From Hyphomicrobiales bacterium (GTDB lineage Bacteria; Pseudomonadota; Alphaproteobacteria; Rhizobiales; Beijerinckiaceae): a DNA stretch of 64,000 nucleotides. The notes beneath the pieces were generated by a model. That model worked only from the letters and a program-made list of their open reading frames with translations. It was not told the origin of the DNA and made no database searches. Shown here in pieces: positions 1-64,000 of this stretch (within the stretch, counting starts at the first letter, position 1; each line of letters begins with the position of its first letter). Position numbers and translations under genes: made by a program. Location: positions 62,001-126,000 of the forward strand of contig JAIXZO010000006.1 of NCBI GenBank assembly GCA_027489535.1, given 5' to 3'.

Positions 1-441
1 GGCGCGGCCGGCGTGAAGATCAACCTGCCGATGCTTGCGGCCGGCGACTTCATCGGCCTCAGCGGCTCGGTCGCCAAGGGCGCTCCGGTCTATGGCGGCG
101 CGATCACCTATCGCGGCGGTCAGGAACAGTTCCAGACCTATGACGGCTACACTGTCGGCAATACCGGCAAGCTGTCCGACGCTTGGGGCGTGGCCGGCGG
201 CCTGACGCACTTCTGGACGAAGACCGTCGATACGCACGTCTATTCGGGCTACTCGGCGTTCGAAGCCGGTACCGTCAAGGCCAACAGCTGGCTGGTGTCC
301 CAGTACACCAAGTGGACGCCGGTTTCGGGTCTCCAGCTCGGTATCGAAACCACCTATCGCGAAGTCGGCGGCCGTGCGCTGCGCGGCGCTCGCGACAAGG
401 AAGACTTCTCGGGTCGTCTCCGCGTTCAGCGCGACTTCTGA
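1..441 (+). CDS. Porin, 3' part only (Porin_2 family)
   Basis: This is the C-terminal ~146 residues of an outer-membrane beta-barrel porin. The reading frame is already open at base 1, so the start lies outside the window. The fragment begins GAAGVKINLPML, matching the SGNVKINLPM stretch of the complete porin at 3222-4445, and both end in the same RLRVQRDF with a terminal Phe (beta-signal). The strands DHYWTKT/THFWTKT and YTRWMPVAGLQLGVET/YTKWTPVSGLQLGIET also correspond, so the two are paralogues on opposite strands. General diffusion of small solutes across the outer membrane is known for the family; substrate specificity cannot be read here. A strong intrinsic terminator follows. Confidence 0.93.
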   Translation, partial: GAAGVKINLPMLAAGDFIGLSGSVAKGAPVYGGAITYRGGQEQFQTYDGYTVGNTGKLSDAWGVAGGLTHFWTKTVDTHVYSGYSAFEAGTVKANSWLVSQYTKWTPVSGLQLGIETTYREVGGRALRGARDKEDFSGRLRVQRDF

Positions 442-482
442 TCCAAGCCCTGCGATCCAAGCCTGACGGCTTGGTCGAGAAA

Positions 483-511
483 CCCCGGCGGGCAACCGCC
501 GGGGTTTTTTT
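483..511 (+). terminator. Rho-independent terminator of the left-edge porin
   Basis: Perfect 9-bp GC stem (483-491 with 496-504), GCAA tetraloop (492-495), then seven T residues (505-511). It lies 42 nt after the porin stop codon on the same strand. Confidence 0.9.
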
Positions 512-548
512 CGTCTCATCGAGAGTGATGTGCTTTCGGCTCGGCGAT

Positions 549-884
549 TTACATCTTGCCCGCGGTGCAGTCGGCCATATAGCGGTCACGCGAGGGACCG
601 GACAGGCTTGCGCCGCCCGATTGCTGCGTCGAGTTCCAACGCTGCTCGCATTCCGCGCGCGTCATCGGCCCCGACCGGGTCGTTCCCGTCGTATCGCCGC
701 GGCCCGGTGCGGTGTTCGGCACGATCTGGCCGCGTTCGCTCGCGCCGCTTCCGCCGCCGCCGCTAGTACCGCCGCCGGCTCCGCTTGAACCGCCGCCCGT
801 TCCGCCCGAGCCGCCCGTCTGCGCCCAAGCGCCGCTCGCGAGCCCTACGGCCGCGACGATCGTCAGCACTTTAAGAGATGTCAT
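549..884 (-). CDS. Small exported Gly/Ser/Thr-rich protein of unknown function
   Basis: Predicted protein of 111 aa. The start chosen is the ATG at 884 because AAGGAG lies 8 nt upstream; an upstream in-frame ATG at 917 has no such site. An N-terminal signal peptide (MTSLKVLTIVAAVGLASGAWAQ) is followed by a low-complexity Gly/Ser/Thr linker (about residues 22-50). A C-terminal part has two Cys (EQR/CEQRWN and ADCTAG) that could form a disulfide. This looks like a periplasmic or surface-associated small protein. No family recognised. It is convergent with the left-edge porin. Confidence 0.6.
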   Translation of the reverse strand: MTSLKVLTIVAAVGLASGAWAQTGGSGGTGGGSSGAGGGTSGGGGSGASERGQIVPNTAPGRGDTTGTTRSGPMTRAECEQRWNSTQQSGGASLSGPSRDRYMADCTAGKM

Positions 885-980
885 GGTTTCTGCTCCTTGA
901 TCCCAGCGGGACGGCAACGAGCGGAAGGGGTCTTCGTTCCGAAAGGCGCTTTGCGGAGACGTCGCCCGGGGACGTTCAAG

Positions 981-3143
981 TCAAATTCGGACGTCGATGT
1001 GATCCGGCGGAAGCCCGCGGGCAAACCTCTCATAGGCCGCGCGGTAGGCTGCCTCCAACGTGCGGGTGCTCCGCAGGGAGTCGAACAAGGGCGAGGAAGC
1101 GCGCAGTTCCTGAACCTTCGTCTTCAGGGCCTGAAGCCGCGTCCGGTCCGACGCCAAGTTCAACGCCAAGCGTTCATAATGCTCTTCGTCGGCCGCAACG
1201 AGTTCCGGAACGCCCAACGCGTGGAGCAGGGACGCGCTCACCCGCGCCGCAAAACTGCGGCCGGTCTTAGTGAGGACCGGCAATCCGGCCCACAAAGCGT
1301 CGCTTGCGGTGGTGTGAGCGTTGTAATTGAACGTGTCGAGGAACAGATCGGCATGCCGGTGCCGTGCCAGATGCCGAGCGAGAGGCCGACGCTCCGCGAA
1401 GACGAGCCGCGCGGGATCGACGCCGAGACGTTCGGCCTCCCGCCGCAAATTGCTCCGCGCCTCGTCGTTCGAAGCCAAAAGCCAGAGCACCGCGTCGGGG
1501 ACGGCAATCAAAAGCCGCATCCAAATGGAAAACTCGCGAGGCTGTATCTTGAGAGTGTTGTTGAAGCAGCAGAAGACGAACGCCTCTTCGGGAAGCCCCT
1601 CCTCGGCGCGTGAACTCGAATCTTCTTCTATGCCCCTTGTGTCGTCGTTCACCTGGTAGGAGTCCGGCAGCCGGATGATCTTCTCCGAGTAGTTCTTGTT
1701 TTCCTCGTGAGGAATGACGATCCGGTCGGCAATGGCGTAATCGATGAAGCTTGCCGCAGACGTGCCGGGATAGCCGATATAGGCGATCTGCACAGGCGCG
1801 GGACGGTAAGCAAACAAGCCGGTTCGCGTCGCCCGCGTATAGCCCTTCAAATCGACGGCGACATGCAGCCCCATTTCACGCGCCTTCGCCGCAATGGCAC
1901 GGTCCGAGAGAGCCGACACCTCATGAAAGTTCGGTACCGCCCTCAACAAACGCCGGCGAAAGGCATCATCCGAGTCACGCCCGTAAGAGAAGACATGAAT
2001 ATCGAACTTTTCAGGGTCATGCAGTTCGAACATTCGCGCCATCAGATGCATGGTCGCGTGGTCATGAAAGTCGGATGAGAAATACCCTACGCTGATCTTG
2101 TTCGGGAATGACGCCGGCCGGACGTAATCAGGAAGAGGATCATGCACGACTGCTTGGCTGAGGCCGAATTTCTCGGCCAGCGCCCGATGAAATTCGGGGT
2201 CGTCGTCCAAAGCCAAGAACAAAAACGGGGAAACGGTTCCGTCGACGAAGTCTGTACCGCCGCGAAGCTGGTCAACCTTCGACCAATCACAAGCGCCCGC
2301 ATGTTCCGCAAGCAGCCTTGCGCGCGCAAGATCGAACTCGGGCTTGATCGCGATGGCCCGTGAGAACGCGGCGCGCCCTTCGGAATGCCGTTCGCTTTCC
2401 AGAAGGGCGTTGCCGTAAACGAAATGGAACTCGGCTGAATCCGGCTTCAGTTCGAGGCCCCGCTCGAATGCCGCGAAGGCCTCTTCGACCATATTCGTTG
2501 CCCGGAGCGCATTGCCGAGGTTCACGTAAGCCTCGGCATTCACGGGATCGACGGCAATTGCGGAACGAAACGCCGCTGCAGCGGCAACGTTCTCACCCAT
2601 GTCCTGCAAGCACCGCCCGAGATTGTTGTGTGCCTGCGAGAACCCGGGGTCCAATTCGATCGCTCGTCGGAAGGATGAAGCGGCATCGTCGTGGCGCGAG
2701 ATCGCTCGGAACGCCAAACCCAAGTCGTTGTAAAGGGTCGGATCGGTCGGGTTCAACGAGGCTGCTGCGCGGAAACGCTCGACCGACGCTTCGTTTTTTC
2801 CGGTGATCAGAAGAGCGGTCGCGAGCAACTTCGCGAGAAGAAAGGTATTGGGGAACCGATCCAAGATCTCTTCCGCCTGCGCGATGACCTCGTCGACTTG
2901 GCCCCGATTGAAGATCTCTATCAAATTGGAAACTTGAAAAGCCGGGGCGGGTGCATCCGATCGACGCTGCCGCCGAAGCGCGGAAATGCGCACCGCCATT
3001 TCCGCGGCGCGTTGATTGGCCGGAAAACGGTCGAGGATGCTTCTGCAGATCCGCTCAGCCTGCAGCAACATTCCAGTCTTTTCAGCCTGTTCCGCCCGTC
3101 GCACTGCGGAAGAGGCGGAGCGGACTTCAATCGGTTCGGACAC
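981..3143 (-). CDS. TPR-repeat protein with O-GlcNAc transferase-like (GT41/SPINDLY) domain
   Basis: Predicted protein of 720 aa with a GTG start preceded by GAGGAAG. Residues ~10-275 are tetratricopeptide repeats (AHNNLGRCLQDMGENVAAAAAFRSAI, AEAYVNLGNAL). Residues ~345-715 are the GT41 catalytic region: VGYFSSDFHDHATMHLM, IAYIGYPGTSAASFIDY, FCCFNNTLKIQP and DLFLDTFNYNAHTTASDALWAGLPVLT. These are hallmark motifs of O-linked GlcNAc transferase/SPINDLY, including the His after SSDF and the UDP-contact NxHTTxSDALWAGxP segment. In bacteria such proteins are soluble and glycosylate proteins; donor and target are unknown here. No signal peptide. It sits 22 nt beyond the porin terminator, so it may be transcribed by read-through or from its own promoter. 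Confidence 0.88.
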   Translation of the reverse strand: MSEPIEVRSASSAVRRAEQAEKTGMLLQAERICRSILDRFPANQRAAEMAVRISALRRQRRSDAPAPAFQVSNLIEIFNRGQVDEVIAQAEEILDRFPNTFLLAKLLATALLITGKNEASVERFRAAASLNPTDPTLYNDLGLAFRAISRHDDAASSFRRAIELDPGFSQAHNNLGRCLQDMGENVAAAAAFRSAIAVDPVNAEAYVNLGNALRATNMVEEAFAAFERGLELKPDSAEFHFVYGNALLESERHSEGRAAFSRAIAIKPEFDLARARLLAEHAGACDWSKVDQLRGGTDFVDGTVSPFLFLALDDDPEFHRALAEKFGLSQAVVHDPLPDYVRPASFPNKISVGYFSSDFHDHATMHLMARMFELHDPEKFDIHVFSYGRDSDDAFRRRLLRAVPNFHEVSALSDRAIAAKAREMGLHVAVDLKGYTRATRTGLFAYRPAPVQIAYIGYPGTSAASFIDYAIADRIVIPHEENKNYSEKIIRLPDSYQVNDDTRGIEEDSSSRAEEGLPEEAFVFCCFNNTLKIQPREFSIWMRLLIAVPDAVLWLLASNDEARSNLRREAERLGVDPARLVFAERRPLARHLARHRHADLFLDTFNYNAHTTASDALWAGLPVLTKTGRSFAARVSASLLHALGVPELVAADEEHYERLALNLASDRTRLQALKTKVQELRASSPLFDSLRSTRTLEAAYRAAYERFARGLPPDHIDVRI

Positions 3144-3165
3144 GGAACTTCCTCGACGTGTGACG

Positions 3166-3196
3166 AAAAAGGCCTCGGCGGTTTCCCGCCGAGGCC
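3166..3196 (-). terminator. Rho-independent terminator after the complete porin
   Basis: Read on the minus strand: an 11-bp perfect stem (3186-3196 with 3171-3181), a 4-nt loop, then five T (complement of 3166-3170). It lies between the porin stop (3222) and the GTG start of the glycosyltransferase (3143). Confidence 0.88.
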
Positions 3197-3221
3197 CTCT
3201 CGAACTCAGACTTGGCTGAGA

Positions 3222-4445
3222 TCAGAAGTCGCGCTGAACGCGGAGACGACCGTAGAAGTCGTTCGTGTCGTTGAGCGTGGTGGTCTTGAGAGCCTTCACG
3301 GCCGATCCGGAGATCGAGCGGTAGCCGGTCTCGACGCCGAGCTGGAGGCCGGCAACCGGCATCCAACGGGTGTACTGAGCGACGTTGTAGCCGTTCACCT
3401 TGTTGGCCGAGGTCGCGCCGTTGTCGTAGTTCACGTAGCCGGCATAGACCAGGGTGTCGATGGTCTTGGTCCAGTAGTGATCGAGACCACCGTTGAAGCC
3501 GTAGGTCGTGGCGAGCTTGCCGCTCGTGCCGACAACGGTCGCATCGACGATCACGGGGGCGATTTCGCCGCCGCGGGTGTTGCCGTTGGCAGCGCCGCCG
3601 AGAACCGCAGCGCCGCTCGAGTACTGCGCGCCGAGGGCGAGGAAGTCACCGGCCGCGATCATCGGCAGGTTGATCTTCACGTTGCCCGAAACGCCGTAGC
3701 CGTAGTCGGTGCTGACGTTCGGGTTCGTGTAGCGAACCTGATGAACCGTACCGGCCAACTTGGCCGAACCCCAACCCTGCGTCCACTCGACCGCGCCGAC
3801 GACGTCGGGCATCGCGGAGGATTCAGTGTACTTCTGCGAGGTGGTGTTGCCGACGGAGCCTTCCTGGTTGAAAGCGCCGAGAGTGGCGGTCAGGCCGTTG
3901 CCGAGAGCGGCGGTGTAGGCGATGCCGTTGTTCGACGTACGGTCGACTGCGCCCATGCCGTGGAGGCCGAGGCCGCTGAAGCCGTGGGTGTAGTAGATGT
4001 TGTCGTAGGGGTTCGTGAAGCGACCGGCGGTCAGACCGCCGACCTGCACGAAGCCGAGCTCGAACAGGGTGTCGGCAGTGGTCGAGTTGGCGTCACGCGT
4101 GAACGACAGACGGGCGTAGGTGCGGACCAGGCCGACTTCCGACTGCTGACGGTGATCGACGTAGATGTAGGCGCGCGTACGGAACACATTGCTGTTCTCA
4201 GCGCGGGTCAGCACCTGGTTGTTGGTCGTGCCGCTGCTGCCGCTGGCGATGTCGAAGCGGACACGGCCGCCGACGCGAAGGCAACCGTCGGTGCCCGGAA
4301 CGACGAAGAAGCCCGCACCGTAGGTGTTGCAGACCTTAACGTACTCAACCGGCGCGGCCTTCTTCGAGGGAAGGTCGGCAGCCTGGGCGCCGAAAGCGGC
4401 GAAGCCGGCGGCGGAAGCGAGAAGAAGGCTCTTGGCGAGCTTCAT
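3222..4445 (-). CDS. Porin (Porin_2 family), complete
   Basis: Outer-membrane porin of 407 aa. The ATG at 4445 is chosen because GGAGG lies 7 nt upstream and the protein then opens with a clear signal peptide (MKLAKSLLLASAAGFAAFGAQA, cleavage before ADLPSKK). The mature N-terminus ADLPSKKAAPVEYVKVCNTYGAGFFVVPGTDGCLRVGGRVRFD carries the conserved Cys pair typical of Hyphomicrobiales porins. It ends in RLRVQRDF, with the terminal Phe expected for BAM recognition. Length fits the family (~400-500 aa). It is monocistronic, with its own terminator and a long upstream gap, as expected for an abundant envelope protein. Confidence 0.96.
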   Translation of the reverse strand: MKLAKSLLLASAAGFAAFGAQAADLPSKKAAPVEYVKVCNTYGAGFFVVPGTDGCLRVGGRVRFDIASGSSGTTNNQVLTRAENSNVFRTRAYIYVDHRQQSEVGLVRTYARLSFTRDANSTTADTLFELGFVQVGGLTAGRFTNPYDNIYYTHGFSGLGLHGMGAVDRTSNNGIAYTAALGNGLTATLGAFNQEGSVGNTTSQKYTESSAMPDVVGAVEWTQGWGSAKLAGTVHQVRYTNPNVSTDYGYGVSGNVKINLPMIAAGDFLALGAQYSSGAAVLGGAANGNTRGGEIAPVIVDATVVGTSGKLATTYGFNGGLDHYWTKTIDTLVYAGYVNYDNGATSANKVNGYNVAQYTRWMPVAGLQLGVETGYRSISGSAVKALKTTTLNDTNDFYGRLRVQRDF

Positions 4446-5191
4446 GGTAAACCTCCAAAAGATTTTTCGAGACCCGTCGGGAGGGCTCCGCTCGGTTCCG
4501 GCTCTCGCCATTCCCTCGTCAGGTCCCAGACCCTTCGCTCCGAAGCACCGCACACGAACCGAAGATCCGCCGAAGGTGTTCCGTCACGACCCGGAGTGGA
4601 TTCGCATCCGTCCGGTGAACGGAACCTACTCGTCTCCGTCCTTCGATCAATCGAACTTTACCGTCCCGAGGGGTATCGGGGCCGTTTTGAGGTAGGGCTG
4701 TTGCAATATGGCCACGTTCTTGCGGCCGGATGCCTTACGAGCGCCGCAACCCCTAATGAATTGCTAATGAAATTGCTCGATTTCGGTGGACCATCGAACG
4801 CGCGGCCACTGGGATTGCCGCGTCGCTTCGCTCCTCGCAAGACGGGGATGGGTTCGATGCCCGCTCGTGTCATCGCGGGGCCGTGAGCCGGTTCGAGACG
4901 GCGCGGTGCGCCTCCCCCCATTAGGTTTTCCTTTGACGGGCGCGCCGATGTCATCCCGGGCGGCGGGCGCCGACCCGGGACCTAGGCTTGCGGGCGTCGT
5001 GGAAGAAGGCTGGGTCCCGGGTTCGCTTCGCGCCCCGGGATGACGCTTGGGGCTCTTTCCCTGAGGCCGACGCACGGTTGAGGCTTTCCGGGCCGCCCGA
5101 CCCGCCATCCGTGCCCCTCTACGCCGGTTGCATCTGGTCAAGAAGGGGCGCTTCGGGCAGTGTTCGCGCGTTCGAGACACAGGAAAAAGCC
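4446..5191. other. Divergent intergenic region (746 bp) between the porin and idnD
   Basis: No convincing gene. The porin-proximal half should hold the porin promoter and a long leader, but no confident -35/-10 pair was found. The idnD-proximal half (about 4800-5045) contains degenerate and full copies of two dispersed intergenic repeats: a TTCGAGACGGCG-type fragment near 4891-4902 and the longer element at 4948-5044. A short direct repeat (TAATGAATTGC / TAATGAAATTGC) occurs near 4756-4780. Confidence 0.6.
4948..5044. repeat. Dispersed intergenic repeat, family A, copy 1
   Basis: A palindrome-like unit bounded by TGTCATCCCGGG and CCCGGGATGAC, with internal GACCCGGGAC and GGGTCCCGGGTTCGC. Closely similar units lie at 10726-10819 (full) and 19299-19332 (right half). 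All lie outside genes. Function unknown; its symmetry suggests a strong hairpin in RNA or DNA. Confidence 0.8.
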
Positions 5192-6238
5192 ATGTCATCC
5201 GCCGTTCGTGCCGTCATCGTCCATGCCCCTCACGATTTGCGCGTGGAGGATTTCGCCCTCTCCGCACCGGGGCCGGGCGAGGTTGAAGTGCGCATCGAGC
5301 GCGGCGGCATCTGCGGCTCGGATCTCCATTATTATCATGACGGCGGTTTCGGCACGGTGCGCATCAAGGCCCCGATGGTTCTCGGCCACGAGATCGCCGG
5401 CACCGTCTCCGCGGTGGGAGAAGGCGTGTCGCGGGTCGCGGTGGGGCAGCGGGTCGCCGTCAATCCGAGCAACGCCTGCGGGCGGTGCTCCTATTGTGAG
5501 CGCGGATTGCAGGCGCATTGTCTCGACATGCGCTTCTTCGGCTCCGCGATGCGCTTTCCCCATGTGAACGGCGGTTTCCGCGAACGGCTCGTCTGCACCG
5601 AGGCGCAGGCCGTGCCGGTGCGCGAGGGCGTGGGCGCGGACGTGGCCGTGTTCGCCGAACCGCTCGCGGTGGTGCTGCATGCGGCCGCCCGCGCGGGCTC
5701 GCTCGCCGCCAAGCGCGTGCTGGTGACGGGCTGCGGCCCCATCGGCGCATTGGCGATCATCGTCGCCCGCCATTTCGGCGCGCGGGAGATCGTCGCGACC
5801 GACGTTGCGGCCCGCACGCTCGGGATCGCCCGCAGCATCGGTGCCGACGAGACCTTGAACGTGGGGGCTGATGCGGCCGCGCTCGATCCGTTCAAGGCCG
5901 ACAAGGGCCGATTCGACGTGGCGTTCGAGTGCTCGGGTCACAAGTCCGGCGTGGCCGACGCCATCGCGACGGTGCGGCCTCGCGGCACGATCGTGCAGGT
6001 GGGCATCGGCGGCGCGGAGATGCCGATTCCGATTAATGCCGTGGTCGCGAAGGAAATCGACCTCAAGGGCACGTTCCGCTTCTACGAGGAGTTCGAGCAG
6101 GCGGTGGACCTGCTCGGCTCGGGCCGCATCGACGTTTCGCCGCTCCACAGCGCGACGATCCCGGTGGAGCGCGCCAAGGAGGCCTTCGACCTCGCCTCCG
6201 ACAAGTCGCAGTCGATGAAGGTGCAGCTGGCGTTCTGA
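5192..6238 (+). CDS. idnD: L-idonate 5-dehydrogenase (zinc-dependent MDR family)
   Basis: NAD(P)-dependent zinc alcohol dehydrogenase of 348 aa, predicted to oxidise L-idonate to 5-ketogluconate. Catalytic zinc region: GGICGSDLHYYHDGG and MVLGHEIAG. Structural zinc cluster: CGRCSYCERGLQAHC. The DMRFFGSAM-FPHVNGGF segment is nearly identical to E. coli IdnD and separates it from sorbitol dehydrogenase. Rossmann motif: VLVTGCGPIGALA. The ATG at 5192 is preceded by AGGAAAAAG. No other gluconate/idonate genes are adjacent, so it is apparently monocistronic and its physiological polyol-acid substrate is an inference from homology. Confidence 0.85.
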   Translation: MSSAVRAVIVHAPHDLRVEDFALSAPGPGEVEVRIERGGICGSDLHYYHDGGFGTVRIKAPMVLGHEIAGTVSAVGEGVSRVAVGQRVAVNPSNACGRCSYCERGLQAHCLDMRFFGSAMRFPHVNGGFRERLVCTEAQAVPVREGVGADVAVFAEPLAVVLHAAARAGSLAAKRVLVTGCGPIGALAIIVARHFGAREIVATDVAARTLGIARSIGADETLNVGADAAALDPFKADKGRFDVAFECSGHKSGVADAIATVRPRGTIVQVGIGGAEMPIPINAVVAKEIDLKGTFRFYEEFEQAVDLLGSGRIDVSPLHSATIPVERAKEAFDLASDKSQSMKVQLAF

Positions 6239-6260
6239 CGCCCGCCGCGACGGTCCGGGC

Positions 6261-7589
6261 TCAGCGCTCGCGCAGCGCGCGGGCGAAATTGTCCTGCACC
6301 GGCTTCCAGAGATAAGAGAGCGCCGTGCGCGGCTCGGTGCGGATGAAGCTTTCCGCGGGCATGCCCGGGATGAGCTTCACGTCTCCGAGCTTCGCCATCT
6401 CCTGCGGCGGGAGCGTGATCCGCACCGCGTAATAGGCCGATTGCGTGGCCTGATCGCGGATGAGGTCGCCCGAGACGCTGTCGACGACGCCTTCCAGCTC
6501 CGGCGTGGTGCGGTGGTTGAGCGCCGAGAGGCGCACGGTGGCCAAGCTGCCCTTCTTCACCGGCTCGATGTCGAGCGGCGAGATGCGGGCCTCGACCGTC
6601 AGCGGCTCGTCCCGCGGGACGATGATCATCAGCAATTCGCCCGCCTGCACGACGCCGCCGACGGTGTGGACCGCGAGTTGGTTGACCATGCCCGCCACCG
6701 GGGAGCGCAGTTCGACGCGGCGCAGCTGGTCCTCCGCCGCCACCAGACGCTCGGCGGTTTCGGCGATGCGGCTTTCGGCCTCGCGGAGATCGCGCGCCAC
6801 TTCGGTGCGCATGTCCTGATCGAGATTGAGGATCTGCAACTCGGTTTCGGTGATCTTGCCGTGAGATGCCGCGACCTGGGACATCAAGGCCCCCCGCTCG
6901 CCAAGGAGCCGCGTCTCCTCGCGCTGCAGCAGCGTGAAGCGCGTGATGGGGATGAGGTTCTTGCGATACAGCTCCTCCACCCCCTGCAATTCGCGGCGGA
7001 TGAGCTCGATTTCCTTGACCTTCGCCTCCTGCTGCGCGGTGAGGCCCTCGATCTCGCGCGACAATTGGGAGACGCGTTCGCGCAATTGCGCCTTTTGGCC
7101 CTCGCGGGAATTGCGGCGTGTCTCGAACACGGCGCGCTCGCCCTCGACCACGCGCGCGGCCTCCGTATCGACGCCGGCCGCATCGGTCAGCATCTTGGGG
7201 AAGGGGATGGAGCGGAGATCCGCCCGCTCGGCTTCGAGCCGCGCGCGGCGGCCTTCGAGCTGCTGCAGCTGATTGCGCAGGATCTGGAGATTGGCGCGGG
7301 TGAGCGTCTCGTCGAGGCGCACCAGCACCTGCCCGGCCTCGACGTTCTGCCCGTCGCGCACGAGCAGTTCGCCGATGACGCCGCCGGTGGGGTGCTGCAC
7401 TTTCTTGACGTTGGACTCGACGGCGACGAAGCCCGAGGCCACCACCGCGCCGGTGAGATCGGCCGACGCGGCCCAGGCGATGACGCCGCCGAACATGAGG
7501 ATGACGACGGCCAAGCCGGCGCGGGAATGACGCCGCACGGCCTCGCGCGAACGCGAGGGAGCGACGGAACCGGGCAGCAGCAGGGTCAT
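6261..7589 (-). CDS. Type I secretion periplasmic adaptor (HlyD/PrtE family)
   Basis: Membrane-fusion protein of 442 aa that would bridge the inner-membrane ABC exporter and a TolC-like outer-membrane channel. One transmembrane helix (~residues 24-44, AGLAVVILMFGGVIAWAAS) is followed by a biotinyl-lipoyl half (QHPTGGVIGELLVRDGQNVEAGQVLVRLD). A long coiled-coil hairpin (~95-285) follows, then the second lipoyl half (VELRSPVAGMVNQL) and a beta-barrel domain ending with IPGMPAESFIRTEPRTALSYLWKPV, a typical HlyD/PrtE ending. Its start overlaps the stop of the ABC gene by 4 nt (ATGA), so it is translationally coupled. No TolC gene is nearby. Confidence 0.92.
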   Translation of the reverse strand: MTLLLPGSVAPSRSREAVRRHSRAGLAVVILMFGGVIAWAASADLTGAVVASGFVAVESNVKKVQHPTGGVIGELLVRDGQNVEAGQVLVRLDETLTRANLQILRNQLQQLEGRRARLEAERADLRSIPFPKMLTDAAGVDTEAARVVEGERAVFETRRNSREGQKAQLRERVSQLSREIEGLTAQQEAKVKEIELIRRELQGVEELYRKNLIPITRFTLLQREETRLLGERGALMSQVAASHGKITETELQILNLDQDMRTEVARDLREAESRIAETAERLVAAEDQLRRVELRSPVAGMVNQLAVHTVGGVVQAGELLMIIVPRDEPLTVEARISPLDIEPVKKGSLATVRLSALNHRTTPELEGVVDSVSGDLIRDQATQSAYYAVRITLPPQEMAKLGDVKLIPGMPAESFIRTEPRTALSYLWKPVQDNFARALRER

Positions 7590-9382
7590 GTCGCTCTCCC
7601 GAGGCTCGGGTCCTGCGGTTCGGCGCGGGCGCCGGCGACGCGGCGACGGTCGGCTTCGACGCGGGCGGGTTGTTCGGCGGGGGCGGGTTGCGGCTTGAGC
7701 ACGGTCTTCAGCACCTCGTCCTTCGGCCCGAAGGCTTGGAGCCGGCCGGAATTGATGACTGCGAGCAGATCGACGGCCGAAATCGCGCTGGCGCGGTGGG
7801 CGATGACGATCGCGACGCCGCCGCGCTCGCGGATGCCGCGGATCGACTCGGTCAGCGCCGCCTCGCCCTCCGCGTCGAGATTGGAATTCGGCTCGTCGAG
7901 CACGACGAGGAACGGATCGCGGTAGAGGGCGCGGGCCAGACCGACGCGCTGGCGCTGCCCGGCGGACAGGGATGCGCCGGCCTCGCCGAGGGTGGTCTCA
8001 TAGCCTTCGGGCAGATGCAGGATCATCTCGTGCACGCCGGCCGCCCGCGCCGCCGCGATCACGGTGTCGGGCGTCGCGTCGGGATCGAAGCGGGCGATGT
8101 TGTCGGCGACGGTGCCGTCGAAGAGTTCGATGTCCTGCGGCAGGTAGCCGATGTGCCGGCCGAGGTCCGAGGCGGGCCATTGGTCGAGCGCCGCGCCGTC
8201 GAGGCGGATCTGGCCGCGCATGCAGGGCCAGACGCCGGTGATGGCGCGCACGAGGGTGGACTTGCCCGCCGCGCTGGGACCGATGACGCCGAGAGCCTGG
8301 CCCGCCTGCAGTTTGAACGAGACGTCCTGCACGACCGGCATCGGCTTGCCGGGCGGGCCGACATAGACGTTTTCGACCGAGAGCTGATGGCGCGGCGCGG
8401 GCAAGGACATGGGCTCGGGCTGGTCGCCCGCGAAGGCCAGAACCTTGTCGAGACGCCGCGCGCCGTCGCGGGCGGCCACGAAGTTCTTCCAATTGCCGAT
8501 GGCCATTTCGATGGGCGCGAGCGAGCGCGACATGATGACGGACGCCGCGAGGATCGCGCCGCCGGACATCTGCTGCTGGATGACCAGATAGGCGCCGAGC
8601 GCGAGCACGGCGGACTGCAGAGCCAGACGCAACACCTTGGTGATGCCGCCGAGCAGGCCCGAGACGTCCGACAGTTTCTCGCTGTTCTCCAGAAACCGGT
8701 CGTTGGCGCGCGTGAAGCGGTCGGCCAAGGCATCGGTGAGACCCATGGCCCGCAGGACTTCGGCATTGCGGCGACCCGCCTCCACCGCCGCCATGCGCGC
8801 GCCGGAATCGCGGATCGCGTCTTTCGCCGCGGGTTTCGACATGCGGTCGGTGAGCCAAGTGAGCCCGCACAGCAGCACCGCGCCGCCAACGGAGAGCCAG
8901 CCGAGCGCGGGATGGAGCAGGAAGATCACCGCCAGATAAATGGGCATCCACGGCAGATCGAGGATCGCGACCGGCCCGCCGCTCGACAGGAAGGCGCGGA
9001 TCGCGTCGAGATCGCGGACGGGTTGAAGGCCGTCGCCGCGTACGCGCTGGTCCCGCAGGGGCAAGGCCACCACCGCACGGAAGACGCGCTCGCCCAGCGC
9101 TTCGTCGAGGCCCGCGCCGAGACGCACGAGAATGCGCGCGCGAATGACGTCGAGGATGCCCTGCACCGCATACATCCACAATGCGGCGAGCGAGAGCGCG
9201 ATCAGCGTGGGGACCGAGCGGCTGGACAACACGCGGTCATAGACCTGCAGCATGAACAAGGGGCTGGTGAGGGCCAGAACGTTGATCACGCCCGAAAACA
9301 GCCCTACCGTCACGAAGGTGCGGCGGGCCGTGGCAAGCGCGCCCTTGACGGCGGACGAGCGGTTCGTGTCCGTGATGGTCAA
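7586..9382 (-). CDS. Type I secretion ABC transporter, permease/ATPase (PrtD/HlyB-like)
   Basis: Fused inner-membrane exporter and ATPase of 598 aa. The transmembrane domain spans ~20-300 (ALTSPLFMLQVYDRVLSSRSVPTLIAL is typical of PrtD/AprD). The nucleotide-binding domain spans ~330-560, with Walker A GPSAAGKSTL, signature LSAGQRQRVGLARALY, Walker B FLVVLDEPNSNLD and a switch His in VIAHR. There is no N-terminal C39 peptidase or C39-like domain, so the cargo is expected to have a C-terminal secretion signal (RTX protease, lipase or S-layer type). No such cargo gene is present in the window. It is first in a two-gene operon with the HlyD-family adaptor. Confidence 0.92.
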   Translation of the reverse strand: MTITDTNRSSAVKGALATARRTFVTVGLFSGVINVLALTSPLFMLQVYDRVLSSRSVPTLIALSLAALWMYAVQGILDVIRARILVRLGAGLDEALGERVFRAVVALPLRDQRVRGDGLQPVRDLDAIRAFLSSGGPVAILDLPWMPIYLAVIFLLHPALGWLSVGGAVLLCGLTWLTDRMSKPAAKDAIRDSGARMAAVEAGRRNAEVLRAMGLTDALADRFTRANDRFLENSEKLSDVSGLLGGITKVLRLALQSAVLALGAYLVIQQQMSGGAILAASVIMSRSLAPIEMAIGNWKNFVAARDGARRLDKVLAFAGDQPEPMSLPAPRHQLSVENVYVGPPGKPMPVVQDVSFKLQAGQALGVIGPSAAGKSTLVRAITGVWPCMRGQIRLDGAALDQWPASDLGRHIGYLPQDIELFDGTVADNIARFDPDATPDTVIAAARAAGVHEMILHLPEGYETTLGEAGASLSAGQRQRVGLARALYRDPFLVVLDEPNSNLDAEGEAALTESIRGIRERGGVAIVIAHRASAISAVDLLAVINSGRLQAFGPKDEVLKTVLKPQPAPAEQPARVEADRRRVAGARAEPQDPSLGRAT

Positions 9383-9629
9383 ACGGGAAACTCCGGGTCA
9401 GTATCGGTGACGTTCTGACGCAACGTCACTTTACGTTCGCGGGGCTCTATCATGCAACATCGTGCCCTCAATGAGGCGCGGACCGCCTAATTCGGGCACA
9501 TTTGCTTCAGCTTGACCATAAACGACGAGGCAGAATTTACTTTTCGACTTTTTGAAATACCTCTTTTTTGGCCTTGTCGAACGCGTCGTCTGCCGTCTTC
9601 AATCCCTCTTTCGCAGCCTCGGAGGTTTC

Positions 9630-10655
9630 ATGCGGACGTTCTTCGGACACCCGATCTTTCGATGCGCCGCGGCCTTGGCGATGGCCGCCGTGTTCATGCA
9701 AGGGAGCGCGCGGGCGCAGACGGTGACGCTGCTGAACGTGTCCTACGACCCGACGCGCGAGTTCTACCGCAAGTTCAACGACGCCTTTGCGGCGGACTGG
9801 AAGCGGCGCACGGGCGAGACAGTGACGGTGCGCCAGTCGCACGGCGGGTCCGGCTCGCAGGCGCGCGCGGTGATCGACGGGCTGAATGCCGACGTGGTGA
9901 CGCTGGCCCTCTCGTCGGACGTCGACGCGATCGCGGAGCGCACGGGTAAGCTGCCGGCCGATTGGCAGCGCCGTCTGCCGCATAATTCCGCGCCCTATAC
10001 GTCGACGATCGTCTTCCTCGTGCGCAAGGGCAACCCGAAGGGCATCCGCGATTGGGGCGACCTGATCCGGCCCGACGTGAAGGTGGTGATGCCCAATCCG
10101 AAGACGTCGGGCGGCGCGCGGTGGAACTACATGGCGGCATGGGGTTGGGCGGCGGCGAAATTCGGCGGCGACGAGGCCAAGATCACCGACTATGTCGGCA
10201 CGCTTTACCGCAATGTGCCGGTGCTCGACACGGGCGCGCGCGGCTCCACGATCACCTTCGCGCAACGCGACATCGGCGACGTGCTGGTGTCGTGGGAGAA
10301 CGAGGCGTTCCTCGCGAGCGAGGAGTTCGGCAAGGACAAGTTCGAGATCGTCATGCCCTCGCTTTCCATTCTCGCGGAGCCGACGGTGGCGCTGGTGGAC
10401 GGGAATGTGGAGCAGAAGAAGAGCCGCAAACAGGCCGAGGCCTATCTCGATTATCTCTATTCGGAAGCGGGGCAGAAGCTCGCCGCGAAGCACTATTTCC
10501 GCCCTGCCCGCCCCGAATTCGCGGATGCGGCCGACATGGGGCGGTTTCGTGATTTGCCGCTGTTGAGCATCGACCGCGATTTCGGCGGCTGGGCGAAGGT
10601 GCAGCGCACGCATTTCGCGGACGGGGGCGTGTTCGACAAGATTTACAAGCGGTAG
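9630..10655 (+). CDS. Sulfate/thiosulfate ABC transporter substrate-binding protein
   Basis: Periplasmic binding protein of 341 aa. The ATG at 9630 is chosen because GGAGG ends 4 nt upstream and a signal peptide follows ([19 protein letters not shown]). Family motifs: [17 protein letters not shown] near the mature N-terminus, and [23 protein letters not shown]. Length (~340 aa) fits Sbp/CysP. In Sbp-type proteins sulfate is bound by main-chain amides and Ser side chains. The usual cysTWA partner genes are absent on both sides, so it is an orphan here and must work with a permease encoded elsewhere. Confidence 0.9.
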
Positions 10656-10725
10656 GCGGGGGTTGGGGGGCTCCCGGGCGTGGTTCGAGACGGCGCTGCG
10701 CGTTTTCCGGAGGGTTGACCTCAGG

Positions 10726-10819
10726 TGTCATCTCGGGCGGCGGGAGCCGACCCGGGACCACGGCTTACGGGCGTCGTGGAACAAGTCTGGGTCCCGGGTC
10801 GCTTCGCGCCCGGGATGAC
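10726..10819. repeat. Dispersed intergenic repeat, family A, copy 2
   Basis: Same architecture as 4948-5044: begins TGTCATCTCGGG, has internal GACCCGGGACCACGGCTTAC, then GTCGTGGAACAAG, and ends GGTCCCGGGTCGC...CCCGGGATGAC. A few substitutions separate the copies. Confidence 0.8.
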
Positions 10820-10839
10820 CCCTAAGTGCGGAGGGAGAT

Positions 10840-10941
10840 CATCCTCATGGTGAGGAGCGCGGCAAAGCCGTGCGTCTCGAACCATCCGGGCCGGAAAACG
10901 GCGTGGTTCGAGACGGCGCTGCGCGCCTCCTCACCATGAGG
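10840..10941. repeat. Dispersed palindromic repeat, family B
   Basis: Two inverted half-units of about 40 bp. The left arm starts CCTCATGGTGAGGAGCGCGG and continues to TCTCGAACCAT. The right arm begins GTGGTTCGAGACGG and ends CTCCTCACCATGAGG. They are separated by ~17 bp. Similar pairs occur at 19169-19270 and 23413-23519. The whole element can fold into a long stem. Confidence 0.85.
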
Positions 10942-11004
10942 GCTTGTCTGTTCCGGCGCTGCGCGCCCCCGCTATGAGGTTCTCCGGGTGGCGGGAGGCG
11001 GCCC

Positions 11005-12156
11005 CTATGCCTTCATGCGCGCCGTAAGCAGGGCCGAAACGAGCAGCCCTGCGGCGGCCAAGGCGGAGGGGAGCAGGAAGCTGCCGGTCCAGTCGCGGCC
11101 GTAGCCGGCGACCACGGGGCCGATCATTTGGCCGAAGCCGAAGGCGGCCGTCATCGTGGCGACGGCGCGGCGGGGGGCGGAGGGGACGAGCGCGCGGGCG
11201 GCGCCGAAGCCCAAGGCGGTCATGCCCATGAAGGTGCCGCCGAGCAGGGCGGCCGCGAGGAAAAGGCCGAAGGCGGAGGCGTCGAGCACGCTCGCCATGA
11301 CGCCTGCGGCCTGCACCAACGCCGCGACGGCATAGGCGCGCAGGAGCCCGAAGCGCCTACCCGCCCAAGACCACAGCGCGACCGAGGGCGCGGCGGCGAT
11401 GCCGAAGACGAGCCAGACCGGCGTTTCGAGCGCGCGCAATGCAGGTTCGCCGCGCACGATGGCGACGATGAAGGTGGCGGTGATGACGTAGCCGAAACCG
11501 AGCAGCGCATAGGCCACGACCAGCGAAAAGGGCACACCGGAGACGGCATCCCCCTCCCCCGTCGCGGCGGCGACCGGCGGCGGGGCGGGCGGGATGAGGA
11601 GCGCGGCGGCGAGCGATGCCGCAGCGGCGACCGCGCCGGCCGCAAGCCACAGCGCGGGCCATGACGCGCCGCTCGAGCCGAAGATCGGGATCAGGCCTGC
11701 GGAGAGGACGATGCCCGTGCCGACGCCGGCGAAATGGAGCGAGGCCAGACCTTCGCGCCCCGTGCCCTTCAACCGCTCCAGCACGAGGAACGAGGCGTAG
11801 ACGAGGCCGTAGGCGCTCGCCGCGCCTCCTACGAAGCGGACGGCGAGGAACAGGGCGAAGGAGTCGGTGAGGCCCATGGCCGCCGTGGTCGCGCTGCTGA
11901 CGGCGAGGACGAGGAACAGCATCGCGCGCGGCCCCCATGTGAGCCGGGCCGACCCCGCCGTGAGCGCGCCGGCCAGATAACCGGTGAAATTGGCGGCGGC
12001 GATGACGCCGGCCTGCGACGTGCTGAGCCCGAGGCCTTCGGCCATGGCGGGGAGGATCGGCGTGTAGACGAAGCGGCCGATGCCCATGGCGGCGGCCAAA
12101 GCGAGGCAGCCGCCGAGCGCGACGAGCAGGGGACGGACGGGCGCGGCGGGCGTCAC
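11005..12156 (-). CDS. MFS transporter, YbfB/YjiJ family
   Basis: Inner-membrane carrier of 383 aa with about twelve hydrophobic segments. The opening AAAMGIGRFVYTPILPAMAEGLGLSTSQAGVIAAANFTGYLAGAL is characteristic of the YbfB/YjiJ group. The central loop is Pro/Ala-rich (~residues 188-205). Substrate unknown for the family; efflux is usually presumed. It starts 6 nt after the end of the peptide-transporter ATPase gene on the same strand, so it is probably the last gene of that operon. That would link it to export of a peptide or amino-acid product, but this is inference. Confidence 0.85.
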   Translation of the reverse strand: MTPAAPVRPLLVALGGCLALAAAMGIGRFVYTPILPAMAEGLGLSTSQAGVIAAANFTGYLAGALTAGSARLTWGPRAMLFLVLAVSSATTAAMGLTDSFALFLAVRFVGGAASAYGLVYASFLVLERLKGTGREGLASLHFAGVGTGIVLSAGLIPIFGSSGASWPALWLAAGAVAAAASLAAALLIPPAPPPVAAATGEGDAVSGVPFSLVVAYALLGFGYVITATFIVAIVRGEPALRALETPVWLVFGIAAAPSVALWSWAGRRFGLLRAYAVAALVQAAGVMASVLDASAFGLFLAAALLGGTFMGMTALGFGAARALVPSAPRRAVATMTAAFGFGQMIGPVVAGYGRDWTGSFLLPSALAAAGLLVSALLTARMKA

Positions 12157-12162
12157 CCGGGC

Positions 12163-13176
12163 TCAACCCGTCGCGGCGAGGGACGCGGTCGTCTCGTTGA
12201 GGCGGCACGCGGAAACGTGATCATCGCCCACCGACAACAGCGGCGGACGGCCCTCGCGGCAGACGGGCATGGCGTGCGGGCAGCGCGGGTGGAAATGGCA
12301 GCCGGGCGGCGGCGCGAGCGGCGACGGGATTTCGCCCTTGATGCTCGCGAAGCGCTTCTTGCGCACCTCGATGCGCGGGGCTTCGGCGAGCAGTGCCTGC
12401 GTGTAGGGATGGTTGGGCGCGGCGTAGAGTTCGTCCGTCGGGGCGAGTTCGACGACGCGGCCGAGATACATGACCGCGACCCGATCGGCGATGTGGCGGA
12501 TGACGCCGAGATCGTGGGAGACGAAGAGATAAGTGAGGTTCATCTCCTTGCTGAGCTTCATGAACAGGTTGAGCACCTGCGCCTGAATGGACACGTCGAG
12601 CGCGGCGACCGCCTCGTCGCAGACCAGCACTTTCGGCTTCACGGCGAGCGCCCGGGCGATGCCGATGCGGGCGCGCTGGCCGCCGGAAAACTGATGCGGA
12701 TAGCGGCCCATCACCGCCGGATCGAGCCCGACGCGGATCAGCGTTTCGGCGACGTAGTCACGCTTGTGCGCGGCGTCGATCAGCCCGTGCACGAGCGGGG
12801 CCTCGCCGACGATGTCCTCGACGCGCAGGCGCGGATTGAGCGAGGCCATCGGATCTTGAAAGATCATCTGCACCGCGAGATCGGCCTCGCGGCGGCGCGC
12901 GCCTTCGAGCTTGGACACGTCCTCGCCGCGATAGCGGATCGTGCCGGCGCTCGGGTTCATGATGCCCGCGACCATGCGGCCGAGCGTGGACTTGCCGCAG
13001 CCGGATTCGCCGACGAGGCCGAGCACCTCGCCTTCGACGATGTCGAGCGTAACGTCGTCCACCGCGCGCACGACCTGCTCGCGGTTGTCGGCGCCGAGCA
13101 GGTTGGCGACCTTGCCCGCGAGATCGACGCTTTTGACGAACCGCTTGGACACGCCCTCGATGGAGATGATGGGCAT
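12163..13176 (-). CDS. Dipeptide/oligopeptide ABC transporter ATP-binding protein (DppF/OppF-like)
   Basis: ATPase of 337 aa energising peptide import. Walker A GESGCGKSTLGRM, Q-loop IFQDPMASLNPR, signature FSGGQRARIGIARAL, Walker B VLVCDEAVAALDVS, switch FVSHDLGVI. The C-terminal oligo_HPY domain has PHPYTQALL and the CHFHPRCP...C Cys pattern (CX6CX6C; a candidate Fe-S or metal site, as known for DppD/DppF-type subunits). Position 13176 is both the last base of the upstream stop and the A of this ATG (TGATG overlap). Longer in-frame starts upstream are rejected because they run into the upstream gene. Confidence 0.93.
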   Translation of the reverse strand: MPIISIEGVSKRFVKSVDLAGKVANLLGADNREQVVRAVDDVTLDIVEGEVLGLVGESGCGKSTLGRMVAGIMNPSAGTIRYRGEDVSKLEGARRREADLAVQMIFQDPMASLNPRLRVEDIVGEAPLVHGLIDAAHKRDYVAETLIRVGLDPAVMGRYPHQFSGGQRARIGIARALAVKPKVLVCDEAVAALDVSIQAQVLNLFMKLSKEMNLTYLFVSHDLGVIRHIADRVAVMYLGRVVELAPTDELYAAPNHPYTQALLAEAPRIEVRKKRFASIKGEIPSPLAPPPGCHFHPRCPHAMPVCREGRPPLLSVGDDHVSACRLNETTASLAATG

Positions 13177-14162
13177 CAGGCGGCCTCCCCGGCGGCGGAA
13201 TCGAGCGGATGGAGGCATCGGAAGGCGCGGCCGCCCGGGATTTCGCTGCGCTCGGGGGCGGCGACGCGGCAATCGGCGGCGGCGCGGGGGCAGCGCGGGG
13301 CGAAGGCGCAGCCGGGCGGCAGCTTCGCCATGGAGGGCGTCATGCCCGGGATCTGCACCAGCGGTTCGCCGCGACGGTTGCGGCTGGGCGCGGAGCCGAG
13401 CAGACCCGCGGTGTAGGGGTGGCGGGGCGCATCGAGCACGAGATTGACCGGGCCCTCCTCGACGAGGCGGCCCGCATACATCACGGCCAGACGGTCCGCC
13501 AAGCCCGCCACGACCGCGAGGTCATGCGTGATCCAGACCAGCGCCGTGCCGGTTTCGGCGCAGAGCTGCTGCACCTCGGCGATGATCTGCGATTGGATGG
13601 TGACGTCGAGCGCGGTGGTCGGCTCGTCTGCCACCAGCAGCGCCGGGCCGTGCAGCAGCGCGATGGCGATGGCGACGCGCTGGCGCATGCCGCCGGAAAG
13701 CTGGTGCGGATAGGTGAGCAGCCGCTCGTCCGGCGAGGGAATGCCGACGCGGGCCAAGGCTTGGGAAGCGCGCGCGCGGGCGGCCTTTTCCGAGACGTTG
13801 TCGTGTGCGGTGATCGCCTCGATCATCTGCGTGTCGATGCGCAGAACGGGGTTGAGCGTCGTCATCGGGTCTTGGAAGATCATGGCGAGGCGCTTGCCGC
13901 GCATGCGCCGCAGATCCTTCTCCGAGCGGCCGACGAGCTCCTCGCCCTCGAGCAGGACGGAGCCGCGTGCGATGCGGCCGGGCGCGTCGATGAGGCCGAG
14001 GACGGCAAGGCCCGTGACCGACTTTCCCGACCCGGACTCGCCCACGATGCCGAGCACCTCGCCGCGGTCCACCGTGAGCGACACGCCGTCGACCGCCTTG
14101 ACCGTGCCTTCGCGCGTGGCGAATTCGACGGCGAGATCGCGGATTTCGAGCACCGGGCTCAT
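13176..14162 (-). CDS. Dipeptide/oligopeptide ABC transporter ATP-binding protein (DppD/OppD-like)
   Basis: ATPase partner of 328 aa. Walker [19 protein letters not shown]-loop [12 protein letters not shown], signature [15 protein letters not shown], Walker [17 protein letters not shown], switch ITHDLAVV. The C-terminal oligo_HPY region has [13 protein letters not shown] and [14 protein letters not shown]. The ATG at 14162 overlaps the stop of the permease gene (ATGA, 14159-14162). Together with 12163-13176 it forms the heterodimeric motor expected of this transporter class. Confidence 0.93.
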
Positions 14163-15082
14163 TTGGAAAGCCTCGGATTGAGAACGTCGCGCAGGCGGTC
14201 GCCGACGATGTTGATGGCGACGATGGCGATGACCAGTGCGATGCCGGGATAGGTGGAAATCCAGTATTTGCCCGACATCAGATAATCGTAGCCGTTCTTG
14301 ATCAGCATGCCGAGCGAGGGCTCGGTGACGGGCACGCCGACGCCGAGGAAGGACAGCGTCGCCTCGAGCGCGATGGCGTGCGCGACCTGCACCGTCGCCA
14401 CCACGATCAGCGGCGGCAGACAGTTGGGCAACAGATGGCGGAAGACGATGCGGCTTTTGGGCAGCGCGAGGCAGCGTGCCGCCTCGATATAGTCGCGGCC
14501 GCGTTCCACCAGCGCCGAGCCGCGCACGGTGCGGGCGTAATAGGCCCATTGCACCACGACCAGCGCGATGATGACCTTGTCGATCCCGCGGCCGAACACA
14601 GCCAGCAGCACCAGCGCGATGAGGATGGCGGGGAACGACAATTGAAGATCGACCGCGCGCATCACGAGGTTTTCGACGCGACCGCCCTTGTAGGCGGCCA
14701 GCACGCCGACCGCCGCCCCGATGGAGCAGGCGGCGACGGTGGAGACGACGCCGACGAAGAGCGAGATGCGCAGGCCGTAGAGAATGGCCGAGAGCATGTC
14801 GCGGCCCTGCTCGTCGGTGCCGAGATGGAAGGTGCGGCCGTCGAGACCCTTGGCGCCGGGCGCGAGACGGCCGTCCATGATGTCGAGCTGGGCGAGATCA
14901 TAGGGGTTTTGCGGCGCGATCCACGGCGCAAAGATCGCCGCGCCGAGCAGCAGAATAAGCAGAGCGAGGCCGAAGGCGGCGCCGGTGCTCTCGAAGAACT
15001 CGGAGAAGCGGCGGCGCAGCAGGCTCTCGCCCTTGTCGACGGCGGCGGGGGTGCGGATGGCGGGTTCCGGAAGCGCGGTCAT
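14159..15082 (-). CDS. Dipeptide/oligopeptide ABC transporter permease (DppC/OppC-like)
   Basis: Inner-membrane permease of 307 aa. OppC_N segment (~25-75) with the first membrane helix (AFGLALLILLLGAAIFAPWIAP), then FHLGTDEQGRDMLSAILYGLRISL and BPD_transp_1 helices. The EAA loop (EAARCLALPKSRIVFRHLLPNCLPPLIV) docks on the ATPases. The ending [14 protein letters not shown] is typical of DppC. Starts at the ATG at 15082, overlapping the upstream permease stop by 4 nt. Confidence 0.93.
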   Translation of the reverse strand: MTALPEPAIRTPAAVDKGESLLRRRFSEFFESTGAAFGLALLILLLGAAIFAPWIAPQNPYDLAQLDIMDGRLAPGAKGLDGRTFHLGTDEQGRDMLSAILYGLRISLFVGVVSTVAACSIGAAVGVLAAYKGGRVENLVMRAVDLQLSFPAILIALVLLAVFGRGIDKVIIALVVVQWAYYARTVRGSALVERGRDYIEAARCLALPKSRIVFRHLLPNCLPPLIVVATVQVAHAIALEATLSFLGVGVPVTEPSLGMLIKNGYDYLMSGKYWISTYPGIALVIAIVAINIVGDRLRDVLNPRLSK

Positions 15083-16056
15083 GCCTCGACCTCCGTAAGG
15101 CGGACGCGCGGATCGAGCGCCGCATAGATGAGATCGACGACGAGATTGATGACCACGAACACCACCACGACCATCATGAGATAGGCCACGATCACCGGCC
15201 GATCGAGCCGCCCGATGGAGTCGATCAGCAGCTTGCCCATGCCGGGATAGGCGAACACGGTCTCGGTGACCACCGCGAAGGCGATCATGGAGCCGAGTTC
15301 GAGGCCGAGCACGGTGACGACGGGGATCATGATGTTTTTGAGCACGTGGACGAGCACGATGCGCGTCGGCGAGATGCCCTTGGCACGGGCGAAGCGGACG
15401 TAATCCTGCAGCATCGCCTCGCGCGTGCCGGCGCGGGCCAGTCGCACGACGAGCGACGCCTTGTAGAGCGCCAGCGTGAGGGCCGGCAGCATCAGATGGC
15501 GAAGCCCCTCCCATGTGAGGAAGGTGACGGGGAGCCCGAGCACGGTCGTCGTGGGCCCGCGGCCGCCGGACGGCAGCCAGCGGAGTTCGACGGCGAAAAG
15601 CAGGATCAACATCAGGCCGATCCAGAAATTCGGCAGCGAGAAGCCGAGGATCGAGCCGGTCATGATCGAGCGGCCGGAGATCGACTCGGGACGCAGGCCG
15701 GCCCAGACGCCGAGCGGGATGCCGATGAAGATCGACAGCAGCAGCGCGACTAAGGCCAGCTCCAGCGTCGCGGGCATGCGCTGCGCGATCAGCTTGAGCG
15801 CCGGCTCGTTGAAGACGAAGGAGCGGCCGAGATCGCCGTGCAGCGCGTTCCAGACGAACAGGCCGAACTGCTCGTGCAGCGGCCTGTCGAGGCCGAGACG
15901 CGCGGCGATTTCCGCCATTTCCTTCGCGTCCGCATTGGGATTGGCAAGGATGTCGACCGGATTTCCGACGGCGTAGATGGACAGGAACACGATGGTCGCC
16001 ATGACGGCGACCGTCAGCAGAGCCTGTCCTACCCGGCGGATGAAGTAAGCGAGCAT
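15079..16056 (-). CDS. Dipeptide/oligopeptide ABC transporter permease (DppB/OppB-like)
   Basis: Inner-membrane permease of 325 aa with about six helices. Opening MLAYFIRRVGQALLTVAVMATIVFL is typical of DppB. Then LGLDRPLHEQFGLFVWNALHGDLGRSF, the EAA loop YVRFARAKGISPTRIVLVHVLKNIMIPVVT, and VTETVFAYPGMGKLLIDSI. It begins 104 nt after the binding-protein stop and overlaps the downstream permease start. Confidence 0.94.
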   Translation of the reverse strand: MLAYFIRRVGQALLTVAVMATIVFLSIYAVGNPVDILANPNADAKEMAEIAARLGLDRPLHEQFGLFVWNALHGDLGRSFVFNEPALKLIAQRMPATLELALVALLLSIFIGIPLGVWAGLRPESISGRSIMTGSILGFSLPNFWIGLMLILLFAVELRWLPSGGRGPTTTVLGLPVTFLTWEGLRHLMLPALTLALYKASLVVRLARAGTREAMLQDYVRFARAKGISPTRIVLVHVLKNIMIPVVTVLGLELGSMIAFAVVTETVFAYPGMGKLLIDSIGRLDRPVIVAYLMMVVVVFVVINLVVDLIYAALDPRVRLTEVEA

Positions 16057-16160
16057 TCCCGTCTCCGGTTCACGGGGAAACGCCGGACCCGGAGCTTGCG
16101 CCCCGGGCCGCGGCCGATGAAGCGCCCGGCGAAGCCGGACGCGCCGGATTCACGCCGGAC

Positions 16161-17768
16161 TCACTTGGCGGTGACTTCGTAGGCGAGCGTGTATTGGTCC
16201 ACGCGCGGGGTATACGAAATGCCTTTTTTGTAAGCCCAGGGCGAAACTTCGAAGTGCAGCGGGATGATGCCGTAATCGGCCATCGCCTCCTTGGAAGCTT
16301 CACGCAGCAGCGCCTCGCGCGCCTTGTCGTCGATGGTCTGCAAGGCCTTGGCCGTCAACTCGTCGACCTTCTTGTTCGAATAGCGGCCGCGATTGGTATT
16401 GCCGAAGCCGGGAGCGTAGTTCTGGGTGGTCACCAGAGCGGCCAGCGAGTTCGACATTTCGCCCGTATCCGCACCCCAGCCCGCGAGATAGGCCGAGAAC
16501 TCGTATTTGTTGCGGCGGGAGAAGAAGGTCGAGGCCGTCATCGAGTCGACCGAGGTCTTGATGCCGATGCGGGTGAGCATCTGCGCCACGGCCTGCGCGA
16601 CCTTTTCGTCGTTGATGTAGCGGTCGTTGGGCGAGCCGAGCACGAGCTCGAAGCCGTTCGGGTAGCCCGCTTCGGTCAGGAGCTTCTTGGCGCCTTCGGG
16701 ATCGAACTTGTCGTGCTTGAGGTCCGGCGAGGAGCCGAACAGCGGCACGGGCAGCAGCTGGCCCGCGGGAACGGCGACGCCGCCCATGATGCGCTCGACG
16801 ATGGCGTCGCGGTTGATCGCCTTGGAGAAGGCTTCACGCACGCGCTTGTCCAAGAAGGGGTTCTTGTCGGTTCCCTTCACGCCCGGCGTCTTCCAATCCG
16901 GACCCGTGAACTGGTCGAGATGGACGTAGATGATGCGGTTGGACAGGCCTTGAATGATGTCGAAGCCCGCGCCCTTGATCTTGTCGAAGTCCTGGATCGG
17001 CGGGTTTTCGATCATGTCGACGTCGCCCGCCAAGAGCGCGGCGACGCGCGGGCCGGCCGAGGTGATCGGGCGGAACGTCACCGTCTTCCAATGCGGCTTG
17101 GGACCCCAATAGGCGTCGTTGCGCTCGACGACGAGCTGCGTGCCGCGGGTGTATTCCTTCAGCTTGTAGGGGCCGGTGCCGATCGACTTCGCCGGATCGT
17201 TGAAGTCCGACGACTTCGGCGGAGTGCCGACGCCGGTGCAGCCGGTCTTGGCGAATTTGACCTCCGCATCCGCGCCGAAGGCGTCGGCCGAGATGATGCC
17301 GAACACGGACATTTCGATGGGCAGCAGGGGATAGGGCGTGGCCGTCTTGATGATCAGCGTCGTCGCGTCGGGCGAGGAGATCGACTCGATGCCCTTGGTG
17401 GCGATGGTGAAGTTCGACGGCGAATTTTCGACCAGCGGAATGCGGCAGACGGAATAGACGAAGTCGCGGACGGTGAAGTCCTTGCCGTTCGAGAACTTCA
17501 CGCCGGGACGCAGCTTGAATTCCCAGGTCGTATCGTCGAGCGTGCGCCAGGAGGTGGCGAGCTGCGGAACCGGCTTCTGGTTCTCGTCCGCGCCGACCAG
17601 CGACTGGAAGATGTGGCGGCGCAGCGCGTTGTTCTGCCCGACATTGTGGAAGTGCGGATCGACCGAGGTCGCCTCGGACGCGACGCCGATCTTGAGGTCC
17701 TGAGCGGCGGCGCCGGCCACCGTCCCGGCCAGCATGAGCGCTGCGAGCGCTGAGCGCGAAATCGACAT
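16161..17768 (-). CDS. Peptide ABC transporter substrate-binding protein (SBP_bac_5 family)
   Basis: Periplasmic cluster-C binding protein of 535 aa. The ATG at 17768 is preceded by AAGGGGAA and gives a clean signal peptide (MSISRSALAALMLAGTVAGAAAQ). Family features: VASEATSVDPHFHNVGQNNALRRHIFQSL, SWRTLDDTTWEFKLRPGVKFSNGKDFTVRDFVYS, and PAKSIGTGPYKLKEY. First gene of the five-gene importer operon. The divergent M20 deacylase starts 124 nt away, so the two share a promoter region. Ligand is unknown; peptides or N-acyl amino acids would fit that neighbour. Confidence 0.93.
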   Translation of the reverse strand: MSISRSALAALMLAGTVAGAAAQDLKIGVASEATSVDPHFHNVGQNNALRRHIFQSLVGADENQKPVPQLATSWRTLDDTTWEFKLRPGVKFSNGKDFTVRDFVYSVCRIPLVENSPSNFTIATKGIESISSPDATTLIIKTATPYPLLPIEMSVFGIISADAFGADAEVKFAKTGCTGVGTPPKSSDFNDPAKSIGTGPYKLKEYTRGTQLVVERNDAYWGPKPHWKTVTFRPITSAGPRVAALLAGDVDMIENPPIQDFDKIKGAGFDIIQGLSNRIIYVHLDQFTGPDWKTPGVKGTDKNPFLDKRVREAFSKAINRDAIVERIMGGVAVPAGQLLPVPLFGSSPDLKHDKFDPEGAKKLLTEAGYPNGFELVLGSPNDRYINDEKVAQAVAQMLTRIGIKTSVDSMTASTFFSRRNKYEFSAYLAGWGADTGEMSNSLAALVTTQNYAPGFGNTNRGRYSNKKVDELTAKALQTIDDKAREALLREASKEAMADYGIIPLHFEVSPWAYKKGISYTPRVDQYTLAYEVTAK

Positions 17769-17892
17769 GAGTTTGGTTCCCCTTCGGCGCGCGTTTGCCG
17801 GCGCCGGTTCGTCCGCTAGTTTAAGACCCGCCTGCAAGCGCGCAAGCGCGCACGCACGGTCGTCCACGCTTCTCGGAAAGTTCTCCCGCACC

Positions 17893-19062
17893 ATGTCCGC
17901 CGAAACGCTTTCATCAGCGAAATCAATTCTTTCGAAGCTCGTGTCGTTCGATACCACGAGCCGGAACTCCAATCTCGCGTTGATCGCGTGGGTAGAGGAC
18001 CATCTCACGGCTGCGGGCGTGGAGAGCATGCGTATCCCGTCCCCGGACGGGAAAAAGGCGAATCTGTTCGCAACGATCGGGCCGGCGGACGTGCCCGGAT
18101 ATATTCTTTCGGGCCACACCGACGTGGTGCCCGTCGACGGGCAGGTCTGGGCGTCCGACCCGTTCGTGATGACCGAGCGCGACGGGCGGCTCTACGGTCG
18201 CGGCACCTGCGACATGAAGGGCTTTCTCGCGGCGTGCCTCGCGCAGCTGCCGGCGATGACGGCGCAGCCCCTCGTCCGGCCGGTGCATCTCGCCTTTTCC
18301 TATGACGAGGAGGTCGGCTGCATCGGCGTGCGCTCGATCATCGCCGATCTGTCGGGCCGCGCGGTGAAGCCCTTGGCCTGCTTCGTGGGCGAGCCGACGG
18401 GCATGAACGTGGCGGTGGGCCACAAGGGCAAGCGCAGCATCCGCACGGTGGTGACGGGCTTTTCCTGCCATTCCTCGCTCGCCCCGCAGGGCGTGAACGC
18501 CGTGCAATATGCCGCGCGGTTGGTGACGAAGATCGCGGATCTCGCGGACCGCCTCGCCGCCTCCGGCCCGCGCGATGCGCTGTACGACGTGGCGCATTCA
18601 ACTGCGCATGTGGGCGCGTTCAACGGCGGAACGGCGCTCAACATCGTCTCCGACCGGGCGGAGTTCATCTGGGAGGTGCGCGTGGTGGGCGCGGACGACG
18701 TCGACGCGCTCGTGGGCGAGATCGAGAGCTATGCGCGCGACGTGCTGGAGCCCGCGATGAAGGCGATCCATCCCGATGCCGGATTCGCGTTCTCCGAGAT
18801 TTCGGGATTTCCGGGGTTGGACATCGCGCCCGACCACGAGGCCGTGACGCTGGCCAAGCGGCTGGCCCGCAAGAACGAGCATTCCAAGGTCGCCTACGGC
18901 ACGGAAGCCGGCCTGTTCATGGTGACGGGCGGCATTCCCTCCGTGATCGTCGGCCCGGGCGACATCGACAAGGCGCACAAACCCGACGAATTCCTCGAAA
19001 TCGCGCAATTGGCTGAAGCCTGCGACTTCGTGGGGAGGTTGGTGGAGGACTGCCGGGGCTGA
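17893..19062 (+). CDS. M20 family peptidase/deacylase, acetylornithine deacetylase-like
   Basis: Di-zinc amidohydrolase of 389 aa, closest in layout to ArgE (N2-acetyl-L-ornithine to ornithine plus acetate). Metal and catalytic motifs: YILSGHTDVVPVDGQ (His and Asp), GRGTCDMKGF (bridging Asp), SYDEEVGCIGV (catalytic Glu plus metal Glu), FVGEPTGM (Glu), and a C-terminal GPGDIDKAHKPDEF (His). The dimerisation lid domain lies at ~180-290. Start chosen at the ATG at 17893, matching the usual N-terminus. Divergent position next to a peptide importer suggests it may act on an imported acylated or peptidic substrate rather than in arginine synthesis. Confidence 0.85.
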   Translation: MSAETLSSAKSILSKLVSFDTTSRNSNLALIAWVEDHLTAAGVESMRIPSPDGKKANLFATIGPADVPGYILSGHTDVVPVDGQVWASDPFVMTERDGRLYGRGTCDMKGFLAACLAQLPAMTAQPLVRPVHLAFSYDEEVGCIGVRSIIADLSGRAVKPLACFVGEPTGMNVAVGHKGKRSIRTVVTGFSCHSSLAPQGVNAVQYAARLVTKIADLADRLAASGPRDALYDVAHSTAHVGAFNGGTALNIVSDRAEFIWEVRVVGADDVDALVGEIESYARDVLEPAMKAIHPDAGFAFSEISGFPGLDIAPDHEAVTLAKRLARKNEHSKVAYGTEAGLFMVTGGIPSVIVGPGDIDKAHKPDEFLEIAQLAEACDFVGRLVEDCRG

Positions 19063-19168
19063 GGCTCCTTTTCGCCGACGCAAGACATCGGTGTCATCCC
19101 GGCCGAAGCGGGGGCTCCTCACCATCGGGGGGGTGGCGGGGTGTGAGGGGCGGAAAGGTGTCCGAAAA

Positions 19169-19270
19169 ACCTCATGGTGAGGAGGCCCGAAGGGCCGTCT
19201 CGAACCATCGGGCGTGGGGTAGGCGGGTGGTTCGAGACGCCCCGCTGCGCGGGGCTCCTCACCATGAGGG
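19169..19270. repeat. Dispersed palindromic repeat, family B
   Basis: Left half CCTCATGGTGAGGAGGCCCG followed by TCTCGAACCATC. Right half GTGGTTCGAGACGCCCCGC followed by CTCCTCACCATGAGG. Arm and spacer arrangement is the same as at 10840-10941 and 23413-23519; the inner stem is locally rearranged but still self-complementary (CCCGAAGGG; CCCCGCTGCGCGGGG). Confidence 0.85.
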
Positions 19271-19298
19271 GGCATTCAGGATGGCGATGAAGGAAGTC

Positions 19299-19332
19299 GG
19301 GGTCCCGGGTTCGCTTCGCGCCCCGGGATGAC
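19299..19332. repeat. Dispersed intergenic repeat, family A, right half only
   Basis: GGGGTCCCGGGTTCGC...CCCCGGGATGAC, nearly identical to the right end of the unit at 4948-5044. The left half is missing, although a TGTCATCCCGGCC remnant lies near 19092. Confidence 0.75.
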
Positions 19333-19383
19333 AAGCGTGGTTTTCCCGGAACATTTGCTTCGCTCCTAGCAGGAGCGGAAACG

Positions 19384-20571
19384 TCAGAGCCCGTCGGCTT
19401 CTTCGCCGAGGACGTCGCGGACCCAGCGGAAGGCGGCGTTGGCGGCGGGGACGCCGGCGTAGATGGCGGTCTGCATCAGCAGGGATTGAAGCTCGTCGAC
19501 CGTGACGCCGTTTTTGAGCGCCGGACGGACGTGGAGCTTGAACTCCTCCTCGCGGTGCATCGCGACCATCATCGACAGCGTGACCATCGAGCGCGTCTTC
19601 CACGGGATGCGGGGGTCTCCCCAGATTTCGCCCCATGCGTTGCGGGTGATGAAATCCTGCCAAGGCATTGCGAAAGCGCCGGCTTTTTCCAGCGAGCGTT
19701 GGACGTGATCGACGCCGAGCACGGCCTTGCGGTTGCCGAGGCCGGCTTCGAAGCTCGCGCGCTCGACGGGAGGCAGAGCCGCGCCTTCGACGCGTTCGAT
19801 GAAGGCCACGAGGAGATCCGTGACGGCTTCGGGCTGCTCGACGGCGAGCAGATGCGAGGAGCGCGGCACGACGGCGAGATCCGCGCCGGTGACGGCCTTG
19901 CGCAGGTCCTCGGCCATGGAGACGGGCGTGACCGGATCGTCGGCTCCCGCGATCACCAGCGTGGGTGCGGCGATCTTGTGCAGGTCGGGTCGCAGGTCCG
20001 CGGCGGCAATCGCCTCGCAGGCGAGCGCGTAGCCCTCGGGCGGATTCGCGAGGAACGCCTTTCGGTAGAACCCGATTCTCGATGCGTGACTTTCAAAGTA
20101 GGCGGGGGTGAACCAGCGGGGCATCACGGCATCGACGATGGCTCCGAGCCCGTCGCGACGCACCGTCTCGGCGCGGGCGTGCCAGTTTTCGGGCGGCGGC
20201 AGATAGGGGCCGGTCGCCATGAGGGCGAGGCTTTTCACCTTGCCGGGATGGCGGATCGCGAGGGCCTGCGCCGTCATGCCGCCGAGCGACAGGCCGACGA
20301 TGTGGGCGGAGGCGATGCCGAGCGCGTCGAGCAGACCGGCCCAATCATCCGCCAGCGTCGCCACCGTGAAGGGACCCGCAGCGACGGGCGAACGGCCGTG
20401 GCCGCGCGTGTCGTAGCGCAGCACCCGGACGCGGGAGGACAGCGCAGCGGCTTGCGCGTCCCACATTTCGGCGGTGGTACCGAGCGAGTTGGAGAAGGCC
20501 ATGACGGGCGCGCCTTCCGGTCCCGTCAGGTCATAGAACAGCGTCGTGCCGGGAACGTCGATCAGGGGCAT
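19384..20571 (-). CDS. pcaDC: Fused 3-oxoadipate enol-lactonase / 4-carboxymuconolactone decarboxylase (PcaD-PcaC, PcaL type)
   Basis: Bifunctional enzyme of 395 aa for two consecutive protocatechuate-pathway steps: decarboxylation of 4-carboxymuconolactone, then hydrolysis of 3-oxoadipate enol-lactone to 3-oxoadipate. Residues ~1-260 are the alpha/beta-hydrolase PcaD part (YDTRGHGRS, nucleophile GLSLGGM, acid in VIAGADDPVTP, His in VPRSSHLLAVEQPE). Residues ~270-395 are the PcaC part (NAWGEIWGDPRIPWKTRSMVTLSMM, EFKLHVRPALKNGVTVDE). The fusion order matches PcaL of actinobacteria. Its start overlaps the pcaB end by 10 nt. Last gene of the pcaHGB-DC operon. Confidence 0.93.
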   Translation of the reverse strand: MPLIDVPGTTLFYDLTGPEGAPVMAFSNSLGTTAEMWDAQAAALSSRVRVLRYDTRGHGRSPVAAGPFTVATLADDWAGLLDALGIASAHIVGLSLGGMTAQALAIRHPGKVKSLALMATGPYLPPPENWHARAETVRRDGLGAIVDAVMPRWFTPAYFESHASRIGFYRKAFLANPPEGYALACEAIAAADLRPDLHKIAAPTLVIAGADDPVTPVSMAEDLRKAVTGADLAVVPRSSHLLAVEQPEAVTDLLVAFIERVEGAALPPVERASFEAGLGNRKAVLGVDHVQRSLEKAGAFAMPWQDFITRNAWGEIWGDPRIPWKTRSMVTLSMMVAMHREEEFKLHVRPALKNGVTVDELQSLLMQTAIYAGVPAANAAFRWVRDVLGEEADGL

Positions 20572-21950
20572 GGCGGGCCTTCAGCAGATGGGGCGAGCGA
20601 GGCGCGCACGCGGGCGGCTTCGGCGAGGACGGGATCGACCCATTGCGCCGCGGCGCGGACGGCGGGGGCGAGATCGAAGGCAGCGGCGAGAGAGGCGGCT
20701 TCGACGCCCGCGGGAAGGCGGGAACCGCCCAGTTCCTCCGCCAACGTGCCGCCGGACGCGCGGACGCGCGCCGCCGCCTCTTCCACATGATGATGCGCCG
20801 CGGCGCGGCCGAGCGACCCGGCGAGAAGGCCGGCGGCGGCATCGGCAAAGATGAGCCCCTGCGTCAGATCGATGTTGCGGCGCATGCGGGCGGAGTCGAT
20901 TTCGAGTCCCTCGGCGAGACGTCGGGCCTCGGCGAGCGCGCCGGAGACGAGGCCGAACAGCTGCGGCAGGGCATGCCATTCAGCGTGCCAAGCGCCGGCG
21001 GGGCGCTCGTGCATGCCCGTCATCGCCGCGAACAAGGTGGAGACGTGGCCGGGCGCGGCAGTCGCGGCGGCGAGGATGACGGTGGAGGAGACGGGATTGC
21101 GCTTGTGCGGCATGGCGGAGGAGCCGCCGCGACCGGGCACGTGGGGCTCCGCGCATTCTCCGACTTCGGTGGAGACCAGATGCGCGACGTCGGCGGCGAT
21201 CTTGCCGAGCGCGCCGGCGAGCACGGCGAGCCAAGCGCCGGTTTCCGCCATGACGGCGCGGCGCGTATGCCAGGTGACGGGCGCGGCGCGCAGGCCCAGC
21301 GCGTCGGCGAAGGCGCGCGAGACGGCGGGACCGTGCTCGCCCAGCGCCGCAAGCGTGCCGACCGGGCCGGCGAGCGAAGCCGTCAGAGCGCGGTCGCGCA
21401 GTTCGGGGAGCCGTGCGGCGACGTCCGTTACGCCTGCGAGCCAGCCCGCGACCTTGAAGCCGAAGGTGACGGGGGCCGCGTGCTGGAGATAGGTGCGGCC
21501 GATGCAGGGCGTATCGCGATGCGCGTCCGCCATGACGGCCAAACCGTCCATCACCGCCGCGAAATCGGCCGCGATCAGCGCGAATGCATCGCGCATGACG
21601 AGGACGAGGGAGGTGTCGGCGATGTCCTGCGTGGTCGCGCCCTTGTGGAAGGCGCGTTCGAGATCCTGTGGCAGGGCCTTTTGCACCGCCTTGACGAAGG
21701 GGATGACGGGCACGCCGGCGACGGCCGTCTCGGCCCCGAGCGCCGCCAGGTCGAAATGCTCGGGCGTGATGCGTTCGATCGCTTGCGCGAGTTCCGTCGG
21801 GGCGAGGCCGAACTGCGCTTCGGCCCGCGCCAAGGCGGTCTCGGCCCGGAGCATTGCGGCAAGACGGGCGCGGTCGGAGAAGACGTCCGCCATCGCGCGG
21901 GTCGCGAACAGCGGCCCGAGCAGAGCGGAATCGAGGGAGGAAAAGGCCAT
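20562..21950 (-). CDS. pcaB: 3-carboxy-cis,cis-muconate cycloisomerase
   Basis: Enzyme of 462 aa in the fumarase/aspartase superfamily. It converts 3-carboxy-cis,cis-muconate to 4-carboxymuconolactone in the cytoplasm. Signature GRGGSSAMPHKRNPVSS (~280-296) and the conserved HKGATTQDIADTSLVLVMRD segment identify the family; GRTYLQHAAPVTFGFK is the second conserved region. Starts 35 nt after pcaG and overlaps pcaDC by 10 nt. Length and motifs are normal. Confidence 0.93.
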   Translation of the reverse strand: MAFSSLDSALLGPLFATRAMADVFSDRARLAAMLRAETALARAEAQFGLAPTELAQAIERITPEHFDLAALGAETAVAGVPVIPFVKAVQKALPQDLERAFHKGATTQDIADTSLVLVMRDAFALIAADFAAVMDGLAVMADAHRDTPCIGRTYLQHAAPVTFGFKVAGWLAGVTDVAARLPELRDRALTASLAGPVGTLAALGEHGPAVSRAFADALGLRAAPVTWHTRRAVMAETGAWLAVLAGALGKIAADVAHLVSTEVGECAEPHVPGRGGSSAMPHKRNPVSSTVILAAATAAPGHVSTLFAAMTGMHERPAGAWHAEWHALPQLFGLVSGALAEARRLAEGLEIDSARMRRNIDLTQGLIFADAAAGLLAGSLGRAAAHHHVEEAAARVRASGGTLAEELGGSRLPAGVEAASLAAAFDLAPAVRAAAQWVDPVLAEAARVRASLAPSAEGPPCP

Positions 21951-21985
21951 GCGGATCTTTCGGGCGGAGGGCGCTGGGGGCGGCG

Positions 21986-22591
21986 TCAGGCGTCGAAGAA
22001 TACCGTCTCGTCCGCGCCCTGCACGTGCACGTCGAAGCGGTAGCGCCCCGCCTCGCCCGGAATTGCCCGCGCGATGAGCGTGTGCCGGCGGTCTTCGGGC
22101 ACCAGCGCGAGGATGGGGTCTTCCGCATTCGCCGGTTCGTCGGGGAAATAGATGCGCGTATGCAGGCGGTTGAGCATGCCGCGCGCGAATACGCCGAGGG
22201 TGATGTGGGGGGCCTGCAGCGCGCCGTTCGGCCCGGGGACGCGGCCGGGCTTGATCGTGGACAAAGTGAACTTGCCCGCCTCGACGGTTTCCACCCGGCC
22301 GAAGCCCTTGAAGGCGGAGTTCGAGCGGCCGCGCGGATCCAGCGGGCTCGCAAAGCGGCCTTCCGCGTCGGGCTGCCAGAATTCGAGCATCGCGTCCGGG
22401 ATCGGCGCGCCGTCGGCATCGAGCACGCGGCCTTCGACGACGACGGGTTCGCCGGACAGGTCCGGCACGCGCAGATCGCCGGTCGCGAACTCCGAGCGGC
22501 CGTAACGGCTCGGGGTCAGCGCATAGGCGAAATAGGGGCCGACGGTTTGGGACGGCGTGAGGCCGGACGTCTTGCGGCTCTCAGTCATCAT
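21986..22591 (-). CDS. pcaG: Protocatechuate 3,4-dioxygenase alpha subunit
   Basis: Alpha subunit (200-201 aa) of the non-heme Fe(III) intradiol dioxygenase that opens protocatechuate to 3-carboxy-cis,cis-muconate. It has the fold motifs TPSQTVGPYFAYALTP, VVVEGRVLDADGAPIPDAMLEFWQPDAEGRF and PHITLGVFARGMLNRLHTRIYFPDE, and lacks the beta-subunit Tyr/His iron ligands, as expected. Two adjacent ATG codons are possible (22591 or 22588); GAGGAG lies 4 or 7 nt upstream, so 22588 may be the true start. It overlaps the end of pcaH by 8-11 nt, consistent with 1:1 subunit synthesis. Confidence 0.93.
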   Translation of the reverse strand: MMTESRKTSGLTPSQTVGPYFAYALTPSRYGRSEFATGDLRVPDLSGEPVVVEGRVLDADGAPIPDAMLEFWQPDAEGRFASPLDPRGRSNSAFKGFGRVETVEAGKFTLSTIKPGRVPGPNGALQAPHITLGVFARGMLNRLHTRIYFPDEPANAEDPILALVPEDRRHTLIARAIPGEAGRYRFDVHVQGADETVFFDA

Positions 22592-23291
22592 GCGGCTCCT
22601 CGACGGGCGTTTGGTTGCGGCCGCGCAGAACGATGTCGAAGCGGTAGCCGAGCGCCCAATTCGGCTCGGTGATGCCGAGATCGAAATCGGCGATCAGGCG
22701 GTTGCGGGCGTTCTCGTCCGGGACGGAATTGAAGATCGGATCGAAGGGAAACAACGGATCGCCGGGAAAATACATCTGCGTGACGACGCGCGAGAGAAAC
22801 GACGGCCCGAACAGCGAGAAATGGATGTGCGCCGGCCGCCAGGCATTGGGGTGATTGCCCCAAGGATAGGCACCGGGCTTCACGGAGGTGAAGCGGTAGC
22901 GCCCCTCCGCATCCGTGACGAAGCGGCCCGCGCCGGTGAAATTGGGGTCGAGCGGCGCGTCATGCGTGTCGCCGACGTGGACGTAGCGGCCGGCGGCATT
23001 GGCCTGCCACACCTCGATCAACGTATTCGGGACGGGGCGGCCGTCCTCGTCGAGCACGCGGCCTTCGATGATGATGCGCTCGCCGAGCGGCACCCCGGCA
23101 TGTTGGCGCGTCAGGTCCGAATCGGCGGCGTCCACCGTTTCGTGGCCGTAGACCGGGCCGGTGATCTCCGAGAGGGTCTGCGGAATGATCACGAGGCCGC
23201 GGGACGGCGACCGCTTCACGGTGCTCTTGTAGTCGGGATGGAGCGAGGGCGGATGGGCGCTCAGCCCGTCGCGCGGCAAAATCAGGGTCAT
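22581..23291 (-). CDS. pcaH: Protocatechuate 3,4-dioxygenase beta subunit
   Basis: Catalytic iron-binding beta subunit of 236 aa. The ATG at 23291 has GGGAGG 6 nt upstream. Key region: IIEGRVLDEDGRPVPNTLIEVWQANAAGRYVHVGD (first Tyr ligand), PGAYPWGNHPNAWRPAHIHFSLFG (second Tyr and the His-X-His ligands), and TQMYFPGDPLF. First gene of pcaHGB-DC. No LysR-type PcaQ or IclR-type PcaR gene is adjacent, so its regulator lies elsewhere. The family B repeat at 23413-23519 lies just upstream, between it and the metE-like gene, so the promoter must fall in 23292-23412 or within the repeat. Confidence 0.95.
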   Translation of the reverse strand: MTLILPRDGLSAHPPSLHPDYKSTVKRSPSRGLVIIPQTLSEITGPVYGHETVDAADSDLTRQHAGVPLGERIIIEGRVLDEDGRPVPNTLIEVWQANAAGRYVHVGDTHDAPLDPNFTGAGRFVTDAEGRYRFTSVKPGAYPWGNHPNAWRPAHIHFSLFGPSFLSRVVTQMYFPGDPLFPFDPIFNSVPDENARNRLIADFDLGITEPNWALGYRFDIVLRGRNQTPVEEPHDD

Positions 23292-23412
23292 TGCGACCTC
23301 CCTCGGTGGGCCGGCTCGTTGCGGCATTGGTGGTTCGACGGTGAACCCGTGCGCGCGCGCCGGCAAGGGGTGGGCAGGTGGGATGCGTTGCGGTGCGGTC
23401 TTCCTTATTCCC

Positions 23413-23519
23413 ACCTCATGGTGAGGAGCGCGGCGAAGCCGTGCGTCTCGAACCATCATCGTGGTGCACGGAAAACCTCGTGGTTCGAGACGGCGCTATG
23501 CGCCTCCTCACCATGAGGT
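23413..23519. repeat. Dispersed palindromic repeat, family B
   Basis: CCTCATGGTGAGGAGCGCGG ... TCTCGAACCATC, spacer ~25 bp, then GTGGTTCGAGACGGCGC ... CTCCTCACCATGAGG. It lies between the end of the metE-like gene (23535) and the pca promoter area, so here the element separates two co-directional operons rather than converging genes. Confidence 0.85.
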
Positions 23520-23534
23520 TTTCGGGGCCAAACT

Positions 23535-24638
23535 TCACCCCCAGACTTCCTTCGCGAGTTCCGTGATCATGCGGAGCTTGGCCCATTGTTCGTCGGCGGC
23601 GAGGGTGTTGCCTTCCTCGGTGGAGGCGAAGCCGCATTGGGGGGAAAGGCAGAGCTGGTCGATGTCGACGAATTTCGAGGCTTCCTCGATGCGGCGCCTG
23701 ATGGCGTCCTTCGATTCCAGCGTGCCGGTCTTGGAGGTGACGAGGCCGAGGACGACGGTCTTGCCCTTGGGCAGGAAGCGCAGCGGCTCGAAGCCGCCGG
23801 CACGGTCAGAATCCCATTCCATGAAGTAGCCGTCGACGTTCACGCGGTTGAACAGCAGGTCGGCGACGGGCTCGTAGCCGCCGCTGGCGACGAAGGTGGA
23901 GCGGAAATTGCCGCGGCACAGATGCATCGTCACAGCCATGTCGGACGGGCGGTCCTTCAAGGCGCGGTTGATCATGCCGGCGTAGATTTCGGGCTGCTTC
24001 TCGGGATCGTCGCCGCGGTCGGCGAGCATCTGGCGCTGCTCGGGATCGCACAGATAGGCGAAGCTGACATCGTCAAGCTGCAGGTAGCGGCAGCCCTCGT
24101 CGCCGAAGGCCTTCACCGCCCCCGCATAGGCCTCGCCGAGGTCGTGATAGAAGTCCTCGAGATCGGGGTAGAGGCCCATGTTGATGAGCTTGCGGCCCGA
24201 GCGGTAGTGCAGCATCGACGGCGACGGGATGGTGAGCTTGGGCACCGCGCGGGCGACGCTTTTGAGATAGCGGAAATGGGCGAGGAACGGGTGATCGGCC
24301 GGGAAGCCGAGCTTGCCGGTGACGCGCGGCGCTTCGGCCTTGGTCTGCACGCCCGCGAATTGGATGCCCTGATCGAGTTCGACGCGTGTGACGCCGTCGA
24401 GATTCCACAGGAAGTCGTAATGCCACCAGGAACGGCGATATTCGCCGTCGGTGACGGCTTGGAGGCCGATCTCCTCCTGCTTGCGCACCAGGGCGAGGAT
24501 TTCCTCGTCCTCGATGCGGCGCAGCGCCTCGGCGTCGATCTCGCCCGCGGCGAAGCGGGTGCGGGCGTCCTTCAGCGGCGCGGAACGGAGCAGGCTGCCG
24601 ACCTGATCGGCGCGGAAGGGAGGCTTGGTGCGTTGCAT
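23535..24638 (-). CDS. MetE-like cobalamin-independent methyltransferase (YxjG/YxjH group, core MetE domain)
   Basis: Protein of 367 aa corresponding to the C-terminal catalytic half of MetE. Zinc-ligand region: MHLCRGN (His-X-Cys, ~233-236) and LCLSPQCGFAS (Cys, ~331). Other motifs: RADQVGSLLRS at the N-terminus, AVTDGEYRRSWWHYDFLW and GCRYLQLDDVSFAYL. It lacks the N-terminal half of full-length MetE, so it is either a methionine synthase using another methyl donor or a different thiol methyltransferase. It starts 26 nt after livF on the same strand, so it is plausibly the last gene of the transporter operon. Confidence 0.8.
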   Translation of the reverse strand: MQRTKPPFRADQVGSLLRSAPLKDARTRFAAGEIDAEALRRIEDEEILALVRKQEEIGLQAVTDGEYRRSWWHYDFLWNLDGVTRVELDQGIQFAGVQTKAEAPRVTGKLGFPADHPFLAHFRYLKSVARAVPKLTIPSPSMLHYRSGRKLINMGLYPDLEDFYHDLGEAYAGAVKAFGDEGCRYLQLDDVSFAYLCDPEQRQMLADRGDDPEKQPEIYAGMINRALKDRPSDMAVTMHLCRGNFRSTFVASGGYEPVADLLFNRVNVDGYFMEWDSDRAGGFEPLRFLPKGKTVVLGLVTSKTGTLESKDAIRRRIEEASKFVDIDQLCLSPQCGFASTEEGNTLAADEQWAKLRMITELAKEVWG

Positions 24639-24664
24639 GGCGGTTTTTCCTCTTCGAGCCTGAT

Positions 24665-25378
24665 TTACGCGCCCTTGCCGGACGCGCCGAGATGCATTTC
24701 CAAGGCGGCACGGTCGGCCAGCAGGGCCGCGCTCGGCGCGCGGTGCACGATCGTGCCCCGGTCGAGGATGATCGCGTCGTCGGTGAAGCCGAGAATTTTC
24801 TGCGCCTTCTGTTCGACCACGATCATCGACAATCCCTCCTCCCGCGCCAAGCGGCGCAGTGCGGCCAGAAGCTCGTCGACGATGATGGGCGCGAGACCTT
24901 CGGTGGGCTCGTCGAGCAGCAGAAGGCGCGGATTGAGGACGAGCGCGCGGCCGACGGCGAGCATCTGCTGTTCGCCGCCCGACAGCTGATTGCCGAGATT
25001 GGAACGGCGCTCGCGCAGGCGCGGGAACATCTCGTAGATGCGCGGGACGGTCCAAGGACCGGGACGCGCGACGGCGGTCATGTTCTCCTCGACCGTCAGG
25101 GATTTGAAGATGTTGCGCTCCTGCGGCACCCAGCCGACGCCCGCAGCCACGCGGGCTTCGGGGCCGAGCCGGGTGACGTCCGCGTCGCCGAGGCGGACGG
25201 TGCCGGCGTGGCGTGTGGTGAGGCCTACCAGCGTGTCGATGAGGGTGGTCTTGCCGGTGCCGTTGCGGCCGAGCAGCGCGAGGGAACGGCCGTCCTCGAG
25301 CGTGAAGCCGATGTCGGACAGCACGCGGGCGTCGCCGTAGCCGGCGGCGAGACCTTCGACGGCGAGAAGCTCGGCCAT
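24665..25378 (-). CDS. livF: Branched-chain/hydrophobic amino-acid ABC transporter ATPase (LivF-like)
   Basis: ATPase of 237 aa in the HAAT importer. Walker A LGRNGTGKTTLIDTL, Q-loop WVPQERNIFKSLTVEENM, signature LSGGEQQMLAVGRAL, Walker B LLLLDEPTEGLAP, VVEQ in place of the switch His (normal for LivF). The ATG at 25378 shares one base with the livG stop (TGATG). The ligand of the whole system is not defined by the ATPases. Confidence 0.92.
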   Translation of the reverse strand: MAELLAVEGLAAGYGDARVLSDIGFTLEDGRSLALLGRNGTGKTTLIDTLVGLTTRHAGTVRLGDADVTRLGPEARVAAGVGWVPQERNIFKSLTVEENMTAVARPGPWTVPRIYEMFPRLRERRSNLGNQLSGGEQQMLAVGRALVLNPRLLLLDEPTEGLAPIIVDELLAALRRLAREEGLSMIVVEQKAQKILGFTDDAIILDRGTIVHRAPSAALLADRAALEMHLGASGKGA

Positions 25379-26127
25379 CAATCGCCCTCCCCGAGATAGA
25401 CGGCGCGCACGCCGGGATCGCGCGCGATCTCCGCCGCCGTGCCTTCGGTGAAGATCGCGCCGTCGACCATGACGGTGATGCGCTCGGCGAAGCTGAAGAC
25501 GAGGTCCATGTCGTGCTCGATCAGCACGATGGTGACGTCCGCCGGCAGGGCCGCAAGGATGGCGAGGATGTCGCGGCGCTCCTCCTCCGGTACGCCTGCG
25601 GCGGGCTCGTCGAGCAGCAGCACGCGCGGGCGGCAGGCGATGGCGGCGGCGATTTCGAGCAGCCGCTGCTTGCCGTAGGGCAGAACGGCGGTGCGCTCGT
25701 TCATGACGGAGACGAGCCCGAACCGGCCGAGGATTTCGACGGCCTCGTCGACTTCGGCCGCGCGGGAACCGGCGGCGCGGAACCAGTCGCCGCCATGGCC
25801 TTCGCGCTCGGAGACGGCGAGCGCGACGGTTTCCAACGGGGTGAGCGCGGGAAAGAGTTGGTTGATCTGAAACGTGCGCGCCAAGCCGCGCCGCACGCGG
25901 GCGGGTGCGGGCAGATCGGTGACGTCCTCGCCGGCGAGCAGGATGCGGCCCTCGTCGGGCTTCAGCACGCCGGTGAGCAGATTGACCAGCGTCGTCTTCC
26001 CCGCGCCGTTGGGGCCGATGATCGCGTGGCGCGCGCCGCGGGCCACCTCCAGCGAGACGCGGTCGGTGGCGACGAGGCCGCCGAAGCGGCGCACGAGGGC
26101 GGTAGTGCGGAGCGCGAAATCGGTCAT
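25378..26127 (-). CDS. livG: Branched-chain/hydrophobic amino-acid ABC transporter ATPase (LivG-like)
   Basis: ATPase of 249 aa. Walker A GPNGAGKTTLVNLLTG, GLARTFQINQLFPALTPLETV, signature region LPYGKQRLLEIAAAIA (PYGxQR is the usual LivG variant), Walker B VLLLDEPAAGV, switch IEHDMDLVFSFAERI. The ATG overlaps the livM stop by 4 nt (26124-26127). Confidence 0.92.
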   Translation of the reverse strand: MTDFALRTTALVRRFGGLVATDRVSLEVARGARHAIIGPNGAGKTTLVNLLTGVLKPDEGRILLAGEDVTDLPAPARVRRGLARTFQINQLFPALTPLETVALAVSEREGHGGDWFRAAGSRAAEVDEAVEILGRFGLVSVMNERTAVLPYGKQRLLEIAAAIACRPRVLLLDEPAAGVPEEERRDILAILAALPADVTIVLIEHDMDLVFSFAERITVMVDGAIFTEGTAAEIARDPGVRAVYLGEGD

Positions 26128-27155
26128 GGTCGGGTCGATCCTGGCGCATCCGCCTTTCCGCGCAGGCGTCGCAGGGCGGCGGCGGCGAGCCTCGGGAGGC
26201 CGCGCGTCAGACGCTCATGGCCGACGAGCACGATCACCACCAGCAGAAGCCCGATCCAGAACTGCCAATATTGCGGCGTGATGCCCGACAGCCATGTCTG
26301 CATCAGGCGGAAGATGCCGGCGCCGACGAGGCCGCCGTAGAGGTTGCCGGCTCCCCCGATCACGAGCACGAGAAGCACGTCGGCCGAGCGGGTGAAATCG
26401 AGCACGTCGAGGGAGACGAATTGCGTGGTCTGCGCCGTCAGGCCACCCGCCACGCCCGCATAGGCGGCCGAGAGCGTATAGATCGCGACGAGGCGGCGGC
26501 CGGGGACGATGCCGAGCGCGCCGGCGCGCAGTGCGTTGCCCTTGACCGCGCGCAGCGACAGCCCGAAGGGCGAATGCACGATGCGCCGCGCCAGCATGAA
26601 CAGGATGAACAGGGTGCCGAGACTGTAGAGATAGGCGGTGCGGCCGAAGAGATCGAAGTCCCACAGGCCGAGCACCGGCTTCATGACCACGCCCTGCAGC
26701 CCGTCCGCGCCGCCGGTGATCCAATCAAGCCGGTTCGCGGCCTCGAACAGCATCATGGCGACGCCGAGCGTGACCATCAGCTTGGTGAGATCGGACCCGC
26801 GCAGCACCAGAAAGCTCGTCACGAAGCCCACAAGCGCGGCGGCGCCGGCGGCCGCGAAAAGACCGGTGACGGGATCGCCGAAGCCGTGCTTGGCGAGCAG
26901 CCCGGCGGCATAGGCCCCGACCCCGAAAAACGCGCCGTGGCCGAGCGAGACGATGCCCGCATAGCCGAGGATGAGATCGAGCGAGAGCGCGAACAAAGCC
27001 AGGATCGCGATTTCGTTGAGCAGCAGCAGCTTGCTCGGAAGCACGAAGACGCAGGCGACCGCCGCGGCCCAAGCTGCCCATTCCAGCAAGGGCGGTACCG
27101 CGCCGCGCGACAAGGCGGAACGGGCGGAGAGAGGGGCGGATGCGGGTGCGGTCAC
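26124..27155 (-). CDS. livM: Branched-chain/hydrophobic amino-acid ABC transporter permease (LivM-like)
   Basis: Inner-membrane permease of 343 aa with about nine hydrophobic segments. Characteristic motifs: NEIAILALFALSLDLILGYAGIVSLGHGAFFGVGAYAAGL and the GRRLVAIYTLSAAYAGVAGGL loop that contacts the ATPase. The C-terminal tail is basic (LAAAALRRLRGK). It starts one base after the livH stop. Confidence 0.92.
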   Translation of the reverse strand: MTAPASAPLSARSALSRGAVPPLLEWAAWAAAVACVFVLPSKLLLLNEIAILALFALSLDLILGYAGIVSLGHGAFFGVGAYAAGLLAKHGFGDPVTGLFAAAGAAALVGFVTSFLVLRGSDLTKLMVTLGVAMMLFEAANRLDWITGGADGLQGVVMKPVLGLWDFDLFGRTAYLYSLGTLFILFMLARRIVHSPFGLSLRAVKGNALRAGALGIVPGRRLVAIYTLSAAYAGVAGGLTAQTTQFVSLDVLDFTRSADVLLVLVIGGAGNLYGGLVGAGIFRLMQTWLSGITPQYWQFWIGLLLVVIVLVGHERLTRGLPRLAAAALRRLRGKADAPGSTRP

Positions 27156-27156
27156 G

Positions 27157-28011
27157 TCATCTGGCCCGCGCGAACAGGCCCTGCGGCCTGACGATGAGCA
27201 CCGCGACCATCACGGCATAGATGATGAAGGCCCCGACCTCGGGCACGTAATATTTGCCTGCAATGTCGGCGATGCCGAGCAACAGAGAGGCGACGAACGC
27301 GCCCGCGATGCCCGTGGTGCCGCCGACGCCGACGACGATGAGGAAATAGACGAGGAACTTGATGGGGAAATGCGGGTCCATGCCCAGCACGTCCGCCCCC
27401 AGCGCGCCGCCGAGACCGGCCAGACCGGAGCCGACGGCGAAGGTGATCGCGAAGACGGTGTTGACCTCGATGCCCAAGCCGCGCGCCGTGCGGGCATCGT
27501 CGACCGCGGCGCGCAGACGGCTGCCGAAGCGCGTTCCGATGAGGAGATATTGCAGCGCCAGCGCGACGACGCCGCACAGCGCCACGATGAAGAGACGATA
27601 GACGCCGATGCTGCCGCCGAGGATCTCGACGCGGCCGCGCAGTTCCGGCGGAAGTACGATGCGCTGCTGCTGCGGACCCATGACGTATTCGACGGCCGCG
27701 ATCGACATGAAGACGATGCCGATGGTGAAGAGCACCTGATCGAGATGACTGCTCGCATAGAGGCGACGAAACAGAAGCCGCTCCGACACCGCGCCGACGG
27801 CGGCAGCCGCAAGGAAGGCCGCCGGGAGGCAGAGGAAGAACGACACGCCGTGGCGGTTCATGAGCCAGGACGCGACATAGCCGCCGACGAGCGCGAAGAC
27901 GCCGTGGGCGAGATTGACGAAATTCATCAGGCCCAGCGTGACCGACAGGCCGCATGCGAGCACGAACAGCAACATGCCGTAGGCGATGCCGTCGAAGAGG
28001 ATGGTGACCAT
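27157..28011 (-). CDS. livH: Branched-chain/hydrophobic amino-acid ABC transporter permease (LivH-like)
   Basis: Inner-membrane permease of 284 aa. Motifs: GIAYGMLLFVLACGLSVTLGLMNFVNLAHGVFALVGGYVA at the N-terminus, ARTARGLGIEVNTVFAITFAVGSGLAGLGGAL, and the ending AVLIVRPQGLFARAR, all typical of LivH. The ATG at 28011 (MVTILFDG) is chosen from the usual N-terminus. A GTG at 28041 would add ten residues; neither has a strong ribosome-binding site. Confidence 0.91.
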   Translation of the reverse strand: MVTILFDGIAYGMLLFVLACGLSVTLGLMNFVNLAHGVFALVGGYVASWLMNRHGVSFFLCLPAAFLAAAAVGAVSERLLFRRLYASSHLDQVLFTIGIVFMSIAAVEYVMGPQQQRIVLPPELRGRVEILGGSIGVYRLFIVALCGVVALALQYLLIGTRFGSRLRAAVDDARTARGLGIEVNTVFAITFAVGSGLAGLGGALGADVLGMDPHFPIKFLVYFLIVVGVGGTTGIAGAFVASLLLGIADIAGKYYVPEVGAFIIYAVMVAVLIVRPQGLFARAR

Positions 28012-28096
28012 GCGGGACCGTGCGGCGGGGTGAAGCGACACGGCCGGCGGCCGTGTCGCGCTTGGATCGTGAGGCGTCCCGCTCGGGAGGCCCGCC

Positions 28097-29269
28097 TTAC
28101 TGCTTGGCCGCCTTCACGGGATCCTTGACCTGATCGATCTTGGCGAACTCCACGTTGAAGAGTTCGTTGCCGACCTTTTCGACCTTGCGGATGTAAACAT
28201 CCTGAACGATGTCGCGGGTCTGCGGATCGATGGTGACGGGACCGCGGACGCTGGTCCAGCTCATGCCCTTCATGGCCTCGACGAGGGCCGTGCCGTCGGT
28301 ATTGCCCTTGGTCTTCTCGAAAGCCTTGGCGATCAGCGTCATGCCGTCGAAGGCGCCGACGCCCATGAAATTGGGGCGCATGCCGTTGTTGGCCTTCTTG
28401 AAGGCCTCGACGAAGGCCTTGTTCTCGGGCGAGCCGTGCGCGGCCGAGTAGTGGTGCGAATTGACGACGCCCACGGCCGCGTCGCCCATGTCGTTGAGCA
28501 GATCGTCGTCGGTCACGTCGCCGGTGGCGATGAGCTTGATGCCCGCCTTGGCGAGTTCGCGGTCGGCGAACTGCTTCATGAACGTGGCGCCGAAGCCCGA
28601 GGGCACGAACACGAACACCGCGTCGGGGGCGGCGTCCTTCACGCGCTGGAGGAAGGGCGCGAAATCCGGGTTGCGCAGGGGCACGCGAAGGGACTCGGTG
28701 ACCGTGCCACCGTCCTTGCCGAAGCGCTCGACAAAGGCCTTCTCGGCGTCGATGCCGGGGCCGTAGTCGGAGACGAGGGTGACGACCTTCTTGATCCCGT
28801 TCTTGGCGGCCCATTCGGCCATCGGCACGGTGACCTGCGGCAGCGTGAAGCTGGTGCGTACGATGTAGGGCGACTGCTCGGTGATGATGGCGGTGGCGGC
28901 GGCGGAGACCACCTGCGGCACCTTCGCCTGCGTCGCGATCGGCGCGACGGCGAGCGCGAGCGGAGTGAGGCCGAAGCCGAGCAGCACGTGCACCTTGTCG
29001 TTGACGACCATTTCCTGCGCGATGCGCTTGGTCATGTCGGCGTTGCCGGTGTCGTCCTTGAGGATGAGTTCGACCTTCTTGCCGGCCATCATCCCGCCGT
29101 TCTGAGCGAGCCAGAGCTTGACGGCGGCTTCCTGCTGGCGGCCGGTGGAGCTGGACGGCCCGGTCATCGGGACGATCATCCCGATCTTCACGGCGTCCTG
29201 GGCGTAGGCGACGCCGCCGGCCGTCAAGGCGGCGAAGGCGATTCCCGCAACGAATGTCCGTCTCAGCAT
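28097..29269 (-). CDS. Branched-chain/hydrophobic amino-acid ABC transporter substrate-binding protein (LivK-like)
   Basis: Periplasmic type I binding protein of 390 aa. Signal peptide MLRRTFVAGIAFAALTAGGVAYAQ, then VKIGMIVPMTGPSSSTGRQQEAAVKLWLAQNGG (ligand-domain start). The VPSGFGATFMKQFADRELAKAGIKLIATGD segment is typical of the Peripla_BP_6 group. Substrate unknown: branched-chain amino acids, aromatic acids and other carboxylates are all known for the group. Neighbours metZ and a MetE-like enzyme make a sulfur amino acid or methyl-donor ligand worth considering; the pca cluster beyond would favour an aromatic acid. Confidence 0.9.
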   Translation of the reverse strand: MLRRTFVAGIAFAALTAGGVAYAQDAVKIGMIVPMTGPSSSTGRQQEAAVKLWLAQNGGMMAGKKVELILKDDTGNADMTKRIAQEMVVNDKVHVLLGFGLTPLALAVAPIATQAKVPQVVSAAATAIITEQSPYIVRTSFTLPQVTVPMAEWAAKNGIKKVVTLVSDYGPGIDAEKAFVERFGKDGGTVTESLRVPLRNPDFAPFLQRVKDAAPDAVFVFVPSGFGATFMKQFADRELAKAGIKLIATGDVTDDDLLNDMGDAAVGVVNSHHYSAAHGSPENKAFVEAFKKANNGMRPNFMGVGAFDGMTLIAKAFEKTKGNTDGTALVEAMKGMSWTSVRGPVTIDPQTRDIVQDVYIRKVEKVGNELFNVEFAKIDQVKDPVKAAKQ

Positions 29270-29363
29270 GGCGAATCCTCCCGAGAGCCCCGTTTCGAGG
29301 CTCGATTTTTATCGTTCGGATTCGATTATCGGGCTCCCGCGGAAGCGGTCAAGCAAACCAGCG

Positions 29364-30581
29364 TCACGCCGCCGCGAGCGCGCCCGTCAGATCCGCCAGC
29401 AGGTCGTCGGGGTGCTCCAAGCCGACGGAGAGACGGACGAGCCCGTCCGTGACGCCCATCGCGGACCGCTCCTCGGGGGTGAAGCGCTGGTGGGTTGTGG
29501 TGGCGGGATGCGTGACGAGGCTTTTGGCATCGCCGAGATTGTTGGAGATGCGCACCAGACGCAATGCGTTGAGGAAGCGGAAGGCGGCGGGCTTGCCGCC
29601 CGCGAGTTCCAACGCGATCACGGTCGAACCGCCCGTCATCTGGCGGGCGACGAGTTCGGCTTGAGGGTGGTCCGGCCGGCCGCAGAACAGCAGCTTCGAA
29701 AGTTGCGGGGAACCGGCCAGCGCATCGGCAATGATGGCGGCGGAGCGCGACTGGCGTTCGACCCGGAGACAGAAGGTCTCGAGACCCTTCAGCAGCACCC
29801 AAGCATTGAACGGCGACAGGGCCGGGCCGGTCTGCCGCAGGAAGGTTTTGACGTGGGCGTCGATGAAGGCCTGCGAGGCGAGGATGACGCCGCCGAGGCA
29901 ACGCCCCTGCCCGTCGATGTGCTTGGTGGCGGAATAGACCACGCAATCCGCCCCGAGCTTCAGGGGGCTTTGCCACAAGGCGGTGGCGAAGACGTTGTCG
30001 ACGACGAGCGTCGCGCCGGCCGCGCGTGCGATATCGGCCACGGCGGCGATGTCGATGACTTCGAGCGTGGGATTGGCGGGACTTTCGAGAAAGAAGGTTT
30101 TCGTGTTCGGCCGCACCGCCGCGCGCCAGGCGGCGAGATCGACGCCGTCGACGAGGGTGGTTTCGACGCCGAAGCGCGGCAGCAGCTCCTCCACCACATA
30201 GCGGCATGAGCCGAACAGGGCGCGCGAGGCGACGACGTGGTCGCCCGCCCTCACCTGCCCCATCAATGCGGCGGTCACCGCCGCCATGCCGCTGGCCGTG
30301 GCGCGCGCGGCCTCCGCGCCTTCGAGCGCGGCCATGCGCGCCTCGAACATCGCAACGGTGGGGTTGGAAAAGCGGGCATAGATGAAGCCGGGATCCTTGT
30401 CGGCGAAGCGCGCCTCGCATTGCTCGGCCGTGTCGTAGACGTGGCCCTGCGTGAGAAACAGCGCCTCGGAGGTCTCGCCGAATTGCGAACGCATGCCGCC
30501 TTCGTGGACGAGGCGCGTCTCGGTGCGCCACTCGCTCCGGGCGGCGGGTCGAAAGTGTTCGCGGTCGGCTCGGACGGTCAT
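29364..30581 (-). CDS. metZ: O-succinylhomoserine sulfhydrylase
   Basis: PLP enzyme of 405 aa in the Cys/Met-metabolism family, making homocysteine from O-succinylhomoserine and sulfide. Motifs: ETRLVHEGGMRSQFGETSEALFLTQGHVYDTAEQCEARFA, GFIYARFSNPT, cofactor Lys in YSATKHIDGQGRCLGG (~210-225), and FLESPANPTLEVIDI. The MetZ-type N-terminus distinguishes it from MetB/MetC. It ends 94 nt before livK on the same strand and is preceded by tandem palindromes (30631-30671), which suggests dedicated regulation. No SAM-II-like leader was recognised. Confidence 0.9.
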   Translation of the reverse strand: MTVRADREHFRPAARSEWRTETRLVHEGGMRSQFGETSEALFLTQGHVYDTAEQCEARFADKDPGFIYARFSNPTVAMFEARMAALEGAEAARATASGMAAVTAALMGQVRAGDHVVASRALFGSCRYVVEELLPRFGVETTLVDGVDLAAWRAAVRPNTKTFFLESPANPTLEVIDIAAVADIARAAGATLVVDNVFATALWQSPLKLGADCVVYSATKHIDGQGRCLGGVILASQAFIDAHVKTFLRQTGPALSPFNAWVLLKGLETFCLRVERQSRSAAIIADALAGSPQLSKLLFCGRPDHPQAELVARQMTGGSTVIALELAGGKPAAFRFLNALRLVRISNNLGDAKSLVTHPATTTHQRFTPEERSAMGVTDGLVRLSVGLEHPDDLLADLTGALAAA

Positions 30582-30630
30582 GGCGGCACTCTCCCGCAGC
30601 TGGACGATCGAAGGGTACCGCCACCTGTAT

Positions 30631-30671
30631 CGTTCGTAAAGACGAACGTTCGTACTTTTTATAGTACGAAC
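30631..30671. promoter_or_regulatory. Tandem inverted repeats (candidate operator) upstream of metZ
   Basis: Three overlapping symmetric elements. CGTTCGT-aaag-ACGAACG (30631-30648) is a perfect 7-bp inverted repeat. ACGAACGTTCGT (30642-30653) is a perfect 12-bp palindrome. GTTCGTACT-ttttat-AGTACGAAC (30648-30671) is a perfect 9-bp inverted repeat. The shared half-site is (T)ACGAAC. The block lies 50-90 nt upstream of the metZ ATG and just after the stop of the preceding gene. Symmetry and repetition fit a dimeric repressor such as TetR type. A weaker alternative is an RNA hairpin ending the upstream gene, but it has no following T run. Confidence 0.6.
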
Positions 30672-30680
30672 CTGCCGCTA

Positions 30681-31202
30681 TCACCGCAGCGGCGGGCCGC
30701 CGACCGAGGGCGGATCGGCGAAGAGTTCGCGGTCTCTCGCCTGCCGGCGCAGCTGGTCGATCTCAAACGCGCGTGCGTTGCGCTCCATCGTCGAGAGGGG
30801 CCCGTCCGGCGGCGGCAGGGACTGCATCTGCAGTTCCAGCCGGCGCAGTTCCGGAACGGGGCGCGGCTCGCGCGCGATCAGCGTGCGGCCGCGATCAGCC
30901 TCGATGCGGAATTGATGATCGGACGGCGGGCCTACCCGCCATTCGCGCACGGGCGGCGGCGACGGCTCGGCGTCGCGGCCCGGCAAAGCGGGCCTGCTCG
31001 GGGCGCGGCGTTCCGGCGGAGCGACGGGCGCGGCGTCGGGCCGACGCCCTTGCGCCTCGCTTTCGCGCAAGCGACGGATCTTGTCCTCGACGCAGTCGCG
31101 ATAGCCCGGCGTGCCCCAGCTGCAGACCTGCGCGAGCACGGGCGCGGCCGAACCGGCCCAGAGCAGGACCGCCGCCGAGGCACTGAAAAAAGCCGCCTTC
31201 AT
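30681..31202 (-). CDS. Exported Arg/Pro-rich protein of unknown function
   Basis: Predicted protein of 173 aa. Signal peptide MKAAFFSASAAVLLWAGSAAPVLAQ, then a short Cys-containing motif VCSWGTPGYRDCVEDKIRRLRESEAQ (two Cys 10 residues apart). A long Pro/Arg-rich low-complexity part (~55-90) follows, then a Glu/Arg-rich helical C-terminus. GGAGAA lies 7 nt upstream of the ATG. No family recognised. It stands between the metZ operator and the histidine kinase gene, all on the minus strand. Confidence 0.6.
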   Translation of the reverse strand: MKAAFFSASAAVLLWAGSAAPVLAQVCSWGTPGYRDCVEDKIRRLRESEAQGRRPDAAPVAPPERRAPSRPALPGRDAEPSPPPVREWRVGPPSDHQFRIEADRGRTLIAREPRPVPELRRLELQMQSLPPPDGPLSTMERNARAFEIDQLRRQARDRELFADPPSVGGPPLR

Positions 31203-31264
31203 CCGTGGTTCTCCATCGCGCGCGGCGCATCATGAGCATCAAGAAGGATGCGCGCCCCGTGCGT

Positions 31265-32281
31265 CTAGGCCGCAAATCGGATGCGGACGAGCGTACCCGG
31301 GCGGTCCGCCGGGCCGTGCCCCCGCAAGATGTCCAGCTTCGCGTCGATCTGCTCGGCCAAGTTCTTCATGATCCGCGAACCGAGCCCCTCCCCGGCCGCG
31401 TCGGACATGCCCGGCCCGTCATCGGCCAGATCGAGGACCCATTCCCCGTTCTCGCGGCGAATTTCGAGGCGCAGATTGAGCAGGCGCCCCGGCGTCGCGT
31501 GTTTGACCGAGTTGATGACGACCTCCGTGACCAAGAGGGCCAACGGCAGCATGCGGGGCAGATCGAGGATCAGCGGTTCGGCAGCCACCTCGCAGCTGGA
31601 TTTGATCTCACCCGACAGCGTCGAAAGTTCGGTGCAAAGTTCATGCAGCAGGTCGCCGACGGGGCGCTCCGCGGTTGCCGGCTCATAAAAGCGGCGATGC
31701 ACGCGGGACATCATGTCGATGCGTTCGATGGCCTCGGAAAGCGCGGTGTCGGGATCGCTCTCGCCGGCGCGCACGCGACGAAGCTGGAGCCTCAGGACTG
31801 CGCCGAGCAGAGCCATGTTGTTGGCGACGCGGTGCTGCAATTCCTGAAACAACACCGCGTGGCGTACCGACAGTCGCTCGGTGAGCGATTGCTCTTCCCG
31901 CAGGCTGCGCAAGGCCCGGTTCATCGCTTCGATGAGGACGATGTCGATCGCGACGATGAGAATGTAGAAGCCCATCGCGATGTAACCGTCGGGCCAGATC
32001 AGACCCCAGTCCCCGATCGGATGAATGAAATAATAATAGGACGCCGCGCCGCAAAGGATGCCGGCGAGGATGCCCGGCCCCAGCCCGCCGAAAAAGGTGG
32101 TCAGGATCACCGCAGGGAAAAACGTGATGAAGGGATACCCGGTCAGCCCGGGGCCGATCTGAAAACGGGCCCACAGCGCCAATCCGGACATCGTAGGGGC
32201 CAAAGCGTAACCGAAGACGGGACTGCGACGCAGAAGTTCGAGGCGGGCGCCCCACATCGCGGAGGGGACAAAGTCGGTCAT
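31265..32281 (-). CDS. Membrane-bound sensor histidine kinase (DUF4118 sensor, HWE/HisKA_2 type)
   Basis: Kinase of 338 aa. The N-terminal ~120 residues have about four membrane helices resembling DUF4118 (GYPFITFFPAVILTTFFGGLGPGILAGILCGAASYYYFI). A helical linker leads to the phospho-acceptor box FQELQHRVANNMALLGAVLRLQLRR. The HATPase domain shows LLVTEVVINSVKHA (N box) and LDLADDGPGMSD (G1). HWE/HisKA_2 kinases are common in alphaproteobacterial general stress and light responses. No response regulator lies next to it. An upstream ATG at 32320 would add 13 residues and cannot be excluded. Confidence 0.85.
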   Translation of the reverse strand: MTDFVPSAMWGARLELLRRSPVFGYALAPTMSGLALWARFQIGPGLTGYPFITFFPAVILTTFFGGLGPGILAGILCGAASYYYFIHPIGDWGLIWPDGYIAMGFYILIVAIDIVLIEAMNRALRSLREEQSLTERLSVRHAVLFQELQHRVANNMALLGAVLRLQLRRVRAGESDPDTALSEAIERIDMMSRVHRRFYEPATAERPVGDLLHELCTELSTLSGEIKSSCEVAAEPLILDLPRMLPLALLVTEVVINSVKHATPGRLLNLRLEIRRENGEWVLDLADDGPGMSDAAGEGLGSRIMKNLAEQIDAKLDILRGHGPADRPGTLVRIRFAA

Positions 32282-32481
32282 CGATACCTGCGGAACTTCA
32301 CTTCGGGGGAAAAGGGTCATCGCGAAACAACGACGAACCCCCTGCCGAAGTTCATGCGCGCCGCCGGTCGCGCAAGGTTCGACCGGCCCGCCTTCGTCGG
32401 GCGTGCGGTTGCATGTCGTTTCGGAAGTCGTATGAGGGATGGAATGCGAGCCCGCCCCGTCCGTTCCTTCACGAGGCCGAT

Positions 32482-33426
32482 GTGACCGTCGAACCGCGTT
32501 CCGCCTTTGCAGATTTGATCGACGCATGCCGCACATTGCCGTTGCTGCGCACCGCGATCGTCCACCCGTGCAACGACGCGGCCGTGGCGGCGGCGGCCGA
32601 GGCGCATGCGTTGGGGCTGATCGAACCCGTATTCGTGGGGCCTGCGGCCAAGATCCGCGCCGCCGCGGCGGCGGCGAAGGTCGATCTTTCGCCCTTCCGC
32701 GTCGTCGACGCCCCGCACAGCCACGCCGCGGCGGAGATCGCCGTGAAGATGGTCCGCGCCGGCGAGATCGAGGCGCTGATGAAGGGCAGCCTGCACACCG
32801 ACGAATTGATGGCGGCGGTAGTGGAGAAGGAGACCGGCCTGCGCACCGCGCGACGGATCAGCCATTGCTACGTGATGCACGTGCCCGCACATCCCGGCCC
32901 GCTGATCATCACCGACGCGGCGATCAACATCGCGCCGACGCTGGACGAGAAGGCCGACATCGTGCGCAACGCCGTCGACCTCGCCGTCGCGCTCGGCTTC
33001 GGCGAGGTGCGGGTGGCGGTGCTGTCGGCGACCGAGACCGTGAACCCCAAGGTGCCCTCCACCATCGAAGCCGCCGCGCTCTCCAAAATGGCGGATCGCG
33101 GGCAGATCACGGGGGCATGGGTGGACGGTCCGCTGGCGCTCGACAATGCCGTGGATCTCGGCGCGGCGGCGATCAAGAACATCGCCTCCCCCGTCTCCGG
33201 CCGGGCCAACGTGCTCGTGGTGCCGGACCTCGAATCCGGCAACATGCTCGCCAAGAGCCTGTCATTTCTCGCGGCGGCGGAGGCGGCCGGCATCGTGCTG
33301 GGCGCACGCGTGCCGATCATGCTGACGAGCCGATCGGACACCAAGCCCGCACGGCTCGCCTCCGCCGCCGTGGCCGTGCTGCTGGCGGACTTCAGACGGC
33401 GGACGCTCGCGGCCGTGGTGAGCTGA
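32482..33426 (+). CDS. pta: Phosphate acetyltransferase (Pta/Ptb family, short form)
   Basis: Cytoplasmic acyltransferase of 314 aa interconverting acetyl-CoA and acetyl phosphate. Motifs: TAIVHPCNDAAVAAAAEAHALGLIEPVFVGP, EALMKGSLHTDELMAAV, PLIITDAAINIAPTLDEKADIVRNAVDLA, and VDGPLALDNAVD. Layout is closer to phosphate butyryltransferase and the Pta domain of MaeB-like proteins than to long Pta; it lacks the DRTGG region. The GTG at 32482 is chosen because GAGG lies 5 nt upstream; an ATG at 32413 would add 23 residues and has no clear site. It is followed after 4 nt by ackA. Confidence 0.85.
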   Translation: MTVEPRSAFADLIDACRTLPLLRTAIVHPCNDAAVAAAAEAHALGLIEPVFVGPAAKIRAAAAAAKVDLSPFRVVDAPHSHAAAEIAVKMVRAGEIEALMKGSLHTDELMAAVVEKETGLRTARRISHCYVMHVPAHPGPLIITDAAINIAPTLDEKADIVRNAVDLAVALGFGEVRVAVLSATETVNPKVPSTIEAAALSKMADRGQITGAWVDGPLALDNAVDLGAAAIKNIASPVSGRANVLVVPDLESGNMLAKSLSFLAAAEAAGIVLGARVPIMLTSRSDTKPARLASAAVAVLLADFRRRTLAAVVS

Positions 33427-33430
33427 CGGC

Positions 33431-34624
33431 ATGGACCGCCATATCCTCGTGCTCAATGCGGGGTCGTCGAGCATCAAGTTCGGCCTGTTCCGCTTTTCGG
33501 CCGAGGGCCGCGAGGACGAGCTGCTGCGCGGCGCGATCGACGGGCTGGGCGACGTGCCGCGTTTTCGCGTTCGCGACCCGTCGGGCGCGCTTATGGAAGA
33601 CGCCGCCGTGCCGCCGGATTCGGAAGGCCCGCATGCCGGCGCCCTGCGCCTGCTGACGACGTGGATCGATACGCATTTAGACGACGATGCAGTCGCCGCG
33701 ATCGGCCATCGCGTCGTGCATGGCGGCGAGGCGTTCACATCGCCGGTCAGAATCACGCCGGAGGCGCTGGTCCAGATGGAGGCGCTGTCGCCCCTCGCCC
33801 CGCTGCATCAGCCGCACAATCTCGCGCCGATGCGGTTGCTGGCGCGGCTGTTTCCCGACGTGCCGCAGGTCGCATGCTTCGACACCGCCTTCCACGCGAC
33901 CATGCCGCCGCTCGCGCGCATGTTCGCGATCCCGCGCGATTGGACGGAGCGCGGCATGCGCCGCTACGGGTTTCACGGGCTGTCCTACGAATATGTGGCG
34001 GGGCTGCTGGCCTCGCTCGATCCCCGGCTCGCACGGGGCCGCACGCTCGTCGCGCATCTCGGGAGCGGCGCAAGCCTGTGCCTGCTGGAGGAGGGCCGCA
34101 GCGTGGCCACCAGCATGGGCCTGTCCGCGCTGGACGGGTTGATGATGGGCACGCGCTCGGGCGCGCTCGACCCGGGCGTGATTTTTCACCTGATGCGACA
34201 AGGCATGAGCGCGGACGCGATCGAACATGCGCTTTATTCCGGCTCGGGACTGTTGGGCGTGTCGGCGCTGTCGGGGGACATGCGCAAGCTGCGCGCCGCG
34301 CAGGCGACCTCCGCCCCGGCGCGCGAGGCCGTCGCATTGTTCACGCGCACGCTGATCGGCGAGATCGGTCGGATGATCGCGCTTGCGCGCGGCATCGACG
34401 GCCTCGTCTTCACCGCGGGCATCGGCGAAAACGACGCGCAATTGCGCGCCGACGTGCTGGAGGCCTTGGCCTGGGCGGGCTTCCGGCTTGACGTCGCCCG
34501 AAACTCTGCAGGCGAAGGCGTGATCACGACGGACGACGGGCCGTGCGCCCGGGTGGTGCGCACCGACGAGGAACGGATGATTGCCCGCCACACGCATCGA
34601 ACGGCACTCCAAAGCCAGGCCTGA
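33431..34624 (+). CDS. ackA: Acetate kinase
   Basis: Cytoplasmic kinase of 397 aa converting acetyl phosphate plus ADP to acetate plus ATP (reversible). Motifs: ILVLNAGSSSIKFGLF (signature 1), GHRVVHGG, ACFDTAFHATMP, RYGFHGLSYEYVAG (signature 2), VAHLGSGASLC, MGTRSGALDPGV, and VFTAGIGENDAQLR. With pta it forms the standard acetate/acetyl-CoA module; in alphaproteobacteria such pairs also serve C2 turnover during polyhydroxyalkanoate or taurine metabolism. Confidence 0.95.
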   Translation: MDRHILVLNAGSSSIKFGLFRFSAEGREDELLRGAIDGLGDVPRFRVRDPSGALMEDAAVPPDSEGPHAGALRLLTTWIDTHLDDDAVAAIGHRVVHGGEAFTSPVRITPEALVQMEALSPLAPLHQPHNLAPMRLLARLFPDVPQVACFDTAFHATMPPLARMFAIPRDWTERGMRRYGFHGLSYEYVAGLLASLDPRLARGRTLVAHLGSGASLCLLEEGRSVATSMGLSALDGLMMGTRSGALDPGVIFHLMRQGMSADAIEHALYSGSGLLGVSALSGDMRKLRAAQATSAPAREAVALFTRTLIGEIGRMIALARGIDGLVFTAGIGENDAQLRADVLEALAWAGFRLDVARNSAGEGVITTDDGPCARVVRTDEERMIARHTHRTALQSQA

Positions 34625-34761
34625 ACGCGCATCGCGGCAGCGGCCGAGGTGCACGGCGCGCCGGCGCGGACCCGCTTTTCGGGCCGCCTCTGCACCCGAA
34701 GCTGAACCCTTTCGCCCCCTCGGGAATTGACGGGCGTGGATTTCATTGAAGGAGAGTTCAG

Positions 34762-35448
34762 ATGCGCACCACCCTTGCAGCCGTTCTTCTGGCCGGCATA
34801 GCCGCCGGCCCCGTACTGGCCCAGACCTCGACGTCGCCGGGCACGACCACGGCACCCGGTTCGACCATGCCGAGCCCGACAGCGCCGGGCGTGACCACGA
34901 CCACGACCACGACCGGCGCGCTCGCGCCCCTCGCCGTCGCGGCCCCGGGACAGATGCTCGGCTCCGATCTGCGCGGCACCCGCATCTACGGGGCCAACAA
35001 CGAAAACATCGGCGAAGTGGACGACATCCTGATCGACCGTGACGGCCGCATCGCGGCGCTGCTGGTCGGCGTGGGCGGCTTCCTCGGCATCGGCGAGAAG
35101 AACGTCGCCATCCCGATGCAGGCGTTCGAAATCGTGATGGAAAAACGCAGCGACACCACCGCGAGCGTGCGCAGCGGCACGGGGACGGGGACGACCGGCA
35201 CCGGCACGACTACCGGCACCTCCGGCACCACGGCCGGCGGCACTGCGGGCACCACCACCACGACCACGACGACCACGGGCGCCACGGCCGCGAACACGAC
35301 CCGCTACGGCACGATCGACCCGGACCATCTGGTGCTCCGCAACATGACGAAGGCGGACCTGCAGAACGCTCCGAGCTTCGGCCGCACCGGATCGACCACC
35401 GGCACCGGCACGACGGGCACGGGCACGACGAACGCCCCGCGCCAGTAA
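34762..35448 (+). CDS. Exported PRC-barrel protein with Thr/Gly-rich low-complexity tails
   Basis: Predicted protein of 228 aa, with AAGGAGAG 6-8 nt upstream of the ATG. Signal peptide MRTTLAAVLLAGIAAGPVLAQ, then a Thr/Pro-rich linker. A PRC-barrel domain follows (~60-128: GQMLGSDLRGTRIYGANNENIGEVDDILIDRDGRIAALLVGVGGFLGIGEKNVAIP). The rest is dominated by Thr-Gly-Thr tracts. PRC-barrel proteins of this exported type are frequent in Hyphomicrobiales and often stress-related, but the role is not established. The tails are low complexity and likely unstructured. Confidence 0.8.
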   Translation: MRTTLAAVLLAGIAAGPVLAQTSTSPGTTTAPGSTMPSPTAPGVTTTTTTTGALAPLAVAAPGQMLGSDLRGTRIYGANNENIGEVDDILIDRDGRIAALLVGVGGFLGIGEKNVAIPMQAFEIVMEKRSDTTASVRSGTGTGTTGTGTTTGTSGTTAGGTAGTTTTTTTTTGATAANTTRYGTIDPDHLVLRNMTKADLQNAPSFGRTGSTTGTGTTGTGTTNAPRQ

Positions 35449-35499
35449 CCCACGCCGTCCGCACGGGCCTCGGCCCGCACGGCGCAATGCCGTCGACAC

Positions 35500-35535
35500 G
35501 CAAACGCCGCCCCTCAAACGAGGGGCGGCGTTTGC
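35500..35535. other. 15-bp perfect hairpin downstream of the PRC-barrel gene
   Basis: Stem 35500-35514 with 35521-35535, loop CAAACG. It lies 51 nt after the PRC-barrel stop. There is no T run on either side, so it may be an attenuated terminator or an mRNA 3'-end stabiliser rather than a classical intrinsic terminator. The remaining spacer to the tRNA (35536-35724) shows nothing else recognisable. Confidence 0.6.
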
Positions 35536-35724
35536 ACGAGAAGGGGAGCCGGATGACCGGTCGGCCCGGTCGAACGCCTGCGGCGCTCCTGCGACGGGGG
35601 CGAGCAGGAAGTCCTTCGGCGGAGGCCGGACGATTGCAGAGCAGCACCCCGCCGCGGTTTCGACCGAAGGATCACCTTCGCCTTGCAATGCCTCCGGGCC
35701 TCGGGCATACACGAGGCCGCTTGC

Positions 35725-35815
35725 GGAGCGGTGGCCGAGAGGCTGAAGGCACTCGTTTGCTAAATGAGCAGGCCCCAAAAGGGTCTCGCGGGTTCGAATC
35801 CCGCCCGCTCCGCCA
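35725..35815 (+). tRNA. tRNA-Ser (anticodon GCU)
   Basis: A 91-nt class II tRNA. Acceptor stem GGAGCGG (35725-35731) pairs with CCGCTCC (35805-35811), followed by discriminator G and encoded CCA (35813-35815). The anticodon loop is TTGCTAA within a CTCGT/ATGAG stem (one G-U pair), giving anticodon GCU for AGC/AGU. The long variable arm and GGTTCGAATCC T-arm are present. No integrase or duplicated 3' end was seen nearby, so no sign of use as an integration site. Confidence 0.97.
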
Positions 35816-36022
35816 AGCCGTTCTCCTCCTGAGATGGTGTTCATCCCGAGCGGTCGAGCGCTTGTTCCGCTGCCTGTTTCCACTGTCGGGGTGATCGAGC
35901 CGCCGCGCGGAAGCGGGGCGCAAGGGTACGGCGAAATCCCGCCTTGATCGTACGGGCCGGGGCAAGTTAGCTGCAGCATGAGCACGACGCAGGCCTGCGT
36001 TCGTCATCGAGGCCCGTCCGCC

Positions 36023-37273
36023 ATGCTTCATGCGCTTCGTCTCTTTCTGCCGTTCGCAGCGGGTTACTTCCTGTCGTTCCTGCTGCGGAATACGAACGCG
36101 ATCATCGCGCCGGACCTGACGCGCGAATTGGGCTTTTCCGCCGCCGATCTGGGGCTTTTGACCTCGGCCTATCTGCTCACCTTCGCGTCTTTCCAACTGC
36201 CGCTCGGCGTGCTGCTGGACCGTTACGGGCCGCGCCGGGTCGAGGCCGCGCTGCTGCTGGCGGCAGCTTGCGGCAGCGCATGGTTTGCCGTCGGCGAAGG
36301 ATTGGCGGAACTGGCCGCCGCCCGCGCGCTGATCGGCCTGGGGGTGTGCGCCTGCCTCATGGGTTCATTCAAGGCCTTCGCCCTCTGGTATCCGCCGGAA
36401 CGGCTGGCCGCGCTCAATTCCGCGGTGATGGTCGCAGGCGGATTGGGCGCGCTGACCGCCACGACCCCGCTGGTCCATGCCGTCGAGGCCTTCGGGTGGC
36501 GCGGTCTGTTCGGCGGATTTACGGTTTTGACGACACTGGCCGCCCTTGCCGTGTTCTCCACGCCGGAAAAGAGGAGCACCGCCCGCGTCGGCACGTTCGG
36601 CGAACAGGTGCAGGCGCTGCGCGCGATCGCCGGCAGCCGCGTGTTTTGGAACTACGCACCCATGGCAGCGGCGGGCTTCGGCGGCTTCATCGCATTGCAG
36701 GGCCTCTGGGCCGTTCCTTGGATCATGGAGGTCAACGGCGCGACGCGCGAAACGGCGGCGTTCCACATGCTGCTGGCCACCTCCGCCATGGTCTGCGGAT
36801 GGCTCGGAACCGCGGTCTTCGTGGAACCCCTGAGCCGACGGGGCATCGCGCCCGCCCGTCTGATGGCGTTCGCGCATGCGGCGTGTCTCGGCATCATGCT
36901 GCTGCTCTGGCTGGATGCGGGCGACAGCAGAATTCTCTGGTTCGCGTTGGGCGCACTGTTCGCCGTCGGCCACATCGTCTTCGCCGAGATCACGCAACGC
37001 TTCCCGGTGGCGTTGTCGGGTCGCGTGAACACGATGCTGAACCTTTGCATTTTCATGGGGGCTTTTGCGGTGCAGTCGGGCTACGGCCTCGTGCTCGGCG
37101 CGGCCGTCTCCGGCGGATCGACGCCGGCCGAAGCGCAGCGCATCGCCTTCGGAACGCTCGCGGCGCTGCAAGCCGCAGGCTTCGGCTGGTTCGTCCTGAA
37201 CACGCTGCGGGTCAGGCCGCCGCTCGACATCGCCGCCGAGGCGACGCCGCCCGAACCGTCCCGACCGTCATAG
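36023..37273 (+). CDS. Major facilitator superfamily transporter
   Basis: Inner-membrane carrier of 416 aa with about twelve helices. Opening LFLPFAAGYFLSFLLRNTNAIIAPDLTRELGFSAADLGLLTSAYLLTFASFQLPLGVLLDRYGPRR contains the MFS loop 2-3 motif (GVLLDRYGPRR). Also FKAFALWYPPERLAALNSAVMVAGGLGAL. The ATG at 36023 is preferred over one at 35978 because GAGG lies upstream and the extra 15 residues are polar. Substrate unknown. It stands alone after the tRNA gene. The 249 bp after it, before the next likely gene, hold nothing recognisable. Confidence 0.85.
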   Translation: MLHALRLFLPFAAGYFLSFLLRNTNAIIAPDLTRELGFSAADLGLLTSAYLLTFASFQLPLGVLLDRYGPRRVEAALLLAAACGSAWFAVGEGLAELAAARALIGLGVCACLMGSFKAFALWYPPERLAALNSAVMVAGGLGALTATTPLVHAVEAFGWRGLFGGFTVLTTLAALAVFSTPEKRSTARVGTFGEQVQALRAIAGSRVFWNYAPMAAAGFGGFIALQGLWAVPWIMEVNGATRETAAFHMLLATSAMVCGWLGTAVFVEPLSRRGIAPARLMAFAHAACLGIMLLLWLDAGDSRILWFALGALFAVGHIVFAEITQRFPVALSGRVNTMLNLCIFMGAFAVQSGYGLVLGAAVSGGSTPAEAQRIAFGTLAALQAAGFGWFVLNTLRVRPPLDIAAEATPPEPSRPS

Positions 37274-37530
37274 CTCGCCCGCTCGGCGCGAGCTGAAACT
37301 CCGGCGGGTTCTCTTACGCACAGGCCGCCGCCTCGGAATGTTTCAAGTTTTCCGAATGCCTTTCAAACCCGGTCAAGGACGTTTGAACTCGGGGGCCAGA
37401 AGGTTATGGCGCGGGGCGTCGATTGTGGGCGATAGGAAACAATACAAGCGACAACGCAACTTGCGAAGGCGGCTACCGCATGTTGAGTGACGGACAACCT
37501 TGATGATCCCCGGGCGACGAACGTTCACGA

Positions 37531-38112
37531 ATGAAATTCCTGATCCTTCTTCTCGCCGGGATGTGCGTTTCCTCTCTGTCGGCGGGCTCGGCGATCGGCG
37601 GGCCGGTGACGGACGTTCTCGAGGCGACTTATCTCGTGGGCATCAAGGAGGGGTCGAGCCTTTCCGACATCGCTTATGAAGCGAGCACCCGCACCTACGA
37701 GTTGCGCGACGGAACGGTTCTCGATCTCGAGAAATGGTACGGCCGCAAGACCGTCGACATGCGGTTCGACTTCATGACGCAGACGAGCGAACGCACGGGC
37801 ATTCTTTGGGGCTTCAGCACCGGCGAGCGGGGCAAGAAATACAAGATCGAGCCGGCGCTGCGCATCGGCTTGATCGGACTGCTTCAACCGATGCCCGCGA
37901 GTACTCTTTCGTTCTCGATCACGACCACTTTCGCTGGCCGACTTCGAGAGCGCAGCTGCACCGCGACCTATTTCGACGACGGCGAGGCGGAGCCGGTGAA
38001 TTGCCGCTTGGCCGCGACCGTGATTGAGCCGGCGGAAACTCTACGCTACCTATGGAATGTAAGACCTCCGGACCACACGCGGCTCGGGTTCCGATACCTG
38101 CTTCAGTTCTGA
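37531..38112 (+). CDS. Exported protein of unknown function, possible small outer-membrane protein
   Basis: Predicted protein of 193 aa. Signal peptide MKFLILLLAGMCVSSLSAGSAIG, then a region of alternating polar and hydrophobic residues. It ends in HTRLGFRYLLQF, a terminal Phe with alternating aromatics as in outer-membrane beta-barrel signals. One Cys pair lies at ~138 and ~153 (RSCTATYF...PVNCRL). No family recognised. It is followed after 16 nt by the subtilisin-like protease gene, so the two are probably co-transcribed. A periplasmic chaperone or inhibitor for the protease is the main alternative to a membrane role. Confidence 0.55.
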   Translation: MKFLILLLAGMCVSSLSAGSAIGGPVTDVLEATYLVGIKEGSSLSDIAYEASTRTYELRDGTVLDLEKWYGRKTVDMRFDFMTQTSERTGILWGFSTGERGKKYKIEPALRIGLIGLLQPMPASTLSFSITTTFAGRLRERSCTATYFDDGEAEPVNCRLAATVIEPAETLRYLWNVRPPDHTRLGFRYLLQF

Positions 38113-38128
38113 GTCCCATCGAGAGGCC

Positions 38129-39085
38129 ATGATCGTGTCGACACGTACCGTTCTCTTCGCTTCAGTTCTTACCGTCGCGGCATTCGGTTCCGGCCTTTCG
38201 GGCGCGCTAGCCGGCGAGGTAGCTCCCGCGATCGGCCCTCTCGGTGCGGGCCCGGCCTTCTCGACCTCGGCCGTTCAGCCGTGGATGAGCCCCGAGATCG
38301 GCGACGCCTGGCGCCAAGGCTACAAGGGCAGCGGAGTCACGATCACGGTGATCGACGACTTCAAGAGCGGCAATTTCTACTATGGCAATTTGGGCGCGGG
38401 GACGCAGGCCCGGAGGCACGGGGAGTGGACGACGCTGGAAGCGAGCATGATCGCGCCGTCGGCCACCATGCGCACTCAGGACTTTTCGTCGGGGCAGACG
38501 GTTCGCCTCAATCGCGGCATGAACGTGCTCAACCTCAGCTACGGCATGTATGCCGCAGCGGGCTACAGCGCCAACCAGATCGGCTGGAGCGCTCAGGAAA
38601 GCTCGATCATCTCCTATGCCAAGAACGGTCAGGCCGTGATTGCGAAGGCGGCGGGCAACGACCGCGTCGCGGTAGGAGCGGCCAACGCAGCCGGTCAGGT
38701 CGATTATTTGAACGCCGCCCTGATCGGCGCTCCGACGGCGATCTTCGTCGGCGCTCTCGATCGCAACGGCACTCCGGAGCAGAAGGCGGCCTTGGCCTAT
38801 TACTCCAACTTCGCGGGCGACAATGTCGCCGTCCAGAACAAGTTCCTGACCGTCGGCGTGCGCGGCGACGTGACCGGGCTGTATGGAACCTCGTTCGCAG
38901 CACCTGTCATAGCGGGTTACGCGGCCGTGCTGGGAAGCAAGTTCACCAAGGCCACGCCGACGCAGATCACCAATCAGCTCCTCACGTCGGCGCGCACCGA
39001 TACGATCCAAGGCTACAGCGCCTCGATCCATGGCCGCGGCGAAGCCAGCATCTCCCGCGCACTCGCCCCGAAGGTCATCCAGTAA
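38129..39085 (+). CDS. Secreted subtilisin-like serine protease (S8 family)
   Basis: Predicted protein of 318 aa. Signal peptide MIVSTRTVLFASVLTVAAFGSGLSGALA. Catalytic residues: Asp in VTITVIDDF (~76), His in RRHGEWTTLEA (~97), oxyanion Asn in IAKAAGNDR (~177), Ser in YGTSFAAPVIAGYAAVL (~255), all present and correctly ordered. The Asp-His spacing is short and the His motif departs from the usual HGTHVAG. There is no C-terminal autotransporter barrel, in contrast to many proteobacterial S8 proteases with a similar GTSFAAP region. Paired with the preceding 193-aa protein. No propeptide domain was recognised. Confidence 0.8.
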   Translation: MIVSTRTVLFASVLTVAAFGSGLSGALAGEVAPAIGPLGAGPAFSTSAVQPWMSPEIGDAWRQGYKGSGVTITVIDDFKSGNFYYGNLGAGTQARRHGEWTTLEASMIAPSATMRTQDFSSGQTVRLNRGMNVLNLSYGMYAAAGYSANQIGWSAQESSIISYAKNGQAVIAKAAGNDRVAVGAANAAGQVDYLNAALIGAPTAIFVGALDRNGTPEQKAALAYYSNFAGDNVAVQNKFLTVGVRGDVTGLYGTSFAAPVIAGYAAVLGSKFTKATPTQITNQLLTSARTDTIQGYSASIHGRGEASISRALAPKVIQ

Positions 39086-39301
39086 GGCGAGCGTTCGCAG
39101 ATGCGCGTGCCGCCGTCATCCAGGTCGGACGGCATGCGAAGTCGCAAGCGTCCTTGACGGCCGTCGGAGCGATGCGGCACCTTGCGAGCCGACCGCGACG
39201 GACCATTCTTTCCGCCGCAGTCGAATACGACTGAATATTTCTAAGTTTTATTTTGCCGTCTCTGCGTTTGCGTCGACGAAAAGGCATTTGACGAGCTCAA
39301 A

Positions 39302-40273
39302 ATGATTGATCCGCGTTTTGAATTTCAGCCGGTCGCCATGGATTTGGAAGGACTGTCGATCGTCGTTCCTTGCTACTGCGAGGAAGCGGGGCTGCAGGCC
39401 CTTCATTCCCGCGCGACCGCTGCGGCGGAAGCGCTTTTCGGGGACGAGTTCGAACTCATTCTCGTCGACGACGGCTCCACGGACCGCACATGGATCGGAA
39501 TCGAGGCGCTTCGTGCGACGGACCCGCGGGTCGTCGGCGTGCGCCTGTCCAGAAATTTCGGACATCAACTCGCGCTGACGGCCGGGCTTTCCGTGGTGCG
39601 TCGCAAGCTCGTCCTCGTTCTGGATGCGGATCTTCAAGATCCGCCCGAGTTGCTCGGCCCGATGCTCGACCTCATGAACTCCGAAAATGCCGAAGTGGTC
39701 TACGGCCGCCGCCGGTCGCGCGACGGCGAGACATGGTTCAAGAAGACGTCCGCGAAGCTGTTCTACAAGCTGCTGGCCGGCGCATCCAAGGTCGCGATCC
39801 CCGGCGACGCCGGCGATTTCCGGCTGATGACCGCGCGGATCGTGCGCGTGCTGGTCGGGATGCCGGAAAAGGACCGCTTCGTCCGGGGCATGATCGCATG
39901 GCTCGGCTTCAAGCAGGTGCCCTTCGTCTACGACCGTCAGGCGCGGTTCGCGGGAGAGACGAAATACCCTTTGCGCAAGATGCTGCGTTTCGCGCTGGAT
40001 GCCTTTCTCGGCTTCTCGATGAGCCTGCTGCGTATTTCGACGATTTTCTCAGTCGTCGCGATGATCGTGATCATCATCCTCGCCGCGTATTCGCTGATCC
40101 AATGGGCGAGAGGAAACACGATCGAGGGCTGGACCAGTCTCGCGCTGCTCAGCACCTTCATCGGGGCCAGCCAATTGGTGGTGATGAGCATCATCGGGGA
40201 ATATGTCGGCCGCATCTACATCGCCTCCAAGGAGCGACCGCTCTTCGTGATCGACCGGATCGTCCGAAGCTGA
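39302..40273 (+). CDS. GtrB/ArnC-like glycosyltransferase (GT2, polyprenyl-phosphate type)
   Basis: Protein of 323 aa. GT2 catalytic domain ~16-240 with LSIVVPCYCEEAGLQALH, ELILVDDGSTDRT, VRLSRNFGHQLALTAGL and the metal-binding LVLVLDADLQDPPELL. Two C-terminal membrane helices follow (LLRISTIFSVVAMIVIIILAAYSLI and TSLALLSTFIGASQLVVMSIIGEYVGRIY). This layout is that of enzymes transferring a sugar from a nucleotide donor to undecaprenyl phosphate, ahead of surface-glycan modification. An internal ATG at 39338 is possible but has no ribosome-binding site. It is monocistronic, in a locally AT-rich upstream context (39230-39300). Confidence 0.9.
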   Translation: MIDPRFEFQPVAMDLEGLSIVVPCYCEEAGLQALHSRATAAAEALFGDEFELILVDDGSTDRTWIGIEALRATDPRVVGVRLSRNFGHQLALTAGLSVVRRKLVLVLDADLQDPPELLGPMLDLMNSENAEVVYGRRRSRDGETWFKKTSAKLFYKLLAGASKVAIPGDAGDFRLMTARIVRVLVGMPEKDRFVRGMIAWLGFKQVPFVYDRQARFAGETKYPLRKMLRFALDAFLGFSMSLLRISTIFSVVAMIVIIILAAYSLIQWARGNTIEGWTSLALLSTFIGASQLVVMSIIGEYVGRIYIASKERPLFVIDRIVRS

Positions 40274-40455
40274 GCCGCTGTTTCGACGGTGGTTCGGAGG
40301 CGCACGCGGACGAAACCCGCATGTGAACCGCATCACGAAACACCATTGCTTTGCAGAGGGTTGCCGGTCTAGCCTCTCGTCATGATCTTGCGTAGTCCTC
40401 CCCCTTCGACGCGCCGCCGCCATGCGGCGTGCTCCGTGTTTCCGAGCCGCCTTCG

Positions 40456-41271
40456 ATGACCGCTCCGGCCGTCACGGGGGCATCGCCCCGGCCGTCCGCG
40501 GCACTCAAGCGGCTGACGGGCGCCGTGACGTTCCTGCTGCCGCTCGTCGTTCTCGTGATCGTCTGGGAAGCAGCCGTCCGAATCACGCAGGTGCATCCCG
40601 GGGTGTTTCCCGGCGTCGGTGCAGTCATGAAGGCCGGTGCGGAAAGCATCCGCGACGGATCGCTTTGGATGCATGTGGGCGCGAGCATGGGCCGCGTGAT
40701 GCTCGGCACCGTGCTGGCGATCTTGGTCGGCGTGCCTCTGGGCGTGCTGATGGGCGTCAGCCCGGCCGTCTCGACCTTTCTGACCCCGCTGTTCCGTTTC
40801 TTCTCGGTTCTGGCCGGCATCGCGTGGATCCCCATCGCGACCCTGTGGTTCGGCTACGGCTTCGGCGCGATCATCTTCGTGATCTTCAACGCGGTGTTCT
40901 TCGTCGTCGCCTACAACACGCTGCTCGGCGTCTCGGGCATCCCGATCACGTTGCGCAACGCCGCCGCCTCCTTGGGCGCGGGCCCGTGGACGATGCTGCG
41001 GGAGGTGCTGCTGCCCGGCGCGCTGCCCAACATCGTGACCGGCATCCGCACGGGGCTCGGCTTCGCATGGCGCGGGCTGATCGCGGCGGAGATGATCGCG
41101 ACCAATGTCGGGCTCGGCTACATGCTGTTTCTCGCGCGCGACTTCTACCGCACGGAGCTGATCGTGTTCGGCATGGTGGTGATCGGCATTCTCTGGCTGC
41201 TGATCGACCGCCTCATCCTTGCGCCGCTCGAACGCCGCACCATCGAACGCTGGGGACTGGTGAGGTCATGA
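40456..41271 (+). CDS. ABC transporter permease (SsuC/TauC/NrtB-like), first of two
   Basis: Inner-membrane permease of 271 aa. BPD_transp_1 helices, MGRVMLGTVLAILVGVPLGVLMGVSPAVSTFLTPLFRFFSVLAGIAWIPIATLWFGYG, and the ATPase-docking EAA-like loop NAAASLGAGPWTMLREVLLPGALPNIVTGIRTGLGFAWRGLIAAEM are typical of the nitrate/sulfonate/taurine class. Start taken at the ATG at 40456; a GTG at 40429 is possible. Its last four bases overlap the ATG of a second, different permease. Confidence 0.9.
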   Translation: MTAPAVTGASPRPSAALKRLTGAVTFLLPLVVLVIVWEAAVRITQVHPGVFPGVGAVMKAGAESIRDGSLWMHVGASMGRVMLGTVLAILVGVPLGVLMGVSPAVSTFLTPLFRFFSVLAGIAWIPIATLWFGYGFGAIIFVIFNAVFFVVAYNTLLGVSGIPITLRNAAASLGAGPWTMLREVLLPGALPNIVTGIRTGLGFAWRGLIAAEMIATNVGLGYMLFLARDFYRTELIVFGMVVIGILWLLIDRLILAPLERRTIERWGLVRS

Positions 41272-42086
41272 TCGCGGCCGAGAACCCCTTCGCGCGGGTA
41301 TGGGGCGCGTATCTGCGCCTCATCGCGCGCTTTCCGTCCGTCGGGCAGATCGTGCCCTTCCTTCCGTTGATCGCGCTGTGGGCGCTGGTGGTGGAGCTCG
41401 GCGTCTTTCCGCGCGCGTTCTTCCCCGGCCCCGTCGACGTGGTGCAGTCCTTCATCACGCTGACATGGAAGGGCATTCTGCCCGCCTATCTCGAGGACAG
41501 CGTCGTGCGGCTGCTGGTGGGGGCGGCCGTCGGCATCGCCGTCGGCATTCCGCTGGGCCTGCTGGTCGGGCTGAGTTCGAAGGCGCACAAGGCGCTCTGG
41601 CCGATCCTGCTGTTCTTCCAGGCCATCGGCGACATCGCATGGCTGCCGCTCCTGATCATCTGGTTCGGCTTCGGACTGCAGACCATGACCTTCGTCATCG
41701 TCTACACCGTGCTGTTTCCGGTGGTGTTGAACACGGTGCTGGGCGTTCGCTCCATCCCGCTGGAATTGCATCGCGCGGGCCGCAGCCTCGGCGCGCCGCC
41801 TTGGCGCATCGTCACCGAAATCGTCGTGCCGGGCGCGCTGCCCAACATCATCACCGGCCTGCGCAACGGCCTCGGCTACGGCTGGCGCGCGTTGATCGCG
41901 GCGGAGATGATCGTCGGAACCAGCGGCATCGGCTTCCTGATGTTCGACTCGCGGCGCGCGGGCTCGGTCGTCGAAATCCTTCTGGGCATGATCGTGCTCG
42001 GCCTGCTCTGGTATGCGGTCGACGCCTTGATCCTCGCGCCTCTCGAACGCGCGACCGGACAACGTTGGGGGCTTGTCGCACGTTGA
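41268..42086 (+). CDS. ABC transporter permease (SsuC/TauC/NrtB-like), second of two
   Basis: Permease of 272 aa, related to but clearly distinct from the preceding one (shared LLPGALPNI/VVPGALPNI TGxRxGLGxxWRxLIAAEM). The start overlaps the upstream stop (ATGA, 41268-41271). The docking loop is AGRSLGAPPWRIVTEIVVPGALPNIITGLRNGLGYGWRALIAAEMIVG. The usual systems of this class use one permease as a homodimer; two adjacent genes imply a heterodimer or two alternative channels. Confidence 0.9.
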   Translation: MIAAENPFARVWGAYLRLIARFPSVGQIVPFLPLIALWALVVELGVFPRAFFPGPVDVVQSFITLTWKGILPAYLEDSVVRLLVGAAVGIAVGIPLGLLVGLSSKAHKALWPILLFFQAIGDIAWLPLLIIWFGFGLQTMTFVIVYTVLFPVVLNTVLGVRSIPLELHRAGRSLGAPPWRIVTEIVVPGALPNIITGLRNGLGYGWRALIAAEMIVGTSGIGFLMFDSRRAGSVVEILLGMIVLGLLWYAVDALILAPLERATGQRWGLVAR

Positions 42087-42841
42087 AGAGCTTGAGCATC
42101 CGCAATCTCTCGAAGACCTATTTCGACCCCTATGCGGGCAAGCACGTCACCGCGGTGCAGGCCGTGTCGCTCGACGTGCCGGAGGGCGAATTCGTCTGCG
42201 TCGTCGGCCCCTCGGGCTGCGGCAAGACGACGATCCTCAACATGATCGCGGGCTTCATCCCGTTGTCGGGCGGCGAGATCGTGGTGGACGGCCGCTCCGT
42301 CTCGGGCCCCGGCCCGGACCGCGGCGTCGTGTTCCAGTCGCATGCGCTGTTTCCGTGGAAGACGGTGCTGGAAAACGTCGCCTTCGGACCGAAGATGCGC
42401 GGCGTGCCGCTTGCGGACCGCGAGGCCATCGCGCGCGAATATCTGGCGCTGGCCGGGCTCGCCCATGCGGCGGACCGCTATCCGAACGAACTGTCCGGCG
42501 GCATGCAGCAGCGCGTGGGCGTGGCGCGCGCGCTCGCGAACCAGCCCGCCGTGCTGCTGATGGACGAGCCCTTCGCCAGCGTCGACGCGCAGACGCGCAT
42601 GACGCTGCAGGAAGAGCTGACGCGCATATGGCAGGAACGCCGCCCCACGATCATCTTCATCACGCATGACGTGCCGGAGGCCGTGTTCCTCGCCAACCGC
42701 GTCGTGGTGCTGTCGAAGGGGCGCGTGCTGAAGGAGATCGACATCGATCTGCCGCGCCCGCGCGTCTGGGACGCCTTGATCGAAGACGAGCGGTTCAAGA
42801 CCCTTTCGGCGCAGGTGCTGCAGCTGGTGAGGTCGGCATGA
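42083..42841 (+). CDS. ABC transporter ATP-binding protein (SsuB/TauB/NrtD-like)
   Basis: ATPase of 252 aa. Walker A GPSGCGKTTILNMIAG, Q-loop VFQSHALFPWKTVLENVAFG, signature LSGGMQQRVGVARAL, Walker B LLMDEPFASVDAQTR, switch FITHDVPEAVFL. The start is assigned to the TTG at 42083, which overlaps the permease stop as TTGA: no ATG or GTG lies at a suitable place and the protein then begins (M)KSLSIRNLSKTY, a normal N-terminus. Translation is probably coupled. The stop overlaps the next ATG (42838-42841). Confidence 0.9.
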   Translation: MKSLSIRNLSKTYFDPYAGKHVTAVQAVSLDVPEGEFVCVVGPSGCGKTTILNMIAGFIPLSGGEIVVDGRSVSGPGPDRGVVFQSHALFPWKTVLENVAFGPKMRGVPLADREAIAREYLALAGLAHAADRYPNELSGGMQQRVGVARALANQPAVLLMDEPFASVDAQTRMTLQEELTRIWQERRPTIIFITHDVPEAVFLANRVVVLSKGRVLKEIDIDLPRPRVWDALIEDERFKTLSAQVLQLVRSA

Positions 42842-43167
42842 GCCTGCTGCGCGAGGCGCTGCGCTCGGGCAAGACGAAGGCCGTGCTGGCCGTCGCGGCC
42901 GCGCTGATCGCGTTTCAGGTGTTTCAGGAGGCGGCCGCGCCGGGCAAGATCGAGCACCCCCTGCCCCCGACGCGGCGCATCGACGTGATCGTGACCCTGC
43001 CCTTCCCGCCGGAACGCTTTCACATCTCCCGTTTTCAGGAATTCGGACGCGTGTCCGGAGCCGACGGCAACGCCGTCGAAGTACGCGGCGTCCATCGGGA
43101 CGACCTCAAGAAACTGGCGCGGCCCTATTGGGTGAAACGCGTCGAACCGATCATCAAGGGAGGATGA
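42838..43167 (+). CDS. Small membrane-anchored protein of unknown function in the ABC operon
   Basis: Predicted protein of 109 aa starting within the ATPase stop (ATGA) and ending 4 nt before the binding-protein gene. One hydrophobic helix (~15-34, AVLAVAAALIAFQVFQEAAA) followed by ~75 polar residues with a predicted beta/alpha character (RRIDVIVTLPFPPERFHISRFQEFGRVSG). It has no signal-peptidase site, so it is probably a membrane-anchored periplasmic domain. No known family recognised. Strict embedding in the operon implies a role tied to the transporter, such as ligand delivery or regulation; this is inference. Confidence 0.7.
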   Translation: MSLLREALRSGKTKAVLAVAAALIAFQVFQEAAAPGKIEHPLPPTRRIDVIVTLPFPPERFHISRFQEFGRVSGADGNAVEVRGVHRDDLKKLARPYWVKRVEPIIKGG

Positions 43168-43171
43168 AACC

Positions 43172-44242
43172 ATGCTGAACAGACGTTCCGTCATGCTCGG
43201 GGCCGCCGCCGTTCTGGCCGCGCCCGCCGTGCACGTACGCGCCCAAGGCGCGGTCGTGAAGCTCAAGGCCGGGATGGTGACGGGCATCGACCAGATCGGT
43301 CTTCCCGTCGCGCTCGAGCGCGGCTTCTTCGAGAAGTGGGGCCTCGACGTCGTGGTCGCTCGTCCCTACGCAACGGGCGTGGACGCGCTCAACGCCTTGC
43401 AGGCGGGCGAAGCCGAGATCGTGCAGGTCGGCGTACCGATGGTCGGCGCGGTGCTGCGCGGCATGGACCTCGTGGCGCTCGGCAACTACAGCGGCAACGC
43501 CCATCGCATGGGCTCGGACGCCACGATGGCGATGGTCGCGCGCGAGGGCTCCGGCATCGACGCCAAGGACCTCTCCACGCTCAAGGGCAAGAAGATCGCG
43601 GCCTCCTTCGGCACCATCAACCATCTCTACGTGCTGGCGTTGCTAGAAAAGGGCGGCCTGACCCCAGCCGACGTGACCATGGTCAACACCCCGCCGCCGG
43701 ACATGACGGTCGCGCTGCTCGCCAAGGGCATCGACGCCTTCGCCGGCTGGGATCCCTGGCCGATCGTCGCGCAGAAGGACGTGCCCGGCGCCTATCAGGT
43801 GATCCGCGGCGGCGGCGTCATCTCCTATGTCGGCTTCAACGTCGCCACTCGCGGCTGGGTGGAGAAGAACGGCGAGACCATCGTGAAGGCCCTTTCCGCC
43901 CTGTCGGAAGGCGACAAGTGGATGCGCGCCAACCCGCAGGCCGCCGCCCAGATCGCGACGCGCTGGATTCCCGGCCTGAAGCAGGACGTGGCCGAAGCGG
44001 CGATGCAGTTCAACGTGCAGCAGACCGACCGCCGGCTCTCGGCCAACAACTACCGTGCGCTTCACGTGGCGCAGGAGCGGCTGCACAAGCTCGGCTTCAT
44101 CAAGGACACGTTCGACGTCAACAAGCACATCGATTCGCGCTTCATCGTGCAGGTGATGGAGAAGAACCCTGAGCTCTTCTCCGACCTGCCCGCGATCCCG
44201 GCCGACGCCGCCATCAAGGCCGGCTTCGTCTTCAAGCCCTGA
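43172..44242 (+). CDS. ABC transporter substrate-binding protein (NMT1/SsuA/TauA-like)
   Basis: Periplasmic binding protein of 356 aa. The N-terminus MLNRRSVMLGAAAVLAAPAVHVRAQ has a twin-arginine-like RRSVML motif, so export may be by Tat. Mature part: LKAGMVTGIDQIGLPVALERGFFEKWGLDVVVARPYATGVDALNALQAGEAEIVQVGVP, the hallmark of the aliphatic-sulfonate/taurine/nitrate/thiamine-precursor binding group. Also FAGWDPWPIVAQKD. Last gene of the operon, followed by an intrinsic terminator at 44301-44326. Ligand cannot be deduced; no sulfonatase or monooxygenase gene is adjacent. Confidence 0.9.
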   Translation: MLNRRSVMLGAAAVLAAPAVHVRAQGAVVKLKAGMVTGIDQIGLPVALERGFFEKWGLDVVVARPYATGVDALNALQAGEAEIVQVGVPMVGAVLRGMDLVALGNYSGNAHRMGSDATMAMVAREGSGIDAKDLSTLKGKKIAASFGTINHLYVLALLEKGGLTPADVTMVNTPPPDMTVALLAKGIDAFAGWDPWPIVAQKDVPGAYQVIRGGGVISYVGFNVATRGWVEKNGETIVKALSALSEGDKWMRANPQAAAQIATRWIPGLKQDVAEAAMQFNVQQTDRRLSANNYRALHVAQERLHKLGFIKDTFDVNKHIDSRFIVQVMEKNPELFSDLPAIPADAAIKAGFVFKP

Positions 44243-44250
44243 TCGGGCGA

Positions 44251-44288
44251 ACAAAAACGCCGGAGGCGACCCTCGGTCGTCTCCGGCG
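44251..44288 (-). terminator. Rho-independent terminator for the minus-strand GST gene
   Basis: Stem of 14 bp (44258-44271 with 44275-44288, one G-U) with a 3-nt loop. On the minus strand it is followed by TTTTTGT (complement of 44251-44257). It lies 44 nt downstream of the stop of the gene at 44332-45039. Confidence 0.75.
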
Positions 44289-44300
44289 CAACAATGATCG

Positions 44301-44326
44301 ACGGAGCCCCTCGGGGCTCCGTTTTT
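44301..44326 (+). terminator. Rho-independent terminator for the 40.5-44.2 kb ABC operon
   Basis: Perfect 10-bp stem (44301-44310 with 44313-44322... read as ACGGAGCCCC / GGGGCTCCGT) with a tight loop, then TTTTT and C on the plus strand. It ends a few bases before the converging GST gene stop. Confidence 0.85.
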
Positions 44327-44331
44327 CGTTC

Positions 44332-45039
44332 TCAGCGGGCCTTCTGGCCGAACAGGATCGCCTGGGCGTCCTTGTCCTGCGAGAGGTCGCGCTTGGTGCG
44401 GTCTTCCTTGTTGACGGCGAAGCCGCGCTGCACGCCGGGGCGGTCGAGCATGGTTTCGAGCCAGCGCTTCACATGCGGGAAGTCGTCGATGTTCTGGCCC
44501 TGCCGCTCATAGCCGCGGATCCAGCCGACGCAGGCCATGTCGGCGATGGAGTAGTCGCCGGCGAGGAATTCACGGTCTTCGAGGCGACGGTTCATCACGC
44601 CGTAAAGGCGGTTCACCTCGTTGGTGTAGCGCTCGATAGCGTAGGGCACCTTTTCCGGCGCGTAGATGCGGAAGTGATGCGTCTGGCCGGCCATGGGGCC
44701 GAGGCCGCCCATCTGCCAAAACAGCCACTGATCGACCTCGACGCGCTTGCGCTCGTCCGTCGACGGATAGAACAGGTTCATCTTGCGGCCGAGATATTGA
44801 AGGATCGCGCCGGACTCGAACACCGAGATGGGTGCGCCCCACGGACCGGCCGGATCGACGATGGCCGGAATCTTGTTGTTGGGCGAAATCGCGAGGAATT
44901 CCGGCTTGAACTGATCGCCCGCGCCGATGTCGATCGGGTGGACGGTGTAGGGGAGCCTGCACTCCTCGAGCATGATGGTGATTTTCCAGCCGTTCGGGGT
45001 CGGCCAGTAATAGAGATCGATCGGAGCTTGGTGCGACAT
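44332..45039 (-). CDS. Glutathione-dependent disulfide-bond oxidoreductase, YfcG-like (Nu-class GST)
   Basis: Cytoplasmic protein of 235 aa. Thioredoxin-like domain ~1-90 with DLYYWPTPNGWKITIMLEECRLPY and ISPNNKIPAIVDPAGP...SVFESGAILQYLGRK. Helical domain with WLFWQMGGLGPMAGQTHHF and YAIERYTNEVNRLYGVMNRRLE. The TPNGWKI segment matches E. coli YfcG/YghU, which use two glutathione molecules and reduce disulfides or peroxides rather than conjugating electrophiles. Adjacent ATG codons at 45042 and 45039; AAGGGG spacing favours 45039. Confidence 0.87.
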   Translation of the reverse strand: MSHQAPIDLYYWPTPNGWKITIMLEECRLPYTVHPIDIGAGDQFKPEFLAISPNNKIPAIVDPAGPWGAPISVFESGAILQYLGRKMNLFYPSTDERKRVEVDQWLFWQMGGLGPMAGQTHHFRIYAPEKVPYAIERYTNEVNRLYGVMNRRLEDREFLAGDYSIADMACVGWIRGYERQGQNIDDFPHVKRWLETMLDRPGVQRGFAVNKEDRTKRDLSQDKDAQAILFGQKAR

Positions 45040-45153
45040 CATGCGTCCCCTTGTTCTTTCCGGCGTTTCGGAAGGGAGAATTGACCTTCGCCGCACCGGG
45101 GGCAAGGGGCAAGCTCGACCGTCAACGCAGCCCCTCCCCGCGCGGCAGGCGGG

Positions 45154-45618
45154 TCAAAAGCGCTTCTTGAACCCCGCATGGCTCTTGGCGTAGCCGAGCC
45201 GTTCGTAAAAGCGATGGGCGTCGATGCGTTTGAGGTTGGAGGTCAATTCCAGCACCGCCGCGCCGCGCGCCCGGGCGACGTCTTCGGCATGGGCGACCAT
45301 GCGCGCGCCGATCCCGAGCGAGCGCAGATCTGCACGCACCTGCACGGCGCGGAGTTCGGCATGCAATGCGCCGCGCCCGGTCAAACCCGGCAGGAAGGAC
45401 AGCACGAACGTCCCCACGACAGTTCCCTCGTGTTCGGCCACGAAGACGAGATGATCCGGATGCTCCGCCATGGTGCGGAACGCCGCCTGATACGCCGGGC
45501 GGTTCGCCTCGGTCCATGCATCGCCGTGCCCGCCCGTCGCGTCCGCTTCATGCAGGCGGATGACGGCTTCGAGATCGGCAATCCGCGCCTCTCGGATCAG
45601 GACGTCGTTCACGCTCAC
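45154..45618 (-). CDS. GNAT family N-acetyltransferase
   Basis: Acyltransferase of 154 aa. Acetyl-CoA-binding motif A is VQVRADLRSLGIGARMVAHAEDVARARGAAVLELTSN (R-x-x-G-I-G-x-R/G). The following LKRIDAHRFYERLGYAKSHAGFKKRF is a common GNAT C-terminus. The GTG at 45618 overlaps the upstream GST-fold gene stop (GTGA), which fixes the start. Substrate unknown; amino acids, antibiotics or protein N-termini are all possible. Confidence 0.85.
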   Translation of the reverse strand: MSVNDVLIREARIADLEAVIRLHEADATGGHGDAWTEANRPAYQAAFRTMAEHPDHLVFVAEHEGTVVGTFVLSFLPGLTGRGALHAELRAVQVRADLRSLGIGARMVAHAEDVARARGAAVLELTSNLKRIDAHRFYERLGYAKSHAGFKKRF

Positions 45619-46253
45619 GCCGTGCGGCTTTCCTTCGGCAGCAGCGCCTCGGGCTCGGCGAAGCCGGGGAGTGCCTTGAAGCGCTTTTCCCAAGCGGCCA
45701 GCTCGGGCAGCGCGTCGATGTCGAACCCGCCTTCGCGGGCGTAGTGGATGACGCCGTAAAGGTCGATGTCGGCGATGGTGACCGCCTCTCCCACCAGCCA
45801 ATCGCGACCTGCGAGCATGGATTGCAGCGTCGCCAGAGCCGCCTCGCCTTCGGTGCGGTATTGCGCCAGCACCGCAGGATCGAATTGGCGGAAACCGAGC
45901 GCTGCGGCGCGCGAGCGGTAGATCGGCCCGGCGAGGCGGTCGAATTCCCAGAACATCCATTCGCGGGCGCGAATGCGCTCCATCAAGGTCGCGCCGCCGA
46001 AGCGTCCGAGCTTGTCGGCGAGATATTCGAGGATCGAAGCGGATTGTGCGAGACTGTTGCCGTTGGAATTGTCGACCAGAGCCGGAACTTGACCGAAACG
46101 GTTTACCGCGAGATGAGCGGGGGCCTTGTGCGCACCCTCGCGAAGCGCCACGTGAACGTAGTCGAACGGTTCACCGGCAAGCGACAGCATGAGCGCGACC
46201 TTGTAGACCGGGCCGGACAAGAAGATGCCGTGAAGGGTAAAGCGCGCGGGCAT
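45615..46253 (-). CDS. Glutathione S-transferase family protein
   Basis: Cytoplasmic protein of 212 aa. N-terminal thioredoxin-like part with FTLHGIFLSGPVYKVALMLSLAGEPFDYVHV and AVNRFGQVPALVDN...LAQSASILEYLADKLG (cis-Pro and the SNAIL-like SAS motif). C-terminal helical domain with LATLQSMLAGRDWLVGEAVTIADIDLYGVIHY (conserved N-capping TIADID). The Ser in LSGP is the likely catalytic residue position. Overlaps the GNAT start by 4 nt, so the two form an operon. Confidence 0.87.
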   Translation of the reverse strand: MPARFTLHGIFLSGPVYKVALMLSLAGEPFDYVHVALREGAHKAPAHLAVNRFGQVPALVDNSNGNSLAQSASILEYLADKLGRFGGATLMERIRAREWMFWEFDRLAGPIYRSRAAALGFRQFDPAVLAQYRTEGEAALATLQSMLAGRDWLVGEAVTIADIDLYGVIHYAREGGFDIDALPELAAWEKRFKALPGFAEPEALLPKESRTA

Positions 46254-46353
46254 GTCGAACTCCGTTCCTGATCGCGCACCTTACCGCCGCGCTTGCGCCG
46301 GCGGAACGGGCGACGCGTGTTTTCCACTCTGACCTGACCGACGGAGATCCGCC

Positions 46354-46884
46354 GTGAATATCCCCGATTTCGCGCAGCCCCTCATGGACTTCGTGCGCGA
46401 GCATCAAGAATGGGCGCCGGCGATCGTGGGACTTCTCGCCTTCGGCGAGTCGCTGGCCTTCATTTCGCTGCTGATCCCCGCAACGGTGCTGCTGGTCGGC
46501 ATCGGCGCGCTCGTCGGAGCCACCGGCATCGAATTCTGGCCGATCTGGAGCGCGGCGGTGATCGGCGCGGGGCTGGGCGACAGCATCTCCTACGTGCTGG
46601 GTCGCCATTTCCACGACCCGATCTCGCGGATGTGGCCGCTGAACAAGCAGCCGGACCTGCTGCCGCGCGGCCATGCCTTTTTCGAGCGTTGGGGCGTCGG
46701 CGGCGTCTTCATCGGCCGTTTCTTCGGCCCGCTGCGCGCCACCGTTCCGCTCGCCGCGGGCGCATGCACGATGCCGATGCTGCAATTCCAGCTCGCCAAC
46801 TGGCTGTCCGCCGGTGTCTGGGCCGGGCTGATGCTCGGGCCGGGCGCCTACGGCATGGAAACGATGATCAAGCTGACGCCCTGA
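46354..46884 (+). CDS. DedA family membrane protein
   Basis: Inner-membrane protein of 176 aa with about four to five hydrophobic segments. Family motifs: LLAFGESLAFISLLIPATVLLVGIGALVG (acidic residue before the membrane re-entrant) and FIGRFFGPLRATVPLAAGACTMPMLQF (GRF-x-P-x-R motif with the essential Arg). DedA proteins act in lipid carrier/phospholipid flipping and proton-motive-force maintenance. Monocistronic. Confidence 0.9.
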   Translation: MNIPDFAQPLMDFVREHQEWAPAIVGLLAFGESLAFISLLIPATVLLVGIGALVGATGIEFWPIWSAAVIGAGLGDSISYVLGRHFHDPISRMWPLNKQPDLLPRGHAFFERWGVGGVFIGRFFGPLRATVPLAAGACTMPMLQFQLANWLSAGVWAGLMLGPGAYGMETMIKLTP

Positions 46885-46924
46885 TCCGCCGGACCGATCC
46901 GGGCAGCGGCGCGAAGCTCCGCCG

Positions 46925-48394
46925 TCAGATGCCGAGCTTCGCCTTGAGCAGGTCGTTGACCGACTGCGGATTGGCCTTGCCGCCGGTCTGCTTCATCACC
47001 TGACCGACGAACCAGCCGAGCATCGTGGGCTTGGCGATGGCCTGCTGCACCTTGTCGGGATTGGCGGCGATCACTTCGTCCACGGCCTTCTCGATGGCCC
47101 CGGTGTCGGTGACCTGCTTCATGCCGCGGCTCTCGACCAGCGCGCGCGGGTCGCCGCCCTCGGTCCAGACGATCTCGAACAGGTCCTTGGCGATCTTGCC
47201 CGAGATGGTGCCCTCGCCGATCAGGTCGACGACCGCGCCGAGCTGCGCTGCGGAAACCGGCGACGCGCCGATGTCCAGGCCTTCCTTGTTCAGCCGGCCG
47301 AACAGCTCGTTGATCACCCAATTCGCGGCGGCCTTGCCGTCGCGGCCCTTCGCGACCGACTCGAAATAGTCGGCCTGATCGCGCTCGGCCACGAGCACGC
47401 CCGCGTCGTACGGGCTGAGGCCGTATTCCGCGATGAAGCGGGCCTTCTTGGCGTCTGGCAGTTCCGGCAGATGCGCCGCGAGCGCGTCGACATAGGCTTG
47501 GTCGAATTCGAGCGGCAGCAGGTCCGGATCGGGGAAATAGCGGTAGTCGTGCGCCTCTTCCTTCGAGCGCATCGAGCGAGTTTCGCCCTTGCCGGGATCG
47601 AACAGGCGCGTCTCCTGCTTGATGACGCCGCCGTCCTCCAGAATGCCGATCTGGCGACGCGCTTCGGCCTCGACGGCCTGGCCGATGAATCGGATCGAGT
47701 TGACGTTCTTGATTTCGCAGCGCGTGCCCAGCGGATCGCCCGGCTTGCGGACGGAGACGTTGACGTCGGCGCGCAGGCTGCCCTTCTCCATGTCGCCGTC
47801 GCAGGTGCCGAGATAGCGCAGGATCGTGCGCAGCTTGGTCACATAGGCCTTGGCCTCGTCCGCCGAGCGGATGTCGGGCTTGGAGACGATTTCCATCAGC
47901 GCCACGCCGGAGCGGTTGAGATCGACGAAGCTCATCGTGGGGTGCTGGTCGTGCAGCGACTTGCCCGCGTCCTGCTCGAGGTGCAGGCGCTCGACGCCGA
48001 CGCGGATCTGCGTGCCGTCGATCATGTCGACGAGCACTTCGCCCTCGCCCACGATCGGGCTCTTGTACTGGCTGATCTGATAGCCCTGCGGCAGGTCCGG
48101 ATAGAAGTAGTTCTTGCGGTCGAACACCGAGCGGAGATTGATCTCCGCTTTCAGCCCGAGGCCGGTGCGCACGGCCTGCGCGACGCATTCCTCGTTGATC
48201 ACGGGCAGCATGCCGGGCATGGCCGCATCCACCAGCGAGACGTGGTCGTTAGGCTCGCCGCCGAATTCCGTCGAGGCTCCCGAAAACAGCTTCGACTTGG
48301 ACGTGACCTGCGCATGGATTTCCATGCCGACCACGACCTCCCAGTCGCCGGTCGCACCCTTGATGAGCTTCTTCGGATCAGCGGGAGCGTTCAT
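46925..48394 (-). CDS. gatB: Aspartyl/glutamyl-tRNA amidotransferase subunit B
   Basis: Cytoplasmic protein of 489 aa that phosphorylates and amidates misacylated Glu-tRNA-Gln and Asp-tRNA-Asn with GatA and GatC. Motifs: [46 protein letters not shown] (signature), and the metal/ATP site residues in [22 protein letters not shown]. The C-terminal YqeY-like tail domain is ~350-489. Last of the gatC-gatA-orf-gatB set; it starts 65 nt after the small membrane-protein gene. Confidence 0.97.
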
Positions 48395-48459
48395 GGTGCG
48401 AAGTCCGTTTCGTGCCGATGCGACCGCTTTTCGGGCGGGCGCGAGGCGGGGTCAAGAGT

Positions 48460-48762
48460 TCAGAAAAAGCGCCGCGAAGCGTAGCCGACGGCGGCCCAGA
48501 GGACGCCGGCGATGATGCGGAAGAAGGCATGCGCGCCGCCGAAGGCGAAGCCGCCCTCGAACCAGCTCAAGCCCGCCTGCCGCAACAGGAAGTTGAGGAA
48601 CACCCCGGCCAAGCCTGCCGCGAGACCGGCGAGGATCAGCTTGCCCGCCTGATCGGCCTTGCGGCCCATCCACAACCCGATCGCGACGACCATCGGATCG
48701 ATGAAGGCGAACAGGATGACGCCGTGGAAAGGCTCGAGATCATGCAGGACCTTGGGGAGCAT
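48460..48762 (-). CDS. Small membrane protein of unknown function between gatA and gatB
   Basis: Predicted protein of 100 aa with about three hydrophobic helices (FHGVILFAFIDPMVVAIGLWMG, LILAGLAAGLAGVFLNFLL, AHAFFRIIAGVLWAAVGYASRRFF). Starts 3 nt after the gatA stop, so it is clearly part of the gat transcript. No known family recognised. A housekeeping role in tRNA amidation is unlikely for a membrane protein; it may simply exploit gat expression. Confidence 0.75.
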   Translation of the reverse strand: MLPKVLHDLEPFHGVILFAFIDPMVVAIGLWMGRKADQAGKLILAGLAAGLAGVFLNFLLRQAGLSWFEGGFAFGGAHAFFRIIAGVLWAAVGYASRRFF

Positions 48763-48765
48763 TCC

Positions 48766-50247
48766 TCAAGCCCACCAGCGGTCGGGCGCGGTGAAGCGGC
48801 CGGCCGCCTTCTCGATCACCTCGCCGACGGAGAACAGCGTCTCCTCGTCGAAGGGACGACCGATGAGCTGCAATCCGAGCGGCAACCCGTCCGACGACAG
48901 GCCGGCGGGCAGCGCGAGGCCGGGCAGGCCGGCCATGTTCACCGTCACCGTGAAGACGTCGTTGAGATACATCTCGACCGGATCGGCCGCGCCCATCTCG
49001 CCGACGCCGAAGGCGGGCGACGGCGTGGCGGGAGTGAGGATCGCGTCGACGCCTGCGGCGTAGACCGTCTCGAAGTCGCGCTTGATCAGCGTGCGGATCT
49101 GCTGGGCGCGGACGTAATAGGCGTCGTAATAGCCCGCCGACAGCACATAGGTGCCGATCATGATGCGGCGGCGCACTTCCTTGCCGAAGCCCGCGGCGCG
49201 CGTGTTCTCGTACATCTCCGCGATGTCCTTGCCCGGCACGCGCAAGCCGTAGCGGACGCCGTCATAGCGGGCGAGGTTCGAGGAGGCTTCCGCCGGGGCG
49301 ACGATGTAATAGGCCGGCAGCGCGTATTTGGTGTGCGGCAGCGAGACCTCGACGATCTCCGCGCCCGCCTCGCGCAGCCATTCGATGCCCTGCATCCACA
49401 GCGCCTCGATCTCGGACGACATGCCGTCGACGCGGTATTCCTTCGGAATGCCGATCTTCATGCCCTTGATCGAGCGGCCGACGGCGGCCTCGTAATCCGG
49501 TACGGCGATGTCGGCCGACGTTGTGTCCTTGGCGTCGTGGCCCGCCATCGAGCGCAGCAGGATCGCGGTGTCGCGCACCGTCTTGGCGATGGGGCCGGCC
49601 TGATCGAGCGACGAGGCGAAGGCGACGATGCCCCAGCGCGAGCAGCGGCCGTAAGTCGGCTTGATGCCGACGGTGCCGGTGAAGGCCGCCGGCTGGCGGA
49701 TCGAGCCGCCGGTATCCGTCGCCGTCGCTCCGAGGCAGAGATCCGCCGCGACCGCCGCCGACGAGCCGCCCGAGGAGCCGCCCGGCACGAGCTGCGCATT
49801 CGAACCCGGACGCCGCCAAGGCGACACGGCGGGGCCGAAGGCCGAGGACTCGTTGGACGAACCCATGGCGAATTCGTCGTTGTTGAGCTTGCCCAACATC
49901 ACCGCGCCGTCGCGCCAGAGCTGAGAAGTGACGGTCGATTCATAGGCCGGCACGAAGTTGCGAAGGATGTTCGAGCCCGCCGTCGTGCGCACGCCTTCGG
50001 TGGCGTAGAGATCCTTGATGCCGAGCGGAATGCCTTCGAGCGGCCCCGCCGCGCCCTTGGCGATGCGGTCGTCCGACGCCTTCGCCATCGCGAGGGCCTT
50101 GTCCGGCGTCTCGAGCACATAGGCGTTGAGGTCGCGCGCCTTCTCGACCGCCGAGACGAATGCTCCCGTCAGTTCGACGGCGGAGAGCGACTTGTTCGCC
50201 AGCGCGTCGCGCGCCTCCGCGAGGGTGAGCTTGGTGGGATCGGTCAT
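48766..50247 (-). CDS. gatA: Aspartyl/glutamyl-tRNA amidotransferase subunit A
   Basis: Amidase-signature enzyme of 493 aa that releases ammonia from Gln for GatB. Catalytic Lys in [21 protein letters not shown] (~76), and the Ser-cis-Ser-Lys core in [38 protein letters not shown] (~150-187). The ATG at 50247 lies 4 nt after the gatC stop; upstream in-frame extension would run into gatC. Confidence 0.97.
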
Positions 50248-50251
50248 CGCG

Positions 50252-50539
50252 TTATTCCACCACCTTCGGGACCACGAAAAACCCGTCCTCGGAGACGGGC
50301 GCATTGCCCGTCACCTTTTCGGGGAAGCCGCCGTCGGTCACTGCGTCCACGCGCTTCTTCATCGCCATCGGGGTGACGGAGGTCATGGGCTCGACGCCCG
50401 TCACGTCCACTTCGCCGAGCTGTTCGACGAAGGCGAGAATGGCATTGAGTTCGCTTTGGAGGTTGGGGACCTCCTCGTCGGTGACGGCGATGCGCGCGAG
50501 ATGCGCGATGCGCCGAACGGTCGCCTGATCGACGGACAT
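50252..50539 (-). CDS. gatC: Aspartyl/glutamyl-tRNA amidotransferase subunit C
   Basis: Small stabilising subunit of 95 aa wrapping GatA and GatB. Motifs: [57 protein letters not shown] and the C-terminal [18 protein letters not shown], both typical. First gene of the gat operon. Confidence 0.97.
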
Positions 50540-50642
50540 GGATGCTCCGGAAGGGGGCGGGACTGCGCGCGGGTTCGGCCGCGTTCTAGAGCATTTCCGC
50601 GCAAAGTGGAATCCGGCTCGGCCGGGAAACGACGAACGCCGC

Positions 50643-51341
50643 TTACGCCGCGAACGCCTTCCCCTTTTCCGGCACGAGCACCTTCGTCTTCTCGCCCTCC
50701 ATGGCGGCGACGAATTCGTCGGCGTTCGGGGCGATGATGGGGAACGTGCCGTAGTGGCAGGGAATGACGGTTTTGAAGGTGAAGAAGCGTTTCACCGCGA
50801 GCGCCGCGGTCTTCGCACCCATGGTGAAGCGGTCGCCGATGGGGACGATGCCGATCTGGGGCGCGTGGATTTCGTTGATCAGCGCCATGTCGCCGAACAG
50901 GTCCGTGTCGCCCATGTGGTAGACGGTCGGCTCGCCCGCAGCCTTCACGATCACACCGTTGGCATTGCCGAGCGGGAAGCCCACGCCGGCCTCCACCATG
51001 CCGGCCGAATGATCGGCACGCACGAGCGTGACCTCGAATCCGCCGACGTCGGCGGTGCCGCCGGTATTCATCGGGCTGAAGGTCTTCAGGCCCTGGCTCG
51101 CGAGCCACATCAGCAGTTCGTAGTTCGACACCACTGTCGCGCCGGTTTCGGCCGCGATGGCGAGCGTGTCGCCCACATGGTCGCCGTGGCCGTGGGTGAC
51201 GAGGATATGCGTCACGCCGCGCACGGCCGCGTCGCGATCTCCGCCGAATCCGGGATTGCCGGTGAAGAACGGGTCGATCAGCACCGCTTTGTCGGCAAAA
51301 TCGAGCCTGAACGCGGAATGGCCGTACCAAGTGATGTTCAT
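50643..51341 (-). CDS. Metal-dependent hydrolase, UPF0173 family (MBL fold)
   Basis: Protein of 232 aa. N-terminus [30 protein letters not shown] is characteristic of UPF0173 (YtkL-like). Metal site: [30 protein letters not shown] and the last His in [12 protein letters not shown]. Hydrolytic substrate not established for the family. Monocistronic next to the gat operon. Confidence 0.9.
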
Positions 51342-51471
51342 GACCGTCTCTCCCTCGCGTGATCGCGGGGAGAGAATAGCGCACCCCGCCGCCGGGTGAA
51401 GCGGGAACCACGAACCGGATCGAGCGCGGGCCCGGGTGACCGGCCGCGCGTTTCCGTGCTACGGCCGAACC

Positions 51472-51990
51472 ATGAATTCATCCGCCACGCCCTCCGACGC
51501 GATGCCCTTCGACGAAATCTTGGCCTTGCCCCGCGGCGCGCGCCTCATGGGCCTCGATCTCGGCACCAAGACGATCGGACTGGCGCTGACCGACGTCGAA
51601 CGCCGCATCGCGTCGCCGCTCGAGACCATCAGGCGCGTGAAATTCCGCCAGGACGCGGAACGGCTGCTGATTCTGGCCGAAAAGTTCGACGTGGCGAGGC
51701 TCATTCTCGGCCTGCCGCTGAACATGGACGGCAGCGAGGGGCCGCGCGCCCAAGCCACGCGCGCCTTCGCCCGCAATCTCGCGCAATTGACGCCCATTCC
51801 GATCCACTTTCAGGACGAGCGGCTTTCCACCGCCGCCGTGACGCGGACGCTGCTGGAAGCCGACGCCTCGCGCGCGCGGCGCAGCGAGCTCGTGGACAAA
51901 ATGGCCGCGGCCTACATCCTCCAAGGTCTGCTCGATCGGCTCGCGACCATCGCGCGCGCCGAGGCCGACCGCCGCGACGACATGCTCTGA
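51472..51990 (+). CDS. ruvX: Putative Holliday-junction resolvase / pre-16S rRNA nuclease (YqgF/RuvX)
   Basis: RNase H-fold protein of 172 aa. Motifs: [28 protein letters not shown] (first acidic residue), [27 protein letters not shown], and [44 protein letters not shown] (Glu and Asp catalytic residues). The ATG at 51472 is chosen because the N-terminal extension from 51436 lacks a ribosome-binding site. Essential family in many bacteria, linked to 16S rRNA 5'-end processing. Confidence 0.92.
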
Positions 51991-52009
51991 CCCCCGCCCG
52001 AGACCCGTG

Positions 52010-52939
52010 ATGCCCGACGTTCTTTCGAGCCTGATTCCCGTTTTCCTCGTCATCGTCGTCGGGTGGTTCACCAAATTCACGAAGACCGTGAACGATCAGC
52101 AATGGGCCGGCTTCGAGAAGGTCACCTATTTCGTGCTGTTTCCGGCGGTGATCATCGAGACGCTGGTGAAGGCGGATCTTTCGCGGGTACCGATCCTCGG
52201 CGTCGGCGGGGCGTTGGTCGCAGCCATCCTGACGATGAGCGCCATCCTGTTGACGCTGCGGGGATGGCTGTCGGCCCGGCTGAACATGGACGGACCGGCC
52301 TTCACCTCCGTGTTTCAGGGCGCCACGCGCTGGAACACCTTCGTGGCGCTCGCCGTCTCGGGCAGCCTCTACGGGCCGATGGGCCTGACGCTGTCGGCCG
52401 TCGCCATCGGCGCGATGATTCCGCTGCTCAACGTGCTCGCGATCGGCGTGCTGTCGCGCTACGCCTCGGCCACCCCGCTGACGGCGAAGGGCTTCCTCGT
52501 CACCTTGGTGAAGAACCCGTTCGTGTGGTCCTGCATGATCGGCATCGGCCTCAACGTCGTCGGCCTGCCGATCCCGAAGACGATTCTCAACGCAACCGAG
52601 GTGCTCGGCCGCGCATCGCTCGCCGCGGGCCTTCTGGTGGTGGGCGCGGGTCTCGAAATCGGTCGACTCCACCGCCCCGGTCCCGCGCTCGGCCTGTCCC
52701 TCGTGCTCAAGCTCGTCGCCATGCCGGTCTTCGCGACCGGGTTTGCGACGCTTTTCGGCGTTACCGGAACGGGTCTCGGCGTCGTGGTGGTCAGCACGGC
52801 GGTCCCCACGGCCGGCGGGGCCTACATTCTGGCCCGCCAGATGGGCGGCGATGCGCCCTTGATGGCTGAAATCCTTACGATTCAGACGCTCGTCGCCATG
52901 CTGACCATGCCGCTCGCCATCGTCGTTCTGGGCGGCTGA
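52010..52939 (+). CDS. AEC family transporter (auxin efflux carrier-like)
   Basis: Inner-membrane protein of 309 aa with about ten helices. Motifs: LIPVFLVIVVGWFTKFTKTV, VTYFVLFPAVIIETLVKADLS, FQGATRWNTFVALAVSGSLYGPMGLTLSAVAIGAMIPLLN and TAVPTAGGAYILARQMGGDAPLMAEILTIQTLVAMLTMPLAI. Bacterial members carry malate, malonate or similar acids; substrate unknown here. The ATG at 52010 is preferred over the GTG at 52007. It is 19 nt after ruvX, so probably co-transcribed. Confidence 0.88.
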   Translation: MPDVLSSLIPVFLVIVVGWFTKFTKTVNDQQWAGFEKVTYFVLFPAVIIETLVKADLSRVPILGVGGALVAAILTMSAILLTLRGWLSARLNMDGPAFTSVFQGATRWNTFVALAVSGSLYGPMGLTLSAVAIGAMIPLLNVLAIGVLSRYASATPLTAKGFLVTLVKNPFVWSCMIGIGLNVVGLPIPKTILNATEVLGRASLAAGLLVVGAGLEIGRLHRPGPALGLSLVLKLVAMPVFATGFATLFGVTGTGLGVVVVSTAVPTAGGAYILARQMGGDAPLMAEILTIQTLVAMLTMPLAIVVLGG

Positions 52940-53172
52940 AACGGTCGTTCGAGGGGCGTTAAGTCGCCGTTCAGCATGTGCGGCAGGACGCAATTAACCG
53001 AAAGACGCTTCCGAACGCGGCATGTTCCGACCAATTTCGATCCGACGACGCCGGACGGGGCAGCCCGACGGCGAAGCTGGAGAGAGCGGTCGGATCGGTC
53101 ATGCGTCAGTTCAGCGTACCGACCGCAACTCGCCAAATCATTTGAATCAAATAGGTTGATACGGAGACGGAC

Positions 53173-53415
53173 ATGACTTTTCACGATGCGAAGGGGCCGG
53201 AGCACATGACCATCGAGGTCTTCGGACAAGACGTGGAACCGGCGGACGAGCGCGACGAAGGCATGCGCGCCGAAGACGTCGCGGTCTACATCTCCCAGAT
53301 GAGCGACGAAATGAGCCGCATGGCACGGGCCAACGGCCTCGATCTTCTCGCCTATTTCCTCGACATGGCGCGGCTCGAAGCCCGCGCGCGGTCGGGCAAG
53401 TTCGACATCAGCTGA
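53173..53415 (+). CDS. Conserved small acidic protein of unknown function (80 aa)
   Basis: Predicted protein of 80 aa, with an ATG preceded by GGAGACGG. The core [41 protein letters not shown] is amphipathic helical and resembles short proteins widespread in alphaproteobacteria that carry [28 protein letters not shown]. It is acidic with no Cys or membrane segment. Its stop overlaps the converging dprA stop region by 8 bp. The 233 bp upstream (52940-53172) hold no gene; they should contain its promoter. Confidence 0.75.
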
Positions 53416-54664
53416 CGGCGCCGGCCAGCGACACGCGCTGGCCTCCGTGCCGGATCAATCGCCCGAGCAATTCGAGTTCGATCAGCATCCGGTGAACGGT
53501 CCTCGAATCGAGGCCCGAAATTCTCACGAGTTCGTCCACGCCCACCGGCGCGGGCCCCATCAGTTCAACGAGGCGCTCGAAATCCCCCCGGGGCGCGTCG
53601 TCATAGTCGTCTCCCGAAGAAGCCCCGTGCGGCGGGTCCCCGGTCTCGCGTACCGCCGACGGCGGCTCCTCGGAGTCGTTTCCAAATTCGTAGTCGAAGT
53701 CGAATTCGTCCCATAAGGGCTCGTCCCCCTCCTCGGGGCCGTCCTCGCGGGCATGCGTTCCGAAATCCTCCCGCCCCAAAAGTGGCGCCACCGCCTCGAT
53801 CACATGCTCCGCGGAGGTGACGAGGGTCGCTCCGTTGCGGATCAGGTCGTTGGTGCCGTCCGCACGCGGATCGAGCGGCGAGCCCGGCACGGCGAAGACC
53901 TCCCTGCCCTGCTCGCCCGCAAAGCGCGCCGTGATCAGCGAGCCGGATCGATGCGCCGCCTCCACCACCACCACGCCGAACGACAGGCCGGAGATGATGC
54001 GGTTGCGCCGCGGGAAGTCGCGCCCGCGCGGTACCCAGCCCAACGGCATTTCCGTGACGATCAGGCCGACCTCGCCGATCCGCTCGTACAAGGCGACGTT
54101 CTCGGCCGGATAGGGCTTGTCGAGCCCGCCCGCCAGCACCGCCACGGTCCCGGTCTCCAGCGCCGCGCGATGCGCCGCCGTGTCGATGCCGCGCGCGAGG
54201 CCGGAAACGAGCACGAAGCCCGCCCGCCCCAGATCACGCGCCATCGTTTCAGCGACGCGCAGCCCCACCGCAGACGCATTGCGCGAGCCCACCATGCCGA
54301 TGCCCGGCGCTTCGAGAAGCTCGACGCGGCCCTTCACCGTCACGAGCGGCGGCGGCGAATCCACATTGGCGAGCAACCGGCCGTATTCCGGGTCGCCCGT
54401 CGCGACGATGCGGCCGCCGAGCCGCTCGGTCTTTTCGATTTCCCGTTCGGCTTCGTCGCGGGTGCAGATCTTGGCGGTGCGGCCGGCCTTGGCGTTGAGC
54501 GCCGGAAGGGCCTCGACCGCCGCCGCAGCCCCGCCGAAGCGGTTGATCAGGGCGCGGAACGTGCGCGGGCCCACGCCCTCGCTGCGGGCGAGGCGGAGCC
54601 AATCGAGGCGTTGCGAATCGGTAAGGCCGGGGCCGGGATGTTTCGAAAATAAGTCGTCGTTCAA
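53408..54664 (-). CDS. dprA: DNA-processing protein DprA
   Basis: Cytoplasmic protein of 418 aa that loads RecA onto incoming single-stranded DNA during transformation. N-terminal helix-hairpin-helix part ([32 protein letters not shown]). Rossmann core (~115-320) with [69 protein letters not shown] and [35 protein letters not shown]-terminal winged helix ([43 protein letters not shown]). An acidic linker lies at ~330-355. The start is assigned to the TTG at 54664, overlapping the plsY stop as TTGA; no better start exists. Confidence 0.94.
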
Positions 54665-55257
54665 CCCTTCGCTCCGATCCTGCCTTCCGTCCCCGCCCGC
54701 AAGCGGGCGATGTTGGCCCGGTGCTTCCACCAAAGCAGGGCCGCGAGGAACGCAAGAACAAGAGCCTCGGAACGATCGCCCATGAAGGCGAGAACGACCG
54801 GCGTCAGGGCGCTCGCCACGAGCGCCGAAAGCGAAGAGTAGCGGGTGATCGTCGCCGTGGCGAGCCACAGCGCGATGCAGGCGAGCGCCGCCGGCCAAGA
54901 CAGCGCGAACAGCAGGCCGATGAAGGTCGCGACGCCCTTGCCGCCTTGAAAGCGAAGCCAGACGGGGAAGAGATGGCCGAGAAAAGCGGCGACGCCGGCC
55001 ACCATGCCCGCTTCCGCGCCCCAGCGCTGCGCGACGAGCACCGCGACCGTCCCCTTGAGGCCGTCCAGCAACAGCGTCGCCGCCGCGAGACCCTTGCGGC
55101 CGGTGCGCAGCACGTTGGTCGCGCCGATATTGCCGGAACCGATGGCGCGGATGTCGCCCGCCCCGCCCATTTTCGTGAGCAGCAGGCCGTAGGGCACGGA
55201 GCCCATCAGGTAGCCGAAGACGCCGGCGAGCAGGAGAACGAGCGGAGCGCCGGTCAT
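54661..55257 (-). CDS. plsY: Glycerol-3-phosphate acyltransferase PlsY
   Basis: Inner-membrane enzyme of 198 aa transferring acyl from acyl phosphate to glycerol 3-phosphate, the first step of phospholipid synthesis. Motifs: [39 protein letters not shown], and [16 protein letters not shown]. Five hydrophobic segments as expected. The ATG overlaps the pyrC' stop (ATGA, 55254-55257). Confidence 0.96.
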
Positions 55258-56546
55258 GCCTCGTGCACCACGCGGCCGCCGACCATGGTCATGTGGACGA
55301 CGCCTTGAAGCCGCGCCTCGTCGAAGGGCGTATTCTTGCAGATGGAATGCAGCGACGCCGGGTCGAGCACGTAGGGCTCTTCGGGATCGAACAGGATCAG
55401 ATCGGCCGGCGCGCCGACCTGCAGGCGGCCCTGCGGCAGGCCGAGGATCTCCGCCGGGCGCGTCGACATGGCGCGCAGCAGCGGCACCAGCTCGATCTGC
55501 CCGGAATGAACCAAACGCAGGCCCACCGAAAGCATGGTCTGCAGGCCGATCGCGCCGTTCGCCGATTCCGCGAAGGTCTGCCGCTTGGTCTCGACGTCCT
55601 GCGGATCGTGGTCCGATACGATGACGTCGATGACGCCCTCGGCGAGCCCCGCGACCACCGCCATGCGGTCGTCCTCGTGACGCAGCGGCGGCGAGAGCTT
55701 GAGGAAGGTGCGGTACGGGCCGATGTCGTTTTCGTTCAGCGCGAGACTGTTGATCGACACGCCGCAGGTGACGGGCAAGCCCGCCTTCTTCGCCGCCCGC
55801 ATGATGTCCACCGAGTCCGCGCAGGAGATCATCGCCGCATGATAACGGCCGCGCGTCAGGCGCACGAGCCGCAGATCGCGCTCGAGCATCAGCGTCTCGG
55901 CTTCGCGCGGGATGCCCGGCAGGCCGAGGCGGGAGGCGAGTTCGCCCTCGTTCATGACGCCGCCCGCGAGCCGAGGCTCTTCGACGTGCTGGACGATGAG
56001 AGCGTCGAAATCGCGCGCATAGGTCAGCGCGCGGCGCATCACGAGGGGATCGGCCAGCGCCTTCGCGCCGTCGGTGAAGTAGGCGGCTCCGGCCGCCTGC
56101 AACAATCCGATTTCCGTCATCTCCGCGCCGTGCAGGCCCTTGGTGAGCGCCGCGGCGGGCAGCATCCGCACGGCCGCAGTGTCGCGGGCGCGGCGGATGA
56201 GGAAGTCGACCACGGCGGGGTCGTCCACCGGCGGATCGGTATCGGGCATGCACACGACGGTCGTGACCCCGCCCGCGGCGGCGGCGCGCCCGGCGGAGGC
56301 CAACGTCTCGCGATGCTCCGCGCCGGGCTCGCCGACGAAGGCGCGCAGGTCGATCAGGCCGGGCGCCAGCGTCATGCCGCCCGCATCGATCACGCGCACA
56401 CCCTTGGGAGGAACCGAAACGTCTATGCCCGGCCCGAGATCGGCGATAAGGCCGGCGACGACGATGAGGTGGCCGTGTTCCTGCCGACCCGAGGCGGGGT
56501 CTACGAGGTTCGCGTTGCGGATGATGATCGGACGGGGTTCGGTCAT
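55254..56546 (-). CDS. pyrC': Dihydroorotase-like protein lacking the HxH metal site (PyrC'/PyrX, probably non-catalytic)
   Basis: Amidohydrolase-fold protein of 430 aa directly downstream of pyrB. Active type I dihydroorotases have DxHxHxREPG at this place; here the segment is [22 protein letters not shown], so both metal-binding His are replaced. The later SDHAPH becomes SDHDPQD. The rest of the fold is intact (NxN-like region [48 protein letters not shown]). Known for the family: such inactive paralogues form a structural complex with aspartate transcarbamoylase in several proteobacteria. An active dihydroorotase should therefore be encoded elsewhere in the genome. Confidence 0.88.
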
Positions 56547-56550
56547 GGCG

Positions 56551-57492
56551 TCACCCGTTCGGCAGGTTGGAGGCGAGCGCCTCGAGCACGGCCATGCGCA
56601 CCGCGACGCCCATCTCGACCTGCTCGCGGATGAGCGATTGCGCGCCGTCGGCGATGTCGGAGGCGATTTCGACCCCCCGGTTCATCGGGCCGGGATGCAT
56701 CACGAGGGCGTCCGGCTTCGCATGGGCGAGCTTTTCGGCATCCAGGCCGTAGAAATGGAAATATTCCTTCACGCTCGGCACGAAGCTGCCGTTCATGCGC
56801 TCGCGCTGCAGACGCAGCATCATCACGATGTCCGCGCCGCGCAGGCCCTCGCGCATCGAGGTGAACACCTTGCAGCCCATCCGGTCGAGGCCCGCCGGCA
56901 GCAGCGTCGTCGGGCCGATCGCCCGCACTTCCGCGCCGAGCGCGTTGAGCAGGATGATGTTGGAGCGCGCCACCCGCGAATGCAGGATGTCGCCGCAGAT
57001 CGCCACGACCAACCCGCGGATGTCGCCCTTGTTGCGGCGGATCGTCAGCGCGTCCAGCAGCGCCTGCGTCGGGTGCTCATGCGCGCCGTCGCCCGCATTG
57101 ATGACCGAGCAGTCGACCTTGCGCGCCAGAAGCTGCACCGCGCCCGCCGCGTGGTGGCGCACGACGATGAGGTCCGGCCGCATGGCGTTGAGCGTCATCG
57201 CCGTGTCGATCAGCGTCTCGCCCTTCTTGATGGACGAGGAGGCCACCGACATGTTCATCACGTCCGCCCCGAGCCGCTTGCCCGCCAGCTCGAACGAGGA
57301 CTGCGTGCGGGTGGAGGACTCGAAGAACAGGTTGATCTGCGTGCGGCCCCGCAGCGTCGTCTTCTTCTTCTCGACCAGACGAGAGACTTCGACGGCGCGG
57401 TCGGCCATGTCGAGCAGCGTCGTGATGTCGGCGGGCGACAATCCCTCGATGCCGAGGAGATGGCGGTGCGGGAAGACGGGCGGGGTGCTCAT
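56551..57492 (-). CDS. pyrB: Aspartate carbamoyltransferase catalytic subunit
   Basis: Enzyme of 313 aa making N-carbamoyl-L-aspartate for pyrimidine synthesis. Carbamoyl-phosphate site [20 protein letters not shown] (~56-75), [13 protein letters not shown]-type region ([17 protein letters not shown]), [20 protein letters not shown], and the aspartate-binding MLRLQRERM plus [12 protein letters not shown]. No regulatory subunit pyrI is adjacent, as expected for the class with a dihydroorotase-like partner. The intergenic gap to pyrC' is 4 nt. Divergent from topA with a 258-bp spacer. Confidence 0.96.
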
Positions 57493-57750
57493 GAAAGCCG
57501 AGCCTTATGGAAAATCAGGCCCCGCGGCAAGGCGGACGACGGCGGCCGCGCCGACGGTCCACAGACGGACGACGTCCGCATCCGCCCGCTTCGCGCGCAC
57601 CGCACCGATCGGCGGCGATAAAACCGGTCTCGATCCCGCGCCCCGCCCCCGCGCAGGCTTCCTTTGCGTCGCAACGGATTTGACACGGGTCGGGTGTTCA
57701 ACCACCTTCCGCCGCTCTTGCGGCCATTTTGCCGACCTGAAGGACTTTCC

Positions 57751-60408
57751 ATGAAGCTCGTCATCGTCGAGTCCCCGGCCAAAGCGAAGACGATCAACAA
57801 ATATCTCGGCTCCGATTACGAGGTCGTGGCGTCCTACGGCCATATCCGCGATCTGCCGCCCAAGGACGGTTCGGTCGATCCGGACGACGACTTCGCGATG
57901 ACCTGGGAGATCGACGGCAAGGCTTCCAAGCGCGTCTCCGAAATCGCCGCCTCCGTGAAGCGCGCCGACCGCCTGATCCTGGCCACCGACCCGGATCGCG
58001 AAGGCGAAGCCATTTCCTGGCACATCGTCGAGGCGATGCGGCACAAGAAAGCGCTGAAGGACACGCCGGTCGAGCGCGTCACCTTCAACGCCATCACCAA
58101 GGATGCCGTGAAGGAGGCGATGGCGAACCCGCGCCAGATCGACCAACCGCTGGTCGACGCCTATCTCGCCCGCCGCGCACTCGATTACCTCGTCGGCTTC
58201 CGGCTCTCGCCGGTGCTGTGGCGCAAGCTGCCGGGCGCGAAATCCGCCGGCCGCGTGCAGTCGGTCGCGCTGCGGCTCGTCTGCGACCGCGAACGCGAAA
58301 TCGATACCTTCGTCGCCCGCGAATATTGGTCCTTGGCGGCGCTGCTCGCCACCGCCGCCGGCGGCCAGTTCGAAGCCCGTCTGGTCGGCGCGGACGGCAA
58401 GAAGATCACCCGGCTCGACGTCGGCACGGCCGCAGAGGCCGAGGCCTTCAAGCGCGACTTGGACAAAGCGACCTTCACCGTCGCCTCCGTCGAGGCCAAA
58501 CCCGCCAAGCGTCATCCGTCTCCGCCCTTCACCACCTCCACCCTGCAGCAGGAGGCGAGCCGCAAGCTGGGCCTGTCCCCGGCGCGCACGATGCAGCTGG
58601 CCCAGCGCCTTTATGAAGGCATCGACCTCGGCGGCGAGACGACCGGTCTCATCACCTATATGCGGACCGACGGCGTCGACATGGCGCCCGAGGCCATCGG
58701 CTCGTGCCGCGGCGTGATCGAGCGCGATTTCGGCAGCGTGTACCTGCCGCAGGTGCCGCGCCGCTATTCGACCAAGGCCAAGAACGCGCAGGAGGCCCAC
58801 GAGGCCGTGCGCCCGACCGACATGACGCGCCGCCCCTCCGCGATGGCGCGTCATCTCGAGCCCGAACAGGCCAAGCTCTATGAATTGATTTGGGTGCGCA
58901 CGCTCGCCAGCCAGATGGAATCCGCCGAATTGGAACGCACCTCCGCCGACATCACGGCGCAGGCGGGCGGCCGCAGCATCGAGCTGCGCGCCACCGGCCA
59001 GGTCGTGAAGTTCGACGGCTTTCTGAAGCTCTACAGCGAGTCCAAGGACGAAGAGGCGGACGACGACGAGAACCGCCGCCTGCCGCAGATGAGCGCCGGC
59101 GAGAAGCTGACCAAGCGCGAGATCAAGGCGACGCAGCACTTCACCGAGCCGCCGCCGCGCTTCTCCGAAGCCTCGCTCGTCAAGCGCATGGAAGAGCTGG
59201 GCATCGGCCGCCCCTCCACCTATGCCTCGATCCTCGCCGTGCTGCAGGAGCGCGAATACGTGCTCCTCGACAAGAAGCGCCTGCATGCCACCGACAAGGG
59301 CATGCTGGTCACGGCCTTCCTCGAGAGCTTCTTCTCGCGCTACGTGGAGTTCAACTTCACCGCCGCGCTGGAAGAGGACCTCGACCGGGTCTCGAACGAC
59401 GAAATCGACTGGAAGGACGTGATGCGTCGCTTCTGGAAGGACTTCTCCGTCGCCGTCGAACAGACGCAGGAACTGCGCTTCGGCGACGTCATCGAGGCGC
59501 TCAACGGCATCATGGGGCCGCATATCTTCCCGCAAAAGGCGGACGGCGGCGATCCGCGTGGCTGCCCCACCTGCGGCACGGGGCGGCTCTCCCTCAAGCT
59601 CGGCAAATTCGGCTCGTTCATCGGCTGCTCGAACTATCCGGAATGCCGCTACACCCGCCAGCTCGGCGCACCGGGCGAAGGCGATGCGGACGGCACGCCG
59701 AACGGCGGCGGGCCGCGCGTGCTCGGCCAAGACCCCGTGACGGGGCAGGACGTGACGCTGCGCGACGGCCGCTTCGGCCCGTTCGTGCAGCTCGGCGAAG
59801 GCGAGCAGCCCAAGCGCTCCAGCCTGCCCAAGGGCACGCTGCCCTCCTCCGTCGATCTCGAAAAGGCGTTGGTGCTGCTGTCGCTTCCGCGCGAGGTCGC
59901 GCGCCACCCGGAATCCGGCGAACCCATCCTCGCGGGCATCGGGCGCTTCGGGCCTTACGTCCAGCACGGCAAGACCTACGCGAATATCGGCAAGGACGAC
60001 GACGTGCTGGAGATCGGCGCCAACCGCGCCATCGACCTGATCGTGGCGAAGGAAAGCGGCGCGAGCAGCCGCTTCGGTCGCGCCGCCCAGACGGGCCGCG
60101 CGCTGGGCGAGCATCCCGACGGCGGCGTCGTGACGATCCGCGACGGCAAATACGGGCCCTACGTCAATCACGGCAAGATCAACGCGACGCTGCCGAAGGG
60201 CATGGACCCCGAAGGCGTGACCTTGGAATCCGCGCTCGAGATGGTCGCGGCAAAGGCCGCGGCCGGCGGCGGCGGCAAGAAGCCGGCACGCAAGGCGGCG
60301 GGGAAGGCCCCCGCCAAAAAGACCGCTGCGAAGACGCCTGCCGCCAAAAAGCCGGCTAAAAAAAAGCCCGCAGCCAAGAAGCCGTCTGCAAAGAAGGCCG
60401 CCGAATAA
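57751..60408 (+). CDS. topA: DNA topoisomerase I with basic C-terminal tail
   Basis: Type IA topoisomerase of 885 aa relaxing negative supercoils. Toprim domain ~1-140 (KLVIVESPAKAKTINKYLG; ATDPDREGEAISWH). Active-site Tyr ~303 in LITYMRTDGVD. GIGRPSTYASILAVLQER follows. One four-Cys zinc finger (~600-628, CPTCGTGRLSLKLGKFGSFIGCSNYPEC), then Topo_C repeats (RDGRFGPFVQLG, GRFGPYVQHGKTYANIG, RDGKYGPYVNHGKINATLP). The last ~45 residues are a Lys/Ala/Pro tail (KKPARKAAGKAPAKK...) resembling histone H1, common in alphaproteobacterial TopA. AAGGA lies upstream of the ATG at 57751. Confidence 0.97.
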   Translation: MKLVIVESPAKAKTINKYLGSDYEVVASYGHIRDLPPKDGSVDPDDDFAMTWEIDGKASKRVSEIAASVKRADRLILATDPDREGEAISWHIVEAMRHKKALKDTPVERVTFNAITKDAVKEAMANPRQIDQPLVDAYLARRALDYLVGFRLSPVLWRKLPGAKSAGRVQSVALRLVCDREREIDTFVAREYWSLAALLATAAGGQFEARLVGADGKKITRLDVGTAAEAEAFKRDLDKATFTVASVEAKPAKRHPSPPFTTSTLQQEASRKLGLSPARTMQLAQRLYEGIDLGGETTGLITYMRTDGVDMAPEAIGSCRGVIERDFGSVYLPQVPRRYSTKAKNAQEAHEAVRPTDMTRRPSAMARHLEPEQAKLYELIWVRTLASQMESAELERTSADITAQAGGRSIELRATGQVVKFDGFLKLYSESKDEEADDDENRRLPQMSAGEKLTKREIKATQHFTEPPPRFSEASLVKRMEELGIGRPSTYASILAVLQEREYVLLDKKRLHATDKGMLVTAFLESFFSRYVEFNFTAALEEDLDRVSNDEIDWKDVMRRFWKDFSVAVEQTQELRFGDVIEALNGIMGPHIFPQKADGGDPRGCPTCGTGRLSLKLGKFGSFIGCSNYPECRYTRQLGAPGEGDADGTPNGGGPRVLGQDPVTGQDVTLRDGRFGPFVQLGEGEQPKRSSLPKGTLPSSVDLEKALVLLSLPREVARHPESGEPILAGIGRFGPYVQHGKTYANIGKDDDVLEIGANRAIDLIVAKESGASSRFGRAAQTGRALGEHPDGGVVTIRDGKYGPYVNHGKINATLPKGMDPEGVTLESALEMVAAKAAAGGGGKKPARKAAGKAPAKKTAAKTPAAKKPAKKKPAAKKPSAKKAAE

Positions 60409-60465
60409 CCGGCTGCGCGATGCAGTCCTAAGCTTCGCCGCCGCATCACGACGGAGGCTGCGGCG

Positions 60466-60960
60466 TCAGGGCTTGCTGCCGAAGAGCGGGTGCAGCACCA
60501 CGTCGCCGGCCTTGAGGCCGAGCTTGGCGGCGGTGCCGCCGTTGAGTTCGAGCACCGACAGCACGTTTTCGCCGGACGATATGGTGCGGGTCGAATGCGG
60601 CTCGGTGTTCTCGGCGATGCGCGCCACGCTTCCGTCCTTGCGGATGAACAGCATGTCCAGCGGGATGAAGGTGTCCTTCATCCACATCGCGACGGGCGCC
60701 TCGCCGCCGAAGTCGAACAGCATGCCGCGGTCGGCGGGCATATAGCGGCGGTGCATCAAGCCCTTGGCCCGCTCGTCGGGAGTCCGGGCGACTTCGACCT
60801 CGAACGGGTGGACGGCGGCCCCGCTGCGGATCGCCAGACGCTCCAAGGCCGCCTGCGCAAGCGCCGCGCCCGCTCCGCCGAAGGCGAAAGCGAGGGTCGC
60901 GAACGCGACGAGGACGAGACGGCGAGAGGCGGCGCGCAGCGCGGTGCGGGGGGCGATCAT
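60466..60960 (-). CDS. Exported DUF192 family protein
   Basis: Predicted protein of 164 aa. Signal peptide up to GAGAALAQ, then the DUF192 domain: HPFEVEVARTPDERAKGLMHRRYMPADRGMLFDFGGEAPVAMWMKDTFIPLDMLFIRKDGSVARIAENTEPHS and VLELNGGTAAKLGLKAGDVV. The RTPDERAKGLM...MLF and WMKNT-like WMKDTFIPLDMLF motifs are diagnostic. Function not established for the family. It lies 31 nt downstream of the frameshifted cold-shock gene on the same strand. Confidence 0.9.
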   Translation of the reverse strand: MIAPRTALRAASRRLVLVAFATLAFAFGGAGAALAQAALERLAIRSGAAVHPFEVEVARTPDERAKGLMHRRYMPADRGMLFDFGGEAPVAMWMKDTFIPLDMLFIRKDGSVARIAENTEPHSTRTISSGENVLSVLELNGGTAAKLGLKAGDVVLHPLFGSKP

Positions 60961-60991
60961 GCCGCCACCCTGCCGCGCCGCTTTATCCCGG

Positions 60992-61581
60992 TCAATTCGA
61001 TAGCGGAGGCTGCTCGCCGTCGACGGGCCGGATCTCCGCGGCCATCAGGCCCTTCGAGCCGTAGCCGTATCGGATCATGACCTCTTGGCCGGGCTTCAAT
61101 TCCGCGTAGCCGAAGCGCCGCAGAATTTCCATGTGCACGAAGAGTCCGGCTTGCCCTCGCCCGCATTGGCGAAGCCGAAGCCCCGCGTGCGGTTGAACCA
61201 CTTGACGGTCATGCGCTCGAGCCCGCTCGTCGGCACCACATGCACATGCGTGCGGGGCGGCGGCAGCTCCGAGGGGTGAATGGCGGTGGTGGTATCCATC
61301 GCGCGGATGCGCAGAACCTGCCAGCCGCGGCGTCCCTGAACGGCGTCCACAACGACGCGCGAACCCTCGGCGGCGGTCAAGAACCCGTCTCGGCGAAGGC
61401 AGGTCACGTGAATGAGAATGTCGGGCCCGCCTCCGTCCGGAACGATGAATCCGAACCCCTTGGCCACGTCGAACCATTTGATCGCGCCGGCCACCTCGAC
61501 GGGCGTTGCCGACCCTGCGTCCAAACCGGTGTCGTCCAAACCGATTTGGGAACTAGACCCAAAGTCACTCAAATCAACCAT
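60992..61581 (-). pseudogene. Two-domain cold-shock protein gene, broken by a one-base deletion
   Basis: From the ATG at 61581, the frame encodes a first cold-shock domain (GAIKWFDVAKGFGFIVPDGGGPDILIHVTCLRRDGF). It then enters a second domain (MTVKWFNRTRGFGFANAGEGKPD) and breaks near 61144. The downstream part continues in another frame as LFVHMEILRRFGYAELKPGQEVMIRYGYGSKGLMAAEIRP and ends at 60992. One extra base at GGAC|TCT would restore an intact ~196-aa protein. The double-CSD layout is typical of alphaproteobacterial CspA-like proteins binding single-stranded nucleic acid. Either a recent mutation or a base-calling/assembly error. If translated as is, the product ends GKPDSSCTWKFCGASATRN. 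Confidence 0.85.
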
Positions 61582-61687
61582 GACCCACCCATATTGAACG
61601 TTATACGCAATACCACCGACAACTTCGATCAGCCGATTCGCGCTCAGGTACAACCTATTTTCAGCGAACTACCCCATTCTGCTACCA

Positions 61688-61716
61688 AATCGTTGTTTTT
61701 TGCAATGCACGGTCAA
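61688..61716 (-). promoter_or_regulatory. Candidate promoter for the cold-shock gene
   Basis: On the minus strand, TTGACC (complement of 61711-61716) and ACGATT (complement of 61688-61693) are separated by 17 nt. They lie ~107 nt upstream of the cold-shock ATG in a locally AT-rich stretch, leaving a long 5' leader as is common for cold-shock mRNAs. Confidence 0.35.
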
Positions 61717-61724
61717 CAAAAGGT

Positions 61725-62495
61725 TCACGGCGGCGTTTCGAGGGCGCCGGCCACATGCTGCATCACTTCCCCCACATCCGCCCTGACGACCAAATCTGCA
61801 ATGTCGTCCAACGGGGTAGGCTCGAGATTGACGATGACCAAGGCCGCGCCGGCCTGCTTCGCAATTTCGGGAAAGGCGGCTGCCGGGCGCACCAGAAGCG
61901 ACGATCCGAGAGCGATGAAGAGATCGCAGTCGAGCGTCTCGGAGCGGGCACGCCGCATCGACTCCGCCGGCATCGCCTGCCCGAAGGCGATCGTGGCCGA
62001 CTTCACCAAACCGCCGCAGGCCTCGCAGACCGGGGGACGCCCGGTCTCGGCGATGCACCGGCGGACGTGGGCGAGTTCGACGCGGGCCTTGCAGTCGAGA
62101 CATGCGGCATAGGTGCCGTTTCCGTGAAGTTCGATGACGCGCTCCTGCGGCACGCCCGCCCTTTCATGCAGGCCGTCGATGTTCTGGGTGATCACCGCCC
62201 CGACGCGCCCCTGCCGCACCCAATCCGCCAAGGTGCGGTGAACGCGACCGGGCTGCACCTCGCCATGCACGTCGTCGATGGCGAATTTCCGACGCCAAGC
62301 CTCGAGCCGGGTGTCCTCGCTCGCCAGAAAGTCCGCAAACCGGATGGGCTTGTGCACCCGCCACGGGCTCCCCGGCGAACGGAAATCGGGCACCCCGCAT
62401 TCCGTGGACACGCCCGCCCCGGTGAAGGCCGTGATGCGCGACGCGCCGCGGACGAGTGCCGTCAACTGACCGATGGCTTCCGTTGTTCTGCCCAT
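61725..62495 (-). CDS. SIR2 family NAD-dependent protein deacylase
   Basis: Sirtuin of 256 aa removing acetyl or related acyl groups from lysine with NAD. Motifs: ITAFTGAGVSTECGVPDFRSPGSPW (NAD), AVITQNIDGLHERAG, VIELHGNG (catalytic His), zinc Cys pairs CLDC and CEAC (~145 and ~173), and IALGSSLLVRPAAAFP. Start at the ATG at 62495; an ATG at 62534 would add 13 residues. Lies 143 nt upstream of the cold-shock gene on the same strand, possibly co-transcribed. Confidence 0.92.
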   Translation of the reverse strand: MGRTTEAIGQLTALVRGASRITAFTGAGVSTECGVPDFRSPGSPWRVHKPIRFADFLASEDTRLEAWRRKFAIDDVHGEVQPGRVHRTLADWVRQGRVGAVITQNIDGLHERAGVPQERVIELHGNGTYAACLDCKARVELAHVRRCIAETGRPPVCEACGGLVKSATIAFGQAMPAESMRRARSETLDCDLFIALGSSLLVRPAAAFPEIAKQAGAALVIVNLEPTPLDDIADLVVRADVGEVMQHVAGALETPP

Positions 62496-62563
62496 GCTCG
62501 ACCGCCGTATCGCGAAATCATCCGACCCGTTCATCGGGCCGCTATCGTTGACCGGACCAGAAC

Positions 62564-62578
62564 CTTACGTTACGTAAG
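62564..62578. promoter_or_regulatory. Short palindrome upstream of the GT2 gene
   Basis: CTTACG-TTA-CGTAAG, a perfect 6-bp inverted repeat with 3-nt centre, 26 nt before the glycosyltransferase ATG and just ahead of its ribosome-binding site. It could be an operator or a short hairpin in the leader. Confidence 0.35.
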
Positions 62579-62604
62579 ATTGGGGCTCGATCGGAGGTTT
62601 TTAA

Positions 62605-63552
62605 ATGCCGGAAACGAGTTCCTTCAGCGGCTTTTCCATCGCGGTCGTCCTGCCTTGCTACAATGAGGAGCGCTCCATCGCGGATGTCGTGCAGGACTTC
62701 CGAGATGCCTTGCCGGAAGCCCGCATCTACGTCTTCGACAACGCGTCGAACGACCGGACGGCCGAGATCGCGCAGGCCTCGGGCGCGATGGTGGTGCATG
62801 AGCCCAGACGCGGCAAGGGCAACGTCGTGCGTCGCATGTTCGCGGAAGTCGACGCCGACATCTACGTCATGGCGGACGGCGACGGCACATACGACGCCGC
62901 AGGCGCCCCGGCCCTCGTCCGCGAATTGATCGCCAAGCGTCTCGACATGGTGGTCGGCACCCGCGCGGGCGTCACGGACGACGCCGGCCGGCGCGGTCAC
63001 GCCGTCGGCAACCGCATATTCAACTCGCTCTTTCGACACCTGTTCGGAAACGACTTTTCGGACATCTTCTCCGGCTATCGGGTTCTTTCGCGGCGCTTCG
63101 TGAAAAGCTTTCCGGCTCTCTCCCCGGGATTCGAGATCGAGACCGAGATGTCGGTCCACGCAGGGCAATTGCGGATGCCCGTCGGCGAAATCGCCCTGCC
63201 CTACGGTCGCCGGCTCGAAGGATCGCCGAGCAAGCTGCGCACATTCACGGACGGCTTCAAGATTCTGCTGACCTTCCTGCTGCTGCTGCGCGAGACGCGA
63301 CCGACGGTGTTCTACGGCGTTCTGGCCGCCTTCTGCGCCGTGCTCGGCTTCGTTCTGGCGTTCCCGGTCTTGATCACCTTTTTGGAGACCGGCCTCGTGC
63401 CCCGCCTGCCTACGGCCGTCCTCGCCACCGGTCTGGTGATCATGGCGGGATTGCTGATGGTCTGCGGCCTGATCTTGGGATCGCTCACCTTCTCCCGCGT
63501 CGAGCAGAAGCGGATCCTCTATCTCGGCATCCCCGGGCCGAAATGGCAGTGA
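62605..63552 (+). CDS. DPM1-like glycosyltransferase (GT2) with C-terminal membrane helices
   Basis: Protein of 315 aa with CGGAGG ~9 nt upstream. GT2 domain ~10-220: FSIAVVLPCYNEERSIADVVQDF, IYVFDNASNDRTAEIAQ, VHEPRRGKGNVVRRMF, and the metal site VMADGDGTYD. Two C-terminal helices (VFYGVLAAFCAVLGFVLAFPVLITFL and AVLATGLVIMAGLLMVCGLILGSLTF). The HEPRRGKGNVVRRMF region matches enzymes making polyprenyl-phosphate sugars for surface glycans. The stop overlaps the GtrA-like gene start by 10 nt. Confidence 0.9.
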   Translation: MPETSSFSGFSIAVVLPCYNEERSIADVVQDFRDALPEARIYVFDNASNDRTAEIAQASGAMVVHEPRRGKGNVVRRMFAEVDADIYVMADGDGTYDAAGAPALVRELIAKRLDMVVGTRAGVTDDAGRRGHAVGNRIFNSLFRHLFGNDFSDIFSGYRVLSRRFVKSFPALSPGFEIETEMSVHAGQLRMPVGEIALPYGRRLEGSPSKLRTFTDGFKILLTFLLLLRETRPTVFYGVLAAFCAVLGFVLAFPVLITFLETGLVPRLPTAVLATGLVIMAGLLMVCGLILGSLTFSRVEQKRILYLGIPGPKWQ

Positions 63553-63935
63553 AGGAAAAGCTCGCCAAATTCGTCGTCGCGGGGGGCGTCGGCTTTGCGG
63601 TCGATGCCGGGCTGTTGTGGCTCCTTCTCGAAGCCGGGCTGCCGAGCCTGCCCGCCCGTCTTTTGTCCCTCGCCCTCGCTTTGCTGACCACTTGGCGGAT
63701 CAATCGACGCTTCGCCTTCCGCACCGAAGGACGCGGCAGCGTCGGGGAGTTCGCCAAATATCTCTCGGTCGGCCTGTCGACGAGCGTGCTGAATTACCTG
63801 TCCTTCGCCGCGCTCGTCGTACTGGCGCAAGTCCCGCCCTTGGTCGCGCTCGCGGCGGCCTCGCTGCTTGCGCTGACGTTCTCGTTCCTCGGTTACGACC
63901 GGTTCGTCTTCGGCGAACGCTCATCCAAGGAGTGA
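63543..63935 (+). CDS. GtrA family membrane protein
   Basis: Inner-membrane protein of 130 aa with four helices. Motifs: LAKFVVAGGVGFAVDAGLLWLLLEAG (helix 1-2), LALLTTWRINRRFAFR (conserved T-W-x-x-N-R-x-F-x-F) and ALTFSFLGYDRFVF (conserved second basic/aromatic motif). GtrA-type proteins flip undecaprenyl-phosphate-linked sugars. Coupled by overlap to the GT2 gene, so the pair would make and flip a lipid-linked sugar; the final transferase may lie past the window edge. Confidence 0.92.
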   Translation: MAVKEKLAKFVVAGGVGFAVDAGLLWLLLEAGLPSLPARLLSLALALLTTWRINRRFAFRTEGRGSVGEFAKYLSVGLSTSVLNYLSFAALVVLAQVPPLVALAAASLLALTFSFLGYDRFVFGERSSKE

Positions 63936-64000
63936 GGCAGGCCGGCATGGTCCAGCCTGTTTCGGCTTTCGAGGCCGAGGATCAGCATGATCCACCCCGC
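63936..64000. other. Right edge; possible start or end of another gene
   Basis: The plus strand offers an ATG at 63947 open to the end (MVQPVSAFEAEDQHDPPR). The minus strand is also open to the end, as ...GWIMLILGLESRNRLDHAGLPHSLDERSPKTNRS, terminating inside the 3' end of the GtrA-like gene. With 54 bases visible, neither can be confirmed. The minus-strand reading resembles the tail of a membrane protein. Confidence 0.25.

Follow-up and report, generated by a model that had tools for sequence, protein, structure and literature searches.

Importers of the NitT/TauT class of ABC transporters are usually described as consisting of a binding protein, a permease and an ATPase. In the MalFGK2 maltose importer, a heterodimeric permease sits over an ATPase dimer, and a periplasmic loop of MalF touches the binding protein. 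Two permease components, MsmF and MsmH, are also given for the methanesulfonate importer MsmEFGH in the accessible text of its description (PMC4433239). The locus considered here lies in the window, the whole 64,000-nucleotide stretch of DNA that was analysed, where five tightly packed genes on the forward strand (40456-44242) form an importer block. They encode permease A (40456..41271, 271 aa) and permease B (41268..42086, 272 aa), both matching BPD_transp_1 in Pfam and 43% identical to each other, an ATPase with a TTG start (42083..42841, 252 aa, ABC_tran), a small one-helix protein (42838..43167, 109 aa) and an SsuA-like binding protein (43172..44242, 356 aa, NMT1/NMT1_2). An earlier note had read this block from the letters alone as two diverged permeases, an ATPase, the 109-aa protein and a binding protein, and both gene calls and Pfam agree with it; the 4-nt overlaps that it reported (ATGA, TTGA and ATGA, in this order) and the 4-nt gap before the binding protein gene can be read directly from the sequence. 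Downstream, a hairpin search found a terminator-like hairpin with a T-rich tail on the same strand (44300..44323), which is weak by itself given three sites found versus 2.1 in shuffles; no sigma-70-like promoter was found in the stretch holding it.

The presence of BPD_transp_1, ABC_tran and an NMT1-type protein within one operon places the importer in the NitT/TauT class, and its two permeases depart from the single-permease layout that is usual for this class without strictly defining it. Among NCBIfam models, the nearest are SaoP, TauC, NtrB and SsuC for the permeases, SaoA for the ATPase and SsuA_fam for the binding protein (119 versus a cut-off of 163.5 bits), and all of these scores fall under the curated cut-offs. 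Of eight neighbouring genes scanned, one matched nothing and two encode GSTs; the others encode an MFS protein, a subtilase, a VTT protein, a glycosyltransferase and an acetyltransferase.

The small protein has no Pfam match at E<=1 and no acceptable match among PDB sequences, and a search of 25 family members against Pfam and NCBIfam gave no acceptable match either, with no model matching more than one member and a best E of 0.033. Together with the single membrane helix of its structural model, this upholds the earlier description of a single-helix protein of no known family. A chance open reading frame is ruled out by homologues that align along its length, at identities of 44-70% for near members and 23-30% for distant ones. 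The best-conserved points in both the 16- and the 25-member alignments are an F-x-P-E-x-F-H motif, G70 and W98. In the 25-row alignment the motif is mostly lost from the member at locus L107, and is therefore not indispensable.

The model of the small protein (mean pLDDT 90.3, pTM 0.75; 16 sequences) comprises a helix at residues 11-37 and a beta-alpha-beta-beta-alpha-beta domain at residues 47-104, for whose fold we take 'ferredoxin-like' and 'ACT-like' to be suitable labels. The charge ahead of the helix exceeds the charge behind it in 26/26 sequences, which agrees with an N-in, C-out orientation with the domain on the periplasmic side. The prediction is thus of a protein that crosses the membrane once, keeps its N-terminus inside and exposes a small ferredoxin-like domain to the periplasm. 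Among the solved structures listed as matches for residues 46-106, subtilisin propeptides come closest (3whi_B, Z 7.9, rmsd 1.7, 60 aligned), and after them ribosomal protein S6, NapD and several regulatory domains, 2f1f among them. Judging from the model, this resemblance may represent a common arrangement that points to no function. A subtilase gene happens to lie near the operon (38129-39085), and the fold of the small protein is propeptide-like; inspection by eye of the translated starts listed for the other loci showed no subtilase beside them, and a link between the two was set aside.

The likeness to several ferredoxin-like domains, regulatory ones (2f1f) and protease propeptides included, and the invariance of E59, H62 and Q67 in the 16-row alignment would suit a periplasmic sensor or regulator, whose ferredoxin-like, ACT-like domain binds the substrate or another ligand and thereby inhibits or licenses transport. 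However, a Foldseek search with the domain gave none at E<=0.001 among the matches listed, the best Z there stays at the 7.9 of the propeptide, so that the likeness may reflect only a common arrangement, and Q67 is no longer conserved in the 25-row alignment. We consider such a regulatory role improbable.

The window's own genome contains one match to the small protein, and a scan of named genomes yielded six loci, from two Hyphomicrobiales MAGs, Rhizobiales TNE-4, two Xenophilus E41 records and Ramlibacter terrae. A scan of 397 genomes from the order to which the window belongs gave 20 with a match, one of them judged a chance match, which leaves 19/397 with the protein, the window's own included. 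The profile matched 11/385 genomes of the class and 6/398 of the phylum (the class, phylum and order samples overlap, and the six phylum matches had already been found), the named relatives pointing to Alphaproteobacteria, and the protein occurs in 4/200 genomes of the Xenophilus family. On plasmids, a search with its sequence retrieved one record, from Agrobacterium, and a second, from Sinorhizobium americanum, was reached through its permease. An occurrence outside a transporter (genome G252, E 8e-4; locus L045, with neither a transporter nor a profile match) was dropped as chance.

In total, 38 loci with the small protein were compared (the window, L002-L005, L007, L027-L044, L060-L069, L107 and L120-L122); L006, a near copy of L005, was left out of the counts, and L007 from Ramlibacter, whose frames are broken, is part of the 38 and was excluded from the tree, gene-order and distance analyses. 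Two permeases, one ATPase, one binding protein and the small protein are found together at 38/38 loci, at L007 as fragments. Four gene orders are seen: permease A, permease B, ATPase, small protein, binding protein (order A, 28/38); ATPase, small protein, permease B, permease A, binding protein (order B, 1/38); binding protein, ATPase, small protein, permease B, permease A (order C, 3/38); and binding protein, ATPase, permease B, permease A, small protein (order D, 6/38). The small gene stays in the unit in all four, which rules out a misannotated neighbour from another operon, and the binding proteins of nine aligned loci of orders B-D are just 26-33% identical to that of the window. Its retention with the importer through both rearrangement and divergence points to more than a frozen neighbourhood. 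The earlier statement that it is locked between ATPase and binding protein is true of order A alone. Comparative genomics lends good support to the earlier note's broader claim of a transporter component, though not to the word 'stoichiometric': every one of these loci has the five gene types, and homologues mostly outside transporter loci, which the note had named as grounds for abandoning the claim, did not turn up.

When 297 genomes of the order were searched with permease A, 22 matched at E<=1e-40, and all 17 of 17 with matches at E<1e-50 carry the small protein in the operon. Below these, at E 2e-45 to 8e-41, come seven loci (L100-L106; five in other genomes, two as second matches), each with one detectable permease and without the small protein. 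Likewise, 12 of 200 Xenophilus-family genomes matched, the four at E<=3.3e-113 all with the small protein, while ten lower matches outside such operons (L135-L144, E 9e-47 to 9e-41) have one permease and no small protein. Absence of the small gene from orthologous operons, the other outcome that would have told against the earlier claim, was accordingly not seen in the 17/17 and 4/4 genomes with a close permease A. Plasmid relatives lack it in 5/5 cases (L108-L112, taken from the top of a 118-record list and not at random; six records besides that of Agrobacterium were examined). Over the relatives beyond the branch as a whole, the profile finds the small protein in 0/22 and a single permease is detectable in 21/22, with permeases detected by phmmer to E 1e-5, a limit that a more diverged second copy would escape. 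In the samples searched, the small protein is restricted to one permease branch.

The exception among these relatives is L111, an Azospirillum oryzae operon with two permeases and no small protein by profile. MsmEFGH is probably another such importer, no small protein being named for it in the accessible text of PMC4433239, and the notion that every two-permease importer needs the small protein is ruled out by L111 together with that description. The second permease, which the earlier note contrasted with a single-permease standard, is not unique, since MsmEFGH (PMC4433239, accessible text) and the Azospirillum operon share the feature.

A quick maximum-likelihood tree was built from 81 permeases of 34 loci with the small protein and 12 controls (L007, L120-L122 and L135-L144 were not included). 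The permeases of these operons separate from the controls (SH-aLRT 97), and all 34 B-type permeases form one group (SH-aLRT 97), while the A-type permeases form no single supported group. Long branches, that of L107 above all, leave the details unsure, and the program warns of possible false joins. The separation and the single B group point to one old duplication, and on these sequences it is likely that a single permease duplication is common to the operons with the small protein. The two L111 permeases pair with each other (SH-aLRT 96), and so were probably doubled separately from those of the branch.

We also compared pairwise distances of the small protein with those of its partners as partial correlations with the others removed, which lack a proper null and include a few over-long ATPase and small-protein segments. 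Over 27 order-A loci, the small protein tracks permease B best (partial r 0.36, jackknife 0.31-0.44), followed by the ATPase (0.27, jackknife 0.19-0.39, overlapping the range of permease B), with 0.06 for permease A and -0.06 for the binding protein. With all 37 loci included, the ATPase ranks first (0.26), ahead of permease B (0.10), permease A (0.06) and the binding protein (0.04). We regard the tie to permease B as a weak hint. That the small protein follows one two-permease branch, and that its order-A distances vary together with those of permease B and the ATPase, could also be expected of an assembly or stability factor, which would pair or protect the unlike permeases and stay outside the working pump. 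Yet at least one other two-permease importer manages without the protein, and such a factor has no obvious need for a conserved periplasmic domain; we hold this explanation to be unlikely.

The nil correlation with the binding protein in order A speaks against a tight fit between the two. It bears as well on the idea that the small protein acts in the periplasm on the substrate or the binding protein, as a tether, chaperone or processing factor, and is merely co-expressed with the pump. The two genes do adjoin in 28/38 loci, but they are not adjacent in orders B, C and D and no residual distance correlation connects their products, which makes this a very unlikely role.

The binding protein itself was modelled from 22 sequences (mean pLDDT 90.2). 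Among the matches listed, the best are SsuA (3e4r, Z 32.1, rmsd 2.4, 287 aligned), NrtA (2g29, Z 32.4, rmsd 2.6, 306 aligned), CmpA and TauA, with thiamin, pyrimidine and PQQ binders lower. The likeliest guess from the class of the protein and the matches of its model is a small anion or a sulfonate-like ligand. The enzymes beside the operon vary from locus to locus: of ten neighbour genes chosen by eye, Pfam assigns five (at L005, L027, L031, L041 and L061) to short-chain dehydrogenases and the other five, singly, to Fe-ADH, GST, molybdopterin dehydrogenase, class-V aminotransferase and amidase. Deduction of the substrate from neighbouring enzymes was dropped, because this eye-picked set is too mixed and not a fair sample.

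What could be the role of a fifth protein in such an importer? The genomic pattern makes it probable that the protein is a true additional component of the importer. Our tentative preference, at somewhat less than even confidence, is for a periplasm-facing auxiliary subunit dedicated to the branch of importers with heterodimeric permeases. Against this reading it must be said that conserved operons can also hold helper proteins that are not subunits, and that the two-permease importer of L111 exists without it. If it is a subunit, the channel would probably be a heterodimer of the two diverged permeases, against which the helix of the small protein may pack, perhaps on the side of permease B. 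Its periplasmic domain would then be placed at the mouth of the channel where the binding protein docks, and, as a part provided in trans, might steer docking or act as the gate of the asymmetric channel, in the way that the MalF loop serves in cis. The transported substrate, to go by the class of the binding protein, is probably a small organic anion. More tentatively still, the small protein may found a new subunit class, auxiliary but obligate, among type I ABC importers, composed of one helix and a periplasmic ferredoxin-like domain, born with the permease duplication and acting in trans as a gate or docking clamp. A branch that retains a fifth part through several rearrangements would provide a handle on the control of heterodimeric permeases. 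Neither Pfam nor NCBIfam describes the small protein of this five-part branch, and a subunit of this kind would allow proteins now labelled hypothetical to be named, among them those in the Agrobacterium and Sinorhizobium plasmid records.

Compared with SsuABC, TauABC and NrtABC, the window importer has permeases, an ATPase and an SsuA-like binding protein of matching families, and differs from them in having two diverged permeases where those have one, and in the small protein. Its scores fall short of the cut-offs for SsuABC proper (SsuC 103.9 and 110.1 versus 347 bits; ATPase 185.2 versus 395 bits). The top named models are SaoP for permeases A and B (155 and 148.5 bits, cut-off 295) and SaoA for the ATPase (257.4 bits, cut-off 360; NCBIfam NF040733 and NF040729 for SaoP/SaoA), and scores under these cut-offs indicate that the window proteins are not members of SaoP or SaoA. 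Subtilisin propeptides and ferredoxin-like domains resemble the small protein in fold at the level expected of a common arrangement, with no sequence relation found. In MalFGK2 the periplasmic module is a loop of MalF in cis, whereas here a separate protein would supply it, a parallel offered as analogy only. A literature search, judged by titles and abstract openings and with subscription journals mostly outside its reach, gave no description of such a subunit. By its description, in the accessible text of PMC4433239, MsmEFGH shares with the window importer a layout in which one ATPase and one binding protein accompany two permeases. That text mentions no small protein, whereas the window importer has one, and the msmABCD monooxygenase genes that adjoin MsmEFGH have no counterpart among the eight neighbours scanned at the window operon. 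Two-permease importers of this class are thus already in print, and the novelty lies in the fifth protein and in its association with a single permease branch.

On a plasmid of Agrobacterium sp. (L069, NZ_CP047389.1), where the gene order is ATPase, SMALL (the 109-aa membrane protein), permease B, permease A and binding protein, annotated genes for a sulfatase-like hydrolase and a formylglycine-generating enzyme family protein lie near the transporter operon, and these neighbours may hint at a sulfate ester or a sulfonate as its substrate. In the window, two glutathione S-transferase genes on the minus strand (44332-45039 and 45615-46253), with a GNAT gene between them, run convergent to the operon. 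A glutathione S-transferase gene also lies directly downstream in L003, and in L004 a similar reading frame, as judged by eye, is found at greater distance.

In three of the four loci L065-L068, one base separates the permease A stop from the SMALL start codon; in L066 the spacing is 16 bases, with a different start chosen. Little of the F-x-P-E-x-F-H motif survives in the Sinorhizobium SMALL (L107:5687-6016), which nevertheless retains the conserved glycine and tryptophan; its operon is adjoined by cyclase-family and carboxymuconolactone decarboxylase-family genes. In Ramlibacter terrae (L007, CP053418.1), the SMALL, ATPase and binding protein genes have broken frames, reflecting either sequencing errors or decay.

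Two genes upstream of the window operon, whose SMALL has a fold resembling that of subtilisin propeptides, lies a subtilase gene (Peptidase_S8, 38129-39085), a proximity that is probably coincidental.
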